IMG/VR virus record: IMGVR_UViG_3300009335_000007
Coordinates: 1 to 26,782 of that record
Direction: 5' to 3' (one strand)
Length of the DNA: 26,782 nucleotides
Origin: a virus
This document shows positions 1 through 26,782 of the stretch, piece after piece. Below the pieces are notes generated by a model. It was not told the origin of the DNA, ran no database searches, and saw only the letters and a program-made list of their open reading frames with translations. Numbering within the stretch: the first letter of the stretch is position 1; the number at the start of each line of letters is the position of its first letter. A program made the position numbers and the translations under genes.

Positions 1-239
1 AAACTTTGTACGTGAGCCGCAATAAATGGTGCAGAGTTTACTACGTTCTCAGAGTTTCCTTTGAGAATAGTTGCCGCCATTCTTGATACATCTCCGTATC
101 TTGCTGGAACTCTGATATAATAATCAGTTGTCCCATCATCCATTTTGCTTCCAGTTTTAACTGTGAATCCACTAAACATTCTAATAAATTGTAGAATGTA
201 TCTTCGAATCTGATTGTCATAGAAATGAGTTTGTGCCAT
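1..239 (-). CDS. gp15: gp15-like tail completion/sheath stabiliser (N-terminal part)
   Basis: Only the first 79 codons are present; the gene runs off the left edge. The N-terminus reads MAQTHFYDNQIRRYILQFIR, followed by a stretch around IRVPARYGDVSRMAATILK. This parallels the start of T4 gp15, where an F-Y-x-N-x-x-x-R-R-Y motif is followed by a strand with IRVP and then a Y-x-S/D segment. gp15 forms the hexameric ring that caps the tail tube and sheath and joins the tail to the head; that role is known from T4, not shown here. It starts one base after the gp14 stop (TAATATG), so translation is probably coupled to gp14. The upstream late promoter at 1289-1282 would drive both genes. Assignment rests on the N-terminal pattern and on adjacency to gp14. 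Confidence 0.7.
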   Translation of the reverse strand, partial: MAQTHFYDNQIRRYILQFIRMFSGFTVKTGSKMDDGTTDYYIRVPARYGDVSRMAATILKGNSENVVNSAPFIAAHVQS

Positions 240-240
240 A

Positions 241-1248
241 TTAGTCTACCTTTGGTCTTACTGCTTTTGACAGATTTACTTTTGATGTGATAATAGTACC
301 ATCATCTAGTTTTACTGTGCCTGCATTATTAATAAATTGATTATGTAGTGCGTGTCCAACTTCCCATGCTCCATCATCATCGTTAATTCTGTACCATTTA
401 TTCTCTCTATATTGAAATAATCTTGATGGAGTATAATCCGTTCTTAAGAAATATGAATCATCAGATGGAGAATCTGGGAATTTCTTTCCAGAGTCTACTG
501 TTGCATAATCTACATCATCTGGATGATTACCTGGTGTTGCATACATTAAATTGTTTGTTCTGTAGTCCCAATATTTTCCAGGAACATTATCGGCTGCCTC
601 TTGTACGACAGCATCAGTGATTTGTAATTCTTTATTGTAAGTAGATAGAACATTTTTCAAGTCAGCGGCATCTTCACCAGTACCAAGAATATCTTTGTAT
701 TCTTGTGTATCTTGTAATTGTTTACAACGAACTCGCCAAATATGTGGCCACCAACCAGCATCAAAACCCTCAGCACTTCTTGTTGCTTCTTGTACAACCC
801 AATATTGGTTGACAGCATCCGGGTCTTTACCATCGTTTCCTTCTAACATCATGTCTTCACGCATGTGAGGAAGTTCTATTACATCACCAGTCATTATTTT
901 ACGACCTAGTAAATTTACCATTTCGTTTAAATGGAGAGTAAACACTTGTTGGTCATTACCTAGAAACATTCCGAATTGTGATAATTCGAAATCTTGGTCA
1001 GATACAGTATATACGCCTCGTAAGTCGTACAAATCTTTCTCGTATTTTCTATCTCTGTTCTCTAAAAAGAGTAAATCTTGTATTGCAGGTGACGCCGGGT
1101 CATAGTCTGCGGCAGTTTTATCTTGTGAACCGATATACTTATGAATTAGCAAAGATGTCCCGCCATGGTCAAAGTGTGCTTTCACTTGTTTGTCGATAAA
1201 TTTATAATCGTTACCTTTTTTAGAATTCCATAGGCTAAGTCTTGCCAT
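241..1248 (-). CDS. gp14: gp14-like neck protein
   Basis: 335 residues. The core DLLFLENRDRKYEKDLYDL, then a segment around QFGMFLGNDQQVFTLHLNEM, then GRKIMTGDVIELP, matches the order in T4 gp14 (FFSNFGMQVQDEVTLSIN followed by a GDLIYFP element). It also resembles the gp14 neck proteins of marine T4-like phages, which begin MARLSLWNS. It is longer than T4 gp14 (256 residues), mostly because of an acidic, low-complexity C-terminal half around residues 195-335. In T4, gp13 and gp14 form the collar that lets tails attach to filled heads. The start is ATG at 1248, with GGAG about 11 bases upstream and a late box at 1289-1282. gp15 follows directly. It lies on the strand opposite to gp13, which is not the T4 order. 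Confidence 0.75.
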   Translation of the reverse strand: MARLSLWNSKKGNDYKFIDKQVKAHFDHGGTSLLIHKYIGSQDKTAADYDPASPAIQDLLFLENRDRKYEKDLYDLRGVYTVSDQDFELSQFGMFLGNDQQVFTLHLNEMVNLLGRKIMTGDVIELPHMREDMMLEGNDGKDPDAVNQYWVVQEATRSAEGFDAGWWPHIWRVRCKQLQDTQEYKDILGTGEDAADLKNVLSTYNKELQITDAVVQEAADNVPGKYWDYRTNNLMYATPGNHPDDVDYATVDSGKKFPDSPSDDSYFLRTDYTPSRLFQYRENKWYRINDDDGAWEVGHALHNQFINNAGTVKLDDGTIITSKVNLSKAVRPKVD

Positions 1249-1281
1249 AATAAATGTTCTCCATAATTTGACTTCTATGTG

Positions 1282-1289
1282 TATTTATC
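1282..1289 (-). promoter_or_regulatory. T4-type late promoter for gp14-gp15
   Basis: GATAAATA on the minus strand, followed by C. It differs from the T4 late box TATAAATA only at the first base. Expected start is near 1276, giving a leader of about 28 bases that contains GGAG before the gp14 ATG. It stands back to back with the plus-strand late box at 1318. Confidence 0.8.
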
Positions 1290-1317
1290 TTATAATATAA
1301 CAATATAATTTTTAATT

Positions 1318-1325
1318 TATAAATA
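1318..1325 (+). promoter_or_regulatory. T4-type late promoter for the oxygenase gene
   Basis: Exact TATAAATA. Expected start near 1331 leaves an 18-base leader that carries the ribosome site AGGAAGG (1333-1339) ahead of ATG 1349. It is 28 bases from the oppositely oriented late box at 1289-1282, with only AT-rich DNA in between. Confidence 0.85.
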
Positions 1326-1348
1326 AACATTTAGGAAGGTACGAAACG

Positions 1349-2071
1349 ATGAATTTAGATGATAACACTGGATATGTCTCAATAAAAGAACTTATTCCAT
1401 CATTTGTTGTACAACAGTTTAAACTATGGGCGATGAACCCTGCTAATATACATCGTGGTAACGCTGTAAATGGGGTATACTACGCAAAACACAGAAAAGG
1501 TAGGGAATATAACGTCTGTTGGAGTAAAGAGCCTCCTCGTGAAATGTGGCAACCCATAGTAGATAGACTGAGTACATACATTAATGCAATGTTTAAGGGC
1601 AAAGAATGGGATATTCATATTGTCGATACGATTACGACAAGACCTGGAAGTGCCAAGATTAGGGCACATATTGATACTCCTTATAGATTTGAAGATTTTG
1701 CTCGTACATCGAATGATGAATTATTTGGTGTACAGATTATTATTCCATTAGACCCATTTACATTACAGAATGGTGCTACTTGTATTTTGCCTGGTTCACA
1801 TAAAAGTAGATTTTATTATAAAGATATAGAAGATAATCAGGAAGAATATAATAATTTATTAACGACACAAGGTTTTCAATTTGTTTCAAATCCTGGTGAT
1901 GCGTTAATATATAATTCGAGAACATTGCATAGTACGATGCCGAATAACAGTAATGAATTTAGAAGTGCAATACTCATTAACGCACTTGATGTAAACATAA
2001 TAAAAAGAATTAGAGAAGTAGATATGAATACGAAAACAGCAAGATTTGATAATAAAACACACAAAACTTGA
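1349..2071 (+). CDS. PhyH-like 2-oxoglutarate/Fe(II) dioxygenase
   Basis: 240 residues, about the size of a single double-stranded beta-helix oxygenase. The metal site is readable: H107-x-D109 (AHIDTPYRF) and a distal H194 in GDALIYNSRTLHSTMP. R205 follows, spaced as expected for the 2-oxoglutarate carboxylate contact. NGATCILPGSHKS (141-153) is the typical loop of the phytanoyl-CoA dioxygenase family. Such enzymes hydroxylate a substrate using O2 and 2-oxoglutarate; the substrate cannot be read from the sequence. The gene sits under its own late promoter among neck genes, so it is a late-expressed accessory gene and not an early metabolic one. Its stop codon lies inside the -35 box of the next promoter. 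Confidence 0.8.
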   Translation: MNLDDNTGYVSIKELIPSFVVQQFKLWAMNPANIHRGNAVNGVYYAKHRKGREYNVCWSKEPPREMWQPIVDRLSTYINAMFKGKEWDIHIVDTITTRPGSAKIRAHIDTPYRFEDFARTSNDELFGVQIIIPLDPFTLQNGATCILPGSHKSRFYYKDIEDNQEEYNNLLTTQGFQFVSNPGDALIYNSRTLHSTMPNNSNEFRSAILINALDVNIIKRIREVDMNTKTARFDNKTHKT

Positions 2072-2096
2072 CAAAATTAAAGGGTTAGAATATAAT
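2068..2096 (+). promoter_or_regulatory. Consensus sigma70 promoter
   Basis: TTGACA at 2068-2073 and TATAAT at 2091-2096 with a 17-base spacer: both hexamers and the spacing are perfect. The TGA stop of the oxygenase gene (2069-2071) is part of the -35 box. It would drive the 428-residue gene downstream with host RNA polymerase, independently of the late system. Confidence 0.85.
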
Positions 2097-2133
2097 ATCT
2101 ATCTATATTGATATATAAAAAGATGAGAGACTA

Positions 2134-3420
2134 GTGACAACAGCAATGATAAGACGAAAAAAGAAATCAACGAAAGGAAGATATTCTGATGAGGCATTTA
2201 CAGGTTCTGAACCAGACTGGACGGATTCGGATAAATGGTCAGCGGAACGTTATTATAGAGAACGTTCACGTACTTCTCAATATTATAGTTATTATTATAA
2301 AACAAAAGATTTTATTTCATGGGTTGCAGATTGGATGTTATCTAATGGATATACCAAAGAAGATGTCACATCATATAAAGCGGCACCAGAGTGGCGAACG
2401 AGAGCAACATTAGGTGGCTCTGTAAGAGCATTATCAAGAGGAATGCCAGAGAATCATAAAGGAATTCCAGAATATTTTAAAACAATGAGTGGTATTATGA
2501 ATCCTGAAAAAGGATTAAGAGATGTAAGTGAAGAAGTTAGGAATGATATAAATGAAATCATTGAAATTGGTAAAAAAATTAAAATAGAAAAAGCAGAAGA
2601 ACAAAAAACTAAAGTTAAGAAAAAAAGACTTTCTATCCAAGAACTTTTAGAAAAGAAGTCAATAGAGATGGCATGGGATATTGATGATTTTGTTTATGAT
2701 TATGACGGTTCAAAAGAAATGTTGGCTAAATTCAATCCTCAAAAATTGTTATTAGTTGTTGGTGCAAAACCAAATCATGCTAAAGTTATATCAAAATTAT
2801 ATGAACCAATGTTTAATGAATTTGATGAACTTCTTAATCCACCAGACATTAAAAAGATGAGTGACCACGAAAAAGATATGCATGGACAACTCAAAGAAGG
2901 TTATTCTCATATGTCTAAGTCTGAAATAAAAAATCATTACAAGATGTTTAAGATGATAGGAGATGCATGTGAGAACATTATATTAAAAGGAAAAGCAACA
3001 AGAAAACCACGTAAGAAAAAATTAATAAGCAAAGAGAAACAAATCAAAAATTTCAAATATTTAGACCATCACGCAGACACAAAATCAATTAGTGTTCATC
3101 CAACTGAATTAATAGGGGCAAACGGCGCCGTTGTATATAATTCTAAGACAAGAAAATTAGGAATATATCATGCACGAAATATCGACCCTATGGGATTAAA
3201 AAGAGAGGGCTCAGGATTAAGTGTTAAAGGAACAACTATTAAAGGATTTAGTGAAGAAAAAAGTGTATGTAAGACACTTAGAAAGCCACTTGACCAGTTA
3301 GCAGTCTTCAAAAAGGGTGCAAAACGTACAATAATCAAAGAATTTGATGCTATTAACAGTGTTGAGATTAAAATGAATGGAAGATGCAATGTCCATTGTT
3401 TGATTATAAAAGTTTTTTGA
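2134..3420 (+). CDS. Conserved marine T4-like phage protein of unknown function
   Basis: 428 residues, lysine-rich and basic. The start is probably GTG 2134, because GAGAG lies just upstream; ATG 2146 is an alternative four codons later without a clear ribosome site. The N-terminal third is rich in Arg, Tyr and Ser and the middle is helical and charged. The C-terminal domain (about 320-428) contains VVYNSKTRKLGIYHA, then GLSVKGTTIKGF and LRKPLDQLAVFKKGAK. I remember this pattern from hypothetical proteins of marine T4-like phages, but no function comes with it. It has a consensus sigma70 promoter, unlike its structural neighbours, so it may be made early. The stop overlaps the late promoter of gp13. 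No enzymatic motif was recognised. Confidence 0.7.
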   Translation: MTTAMIRRKKKSTKGRYSDEAFTGSEPDWTDSDKWSAERYYRERSRTSQYYSYYYKTKDFISWVADWMLSNGYTKEDVTSYKAAPEWRTRATLGGSVRALSRGMPENHKGIPEYFKTMSGIMNPEKGLRDVSEEVRNDINEIIEIGKKIKIEKAEEQKTKVKKKRLSIQELLEKKSIEMAWDIDDFVYDYDGSKEMLAKFNPQKLLLVVGAKPNHAKVISKLYEPMFNEFDELLNPPDIKKMSDHEKDMHGQLKEGYSHMSKSEIKNHYKMFKMIGDACENIILKGKATRKPRKKKLISKEKQIKNFKYLDHHADTKSISVHPTELIGANGAVVYNSKTRKLGIYHARNIDPMGLKREGSGLSVKGTTIKGFSEEKSVCKTLRKPLDQLAVFKKGAKRTIIKEFDAINSVEIKMNGRCNVHCLIIKVF

Positions 3421-3426
3421 TAAATA
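3419..3426 (+). promoter_or_regulatory. T4-type late promoter for gp13
   Basis: GATAAATA followed by C. The TGA stop of the preceding gene (3418-3420) overlaps its first two bases. Expected start is near 3432, with the gp13 ATG at 3469 and GAGGG about 10 bases before it. Confidence 0.8.
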
Positions 3427-3468
3427 CTGTTATAAGTAGTTTACTATAAACGTATTTGAGGGTCCAGA

Positions 3469-4221
3469 ATGGCAAAACAACGCAATAAGATAAAAAACGA
3501 TGTAATTAAACAGATTAGACTGTTACTTGGTGACGGTATGGTCGATATCGAATTAGACCCAGAACACTATGACCTTTCTATTGATATTGCATTAGATAAG
3601 ATAAGACAACGTTCAGAGAACGCAGTACAAGAAGATTTTTATTCTATTGAACTAAAGAAAGAAGTAGAAGAATATACTCTTCCTACAGAAATAACAGAAG
3701 TTAAAAAGATACATCATCGTTCTTTTGGACATGGTATATCCTCTGGTGTTGATATGGACCCATTTGAATTAGCATATGCGAATTCATATTTCTTTATGAA
3801 CAATCACGTTGGTGGTATATCAACATACGAATTATTCTCTCAGTACCGTGAAACTCTAAACAGAGTTGCGGCAACTGATATTCAATATATTTGGAATCCA
3901 ACCACTCATAAATTAAAACTCTTAAGAAAAATGAGAGCAGATGAGATGGTTCTTCTTCATGTTTACTTAGAACGTTCGGCAGACCAATTACTAACAGACC
4001 CATATTTAAAATCATGGATGAGAGATTACTCAACTGCTTATTGCAAGAAGATGATTGGTGAGGCACGTTCTAAATTTGCTACACTTCCTGGCGCACAAGG
4101 TGGAGTTTCATTAAATGGTGATGCCTTAAAAGCAGATGCAATGGCAGATATAGAGAAATTAGAAACTGAATTGAAACTATATATCGATGGTTCAGCACCC
4201 CTTGGTGTTATGATTGGCTAA
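3469..4221 (+). CDS. gp13: gp13-like neck protein
   Basis: 250 residues. The pattern LGDGMVDIELDPEHYDLSID at residues 21-40 is followed by YTLPTEITEVKKIH. A later block, LTDPYLKSWMRDYSTAYCKK, precedes the glycine-rich GAQGGVSLNGDALKADAMAD. These match the gp13 neck proteins of marine T4-like phages. T4 gp13 is somewhat longer (about 309 residues). In T4 it sits at the portal/connector and, with gp14, makes packaged heads competent for tail joining. It is transcribed alone from a late promoter; the 145-base gap after it contains another late promoter. Identification is by family resemblance. Confidence 0.7.
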   Translation: MAKQRNKIKNDVIKQIRLLLGDGMVDIELDPEHYDLSIDIALDKIRQRSENAVQEDFYSIELKKEVEEYTLPTEITEVKKIHHRSFGHGISSGVDMDPFELAYANSYFFMNNHVGGISTYELFSQYRETLNRVAATDIQYIWNPTTHKLKLLRKMRADEMVLLHVYLERSADQLLTDPYLKSWMRDYSTAYCKKMIGEARSKFATLPGAQGGVSLNGDALKADAMADIEKLETELKLYIDGSAPLGVMIG

Positions 4222-4269
4222 TAAAATAGTTAATTTCGTTAACAACCACCTTAATTTACCCCTTTATTT

Positions 4270-4301
4270 GATAAATAAGAGTGTAGGGTAAAGAAACCCT
4301 A
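4270..4301 (+). promoter_or_regulatory. Late promoter with a start-proximal hairpin
   Basis: GATAAATA at 4270-4277 predicts a start near 4283. A perfect 6-bp hairpin, TAGGGT (4284-4289) and ACCCTA (4296-4301) with loop AAAGAA, begins at +1/+2 of that transcript. It drives the 85-residue gene. A second small hairpin, GAGAT/ATCTC (4316-4320/4324-4328), lies further down the leader. Confidence 0.7.
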
Positions 4302-4366
4302 ACAGAAAAAGCAAAGAGATATTATCTCGGAGTTTAAAATAATAACATTTCTTAAGGAGAAATAAA

Positions 4367-4624
4367 ATGGCAGCAATAGCAAAAGCAGGTAACGGATTAG
4401 GTTCGATTACTACAGTTTTAGTTTCAGATGCTTCAGTAGCCGACCAAGCGGCTTTAGATGCAGTTTCGGCGGCATTACAAAACGCAGGTCACACAGTTGC
4501 AGGTATTGATGGCGCCCACGGTGGCACAATGCACTTCGCAGTTCAAGGTGGACCAGATGCTTCAGGTTACTCAGCAACAGTTATGGGTCAGGCTCTTTCA
4601 GCAGTTTGTACTTTTAACAACTAA
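4367..4624 (+). CDS. Small alanine/glycine-rich protein, probably structural
   Basis: 85 residues, neutral to acidic, rich in Ala, Gly, Val and Thr (MAAIAKAGNGLGSITTVLVS...). It has no Cys-His site, signal peptide or membrane helix. Alternating hydrophobic residues suggest a beta or mixed fold. I do not recognise the family. Expression signals are strong: its own late promoter, a start-proximal hairpin, an AAGGAG ribosome site 7 bases before ATG, and a strong terminator immediately after. That monocistronic arrangement next to the fibre gene fits an abundant virion protein such as a decoration or fibre-associated protein. This is inference. Confidence 0.7.
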   Translation: MAAIAKAGNGLGSITTVLVSDASVADQAALDAVSAALQNAGHTVAGIDGAHGGTMHFAVQGGPDASGYSATVMGQALSAVCTFNN

Positions 4625-4646
4625 GAAGTTTAATAATATTTAAGTG

Positions 4647-4674
4647 AAAAAGCCCTCTTATGAGGGCTTTTTTT
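4647..4674 (+). terminator. Rho-independent terminator
   Basis: AAAGCCCTC (4649-4657) pairs with GAGGGCTTT (4662-4670) around loop TTAT, followed by a T run through 4674. It ends the 85-residue gene transcript. Confidence 0.9.
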
Positions 4675-4704
4675 ATGTATAAACATAACTTTTCCCCCTT
4701 TTTT

Positions 4705-4742
4705 CATAAATACAAATGTAAGTGATAAAGAAAAACACTTAC
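4705..4742 (+). promoter_or_regulatory. Late promoter with a hairpin at +1
   Basis: CATAAATA at 4705-4712, followed by C. The expected start, six bases on, is G4718. That base is exactly where a 7-bp perfect hairpin begins: GTAAGTG (4718-4724) and CACTTAC (4736-4742), loop of 11. It serves the 1472-residue fibre gene through a leader of about 208 bases. Confidence 0.75.
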
Positions 4743-4743
4743 G

Positions 4744-4893
4744 ATACTTGAGATATCTTCCGAGTATTCAAATGCATGAGTCTATTCCGTGCAGTGCCTT
4801 GAGAATCCTTCCGAGGTATAAAAAATATAAAAAACTAAAATATGAAAATAAACATTTTTGTGTTTGTTATTCCGTGTATGATATATGGAATAA
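4744..4893 (+). promoter_or_regulatory. Structured leader of the fibre gene with a duplicated hairpin
   Basis: The 301-base gap before the fibre gene is mostly a structured 5' leader. Hairpin A is ATACTTG (4744-4750) with CGAGTAT (4761-4767). Hairpin B is CCTTG (4797-4801) with CGAGG (4812-4816). Both have 10-base loops that share 8 of 10 bases in place (AGATATCTTC and AGAATCCTTC). The pair preceding CTTG/CGAG changes from A-T to C-G, a compensatory change. A further 7-bp stem TTATTCC/GGAATAA lies at 4867-4873/4887-4893. The GGAG ribosome site lies after all these stems. Confidence 0.55.
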
Positions 4894-4925
4894 TTAATTT
4901 AAATGGCTTATTATAGGAGATAATA

Positions 4926-7900
4926 ATGGCTAATATAAAAAACTTTGGTATCCGTGGTATTGGTGCTGACGTTCAGTTTGGTAAGTCGGGTGGCCGAGTC
5001 GTATACGATTCAGGTAACTCACTTTTCAAAGTAACGACAGACGGTACAACGTTGGGCAAACTTAGTGTTGCAACTCCAACTTCGGATAACCATGTAGCAA
5101 ACAAGAGTTATGTTGACTCAGTTGCTTCAGGATTGGATGTAAAAGATTCAGTTCGTGCGGCTTCTACAGGTAACGTAACCCTAACGGCTCCAGGTGCATC
5201 AATTGACGGTGTTACACTGGCGGCTAACGACAGAGTTCTATTGAAAAATCAGAGTTCTGGCGATGAAAACGGTATCTACGTATGGACAGCACTTGACGCC
5301 ACTATGGCTCGTGCTTCTGATATGGATGGTACTGATGAGTTTGTTGGCGCTTTTTTCTTTGTTGAAGAAGGTACTATAAACTCAGACCAAGGTTTCGTAT
5401 GTTCAACTAACGGTACAATCGTTGTTGATACTACGTCTATCGCTTTTACACAGTTCACAGGTACTGGACAACTTACAGCAGGTAGTGGTTTATCTAAATC
5501 AGGTAACACAATGTCTGTCAATGTTGACGATACTTATGTAAGAATTGTTGGCGATGACCTTACTCTTAAAGGTACAGGTACAACAGGTGAAGTACTTCGT
5601 TCAGATGGTTCAAGCGGCGTTGCCTATGGCGCGGTTGACTTAACTAACTCGAATGCAGTTACTGGCGCACTAGGACTAGTAAATGGTGGTCTAGGTGTTG
5701 ACGCTTCAAGTGGTGGTGGTAAAACTACTGCTCGTTCAAACTTAGGTTTGGGCTCGATGGCGGTTCAGGATTCAACTGGTGTTACAATCACTGGCGGTTC
5801 AATTGACATCTCTAGTGGTACTTTAACTCTAGCAAACGACCAAATCTCTGGTGACAAAGTTTCTGGCGGTACAATTGATGGTGCTAACCTTTCAGGTGGC
5901 GTTTCAAAAACTATCTCTGCTTACGATGTTACTATTGGTGCTGGTAAGACGTTAGACGTTGACGGCGTTGTTGATATTGATGCTTCAAGTGGTAACATTG
6001 ATAATGTTGCTATTGGTGGTACAACTTCAGCGGCTGGTACGTTTACAACTATGACATCTGGTTCAGTTGACATTAATGGTGGTGCTATTGACGGCGTTAC
6101 TATTGGTGGTGCTGTTGCAGGTGCTATTACAGGTACTAACATATCTGCTTCAGGTACTCTGAAGACAAACACACTAGACAACTATTCTGGTACTGACATT
6201 GCAGTTTCGGCTCCAATGAATATTACTGGTAATGTTGGTGTAACTGGTTCAGTTACGGCTACAACATCAATGATTACAGACACAATTGCAGAAAGAACTG
6301 GCGCGGCTGGTGTTACTGCTGATGGTGTTTTACTTAAAGATGGTAATGTAACCGCTACTTTAACTGGTAATGTAACTGGTGATGTAACTGGTGACCTAAC
6401 AGGTAATTCTGCTGGTGTTCATACAGGTGCAGTAACTGGTAATGTAACTGGTAATACTGCTGGTACACATACTGGTTCGGTTAATGTTTCAGGTGATACT
6501 TTAACACTTGCGGCTGACCAAATCTCTGGTGATAAAGTTCACGGTGGTACAATTTCTAACTTTGCTTCAACTGGTATTGATGATAACGCAGACCAAACAG
6601 TCCTAACTTTAGGTGCTGATGAGTCGGCTCAATTTGCTGGTGCGGTAACAGTTGCTGGTAACCTAACAGTTGAAGGTACTTTAACTTCAATTGAAACTAC
6701 TAACACTGCTATTACTGATAACACGATTGTTTTAAACAGTGGTGAATCAGGTGCGGCTGTTACAGCAGGTACATCAGGTATTGAAATTGACCGTGGTAGT
6801 TCAGACAACGCTACTGTTCTTTGGAACGATACTGGCGATTTGTTTGAAATGAAAGTTGGCACAGCATATGCAAACTTTAAAGCAAACGGCATAACTGGTG
6901 ATTTAACTGGTGACGTAACTGGTGATTTAACTGGTGACGTAACAGGTGATGTAACTGGTGATGTAACTGGTGACTTAACTGGTAATAGTGCTGGTGTTCA
7001 CACAGGTAATGTAACTGGTAACTTAACTGGTAACAGTGCAGGTGTTCATACTGGTAATGTAACTGGTGACTTAACTGGTAATAGTGCAGGTGTTCACACA
7101 GGCGCAGTAACTGGTGATGTAACTGGTGATTTAACAGGTGATGTAACTGGTGATTTAACTGGTGACTCTGCTGGTACTCATACTGGCGCAGTTGTTGGTA
7201 ACGTAACTGGTAACATAACTTCAACAGGTAGTTCAGCATTTTCATCTATTGATGTAAATGGTGGTGCTATTGATGGTACTACAATCGGTGCTAACACATC
7301 GGCTGCCGGTACTTTCTCAACAATGACAACAGCAAGTGCGGCTATAACAGGTGGTACTGCGTCATTGACAACAGCCACAGCAACTAATCTAAACTCGGGT
7401 AACGCTACTATAACAGGTGGTGCTATTTCTGGTGCGACAGTTGATATGACTGGCAAAACATTGACATTAGACAATGATGCAATTTCAGGTGATAAGATTC
7501 ACGCAGGTACTATTTCAGGTGCTTCATTAGCCGGTTCTGCCGACACAATGAGTGGCTATGATATTACTGTTGGCGCTGGTCGTACAATAGATGTATCTTC
7601 GGGTACTCTAACATTAGCGGCAAACCAGATTTCTGGTAACTCTGTTGATGGTGGTACAATCTCTACATTTGCTTCAACTGGTATTGATGACAATGCTACA
7701 GCAACTAAGTTAACACTTACAGACTCGGCGGCAACATTTGGTGTTGCTGGTGACTTTGGTGCTAACGACCTAGATGCAGGTGCTTCGACACTTGCTTCTC
7801 TATCAGTAACTGGAAACGCTTCAGTAACTGGTAACCTTACAGTTTCAGGTTCTGTGACAACTACTTTATCTGAGACAGTGAACATTGAAGATAACATTAT

Positions 7901-9344
7901 CGTTCTTAACTCGAACCATACTGGCGCGGCTACTGTTGATGCTGGTATTTCGATTGAACGTGGTGCTTCTGACGATGCTCACATTATGTGGAACGAAACA
8001 ACTAACAAATTTAACCTACTTGAAGGTTCAGCGGCTGCTGACCTTGTAATTGGTGACCTAACTGTTAGTGAAATCGCTCTTACAAACGAACTTCCATTAA
8101 CAATGGGTGGTACTCATACTGATACTTCAGGTTATGCGGCTAACTCAATTATGTTAATGAGTGGTTCTGCAGGCGTTTCTGAACTTGCAAAAGGCGGAAA
8201 CTCAACTGTACTTAAAGTTGCTTCAAATGGTTCTCTTGGTTATGCTAAAGTCGATTTGACTGCTGACATAACTGGCACTCTTCCTATAGCGAATGGTGGT
8301 ACAGGAATCACATCAGCAGGTTCTGATAATAAAGTTATGATGTCAGACGGTTCTGCATTAGGTATGGAATATGTACAACACGTACGTAATTCATCTGGTG
8401 TAGTTGCGTTAGACGGCTCTGGCGTATCTTCAGGTTCTGGTGAATACATTGCGTTGACAAACGCAACTGGTAAAGTAACACTAACTGCCAAAAATGCGGC
8501 TGGTTCTGGTGCTGTAGATATGTATCTACAAGGTCAAGCCGGCGGTGACGTATTTATTGTTGGTCAATCAGGCGAAGCCTTAATTCAAGGTGAAGACGAT
8601 GCTGACTTAACAGTAGGTGGTGGTGATGCTTCTGGTGGTGCGGCTGGTGACTTAATCCTTAAAGGTGGTAACGGTACAGGCGGTAACGCCTCTGGTGCAG
8701 TTATCGTTAAAGGTGGTAACGGCGGCTCAGCAGACGGAAACGTACAGATTAAAGGTGCAGATGACACAGCAATCGCTACTTTTGTAGAGACTGCAAGTGG
8801 AACTGACTCTTTGACTGTAACTAACGGTATTGGCGGTGTAGAACTAGCAATGGCTGGTGGTACAAACATCAATATGAATCTTGCTCCTAAAGGGTCTGGT
8901 CTAGTACTAGCACCTTCAGGTTATGATATGTCAGGTGGTGCGGACCACGCACTAGCATCTAAAGGATATGTTGACACGAAAGCGTCAGAATCAGGTTCTT
9001 CAGGTACAAGACGTGTATCATTCTCAGCAAATGGTTCATCTTCATTTACAATTGGCACAATGGCTAACATTGCAGGCAAGTCTTACTACGTAAAACGTGT
9101 TACTGCTAAAGTTACTACTGCGTTTGTTGGATGTGATGAGTTAGTTGTCGGCGACGGCACAAATACTCTAATGGCTACAACTGAAGCAGACCTTTCTGAG
9201 GTTGGTTTATATATTGTAGACTTAGGTTTTGAAAACGCAACAACAGGTGGTGCAACTATTACTGGAACACTTCAGAATGGCGGCGCATCTGCTTCACCAA
9301 CAGTTGGTGCTGTGATTGTTACAGCAGAATACAAGCAAATCTAA
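4926..9344 (+). CDS. Giant repeat-rich tail-fibre/virion surface protein
   Basis: 1472 residues, almost free of Cys and rich in Gly, Thr, Ala, Ser and Asp. The N-terminal domain (about 1-180) contains VANKSYVDSVASGLDVKDSV and an LAANDRVLLKNQSS...NGIYVW block typical of phage fibre proteins. The middle holds two arrays of the tetrapeptide TG[DN][VL] (about 479-519 and 656-763). There are also two diverged copies of a larger module, each with QISG...GGTIS...FASTGIDDNA, then NLTV.G, then I.I.RG.SD...WN (about 531-640 and 901-1025). A small folded C-terminal domain follows about residue 1360. The architecture fits a long beta-structured trimeric fibre used for host contact. Ribosome site AGGAG precedes ATG. 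No chaperone or autoprotease motif is visible. Exact fibre position is unknown. Confidence 0.8.
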   Translation: MANIKNFGIRGIGADVQFGKSGGRVVYDSGNSLFKVTTDGTTLGKLSVATPTSDNHVANKSYVDSVASGLDVKDSVRAASTGNVTLTAPGASIDGVTLAANDRVLLKNQSSGDENGIYVWTALDATMARASDMDGTDEFVGAFFFVEEGTINSDQGFVCSTNGTIVVDTTSIAFTQFTGTGQLTAGSGLSKSGNTMSVNVDDTYVRIVGDDLTLKGTGTTGEVLRSDGSSGVAYGAVDLTNSNAVTGALGLVNGGLGVDASSGGGKTTARSNLGLGSMAVQDSTGVTITGGSIDISSGTLTLANDQISGDKVSGGTIDGANLSGGVSKTISAYDVTIGAGKTLDVDGVVDIDASSGNIDNVAIGGTTSAAGTFTTMTSGSVDINGGAIDGVTIGGAVAGAITGTNISASGTLKTNTLDNYSGTDIAVSAPMNITGNVGVTGSVTATTSMITDTIAERTGAAGVTADGVLLKDGNVTATLTGNVTGDVTGDLTGNSAGVHTGAVTGNVTGNTAGTHTGSVNVSGDTLTLAADQISGDKVHGGTISNFASTGIDDNADQTVLTLGADESAQFAGAVTVAGNLTVEGTLTSIETTNTAITDNTIVLNSGESGAAVTAGTSGIEIDRGSSDNATVLWNDTGDLFEMKVGTAYANFKANGITGDLTGDVTGDLTGDVTGDVTGDVTGDLTGNSAGVHTGNVTGNLTGNSAGVHTGNVTGDLTGNSAGVHTGAVTGDVTGDLTGDVTGDLTGDSAGTHTGAVVGNVTGNITSTGSSAFSSIDVNGGAIDGTTIGANTSAAGTFSTMTTASAAITGGTASLTTATATNLNSGNATITGGAISGATVDMTGKTLTLDNDAISGDKIHAGTISGASLAGSADTMSGYDITVGAGRTIDVSSGTLTLAANQISGNSVDGGTISTFASTGIDDNATATKLTLTDSAATFGVAGDFGANDLDAGASTLASLSVTGNASVTGNLTVSGSVTTTLSETVNIEDNIIVLNSNHTGAATVDAGISIERGASDDAHIMWNETTNKFNLLEGSAAADLVIGDLTVSEIALTNELPLTMGGTHTDTSGYAANSIMLMSGSAGVSELAKGGNSTVLKVASNGSLGYAKVDLTADITGTLPIANGGTGITSAGSDNKVMMSDGSALGMEYVQHVRNSSGVVALDGSGVSSGSGEYIALTNATGKVTLTAKNAAGSGAVDMYLQGQAGGDVFIVGQSGEALIQGEDDADLTVGGGDASGGAAGDLILKGGNGTGGNASGAVIVKGGNGGSADGNVQIKGADDTAIATFVETASGTDSLTVTNGIGGVELAMAGGTNINMNLAPKGSGLVLAPSGYDMSGGADHALASKGYVDTKASESGSSGTRRVSFSANGSSSFTIGTMANIAGKSYYVKRVTAKVTTAFVGCDELVVGDGTNTLMATTEADLSEVGLYIVDLGFENATTGGATITGTLQNGGASASPTVGAVIVTAEYKQI
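6890..7215 (+). repeat. 12-bp tandem repeats encoding TG[DN][VL]
   Basis: In-frame 12-base units of the type GGTGATGTAACT, with synonymous drift (GAT/GAC, GTA/TTA, ACT/ACA), encode TGDV/TGDL/TGNV. Longer inserts encoding NSAGVHTG or DSAGTHTG interrupt them periodically, each equal to two units in length. A shorter related array lies at 6361-6480. Such DNA can expand or contract in multiples of four codons without breaking the frame. Confidence 0.85.
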
Positions 9345-9390
9345 TTTGTAAGTAATCTGTAATAACTGTTACCATCAAGGTGATATTTAA

Positions 9391-9417
9391 AGGGGAACTT
9401 CGTGTTCCCCTTTTTTT
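9391..9417 (+). terminator. Rho-independent terminator after the fibre gene
   Basis: GGGGAAC (9392-9398) pairs with GTTCCCC (9404-9410) around loop TTCGT, followed by seven T (9411-9417). It isolates the giant fibre transcript from the next gene. Confidence 0.92.
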
Positions 9418-9459
9418 ATGTCTATAGCCAATTCGTTTTTTAGTAATATTCGCATTTAA

Positions 9460-9467
9460 GATAAATA
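9460..9467 (+). promoter_or_regulatory. T4-type late promoter
   Basis: GATAAATA followed by C. Expected start near 9473 leaves a leader of about 70 bases. Close to the ATG at 9543, a short CGTT/AACG stem (9528-9531/9536-9539) would place the GAGG ribosome site in its four-base loop. Confidence 0.75.
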
Positions 9468-9542
9468 CATACAGAACTAAAATCTTTAACGACAGACTTA
9501 ATTTATTAGGACTGACATTAAAACGAACGTTGAGGAACGAAA

Positions 9543-10400
9543 ATGGCTGTAACAATTAATGCAAAAGGGACTAGTGTTCCCTACTTTAAAATTGGTAAAC
9601 AAGGAACGACCTTCTATCAAGGAGACTCAGACCCGAGTAATACATATACAATAAACACAAATGACATTTGGTTTGATACATCAAATGGCACAGTAAAGTT
9701 TAGGGTCTCAAATGCTTGGTCTGGAATTACAACAGCCTCAGATTTAACTGTAACTGGCGACTTAACAGTTCAAGGTACTACAACAACAGTAAACTCAACA
9801 GAGATACAAGTTCAAAACACTCTAAAGTTTGAAGGTTCTACTTCAAATGATTTCGAAACAACTTTAACAGTTGCCGACCCAACCGCAGACAGAACAGTCA
9901 CAATACAAAATGCAACACATACTTTAGTTGGTAGAGATACAACAGATACATTAACTAATAAATCAATTGATTTAGATTCTAATACAATTTCAGGCTCACT
10001 TGCAGAATTTAATACTGCCATGCAAGGTGATAGTTTTGTTTCTTTAACAGGAACAGAAACACTTACAAATAAAACCTTAACTAGTCCTGTATTAAATGGA
10101 ACACAGATGACTACTACTGGTGCTATTGTGATACCAACAGGTACAACAGCACAAAGACCAGGCACAGCAGTTGTTGGCATGTTGCGTTTTAATACTGATG
10201 TAGATTATTTTGAAGGATATAATGGTGCATCTTGGGTTAGACTTGGACACACATTAGCAACTGGTGATTCACATAACTTTGGTGCTATTTCAGAAACTTC
10301 AGATGTGGCTAGCATTAATTATGGTGCTATTACAGATACAGATACAGACAATTACACATACGATAGAGGTTTAATAACTGATTCCGATATAGTATCATAG
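9543..10400 (+). CDS. Fibre-like virion protein
   Basis: 285 residues, Thr/Asn/Asp-rich and without Cys. Modules seen: an NDIWFDTSNGTVKFRVSNAW block (about 40-59), VTGDLTVQGTTTTVNS (about 70-85, like NLTV.GT in the giant fibre upstream), and a DTLTNKS / ETLTNKTLTSP pair. A GMLRFNTDVDYFEGYNGASW block follows near residue 215-235. These are common building blocks of phage fibre and adhesin proteins. The protein may extend or connect the 1472-residue fibre. It has its own late promoter. The TAG stop shares its G with the GTG start of the DUF1289 gene. Confidence 0.7.
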   Translation: MAVTINAKGTSVPYFKIGKQGTTFYQGDSDPSNTYTINTNDIWFDTSNGTVKFRVSNAWSGITTASDLTVTGDLTVQGTTTTVNSTEIQVQNTLKFEGSTSNDFETTLTVADPTADRTVTIQNATHTLVGRDTTDTLTNKSIDLDSNTISGSLAEFNTAMQGDSFVSLTGTETLTNKTLTSPVLNGTQMTTTGAIVIPTGTTAQRPGTAVVGMLRFNTDVDYFEGYNGASWVRLGHTLATGDSHNFGAISETSDVASINYGAITDTDTDNYTYDRGLITDSDIVS

Positions 10401-10588
10401 TGGCTTTTCATCCACTAAACACTAAAAGCCCTTGTCAAAGTATTTGTAAATACAACAAATACAACTTCTGTATCGGATGCAAACGTCATATGACTGAGAT
10501 TTTTGATTGGCTTGATTATACTGACGATATGAAAGATGCTATTCTAAGAGATTTAAAAACCAGAAATATAAACTCAGAAAAAGGTTGA
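10400..10588 (+). CDS. DUF1289-family small Cys protein
   Basis: 62 residues. The N-terminal half matches the DUF1289 pattern: S-P-C-x3-C at C12 and C16, then C24-I-G-C27-K-R, followed by EIFDWLDYTDDMKDAILRDL (the usual E-I-x-x-W, then S/T-D-x-x-[KR]). Bacterial DUF1289 proteins are small, have four conserved Cys and are of unknown role, with suspected metal or Fe-S binding. The start is GTG 10400, overlapping the TAG of the fibre-like gene (TAGTG). There is no good ribosome site, so translation is probably coupled. The stop codon lies in the -35 box of the kinase promoter. An unusual cellular-type gene in a phage late region. Confidence 0.75.
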   Translation: MAFHPLNTKSPCQSICKYNKYNFCIGCKRHMTEIFDWLDYTDDMKDAILRDLKTRNINSEKG

Positions 10589-10614
10589 CAAACAGTCAAT
10601 TTTTGTGGTATAAT
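10585..10614 (+). promoter_or_regulatory. Consensus sigma70 promoter for the dNMP kinase
   Basis: TTGACA (10585-10590) and TATAAT (10609-10614) with an 18-base spacer. The TGA stop of the DUF1289 gene (10586-10588) is inside the -35 hexamer. TTGAC and GTCAA (10595-10599) form an inverted repeat around the -35 region. Expected start is near 10621. Confidence 0.85.
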
Positions 10615-10642
10615 AATTATATCACACATGAGAAGAAATCAA

Positions 10643-11263
10643 ATGATAATAGGTATTACTGGTTTAATAGGCTCAGGCAAAGGTACAGTTGCCGATATTC
10701 TAGTTGAAGAACACAATTACATTAAGTTAAGTTTTGCAGACAAACTCAAAGACGGAGTTGCAACTGTATTTGGTTGGGAACGTTCTATGCTTGAAGGTGA
10801 CTCAGTAGAGAGCAGAGAATGGCGTGAAACTGTTGACGAGTTTTGGACTAATGAAACAGGTAGAGAAATAACACCTAGACTTGTATTACAAGAGTTCGGT
10901 ACAGACTGTATGAGAAATGGTTTCTATGACGGAGTATGGGTCAGTCTTGTTAAACAAGAAATACTTAATCATGCTCAAACAAAATACATCATTCCTGATG
11001 TACGATTCAAAAATGAAATAAAAGTTATCAAAGAACTTGGTGGTGAAATTTGGAATATCAGACGAGGTGAACTACCAGAATGGTGGGGAACTGCGATACT
11101 CGATAATCAAACTAATTCTACACTTATGAAAGATAATCATCCTGAAGTTCATCAAAGCGAATGGAAATGGATTAGTACTAATGATACCTTTGATAAAATA
11201 CTTTATAATGATGATAGCATCAAGGCTTTATATAGTAAAGTTTCGGCTGAGTTGTCTACGTAG
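10643..11263 (+). CDS. Deoxynucleoside monophosphate kinase (T4 gp1-like)
   Basis: P-loop kinase of about 206 residues. The Walker A motif GLIGSGKGT starts a few residues from the N-terminus. The central QEFGTDCMRNGFYDGVWVSL block and the PDVRFKNEIKVIKELGG block match phage dNMP kinases, where T4 gp1 has QALGTD and PDTRQDHE. The enzyme would phosphorylate dNMPs to dNDPs for phage DNA synthesis in the cytoplasm. An in-frame ATG at 10628 exists. I prefer 10643 because the sigma70 start near 10621 would leave 10628 with only a seven-base leader, whereas AGAAG precedes 10643. It is an early-type gene enclosed by late structural genes. The exact nucleotide specificity is not readable. Confidence 0.85.
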   Translation: MIIGITGLIGSGKGTVADILVEEHNYIKLSFADKLKDGVATVFGWERSMLEGDSVESREWRETVDEFWTNETGREITPRLVLQEFGTDCMRNGFYDGVWVSLVKQEILNHAQTKYIIPDVRFKNEIKVIKELGGEIWNIRRGELPEWWGTAILDNQTNSTLMKDNHPEVHQSEWKWISTNDTFDKILYNDDSIKALYSKVSAELST

Positions 11264-11297
11264 TTAACCCCTAAAACAGTGTTTTTTCGTGATTTTG

Positions 11298-11305
11298 ACT
11301 AAATA
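11298..11305 (+). promoter_or_regulatory. Degenerate late promoter for the sheath gene
   Basis: ACTAAATA followed by C, two changes from TATAAATA. It is correctly placed upstream of gp18 and no better box is present in the 95-base gap. The strong AAGGAG ribosome site precedes ATG 11359. Confidence 0.5.
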
Positions 11306-11358
11306 CATGTAACGAAATATATTTAAATTAGTAACAAAATTAAACAAGGAGAAATACT

Positions 11359-14040
11359 ATGGCTACATTAGTATCACCAGGGGTTGCAGTAACAGTCAGT
11401 GACGAATCACAATACGCCGCGGCTACTCAAGGTACATTACCATTATTAGTTATTGCTACGGCAAGTAACAAGTCAGATGCGTCTGGCAGTGCAACTGCTT
11501 CTGGAACAATTCCAGCGAATGCAGGTGTTGCCTATCTCGTATCATCACAGAGAGAGTTAGTCGAAACATTCGGCGAACCAAAATTTTATGAAGTTGGCGG
11601 TTCAGTTGTCCAGGGTTCTGAGACAAGTGAATATGGACTACTAGCGGCATATCAATATCTAGGAGTTTCAAATAACGCTTACGTTATTCGTGCAGATGTT
11701 GACTTGTCAGAACTAGAAGCATCTTCAACAGAACCAGCAGGCGTTATCACAAACGGTACATACTGGCATGATACTTCGAAATCAAAATTCGGATTATTCA
11801 CATGGTCAGGAACAGCGTGGGTGGCAAATGCACTTTCAGTTCTAGAGGACACTCCAGGAACAGGAAACGTAGAGGCAATCTCAGGCGGTTTTGCGGCACC
11901 TTCAAACACACACGGCTCAACAGGAGACTTCGCAGTTGTAACATCTACTGCTAAAGTTTCATATTATGAAAAAGTTGCAAGTGCATGGATATTATGCGGT
12001 GACACAGGTTCATCAGATTTCCAATTTTCACAATTTGCTCCAACTACACAAAAAGGTGGTGGTGCCCTAGCGGCAGGCGATGCTTATGTTCGTCTAGCAA
12101 CTGCAGGTAGTGGTTTAGATGTATCTTTATCATCTTACAACTCTACTTCAGGCTTATTCACAAACGTTGAAGCACCAATTTCTACAACAGATGATTTAGC
12201 ACAGGCAGCCAACAATGACCTAGGCGATGTTTATACTAGATATAACACAGCGGCTAACGGTTTTGGTTTCTGGGAACTAAGACGCCACACAGGTGCAACT
12301 ACTACAGTTATTACCTCAGGTGCAGTTCCAAGTACATCAAGTATTACTGCTGATTTCACAGTTGAGGGTACACAGTTTACTCCTTCAGGTATCACTTTAG
12401 ATGCATTAATTACATCTTTACAAGCAAGTGCGGCCTTGAATACAGCAAACGTTAGTATCGAAAAAATTGGTACAAACAAAATTCGTTTCACTAAGACAGA
12501 CGGTTTAGAATTAAACATCGTTTTCGCTTCAGGTAAAGCGGCAGTTGGTTTCACAGATGACGATAACGTTGTATCAGTTTGGGAAGCATTATCTTACCAA
12601 GCAAGTGAAACACAAATTACAGGTACAATCGCAGAAGGAACATATTGGTTCAATGCAAGTTTAAACATTGAAGTAATGAAGAATGTTAACAACGGCGGTA
12701 ACATGGAATGGCAGAAGTATGCATGGTCAGAAGACGTAGACAGTCTTGCACCAAGCGAATGTCAAATAGTTACAGGTGCTCCGACAAAACGTAAAGACGG
12801 AACATCGGCTCTAGTAGCAGGCGATATATGGGTAGATGGTGACGACACTAACTATCCTGTAACATATCGTTGGTCAGGTTCAGCATGGGTCAAATTAGAC
12901 AATGCAGACCAGTCATCTACAGCAGGACTAGTATTCAGTCATTATTCACATGATGCACCTTATGATTCAGCAGGTGCGGCAAACAGCAGAACAGAACACG
13001 CATCAGCGGCTAATCCAGATTTATATCCAGAAGACATTCTGATGATTAACATGGATTACTCTACTTGGAACGTTAAGAAATATACTAGCGGCAAGTGGGA
13101 ATGGGCTTCAGGTGTAAACACTGATGGTTCTGGTAAGTTTGGCGGCGATGCTCAACGACACATGGTTGTTGAAGCAATGCAATCAGCACTCAATTCAAAT
13201 GATGGAATTCGTTCAGAAGCGGTTTACTTTAATCTAATTTCTACTCCAGGATACTTTGAGTTAATGGATGAGATGATTACATTGAATAAAGACAAGAAAG
13301 AAATCGCATTTGTTATCGGTGATTGTCCAATGACATTGAAATCAGATTCGACTTCAATGAAAGCATGGGGAACATCTAATGTTCCAGCAGAAACTTATGG
13401 GGCAATTTACTATCCACATGGCTTGTCAAGTGACTTGGCAGGTAATGACGTAGTTATACCTTCATCAGCAATTGCACTAAGAACTATTGCTTTCTCAGAC
13501 CAGGTATCATATCCATGGTTTGCTCCAGCAGGTCTTACTCGTGGTGTAGTTTCAAACGCAACACAAGTTGGTTATATCAACTCAGAAGATGAGTTTGTTA
13601 AAGTACAATTAAGCGAAGGTCAACGTGACGTTCTTTATGGACAACGTATGAACCCAATCGCAGACTTCCCATCAACAGGAATGGCAGTTTATGGTCAGAA
13701 GACTACACAAGCAACTGCTAGTGCTTTAGATAGAATCAATGTTGCACGTTTAGTTAACTACATGCGTCATAACTTAGACCAATTATCTCGTTCATTCTTA
13801 TTCGAAACAAATGATAAGATTACACGTGATAATATGAGAGATGCAGTTGAAAGATTCTGTGGTAATCTTGTTACACAAAGAGGTTTATATGACTTCTTAG
13901 TAGTATGTGACGAGTCAAATAATACACCAGCAAGAATTGACAGAAACGAATTATGGGTAGATGTTGCAGTTCAACCAGCGAAAGCAGTTGAGTTCATTTA
14001 TATCCCACTTCGTATCAGAAATACTGGCGAAACATTATAA
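11359..14040 (+). CDS. gp18: Tail sheath protein gp18, enlarged
   Basis: 893 residues against 659 in T4. The N-terminus (MATLVSPGVAVTVSDESQYA) and the C-terminal block (DNMRDAVERFCGNLVTQRGL, then RIDRNELWVDVAVQPAKAVE) are those of contractile sheath subunits. The C-terminal domain also has SSAIALRTIAFSDQVSYPWF and ADFPSTGMAVYGQKT, the conserved handshake-domain region. The extra length lies in about residues 120-595. That region contains at least six loose modules of the form G-x-[YIF]-W/V ... W-x-G-x-A-W-V, such as GTYWHDTSKSKFGLFTWSGT and GDIWVDGDDTNYPVTYRW. Similar modules occur in the fibre-like protein at 9543. They would be displayed outside the contracting core. A terminator follows directly. 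Confidence 0.93.
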   Translation: MATLVSPGVAVTVSDESQYAAATQGTLPLLVIATASNKSDASGSATASGTIPANAGVAYLVSSQRELVETFGEPKFYEVGGSVVQGSETSEYGLLAAYQYLGVSNNAYVIRADVDLSELEASSTEPAGVITNGTYWHDTSKSKFGLFTWSGTAWVANALSVLEDTPGTGNVEAISGGFAAPSNTHGSTGDFAVVTSTAKVSYYEKVASAWILCGDTGSSDFQFSQFAPTTQKGGGALAAGDAYVRLATAGSGLDVSLSSYNSTSGLFTNVEAPISTTDDLAQAANNDLGDVYTRYNTAANGFGFWELRRHTGATTTVITSGAVPSTSSITADFTVEGTQFTPSGITLDALITSLQASAALNTANVSIEKIGTNKIRFTKTDGLELNIVFASGKAAVGFTDDDNVVSVWEALSYQASETQITGTIAEGTYWFNASLNIEVMKNVNNGGNMEWQKYAWSEDVDSLAPSECQIVTGAPTKRKDGTSALVAGDIWVDGDDTNYPVTYRWSGSAWVKLDNADQSSTAGLVFSHYSHDAPYDSAGAANSRTEHASAANPDLYPEDILMINMDYSTWNVKKYTSGKWEWASGVNTDGSGKFGGDAQRHMVVEAMQSALNSNDGIRSEAVYFNLISTPGYFELMDEMITLNKDKKEIAFVIGDCPMTLKSDSTSMKAWGTSNVPAETYGAIYYPHGLSSDLAGNDVVIPSSAIALRTIAFSDQVSYPWFAPAGLTRGVVSNATQVGYINSEDEFVKVQLSEGQRDVLYGQRMNPIADFPSTGMAVYGQKTTQATASALDRINVARLVNYMRHNLDQLSRSFLFETNDKITRDNMRDAVERFCGNLVTQRGLYDFLVVCDESNNTPARIDRNELWVDVAVQPAKAVEFIYIPLRIRNTGETL

Positions 14041-14060
14041 TAGACAGACAGGTTTAGTTT

Positions 14061-14088
14061 AAAACCCCTCCTCAGTGAGGGGTTTTTT
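14061..14088 (+). terminator. Rho-independent terminator after gp18
   Basis: CCCCTC (14065-14070) pairs with GAGGGG (14077-14082), extended by AAAA/TTTT on the outside and followed by a T run to 14088. Confidence 0.92.
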
Positions 14089-14110
14089 ATTGGGCGACTA
14101 TATGCTAACT

Positions 14111-14118
14111 GATAAATA
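14111..14118 (+). promoter_or_regulatory. Late promoter abutting a start codon
   Basis: GATAAATA followed by CAGTT and then ATG 14124. A T4 late transcript starts six bases after the last A of the box, which is exactly the A of this ATG. No Shine-Dalgarno sequence is present upstream. Confidence 0.75.
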
Positions 14119-14123
14119 CAGTT

Positions 14124-16139
14124 ATGCGTATAAATGAAGTCATATTACACGAAGAAAAACTAGACGTAAAGTCAGTTATAACTTCGTCTATCAAAAAGTT
14201 AGATAAAGTCTTTAAGAACAACAAACACGAACTAAGAATAGTTGGTGGTGCTGTTCGAGACCTTGCTTTGGGTAAGATTCCTAAAGATATTGATTTGGCA
14301 ACAGACGCCACACCAGATGAAATGATTGCTATGCTCGATAAAGCAAGTATCAGACATAAACCAACAGGTTTAGAACATGGTACTATCACAGCAATCCTAG
14401 ATAACGAACCATTTGAAATCACAACATTAAGAGCAGATAAAGAAACTGACGGTAGACATGCTGAAGTTGAATTTGTTCGCAGTTGGGAAGAAGATGCTAA
14501 ACGTAGAGACCTAACATATAATGCTATGAGCATGGATATGGAAGGTAATGTATTTGATTACTTTGATGGAATGGATGATTTACAAGATAAAGTCAGTAAC
14601 TTCGTGGGTGATGCAGATGAACGTATCAAAGAAGATTATTTAAGAATACTCAGATACTTCAGATTTCAAGGTAGACTATCAACACCAAGTTGGAATGAAG
14701 ATACATTAAAAGCAATCAGTTCAAATGTAAAAGGTTTACAGAATATAAGTTCTGAACGTATATGGCAAGAAATGAGCAAAGTACTTTCAGGTAGAAATAT
14801 TGCTAACGTTTTAACTCATATGACTAAATCAGGTGTCAGTAAAGTTATAGGATTATCAACAAACGACTTGAACAAAGTAAAAGATAAAGGCAATCCTATT
14901 ATCGCATTAGCACAAATGGGTAACACGACAGACATAGTAAATCGTTGGAGATTGAGTAACAATGAAGCAGTTATGTTAGATTTTCTAGTTAAGAATAAAA
15001 ACAATTCACTTGACCAAAAGAAAGTAGAAGATATGATTGCTGATGGAATTGATAAGAGTTTAATTTCAGCATTAGTAACAATACAAGGTAAAGATTTAAA
15101 TGTTGATGCTAAAGTACCAGATTTTCCTGTAACAGGAGCAGATTTAATTGCAAAAGGTATGAATCCAGGACCAGAAATGGGTGCAAAACTTGGACAACTC
15201 AAGCAACAATGGAAGCAAAGTAACTTTACTGCTACTAAAGATGAATTGTTAAAAGAAAATTCAGACTTAGGTACTCAAAGAGGTAGATTAGAATACTATC
15301 TAAAGAAACCAGTTGAAGATGGAATGTTAGTTCATTTATCGGGTTTAGGAAAATTTCATAAAGGTAATGACGAATTAGCAGACATAGTACCAGAAAGAAA
15401 TGGTATGTATGCTTTACATCCTGATAAATGGGAAAGTACATTTTACAGTTTAACAAATAAAGATTTCAAAAAAATAGTTCACTACAAACCAACATTAATA
15501 AAAGCACCATCAGATATGATTGTTGCTGATATGGCTATTGCAAATAGATTTTACAGAACAGACAATCCAGAAGAGCAAGACCAACTTGCTAAAGAATACA
15601 AAGACAGTATAGGTAAAGATGTTTCTAGTATGAAAATGCCAGAAGTCATTATGTCTGCATCAGTAAACGAAGATACAGACTTTGTTACACTTAAAAAAGG
15701 TGATAAACTTGTTAAGGTTCATAAATCTAGAGTATCACATTTTCTCGACAGACATTATAAAATTGTTGAGAAAATAACAAAAGCAACACCAATGGGTGCT
15801 GTTATTGATGATTTTTATAATAGTGATGCGCCTCAGTTTAAAGGTAAGAGCAAAGCAAAAAGAAGAGAAATGGCTATAGCGGCTAAGTTATCTAAGATGG
15901 ATGAAGCAGTTCATCAGTTTATGACAGGACATGATGTTACTTTTGGTGGTAAGAAGTATGATGAAATGGAAATTGAAGTAACTGGAGTTGATAATGCTAA
16001 TAGAAAATATAACATTATGATACTTACTCCAAAAGAATTATTTGGTAAAACAGTTGAAGTTAGTTCTAGATATATGAACAGAGGACCATGGACTAAGACA
16101 AAGACCCCTAATGTATTTGGAGAAAAAGATGCTCATTAG
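14124..16139 (+). CDS. tRNA nucleotidyltransferase (CCA-adding type) with large C-terminal extension
   Basis: 671 residues. Residues 40-190 hold class II nucleotidyltransferase motifs: VGGAVRD (40-46), the metal-binding D55-x-D57 in KDIDLATDATPDEM, LEHGTITAIL, DAKRRDLTYNAM (124-135) and EDYLRILRYFRF (170-181; EDxxR is the nucleotide-selecting motif). This family adds or repairs the 3' CCA of tRNA, or adds A to RNA; sequence alone does not separate the two. Helical head and neck regions run to about 380. An extra 290 residues of unknown fold follow, ending in a lysine-rich FKGKSKAKRREMAIAAKL segment. The first ten residues, MRINEVILHE, resemble a T4 capsid-targeting peptide ending in [LI]-x-E. 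It has its own late promoter and overlaps the next gene by 11 bases. Confidence 0.85.
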   Translation: MRINEVILHEEKLDVKSVITSSIKKLDKVFKNNKHELRIVGGAVRDLALGKIPKDIDLATDATPDEMIAMLDKASIRHKPTGLEHGTITAILDNEPFEITTLRADKETDGRHAEVEFVRSWEEDAKRRDLTYNAMSMDMEGNVFDYFDGMDDLQDKVSNFVGDADERIKEDYLRILRYFRFQGRLSTPSWNEDTLKAISSNVKGLQNISSERIWQEMSKVLSGRNIANVLTHMTKSGVSKVIGLSTNDLNKVKDKGNPIIALAQMGNTTDIVNRWRLSNNEAVMLDFLVKNKNNSLDQKKVEDMIADGIDKSLISALVTIQGKDLNVDAKVPDFPVTGADLIAKGMNPGPEMGAKLGQLKQQWKQSNFTATKDELLKENSDLGTQRGRLEYYLKKPVEDGMLVHLSGLGKFHKGNDELADIVPERNGMYALHPDKWESTFYSLTNKDFKKIVHYKPTLIKAPSDMIVADMAIANRFYRTDNPEEQDQLAKEYKDSIGKDVSSMKMPEVIMSASVNEDTDFVTLKKGDKLVKVHKSRVSHFLDRHYKIVEKITKATPMGAVIDDFYNSDAPQFKGKSKAKRREMAIAAKLSKMDEAVHQFMTGHDVTFGGKKYDEMEIEVTGVDNANRKYNIMILTPKELFGKTVEVSSRYMNRGPWTKTKTPNVFGEKDAH

Positions 16140-16743
16140 AGAGATAATTTCAGAAAAACCAGAAAGCAAACCGATTGTTTATGTTGATATGGATGGAGTT
16201 CTAGCAGATTTTTTTTCTGAGTGGGCAAAAATGGCAGGAATTAAAAGTGGCAATTGGAAAGATATTCCTAGAGAAGATATTAATAAAACATTGGACAAAA
16301 TGATTGGCACAGATTTTTTTGCTAAACTTCCAAAATTTTCTACCGCAGATAAATTAATTCAAATGATTATAAATAATTTTGGCTCATATAAAATATTAAG
16401 TTCGCCACTTAGAAATGACCATGAGAACAGTAAAAGACATAAGATAGATTGGGTTGGAAGAAAATTAAAGATTAAACCAGAAGAAACTATTATATCTAGT
16501 AATAAAGGTGCATATGCTACTCAACCTGATGGCACACCAAACATATTAATTGATGACTTAGGTAAAAATGTTCAGAATTGGATGAATAATGGTGGTCTTG
16601 GAATAAAATATCAAGCAGACGAAGACCCATTATCAAAAGTACAACAATGGCTTTCTCAGTTTAGAAAAGGCGCAGTAGCACAAGAATCAGTTATTGCTGA
16701 ACGAGAGGAAAACATATTTGAGAAGGACAGTGCAATTAAGTAA
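16129..16743 (+). CDS. HAD-superfamily 5'(3')-nucleotidase-like phosphatase
   Basis: 204 residues from ATG 16129, chosen because GGAG lies seven bases upstream; ATG 16111 in the same frame has no ribosome site. HAD motif I is VYVDMDGVLADF, with nucleophile D20 and acid D22. Motif II is the Ser in ILSSPLR, and motif IV is ILIDDLGKNVQNW. This layout is typical of the NT5C-type deoxyribonucleotidases found in phages, which remove phosphate from (deoxy)nucleotides. The N-terminus MLIREIISE-K resembles a capsid-targeting peptide (compare Alt, MELITE). Its start overlaps the end of the CCA-type enzyme, so the two are translated together from a late mRNA. A phosphatase acting on RNA 3' ends is an alternative that cannot be excluded. 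Confidence 0.8.
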   Translation: MLIREIISEKPESKPIVYVDMDGVLADFFSEWAKMAGIKSGNWKDIPREDINKTLDKMIGTDFFAKLPKFSTADKLIQMIINNFGSYKILSSPLRNDHENSKRHKIDWVGRKLKIKPEETIISSNKGAYATQPDGTPNILIDDLGKNVQNWMNNGGLGIKYQADEDPLSKVQQWLSQFRKGAVAQESVIAEREENIFEKDSAIK

Positions 16744-16885
16744 AAAAACTATGGAACTCTTGTTAGAAAATTACAAGAATATACATAAGGCTATATTAAT
16801 AGACTGTCAATATAAGAGAAAATTTACTAAGTTGATTGATGACTTAGAAAAAGAATTGAGGAGAGAGGAGGATGCAAGTATATAA
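16730..16885 (+). CDS. Small helical protein of unknown function
   Basis: 51 residues if GTG 16730 is used. That start has AGAAGG immediately upstream and overlaps the HAD gene by 14 bases; TTG 16694 and ATG 16751 are alternatives in the same frame. The product is strongly charged (Lys/Glu) and predicted helical throughout: KKTMELLLENYKNIHKAILI, then KFTKLIDDLEKELRREED. A coiled coil or small nucleic-acid-binding helix is possible. Its end overlaps the start of the zinc-ribbon gene, whose GGAGG ribosome site lies inside it. The gene is supported by overlaps and ribosome site rather than by a known family. Confidence 0.5.
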   Translation: MQLSKKTMELLLENYKNIHKAILIDCQYKRKFTKLIDDLEKELRREEDASI

Positions 16886-17222
16886 AGAAACAATCTGGCA
16901 CTTTACGTGTCAATCATGTAATGGATTTTGGTCAGTAGCGGCATCTGATAAATGGATTCCATCGGAGTTATTTTGTACTCATTGTGGTTCAAAACGAACG
17001 CATAATCCAGATAAAATTGAATGGGTAGATGATAATGATTATCAACCAGTTAAAAATGAAGGTCACATTAGATTTGGAACATCATCTTATACTAGGGCAA
17101 GTGAAGGAACTTATACTAGTTTTCAAAAAGAAATATGCTCATGCGGACACAAAGTTATAGATTGTGACTGTAAAGCAGGATGTAAATGTGGTTGTAATAA
17201 GAGATTTTTGGGTGCTTATTGA
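16872..17222 (+). CDS. Zinc-ribbon protein with a metallothionein-like Cys cluster
   Basis: 116 residues with eleven Cys. An N-terminal zinc ribbon is formed by C13-x2-C16 and C35-x2-C38, with aromatic residues between (WHFTCQSCNGFW). The C-terminus is a dense cluster: C89, C91, H93, C98, C100, C104, C106 and C108, spaced C-x-C-G-H, C-x-C, C-x-C-G-C-N. The same spaced cluster is in the acidic protein at 21380. Metal binding is very likely; a DNA, RNA or protein partner is not indicated. Ribosome site GGAGG lies just before ATG 16872. It ends the late operon begun by the CCA-type enzyme; a 93-base gap with a new late promoter follows. Confidence 0.75.
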   Translation: MQVYKETIWHFTCQSCNGFWSVAASDKWIPSELFCTHCGSKRTHNPDKIEWVDDNDYQPVKNEGHIRFGTSSYTRASEGTYTSFQKEICSCGHKVIDCDCKAGCKCGCNKRFLGAY

Positions 17223-17260
17223 GACTTTTTTTAACTACAAACTTAATTATTAATAAAATA

Positions 17261-17296
17261 GATAAATACTAGTGTTAAAACCATAATCAAACACTA
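17261..17296 (+). promoter_or_regulatory. Late promoter for tail tube gp19, with inverted repeat
   Basis: GATAAATA at 17261-17268 followed by C; expected start near 17274. A 7-bp inverted repeat, TAGTGTT (17270-17276) and AACACTA (17290-17296), straddles the start. AGGAG lies ahead of ATG 17316. Confidence 0.75.
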
Positions 17297-17315
17297 ATTA
17301 TAGGAGATAGAGAAA

Positions 17316-17912
17316 ATGGCAAGAACATTAAACAATTTTGGTGTACCAACTGACTCCGGTTCGGATGCAGTCGGCACTGGTATTCTACAACCAAAACTAA
17401 ACTATAGATTCCGTGTAGTAGTTGCTGGTTTTGGTGGAACTGGAACAAGTTCACAAGAATTCACAAGACAGGTTATGAATGTATCACGACCTAAAGTATC
17501 ACATGAGTCAATTCCATTAGATTCATACAACTCACGTATGTATGTTATGGGTAAGCACACATGGGAACCAATTACAATAACATTGCGTGACGATATCGCA
17601 AACAACCTAACTAAACTAGTTGGTCGTCAAGTACAATCACAGTTAGACCATAAAAATCAAAGAGGTCCTTCAGCAGGTACTAATTATAAGTTTTCAACAT
17701 TGATTGAAATCTTAGATGGTAACTCTGGTGATGCGACTGAACAATGGCAATTAGAGGGTTGTTTCATTACAAATGCTGATTACTCGCAAACAGACTATGC
17801 GGTTTCAGACCCAGTTACAATCACTGTTACTCTACAATACGACAATGCTGTATTGAATGATGACATTATGCCACCAATGGACTTTATATCTGATTCTACA
17901 ATCGCAGGCTAA
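17316..17912 (+). CDS. gp19: Tail tube protein gp19
   Basis: 198 residues, slightly larger than T4 gp19 (163). The sequence has the tube-protein order: LNYRFRVVVAGF strand, FTRQVMNVSRPKVSHESIPL, SYNSRMYVMGKHTWEPITIT, LEGCFITNADYSQTDYAVSD and a final strand TITVTLQYDNAV. The same order is seen in gp19 of marine T4-like phages. It stacks as hexamers inside the sheath to form the DNA channel. It follows the sheath gene with the CCA/HAD operon inserted between. A second tube-like gene follows 20 bases later without a new promoter. Confidence 0.88.
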   Translation: MARTLNNFGVPTDSGSDAVGTGILQPKLNYRFRVVVAGFGGTGTSSQEFTRQVMNVSRPKVSHESIPLDSYNSRMYVMGKHTWEPITITLRDDIANNLTKLVGRQVQSQLDHKNQRGPSAGTNYKFSTLIEILDGNSGDATEQWQLEGCFITNADYSQTDYAVSDPVTITVTLQYDNAVLNDDIMPPMDFISDSTIAG

Positions 17913-17932
17913 TTTAACCGGGAGTAAAATCC

Positions 17933-19498
17933 ATGTCAGATTTATTTAACGGCTCAGATTATAGAAAAAGTGGAAAGAAGACGGCTAAACGAGTTTTAGC
18001 CGATAGTGCTAACGCAAAACACAGATTTGGCTTCGCAGGAGAGCATGGCTCTCCTATTACGCAAAATGCTCCTAAACTATCTGACCTCTGGTACTTAGAA
18101 TATATTCCAGTAAAAGATGGTAGGAGAGGTGCGACTGAGGGCATTTCTTCTCTTGCAAGAGCAGTATCACCTATCTCTATTTCAACATCAACAATGCCAA
18201 TTGACCAATACGGTAAACGTGTTTACGTTCCTACTCGTGTTGATTTTCCAGAAGTAAGTATTACAATGTATGACACAGTTGACGGCAAGATGTTTAATGT
18301 TGCTGAGTCTATATACAAAAAGTTTTTTAAGAACCAAGACGCAAAGGTTAACGGCTCGAACGCAGAGACAGTTTTAACAGATAGTCACGCATACGGTAGA
18401 AAGGTACCAGATGTTGGTCACGAGTATTATCATCAACATTTTGAAAAGATTATAGTATATCATTTCTTTGGTAATCTTGAATCGACTGCTATAAGACCTG
18501 GTACTAATGAGTTTTTCGGCGCTCGTGCTACTCAAGAACAAGGAAGAGGAAGCAATTTAGGTTTCGGAACAATTCAAAAAATTGAACTAATAAATCCATT
18601 AGTTACTAACATTACATTTTCTGGTAGTGATTATAGTGTTGGTGAACTAAGAACAATGGATTTCACAATTCAACCTGAAAATGTAATCATAGGTAACTGT
18701 GAAAAAGCAAATTTCCCATCTTGGATGACATTAGGAATGGATTACATGATGGATGAGTTAAGTTCACAACTTGTGAGAAAAGAAGGCAATCTTTATCCTG
18801 ACCACTTTGGTGATACTGGATATGGTCCTAGAACAGTAGATGGTAGATTCAAAGAAAAAATCACTGATGAGTTAAAACAAGATGACCAAGAGTACAAAGA
18901 TACTAATAGAAAACTTACTGAGTTAATGAGATTATATAATGCTCAGATAACAAATCCTAATGAACAAGGAAATGAAGCATTAGAGGGATATTTAAAAGAA
19001 AATATGGATGTAATAAATGCCGCAAGGGCAGAAAGATTTTATACTGGTAACATTAAAAATTATACAGACGAGGGTAATAAATTTCCTACTCCTTATGAAG
19101 CAACATATACAAATCCAGATATTCCAACATTTGGCGGTATCGGAGATAGCAATCCACCCAAGACTATGTTTCCATCTTATAATACTGATGTAGGTAACGC
19201 ACTAGTTCAAGAAATGATTGGTGCATTTTTTGGAAGACGTAAATTTGATTCTAGTAATGTCACACAGGCGTTTAAGAATAAAATGATTGAAGCAACTGGA
19301 TTCCCTATGAATACGGCTATTGATGGAAGAAGAATTATTGATGGTGCAAAAGGTTCGGCACAAGGTGCATATGTTACTACAACAAAAGCAAATCAATCTG
19401 TTGTTACTAATCCAGAACCAGTAGTACACAAAACTAATAATACTGAATTGTCAATGGGCATGAGTAAAGCAATCTTAAGAAAGATACTAAATAATTAA
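17933..19498 (+). CDS. Tube-like tail/baseplate protein
   Basis: 521 residues. The N-terminal half resembles a tube protein: LSDLWYLEYIPV, ISTSTMPIDQYGKRVYVPTR, DFPEVSITMYDTVDGK and later ITFSGSDYSVGELRTMDFTI. The strand order and the DQYGKRVYVPTR turn parallel gp19's DSYNSRMYVMGKHTW. The C-terminal 270 residues are hydrophilic, contain a charged helical stretch (about 300-365) and match nothing I recognise. GGGAG precedes ATG, and co-transcription with gp19 is expected. A tube initiator or baseplate hub-tube protein (gp48/gp54 role) is a reasonable guess. Assignment of a T4 number would be unsafe. Confidence 0.65.
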   Translation: MSDLFNGSDYRKSGKKTAKRVLADSANAKHRFGFAGEHGSPITQNAPKLSDLWYLEYIPVKDGRRGATEGISSLARAVSPISISTSTMPIDQYGKRVYVPTRVDFPEVSITMYDTVDGKMFNVAESIYKKFFKNQDAKVNGSNAETVLTDSHAYGRKVPDVGHEYYHQHFEKIIVYHFFGNLESTAIRPGTNEFFGARATQEQGRGSNLGFGTIQKIELINPLVTNITFSGSDYSVGELRTMDFTIQPENVIIGNCEKANFPSWMTLGMDYMMDELSSQLVRKEGNLYPDHFGDTGYGPRTVDGRFKEKITDELKQDDQEYKDTNRKLTELMRLYNAQITNPNEQGNEALEGYLKENMDVINAARAERFYTGNIKNYTDEGNKFPTPYEATYTNPDIPTFGGIGDSNPPKTMFPSYNTDVGNALVQEMIGAFFGRRKFDSSNVTQAFKNKMIEATGFPMNTAIDGRRIIDGAKGSAQGAYVTTTKANQSVVTNPEPVVHKTNNTELSMGMSKAILRKILNN

Positions 19499-19510
19499 TA
19501 GGAAATTATA

Positions 19511-19774
19511 ATGAAATTAGATATCTTAACTGCAAAATTACTAAAAAGAGGTTTCGACCAAGAGAAAGCGGAAGCATATGCGGTCGAAATTTCAAAAATG
19601 GCAAAATTATATGGATTAAATCCTTATGATTTTATCGACCAAGTTTCAGATAACTCTGCTTTCAATGACTTAGGAGCATTTGTCTTTAATAACGCATTGC
19701 GATTTGGATTTCAGACGGGTAAAATGACTCCTCGTTCTCCAAACACTTATGTCGCAAGAGCGATTATTAAATAA
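19511..19774 (+). CDS. Small conserved-looking protein, unknown
   Basis: 87 residues, mostly helical: KLLKRGFDQEKAEAYAVEIS, then LYGLNPYDFIDQVSD and GAFVFNNALRFGFQTGK. It has no Cys or membrane segment. The start has AGGAAAT eight bases upstream. Its TAA stop shares its last A with the ATG of gp4 (TAATG), so the two are translationally coupled. Position in a run of virion assembly genes suggests a tail or head assembly role. I do not recognise the family. Confidence 0.65.
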   Translation: MKLDILTAKLLKRGFDQEKAEAYAVEISKMAKLYGLNPYDFIDQVSDNSAFNDLGAFVFNNALRFGFQTGKMTPRSPNTYVARAIIK

Positions 19775-20214
19775 TGCCAACATTTCATAAAGGTCAATAC
19801 ACAGTAATAAACGAAGAAAAATACTCTGGAAATGGGACACCTGTTTTTAGAAGTAGTTGGGAGCAGACATTTATGCAGTTCTGCGACACAAATCCCAATG
19901 TAATGGCATGGGCAAGTGAACCGGTCAGAATCTCATACAAAAATCCTTTAACTGGTAAAATTACATCATACGTTCCTGACTTTATTGTCGTATATAGAGA
20001 TACTAAAGGTAAGAAAAATGCAGAATTAGTAGAAATTAAACCAGCAAGTCAATCAAATCCTAAATTTGCAAAAAGCAGGGCACAACAGGCACAAGTAGTA
20101 GTAAACTATGCTAAGTGGGAAGCCGCAACGCAATGGGCGAGAAAAAGAGGTATGAAATTTAGAGTTCTCAACGAAAATCATATCTACTCTAATACCAAGA
20201 AGCCAAAGAAATAA
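19774..20214 (+). CDS. gp4: Head completion protein gp4 (PD-(D/E)xK fold)
   Basis: 146 residues, close to T4 gp4 (150). FRSSWEQTFMQFCDTNPNVM and WASEPVRISYKNPLTGK are near-diagnostic. The nuclease-like core is readable: E31 in SSWE, D70 in YVPDFIVVY and E88-I-K90 in LVEIKP, as in TnsA-type PD-(D/E)xK enzymes. T4 gp4 (also called gp50) acts on the packaged head before tail joining. The C-terminus is basic. It starts on the last base of the previous gene and is followed by the late promoter of gp16. Confidence 0.88.
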   Translation: MPTFHKGQYTVINEEKYSGNGTPVFRSSWEQTFMQFCDTNPNVMAWASEPVRISYKNPLTGKITSYVPDFIVVYRDTKGKKNAELVEIKPASQSNPKFAKSRAQQAQVVVNYAKWEAATQWARKRGMKFRVLNENHIYSNTKKPKK

Positions 20215-20224
20215 TTTTATTTTT

Positions 20225-20232
20225 GATAAATA
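20225..20232 (+). promoter_or_regulatory. T4-type late promoter for small terminase
   Basis: GATAAATA followed by C, eleven bases after the gp4 stop. Expected start near 20238; the leader to ATG 20265 is AT-rich with AAGAACG but no strong ribosome site. Confidence 0.8.
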
Positions 20233-20264
20233 CGTATATAATTAATTAATTAAGAACGTATATT

Positions 20265-20780
20265 ATGACAAAAAAATTAGAAGAAACCTTCAATATTGAA
20301 CCAGAAGAAGAAAAAGTAGAAGAAACTACTAAAGAAACACCCACAATTGAAGAATCAAAAGAATTAACAGAAGTCCTATATGCTGAATTAAAGAATACTG
20401 AGAAGATTGACAACGCACTTCCAGTAGTTCAAGACCTTAATCAACATGATAAAGAGATGGATGATATCCATCAAAAGGCTCTGGACGCATTCAATGACTT
20501 ACTTCAATTAGGAATGAATGTAGAAGTACATGCTGGTGCTAAGTTGCTAGAAACAGCAAATCAGATGCTAAAAACGGCTATGGAAGCAAAAGATAGCAAA
20601 GTCGATAGAAAACTAAAGATGATTAACCTTCAATTACAAAAAGCCAAGTTGGACCATAAGGTTTCTACGACAAAAGGAGAGGGTTTTGAACTAGAAAGTG
20701 AAGGTGCAATCACAATTAGTAGAAATGAACTACTAAAACGCATTGAAAACGCCCAAAAAGATTTAAAAAATGATAAATAA
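20265..20780 (+). CDS. gp16: Small terminase subunit gp16
   Basis: 171 residues (T4 gp16: 164). The central block HDKEMDDIHQKALDAFNDLL, LGMNVEVHAGAKLLETANQM and KTAMEAKDSKVDRKLKMINL corresponds to the coiled-coil oligomerisation core of T4-like small terminases. The N-terminal 45 residues are acidic (EPEEEKVEETTKETPTIEE) and share a 24-bp DNA segment with the acidic gene at 21380. It forms a ring that stimulates gp17 ATPase and sets initiation of packaging. The last codons GAT AAA TAA are also the late promoter of the next gene. gp17 is not adjacent; two acidic genes, a tRNA and a minus-strand gene lie between. Confidence 0.85.
   Translation: MTKKLEETFNIEPEEEKVEETTKETPTIEESKELTEVLYAELKNTEKIDNALPVVQDLNQHDKEMDDIHQKALDAFNDLLQLGMNVEVHAGAKLLETANQMLKTAMEAKDSKVDRKLKMINLQLQKAKLDHKVSTTKGEGFELESEGAITISRNELLKRIENAQKDLKNDK
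20307..20330 (+). repeat. 24-bp repeat copy in the gp16 acidic tail
   Basis: Identical over 24 bases to 21818-21841 and one mismatch from 21683-21706. It encodes EEKVEETT in the same reading phase at all sites. Confidence 0.85.
20772..20779 (+). promoter_or_regulatory. Late promoter embedded in the end of gp16
   Basis: GATAAATA lies within the final codons of gp16 (GAT AAA TAA). Expected start near 20785, about 33 bases before ATG 20818, with TAGAGAA in the leader. Confidence 0.75.
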
Positions 20781-20817
20781 GAATAGAGTAATACGAATTA
20801 TTTAATAGAGAACAAAC

Positions 20818-21387
20818 ATGAAAACATTTAAACAATACCTAACAGAGTCAACAAAAGAACACAAATTCACATTGAGATTCTGTTGTGACTTAGATGAAGG
20901 AGAGGAAAATCGCATTGAGGCATTTTTGTCAAAATATGACCTTAAAACGATGTCAAAGACATCAACTACCCCTATCACTAAGAATCCAATGTTTTTCAAA
21001 GATGTAGAGAACTCAAAAGTTTCAAAAATTGATATAGTTACTGGTTATCCTCTATCAGCAGACATTCTAAGACAACAACTAAGTGATTTACTTAGTATTC
21101 ATCTTACTCATGTTGTAGTACATCCAGAAGGATGGGAACCTGAAGAAGAGGTTGTAGACGAAGACAAAGAGGCACTATTAGCATCAGACTATGACAAAAC
21201 GTCAGATGATGGCAAAACTTATGGTAAAACTTTTGTAGATAAATTTTTAAATGATTTAGAGAAAAAAGAACAAACAACTGTAGAGAATGAACTTAGCATT
21301 AAGCCTAAATCTGATACTCCACAAGAACAAATGTCAAAAGATGAGAAATCTACTCCATCTGTCATAACAGGAGACGAAAATGACTAA
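20818..21387 (+). CDS. Acidic virion-associated protein with capsid-targeting-like N-terminus
   Basis: 189 residues. The N-terminus MKTFKQYLTES closely matches the T4 internal-protein targeting peptide MKTYQEFIAEA (IPIII), and the [LI]-x-E cleavage pattern is kept at residues 8-10. A compact domain follows (about 15-108): HKFTLRFCCDLDEGEENRIE, FLSKYDLKTMSKTSTTPI, then SKIDIVTGYPLSADILRQQL. The C-terminal 80 residues are acidic and low in complexity. It has its own late promoter. The stop overlaps the ATG of the next gene by eight bases. An internal head or prohead-core role is inferred from the N-terminus. Family not recognised with confidence. Confidence 0.7.
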   Translation: MKTFKQYLTESTKEHKFTLRFCCDLDEGEENRIEAFLSKYDLKTMSKTSTTPITKNPMFFKDVENSKVSKIDIVTGYPLSADILRQQLSDLLSIHLTHVVVHPEGWEPEEEVVDEDKEALLASDYDKTSDDGKTYGKTFVDKFLNDLEKKEQTTVENELSIKPKSDTPQEQMSKDEKSTPSVITGDEND

Positions 21388-22069
21388 GAAATATACCTTA
21401 ACAACATCAGAGGAAACGGTTACAGAGAATCCCGAAGATATCATCAGATTGATGAAATTGGCAGGTCTTGAAAACGCACAACCAGTTGCTGAAGAAGTAG
21501 AAGCAGAAGTTTATGAGCCTACAGAAGCAAATGACAAATTAGATTTAGATGACTATTCTAAGAAATCTCCAGAAAGCATCTCAAAACAAAAGAAATCAAT
21601 TCAACCAACTCTTGGCGATAACCCATTAGAGTACTCTTTAGACGAAAATGAAATCTATGATGCAATGATGAAAGAATTTCCAGAAGATAAAGTAGAAGAA
21701 ACTACTGAAGAAATTACTGAAAAACAAAGTCCAGCACAAAAAGCCGCTTTCGAAAAAATGTTAGCCGCTAAAGATGGCAAAAAAGATGAAGCAGTTGAAG
21801 AAAAAGAAGAAACTGCGGAAGAAAAAGTAGAAGAAACTACTGTTGAAGAAAATCTTGAAAAAGCACAAGAAGAAATTGACGAATTAAAAGAAGAAGAATT
21901 AAAAGAAGACTGTTCATGTGGTCACGGTTCAGATTGTAATTGTGGTCCAGAATGTGATTGTGGTTGTAATACAGTATCAGAAGCAGTAGAAGAAGTTGTT
22001 GAAACTGAAGTTGCTGTTGCTGATGAAGACCAAAACAGACTTAAAGATTTAATAAATTATCAAAATTAA
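21380..22069 (+). CDS. Highly acidic protein with a CxC cluster
   Basis: 229 residues, extremely rich in Glu and Lys. An N-terminal helix contains EDIIRLMKLAGLEN (19-32). Residues 100-175 are Glu/Thr/Lys repeats including two copies of KVEETT. Residues 178-197 are a Cys cluster: C178, C180, H182, C186, C188, C192, C194, C196, ending in CGCN. This is the same spacing, one residue shorter, as in the zinc-ribbon protein at 16872. An acidic tail closes the protein. Its nature (acidic, coiled, near terminase and a putative internal protein) would suit a scaffold or internal head protein. The metal cluster is unexplained. It is followed by a terminator. Confidence 0.7.
   Translation: MTKKYTLTTSEETVTENPEDIIRLMKLAGLENAQPVAEEVEAEVYEPTEANDKLDLDDYSKKSPESISKQKKSIQPTLGDNPLEYSLDENEIYDAMMKEFPEDKVEETTEEITEKQSPAQKAAFEKMLAAKDGKKDEAVEEKEETAEEKVEETTVEENLEKAQEEIDELKEEELKEDCSCGHGSDCNCGPECDCGCNTVSEAVEEVVETEVAVADEDQNRLKDLINYQN
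21683..21841 (+). repeat. Two EEKVEETT repeat copies
   Basis: Copies at 21683-21706 and 21818-21841. The second is identical over 24 bases to 20307-20330 in gp16. Confidence 0.8.
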
Positions 22070-22095
22070 AAGCATTCCTCCAATTGCGAACAAAT

Positions 22096-22119
22096 AAAGT
22101 CTCCTAGTGAGACTTTTTT
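22096..22119 (+). terminator. Terminator, probably bidirectional
   Basis: AAAGTCTC (22096-22103) pairs with GAGACTTT (22109-22116), loop CTAGT, followed by a T run to 22119 on the plus strand. It ends the acidic gene pair. On the minus strand it lies just beyond the tRNA 3' end with a weaker T tract and may stop the tRNA transcript. Confidence 0.85.
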
Positions 22120-22123
22120 GTTT

Positions 22124-22200
22124 TGGCCTGCCCGACAAGATTCGAACTTGTGACCTTTGGTTCCGCAAACCAATGTTCTATCCAACTGAACTACGGGCAG
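22124..22200 (-). tRNA. tRNA-Arg (anticodon GCG), CCA encoded
   Basis: Read on the minus strand. Acceptor CTGCCCG pairs perfectly with CGGGCAG; D-stem GTTC/GAAC; anticodon stem TTGGT/ACCAA with loop TTGCGGA, so the anticodon is GCG. T-arm ACAAG, TTCGAAT, CTTGT. Discriminator G (22127) is followed directly by encoded CCA (22126-22124). Arg identity bases A20, C35 and G36 are present. It would read CGC and CGU. Bacterial cells normally read these with an ACG tRNA edited to inosine, so a GCG Arg tRNA is uncommon. It has its own sigma70 promoter, with the predicted start about two bases from the mature 5' end. Confidence 0.93.
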
Positions 22201-22208
22201 TTGTTAAT

Positions 22209-22236
22209 AGTATACATTATCTTGGATTTTTGTCAA
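22209..22236 (-). promoter_or_regulatory. Sigma70 promoter of the tRNA
   Basis: On the minus strand TTGACA (22236-22231) and TATACT (22214-22209) are 16 bases apart. The predicted start near 22202 almost coincides with the tRNA 5' end at 22200. Confidence 0.75.
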
Positions 22237-22264
22237 TAAAAAACCCGACATAAAGCCGGGTTTT
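22237..22264 (-). terminator. Terminator of the 103-residue gene
   Basis: AAAACCCG (22240-22247) and CGGGTTTT (22257-22264) form a perfect 8-bp stem with a 9-base loop. On the minus strand it is followed by a T run. It separates the late minus-strand gene from the tRNA promoter; symmetry allows action in both directions. Confidence 0.88.
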
Positions 22265-22285
22265 CTAATATTATCTTAGAGTTGA

Positions 22286-22597
22286 TTAGTACCCTCGACT
22301 TGGACCATACTGATAAGATTCATCATTATAACCAACGTCTGTTGACGCCGTTGTAGTGATTGAACCCATATCTTGGTTATCGACCATAGGACCAGTAATT
22401 AAACCCAATTGAGTATAACCACGAGTAAATCCTGTCGAACCACCAGTTGATGCATGATGTCCTGCGCCTGCAGTAGGTAAATCATCACCGCTTGAAGTAA
22501 TCGCACCAAAATCAGACATCTCTCTTAAATCGATTGTACGTCTAACCTTAATACGAGCCATTCCAGCGATTGCTCTTAAACCTCTATATCTTGCCAT
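22286..22597 (-). CDS. Small Gly/Ser/Thr-rich protein, probably structural
   Basis: 103 residues. The N-terminal third is basic (MARYRGLRAIAGMARIKVRR); the rest is Gly/Ser/Thr-rich with aromatic residues and no Cys. It has no signal peptide or membrane helix. I do not recognise a family. A strong ribosome site (GGGAGAAAT) precedes ATG 22597; a late promoter and start-proximal hairpin lie upstream and a strong terminator downstream. The monocistronic layout is like that of the 85-residue gene, and both are likely abundant virion components. The basic N-terminus could contact DNA or an acidic partner; that is speculation. Confidence 0.7.
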   Translation of the reverse strand: MARYRGLRAIAGMARIKVRRTIDLREMSDFGAITSSGDDLPTAGAGHHASTGGSTGFTRGYTQLGLITGPMVDNQDMGSITTTASTDVGYNDESYQYGPSRGY

Positions 22598-22617
22598 TTT
22601 ATTTCTCCCATATGAAT

Positions 22618-22658
22618 GATGTTGAAGTGGGAATCTTCAATCATCAATAGTATTTATC
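22618..22658 (-). promoter_or_regulatory. Late promoter with hairpin at +1 (minus strand)
   Basis: GATAAATA at 22658-22651 on the minus strand predicts a start at 22645. A stem of ten pairs with one bulged base (22645-22635 with 22627-22618, loop ATTCCCA) starts exactly there. Confidence 0.75.
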
Positions 22659-22689
22659 GAAAATCTTATTTTATTAAGTTCTAACCAAT

Positions 22690-22697
22690 GATAAATA
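22690..22697 (+). promoter_or_regulatory. T4-type late promoter for large terminase
   Basis: GATAAATA followed by C, back to back with the minus-strand late box at 22658-22651 (31 bases apart). Expected start near 22703; the 26-base leader has no clear ribosome site. Confidence 0.8.
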
Positions 22698-22728
22698 CTA
22701 CTATAATTAACTGAGTATATAATGACAC

Positions 22729-24291
22729 ATGGCAGATTTAACTAAAAAACCATATCAAAAAACCCAATTTAGTAACCAACAATTGTTAGAATTTAGCAAG
22801 TGTATGACGGACCCGTTCTATTTTCTGAAAAAGTATTTTATGATTCAGCATCCTACACGTGGAAGTATCTCATACAATGCATATGACTATCAACAAGAGT
22901 TAGCAGAGAATTATCATAATTATAGATTTTCTATATCTATGTTAGGCAGACAGATGGGTAAATCTACAACGGCCGCTGGATATTTATTATGGTATACAAT
23001 GTTTAATCCAGACCAAACTGTTTTAATAGCGGCTCATAAGTATTCTGGTGCCCAAGAAATTATGCACAGAATTAGATATGCATATGAGATGTGTCCAGAC
23101 CATATTAGAGCAGGTGTGACAAACTACAACAAAGGTAGTATCGAATTTGATAATGGCTCACGTATTATTTCACAAGCAACAACAGAAAACACTGGTCGTG
23201 GTCTTTCAATTTCATTACTATACGCAGATGAGTTTGCGTTTGTACGCCCAACAATAGCAAAAGAATTTTGGACTTCTATTTCCCCAACATTAGCAACAGG
23301 TGGTAAAGCAATTATCACATCAACACCAAACTTAGATGATGACCAGTTTGCAATTATATGGTCAGGTGCTAATAAACAGTTAGATAACTATGGAAACGAA
23401 ACAGATGTGGGTATAAATGGTTTTAAACCATACAAAGCATTGTGGCATCAACATCCCGATAGAGATAAAGCATGGGCAGTTGAAGAAGAAGCACGAGTAG
23501 GAAAAGAACGTTTCTTAAGAGAACACGAATGTCAATTTATTGCATATGATGAAACATTAGTTAATAGTTTGAAGTTGTCAGGAATCAAAGGAAAAGAACC
23601 AATATTAAGAACGGGACAAGTTCGATGGTATGAAAGTATCAATAAAGAGTCTACTTATGTAGTAGGACTAGACCCATCTATGGGAACAGGCGGGGATAAT
23701 GCCGCTATTCAAGTGTGGGCGTTACCAGAACTTGTTCAAGTTGCAGAATGGCAAAATAATAGAACAGATGTAAGAGGGCAAGTACAGACAATGCATACTG
23801 TTCTTACTATCATTAATGATGAAATGAAAGAACTTGGTAATAGTTCACCTGAAATATATTGGAGTGTAGAGAACAACTCATTAGGAGAAGCCGCTCTTAT
23901 AGTCATTGAAGAAATGGAAGAAGATAGATTTCCTGGAACATTTTTACATGAACCGAAGAAAAAAGGTAGACAGAGGGCATCCAGAAAAGGATTTACTACA
24001 ACATATAAGACAAAAATTACAGCCTGTATGAAAATGAAATCTTGGATTGAAAGTGATAAGATGATTCCTATGAGTAAAAATTTAATAAGAGAATTGAAAA
24101 CATTTATTGCAAAAGGTAAAAGTTATGAGGCAAAATCTGGCGAAACAGACGATTTAGTGTCAGCCACCTTATTATGTGTAAGAGAAATACAGTTTATATC
24201 AAGATTTGAAGAAGGATATGAAGAAATGCTTGGTGAGAGATTAGATGATGCAGATGGCGATTATTCCGACCCACTTCCTGTGTTATTTTGA
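22729..24291 (+). CDS. gp17: Large terminase subunit gp17
   Basis: 520 residues. ATPase domain: adenine-binding region DYQQELAENY, Walker A GRQMGKST (73-80), Walker B ISLLYADEFAFV with D167 and catalytic E168, and coupling motif IITSTPN (195-201). Nuclease domain: VVGLDPSMGTGGDNAAIQVW (D315), WSVENNSLG (E381) and GETDDLVSATLL (D474/D475). These give the RNase-H-type acidic triad, equivalent to D401, E458 and D542 of T4 gp17. It cuts concatemeric DNA and drives it into the prohead with gp16. It is shorter than T4 gp17 (610), mainly at the ends. The stop codon is part of the next late promoter. Confidence 0.96.
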   Translation: MADLTKKPYQKTQFSNQQLLEFSKCMTDPFYFLKKYFMIQHPTRGSISYNAYDYQQELAENYHNYRFSISMLGRQMGKSTTAAGYLLWYTMFNPDQTVLIAAHKYSGAQEIMHRIRYAYEMCPDHIRAGVTNYNKGSIEFDNGSRIISQATTENTGRGLSISLLYADEFAFVRPTIAKEFWTSISPTLATGGKAIITSTPNLDDDQFAIIWSGANKQLDNYGNETDVGINGFKPYKALWHQHPDRDKAWAVEEEARVGKERFLREHECQFIAYDETLVNSLKLSGIKGKEPILRTGQVRWYESINKESTYVVGLDPSMGTGGDNAAIQVWALPELVQVAEWQNNRTDVRGQVQTMHTVLTIINDEMKELGNSSPEIYWSVENNSLGEAALIVIEEMEEDRFPGTFLHEPKKKGRQRASRKGFTTTYKTKITACMKMKSWIESDKMIPMSKNLIRELKTFIAKGKSYEAKSGETDDLVSATLLCVREIQFISRFEEGYEEMLGERLDDADGDYSDPLPVLF

Positions 24292-24297
24292 TAAATA
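24290..24297 (+). promoter_or_regulatory. Late promoter overlapping the gp17 stop
   Basis: TGA (24289-24291) overlaps GATAAATA (24290-24297), followed by C. Expected start near 24303; GTAGGAAAT precedes ATG 24323. Confidence 0.8.
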
Positions 24298-24322
24298 CAT
24301 AAAACAGTAGGAAATACTAACT

Positions 24323-26242
24323 ATGGCAATTAATTTAAACGACATCGCAAACAAGACTATGAGGTTGATGCAGGGCAGTGGGCACAGAATGAGAATGTTC
24401 GATGCTAGTAGCGGCAAGAGTGTAGCGACACCAGATGAAGCAAGATTTTTTTACGTTAAAGACCCAAACATGATGGTTCATATTGACGATAATACTAACG
24501 AACTAAAGTTTCATATTGGTGAAGATGTTGATATAGATAATCCAGAAATTAATAATATGATGAATCAATTGAAATCCTTGGCACGTACTAATATGCTAGA
24601 TTTCGATATTCGTTCATTCGGAAAACATATCGAACCTAAAAACTATGCATATAAGGTTAAACAAAATCAGGAGAATACCATGAATGACCAAGTCAATGAA
24701 GGCATGGGCCCATTGTCTGGGTCATCACGCACTAGCCGACAAACATTAGAAAACGTACGTCTAATATTAAAACATCGTGCGCCAGTAAACGAAGAATCTC
24801 GTGGTTCTCGTTCACGTAACATTGTAGCAATGTTTGTTGAAACATCAGAAGGCGAACGTTTCAAATATCCATTTTTACATTTAAATGGTGCAAGAGCAAT
24901 GGCACGTCATATCGCATCAGGTGGTGAAACACATGATATGGTAGGCGAAGCAATTATAGAGTTGTCTAGTAATTTAGCACAATTAAAAGAGTTTACTAAA
25001 ATAGTAGATAGACAACAATTAGTAAATGAAAACAATCGTAAAGTTGTACTAAACGTTAGACGTAGTATGAACTCAATCAAAGAAAGAGTACAGAGAATTC
25101 AAGGTGCTAGAGGTTATGCTAAATTTGTCGAAGATATTGCTCTTAAAGGAGAGAAAACAAATGCAGAGATTTCAGAAGAAACATTAGATTCGTACGTTCA
25201 AAAATTCACAAAGAGTTCATTTGAAGAATCATTAAAAGATATTCTACCATTAGTTCATCGTGTAAACGAAGATGAAGATGAAATTACATCTCGTAGAGAC
25301 AATCAAACTGAAAGAGTTAAAGAGATAATATCAGCAACAGTTAGAAAGACAGGCGAGAGAGTCAATACAATTACTTTTGGTGAGCCAAGCAATCCAGAAT
25401 ATGATTATGATAAGATTAAGAAGCAATTTGCTGAACCTCGTACACCAGAACAAGCGGCTGAACAGAAGATTTCTAAAATTGCAATGACGTTTGATGGTCT
25501 TGCTGATACAGTTACAGTAGACACATTAAAAGATAAAGGTGCTAAGAAGAAAGGCCACGATTTAGCGGCTGAATTATCATTCTTCTTAACAGATATCGCA
25601 GATGCTATTCGTTCAAATCCAAGAGGTATTTCTAAAGAAGATATGCAAGTAGCAGGACAGTTACTTAAGATGTCAAAGGCATCAGTAGAAACTGTAGAGC
25701 CAAAATCAGCAGATACTAGAATATCTGAAATGCTAGAAGAAGCATTCTCAAAGTTTGATAGTGATAAAGTCATCGAAAAAAAAAATGAAATAGATGAAGA
25801 TGATGCTGAGTTGAAATATTCAATGAAGAAACCAACACTTGATGATTTAATCCAAATGTCAAATGAAGCAGATTACGAGATGGGTGATGCAGTAGTTTTT
25901 AGCATGAAAAATCATCCAGCATATCGTTTTGATTTACAAAGCGAACTTAAAGATTATATGGAAAGAGTGCGAGTAGGTTCTACTCATGCTGAAACTGACC
26001 ACTCAGGTTATCTTAATATGAAGGTTTCTGAGATTGCAGATAATATTGATGGTATGGCAATCGTTGCAGTTGAAGATGGTAATAAAATTAAAGCAATGGT
26101 AGGCTGGTCTTCAGAAGACGAGATTTATCCACCACAAATGATTGATAAACCGTCAGGAAAAGATGAAGATGGAGAATTCGCATCAGGACCAGATGATGAC
26201 CAAGTTAGAATCAGACACTTAGCAGGTGTTGATGATTTTTAA
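24323..26242 (+). CDS. Large unknown protein, probably virion or assembly factor
   Basis: 639 residues, acidic with many helices. Segments seen: a basic N-terminus (MRLMQGSGHRMRMFDASSGK), an FKYPFLHLNGARAMARHIAS block near residues 178-197, and a long helical stretch (about 210-300). A charged linker with a run of ten A (25776-25785, about residue 485) follows. The C-terminal domain contains FSMKNHPAYRFDLQSELKDY and a strand GMAIVAVEDGNKIKAMVGWS. I recognise no enzymatic motif. It has a dedicated late promoter directly after gp17, so a structural or packaging-related role is likely. No membrane segment or signal peptide. Confidence 0.75.
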   Translation: MAINLNDIANKTMRLMQGSGHRMRMFDASSGKSVATPDEARFFYVKDPNMMVHIDDNTNELKFHIGEDVDIDNPEINNMMNQLKSLARTNMLDFDIRSFGKHIEPKNYAYKVKQNQENTMNDQVNEGMGPLSGSSRTSRQTLENVRLILKHRAPVNEESRGSRSRNIVAMFVETSEGERFKYPFLHLNGARAMARHIASGGETHDMVGEAIIELSSNLAQLKEFTKIVDRQQLVNENNRKVVLNVRRSMNSIKERVQRIQGARGYAKFVEDIALKGEKTNAEISEETLDSYVQKFTKSSFEESLKDILPLVHRVNEDEDEITSRRDNQTERVKEIISATVRKTGERVNTITFGEPSNPEYDYDKIKKQFAEPRTPEQAAEQKISKIAMTFDGLADTVTVDTLKDKGAKKKGHDLAAELSFFLTDIADAIRSNPRGISKEDMQVAGQLLKMSKASVETVEPKSADTRISEMLEEAFSKFDSDKVIEKKNEIDEDDAELKYSMKKPTLDDLIQMSNEADYEMGDAVVFSMKNHPAYRFDLQSELKDYMERVRVGSTHAETDHSGYLNMKVSEIADNIDGMAIVAVEDGNKIKAMVGWSSEDEIYPPQMIDKPSGKDEDGEFASGPDDDQVRIRHLAGVDDF

Positions 26243-26261
26243 AAAATAAGTAATTTTCTTG

Positions 26262-26291
26262 TTGACATTCATAGTCAACTTATGCTATAAT
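26262..26291 (+). promoter_or_regulatory. Consensus sigma70 promoter upstream of gp32
   Basis: TTGACA (26262-26267) and TATAAT (26286-26291), 18-base spacer. GTTGAC (26261-26266) and GTCAAC (26274-26279) form an inverted repeat on the -35 region. The predicted start (about 26298) falls inside the following terminator stem. Confidence 0.82.
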
Positions 26292-26295
26292 AAAA

Positions 26296-26320
26296 GGGAG
26301 TGTAAAAACTCTCTTTTTTT
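26296..26320 (+). terminator. Terminator overlapping a transcription start
   Basis: GGGAGT (26296-26301) pairs with ACTCTC (26308-26313, one G-T pair), loop GTAAAA, then seven T (26314-26320). It would stop late read-through from the 639-residue gene. Confidence 0.75.
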
Positions 26321-26358
26321 ATGGGTTCAAAAAACATCCAAAAAGACGTATTTAATGG

Positions 26359-26387
26359 TTGACTTTTTAAAAAAAGATAAGTATAAT
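26359..26387 (+). promoter_or_regulatory. Second sigma70 promoter of gp32
   Basis: TTGACT (26359-26364) and TATAAT (26382-26387) with a 17-base spacer. Predicted start about 26394, an 84-base leader before gp32. Confidence 0.78.
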
Positions 26388-26388
26388 A

Positions 26389-26464
26389 GTATCATTAGTT
26401 ACATTTGTATGATACATTTAGGCTAATAAAGACTAATACTTAAGAAAACTAATAAAGGCTAATA
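26389..26464 (+). promoter_or_regulatory. Candidate gp32 translational operator
   Basis: The gp32 leader contains a 7-bp inverted repeat GTATCAT/ATGATAC (26389-26395/26409-26415). Four CTAATA repeats follow at 26423, 26433, 26449 and 26459, in two pairs each spaced by 10 bases. The ribosome site AGGAG (26466-26470) follows immediately. T4 gp32 represses its own translation by binding a pseudoknot and adjacent unstructured AU-rich repeats, so this layout is a plausible equivalent. Confidence 0.55.
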
Positions 26465-26477
26465 TAGGAGAAATATA

Positions 26478-26782
26478 ATGGCAACACTAGCAGAAATCCG
26501 TGCGAAATTACTCGCACAAGACAACAAAGCATCAGAGAACTCATCTGCGAATCGAGGTTCAGATGCAGTATACCCTTTCTGGAATATGGATAATGACAAT
26601 ACAGCAGTATTGAGATTCCTTCCAGATTCAGACCCCACTAACACATTCTTTTGGAAAGAACGACAAGTTATCAAACTTCCGTTCCCTGGTGTTAAAGGCG
26701 GTGACGAAACTAAACGAGTAATCGTTCAAGTACCTTGCGTTGAAATGTGGGGCGAATCGTGCCCAATTCACGCAGAGATACG
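26478..26782 (+). CDS. gp32: ssDNA-binding protein gp32 (N-terminal part)
   Basis: 101 codons are present before the window ends. FWNMDNDNTAVLRFLPDSDP (34-53) matches the first OB-fold strands of T4-like gp32 (T4: LDNAGNGQAVIRFLPSK). C87, C95 and H98 in PCVEMWGESCPIH fit the region of the T4 zinc site (C77, C87, C90), although the spacing differs. gp32 coats single-stranded DNA and organises replication, recombination and repair. It is preceded by two sigma70 promoters and a repeat-rich leader, as expected for an early, autoregulated gene. The AGGAG ribosome site is seven bases from ATG. Confidence 0.8.
   Translation, partial: MATLAEIRAKLLAQDNKASENSSANRGSDAVYPFWNMDNDNTAVLRFLPDSDPTNTFFWKERQVIKLPFPGVKGGDETKRVIVQVPCVEMWGESCPIHAEI

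Follow-up and report, generated by a model that had tools for sequence, protein, structure and literature searches.

N-terminal tags on a phage CCA-adding enzyme and an adjacent NT5C-type phosphatase suggest packaging in the head

The DNA analysed here (the window) is a contig of 26,782 nucleotides (26.8 kb) from a marine T4-like phage in IMG/VR, record IMGVR_UViG_3300009335_000007. It was syntenic with the structural region of phage PA5oct, sharing the order dNMP kinase, sheath, tube, second tube-like protein, a head protein beginning MKTFKQYLTE, terminase and the virion protein phrog_13484. Between the genes for sheath (11359-14040) and tube (17316-17912) two overlapping ORFs were found, encoding a CCA-adding enzyme and a HAD phosphatase (Table 1). 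A first-pass annotation had described both genes, their N-termini and their sheath-tube location, all of which were borne out by ORF reading; its span, ending at 16200, covered just the 5' end of the HAD gene. The dNMP kinase-like gene (10628-11263) lies upstream of the sheath gene and has a PA5oct counterpart, EST35_0194, flagged as a virion protein by ESI-MS/MS. A phytanoyl-CoA dioxygenase-like (PhyH) gene was located amid structural genes (1349-2071). A PADLOC scan for defence families gave no matches.

Table 1. Features of the CCA-HAD locus in the window (a slash marks a predicted cut)
Feature	Position	Strand	Remarks
Terminator-like stem-loop with T run	14061-14092	+	Putative, from sequence reading; after sheath gene
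Late-promoter-like box GATAAATAC	14111-14119	+	From sequence reading; same box at other late genes
CCA gene ORF	14124-16139	+	671 aa, begins MRINEVILHEEKLDVK
CCA tag MRINEVILHE	14124-14153	+	Predicted cut after E10 (LHE/E)
Class II CCA-adding enzyme domain, residues 14-377	14163-15254	+	Human TRNT1, E=1e-81
Predicted cut LKE/N, residues 376-378	15249-15257	+	CCA domain end; LLxE kept though next module differs
Module M2, residues 386-516	15279-15671	+	Low pLDDT; also in other phage proteins
MID (524-547), IVE site (549), DUF6321-like module (550-594)	15693-15905	+	
Module M4, residues 599-663	15918-16112	+	Preceded by MDE/A; relatives mostly [LIM]xE/A
HAD gene ORF	16129-16743	+	204 aa, begins MLIREIISEKPESK
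HAD tag MLIREIISE	16129-16155	+	Predicted cut after E9 (ISE/K)
HAD phosphatase domain, NT5C (5'(3')-deoxyribonucleotidase) type	16171-16674	+	
Disordered C-terminal tail	16675-16740	+	IAE and IFE sites
Second tagged late gene, MKTFKQYLTE/S	20818-21387	+	Homologue of MS-detected PA5oct virion protein
tRNA-Arg(gcg), CCA encoded	22124-22200	-	Between head protein genes and terminase; also in G001

The box GATAAATAC ended 4 nt before the ATG of the CCA gene, and the spacing of 5 nt between ATAAATA and ATG corresponds to a very short leader. The same box stood upstream of most late genes in the window. The late promoter proposed in the first-pass annotation was thus recovered as a promoter-like sequence, which is consistent with late expression of the CCA and HAD genes. 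At tagged genes, the box GATAAATA was found exactly 5 nt from the ATG in the window (14111-14124), in G001 (86372), G006 (10053) and G010 (57409, 270170) and in PA5oct (180252). In the runs of G006 and G009, the listed tagged genes are closely spaced and had no late-promoter-like box. If GATAAATA acts like a T4 late promoter, the mRNAs of tagged genes would be leaderless or nearly so.

The 671-aa protein matched the Pfam PolyA_pol/CCA family (E=8e-35), and its top Foldseek matches were the human mitochondrial CCA enzyme (TRNT1), with 41% identity in the alignment. The CCA domain matched TRNT1 over the full length, tRNA-binding region included, and the class II head-domain motifs GGxVRD, DxD, RRD and EDxxR were read directly as VGGAVRD, DID, RRDLT and EDYLR. 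These results firmly support CCA addition, one half of the function originally proposed for the pair. The CCA enzyme of phage Atu_ph07 was also 41% identical. CCA was encoded in all 14 phage tRNA genes of relatives as well as in the window tRNA-Arg; since every phage tRNA gene examined already carries it, maturation of phage tRNAs was rejected as the likely main role of the enzyme. A tmRNA gene with the tag ANDNYQPEMAMAA was reported by ARAGORN at L115 15184-15530 (342-kb phage contig G010).

The HAD protein gave an NT5C-type Pfam match (E=1.5e-7), with which the PDB profile agreed, and its predicted fold was closest to NT5C (Z 15.7 vs 11.4 for the next HAD families). It carried the NT5C motif DxDGVxADF, and its catalytic positions were invariant across relatives. 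The first-pass annotation had attributed removal of 3' phosphates to this protein, so that the pair would form a kit healing tRNA 3' ends, the HAD acting ahead of CCA addition. The two genes are adjacent and often fused, and NT5C enzymes bear the name 5'(3')-nucleotidases, both of which would suit such a kit. However, sequence and fold matched nucleoside monophosphate phosphatases (Z 14-16), no polynucleotide 3'-phosphatase or Pnkp-type structure was among the matches listed from the sequence and fold searches, an absence not decisive taken alone, and the PHROG polynucleotide kinase match reached just E=7e-4 over 48 residues. Because the HAD is of NT5C type, 3'-phosphate removal was not supported, and we consider the healing kit very unlikely.

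Each of the two proteins begins with a peptide of 9-10 aa ending in [LI]xE (L8-H9-E10 in the CCA protein, I7-S8-E9 in the HAD). This tag lies outside the enzyme fold: homology to human TRNT1 began at CCA residue 14 and the HAD fold matches at about residue 12, and both tags were predicted to be disordered (pLDDT about 30 for CCA and 40 for HAD). Among 24 distinct orthologous sequences, pN/pS was 0.064 for codons 2-11 of the CCA tag (pS 0.475), compared to 0.30 for the 9 codons after it and 0.116 for the CCA catalytic domain; by this measure purifying selection acts more strongly on the tag than on the catalytic core. In distant relatives, L or I at P3 and E at P1 were mostly kept while P2 varied (LHE, IYE, LQE, LKE, LNE); one distant form had VYE, and the P3/P1 pattern survived even a one-residue insertion. 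In six related sequences, 35 of 2606 candidate gene starts but just 7 of 5480 internal Met carried the tag motif M[RKL][ILV]x[DE][ILVF], which had been defined from the window and its IMG relatives (odds ratio 10.6, p=1e-11); the enrichment at gene starts persisted without the discovery genes (p=3e-9). Tagged genes formed runs of neighbours around the CCA gene in three relatives (G006, G009 and G010). Recurrence about 10-fold above internal Met, together with purifying selection, bore out the original observation of the peptides.

Homologues without the extension, named in the first-pass annotation as evidence that would count against it, do exist: the tag was absent in 11 phage CCA enzymes (Atu_ph07, Phosso and nine others inspected). 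The neighbourhoods of the Atu_ph07 and Phosso genes, the two inspected, differ from the sheath-tube locus, so in our reading the tag was acquired along with the late relocation, and the proposal is not refuted. Related HADs are numerous in marine phages and occur in untagged, tagged or fused versions, which makes the tag an add-on.

Beyond the CCA enzyme recognised at first, the 671-aa protein proved to be a multi-module, polyprotein-like chain, CCA-M2-MID-D6321-M4. No fold could be assigned to M2-M4 (pLDDT below 50-70), and no NCBIfam match to M2 was found. In 61 IMG/VR relatives the CCA domain occurred in at least 14 architectures, combining CCA, NT5C HAD, SpoT-like HD, ParB-like, GNAT and other modules (HD_4, GNAT and NT5C confirmed by Pfam, ParB-like assigned by eye). 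These included CCA-M2-D6321-M4-HAD (G001), CCA-M2-HAD-SRPGR, CCA-HAD-ParB-like chains, CCA-M4-GNAT, ParB-ParB-SRPGR-CCA-HAD-GNAT and the 1216-aa ParB-HD-CCA-M4-HAD of G010, in which a SpoT-like HD hydrolase is fused to CCA. Stand-alone modules carried tags (MRLHDLFE/N on M2, MFIREITE/N on ParB, MRLYDLFE/N on an NMNAT-like module, MLIREIISE/K on the HAD), and fused modules had similar sites in their joints (SLFE/D, LLKE/N, LLGE/S, INE/A, LTE/A). M4 was preceded by [LIM]xE/A in most contexts and by LTE/S in one.

With module borders set by the analyst, [LI]xE was present at 15 of 29 junction types vs 1.5 expected from module-interior windows of the same length; the excess over shuffled linkers was modest (p=0.027 for [LI]xE, p=0.001 with [LIVMF] or a P1' filter). 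Inside the modules, again with analyst-set borders, 4 [LI]xE sites were counted vs 17.9 expected (one representative of each of 19 modules). Reversed and spaced control motifs were near expectation there, and the same genomes overall had 1.14-1.25 of the expected [LI]xE. Tagged CCA domains contained 1-2 sites vs 2-8 in the 11 untagged phage CCA enzymes (p=0.0007), the tagged sequences being one lineage and CCA lineages not being independent samples; one of the sites in tagged domains is the conserved ERIxEDYLRILR motif. In the window protein, [LI]xE sites were located at E5, E10 (tag), E170 (catalytic motif), E378 (CCA domain end) and E549 (later joint). Avoidance of LxE in the HAD family was rejected as a sign of packaging, since untagged HADs also have few sites and the depletion is not diagnostic. 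Because the modules are exchangeable and LxE-type sites mark the joints but are scarce within modules, we read the chains as head-packaged cargo, in part a polyprotein that the prohead protease would cut.

The NT5C HAD module was also observed inside many further long marine phage proteins of up to about 1,200 aa (L157, L165, L173, L193, L197 and similar loci), suggesting that the cargo-chain design is widespread among marine phages. LxE-type N-termini (LVE/DKNTHLE, LKEE/DKNTHLD) precede DUF6267 proteins (L114 9198-10547, L068 13649-14881) whose KWDGAPA motif looks by eye like the KxDG of ligases; zeta-toxin-like kinases nearby begin likewise (LKE/G, LQE/G, VEE/G). Both are possibly further cargo.

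The PA5oct record flags 90 proteins as found by ESI-MS/MS, leaving 356 others. The tag motif was present on 6 flagged vs 5 other proteins (p=0.011) and its strict LxE form on 5 vs 2 (p=0.0045), in MS lists that contain likely contaminants such as ribonucleotide reductase. Tagged PA5oct proteins included MKINDIITE/G, whose gene adjoins the portal gene, MKLFEVFTLYE/D, VKIKDILVE/S, VRLNEINLIE/T and MKILEFNLTE/K. The PA5oct matches included neither the CCA nor the HAD enzyme; MS thus supports the tag and not these two proteins.

A T4-type S77 prohead protease and gp23 were encoded in the relatives G001, G010, G012, PA5oct and Atu; no S77 prohead protease was found within the 26.8-kb window fragment itself. 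In the relatives, the N-terminus of gp23 read ALTE/SATAG, ALNE/SATAG, FLVE/NASAG or PLME/NATAG just ahead of the conserved mature part. Judged by sequence, gp23 propeptides would be cut behind LxE with S or N in the next position, a site type that the tags share; the comparison of tags with protease specificity proposed in the first-pass annotation thus gave a match to these predicted sites. Candidate site peptides for the S77 protease are MRINEVILHEEKL, ISEK and LLKENSD. Co-occurrence of tag and protease was rejected as an indicator: phages with tagged, fused and untagged HADs were not separated by S77/gp23, an untagged HAD was also present in an S77 phage, and short contigs were uninformative for this comparison.

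Tags of this kind might also bring proteins to the scaffold or the tail lumen as parts of the prohead core or virion, to be degraded or retained with no work in the next host. The T4 core proteins gp22, gp67 and gp68 are likewise gp21 substrates and are degraded (PMC9958956), and a tagged PA5oct protein of 73 aa is encoded beside the portal gene. Against this, the CCA motifs are kept in a domain matching TRNT1 at full length, the HAD catalytic positions do not vary, and the modules contain few protease sites, in contrast to a degradable scaffold; we regard such a structural role as quite improbable. Somewhat less improbable, though still unlikely, is that the CCA enzyme and the nucleotidase are ordinary late cytoplasmic enzymes whose N-terminal peptide serves assembly or interaction and has nothing to do with packaging. 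CCA enzymes are common in phages, the untagged ones being presumably cytoplasmic, and dNMP phosphatases suit nucleotide metabolism. However, the tag is strongly constrained and common to unrelated proteins, MS-flagged virion proteins among them; LxE is avoided inside tagged but not untagged CCA enzymes; a late-promoter-like box precedes the pair, which lies among structural genes; and the phage tRNA genes already encode CCA.

Packaging in the head via a cleavable N-terminal tag is instead well supported by these comparisons: the tag recurs, is under selection and is enriched in the PA5oct virion proteome, the gp23 sites match it, and the enzymes exist in tagged, untagged and fused versions. 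The original claim of head packaging and injection is thus supported in part, for packaging through the tag but not for the 3'-phosphatase role. By analogy with T4, we infer that the proteins are delivered with the DNA. In the mechanism we propose, an N-terminal capsid-targeting tag of about 10 residues would load both late enzymes into the prohead, where the S77 (gp21-type) protease would remove it after [LI]xE and leave mature enzymes to enter the host with the phage DNA. The CCA protein would be a modular cargo chain whose LxE-type joints are cut by the same protease, freeing the modules inside the head; cuts are expected at LKE/N and IVE/K, and probably at VNE/D and MDE/A. In the new host, the CCA enzyme would most likely restore the 3' ends of tRNAs that host defences have damaged, and the NT5C-type HAD would remove phosphate from nucleotides. 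Taken as a whole, we consider this explanation fairly probable.

Known host defences do act on tRNA CCA ends, which makes repair by an injected CCA enzyme plausible. ToxSAS defences pyrophosphorylate the CCA end, a mark removed by a phage HD hydrolase (PMC11559606), the kind of domain that one relative fuses to CCA, and Cas12a3 cleaves tRNA tails (PMC12851939). A pre-loaded CCA-adding enzyme would be a direct candidate for countering such damage. More tentatively, and somewhat short of probable, a large marine and Rak2-like myovirus lineage may carry interchangeable injected enzyme cassettes, tagged singly or fused into polyproteins and cut in the prohead, that counter tRNA-tail damage of the toxSAS/Cas12a3 type through CCA and SpoT-like HD. 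If the prohead protease also processes polyproteins, the tag and the LxE joints would allow injected phage proteins to be listed from genomes.

Our literature search found no report of cargo chains processed by a prohead protease or of packaged CCA enzymes. The cytoplasmic phage CCA enzymes (RaK2 gp031, Atu_ph07, Caulobacter phages) belong to the same enzyme family but have no N-terminal tag, a different neighbourhood where inspected, and normal LxE counts. The nearest known kinds are the T4 CTS/gp21 proteins, the SPN3US propeptide proteins and the polyvalent proteins. In the phiKZ-like phage SPN3US, head proteins are processed by an S77-type protease and ejected, but, in the parts of that report consulted, propeptides are mostly long (often >100 aa) and cut at A-x-E, and CCA or NT5C cargo is not noted there (PMC5694885). 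Polyvalent proteins of phages and conjugative elements (Iyer et al. 2017, PMC5512222) are long chains, encoded close to late genes, in which ParB-like, GNAT, phosphatase and nucleotidyltransferase domains are combined; they are described as presumably injected, and the abstract proposes processing by zincin metallopeptidases. The chains described here likewise join two or more disparate domains near late genes. Of the domains typical of polyvalent proteins, ParB-like (by eye) and GNAT modules were present and LPD23 matched weakly in a tagged gene nearby (E=0.026); no peptidase domain was seen. The chains differ in that their joints fit prohead protease sites and the tag reappears on modules standing alone; in PMC5512222 the term 'CCA-adding' is absent and 'prohead protease' appears just in a reference title. 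The likeness to the T4 proteins IPI-III and Alt (PMC9958956, PMC5694885) extends to a tag of some ten N-terminal residues that stays outside the mature fold and closes with [LI]xE, an expected cut after Glu, probable late expression, an S77 protease in relatives with head substrates apparently cut at LxE (the gp23 site as read from sequence), and presumed co-injection. The tag consensus, M[KR][IL]x[DE][ILV]..[LI]xE, differs from that of T4, and whereas T4 cargo consists of small single-domain proteins or Alt, the predicted cargo here comprises metabolic and RNA-repair enzymes fused into chains with internal sites.
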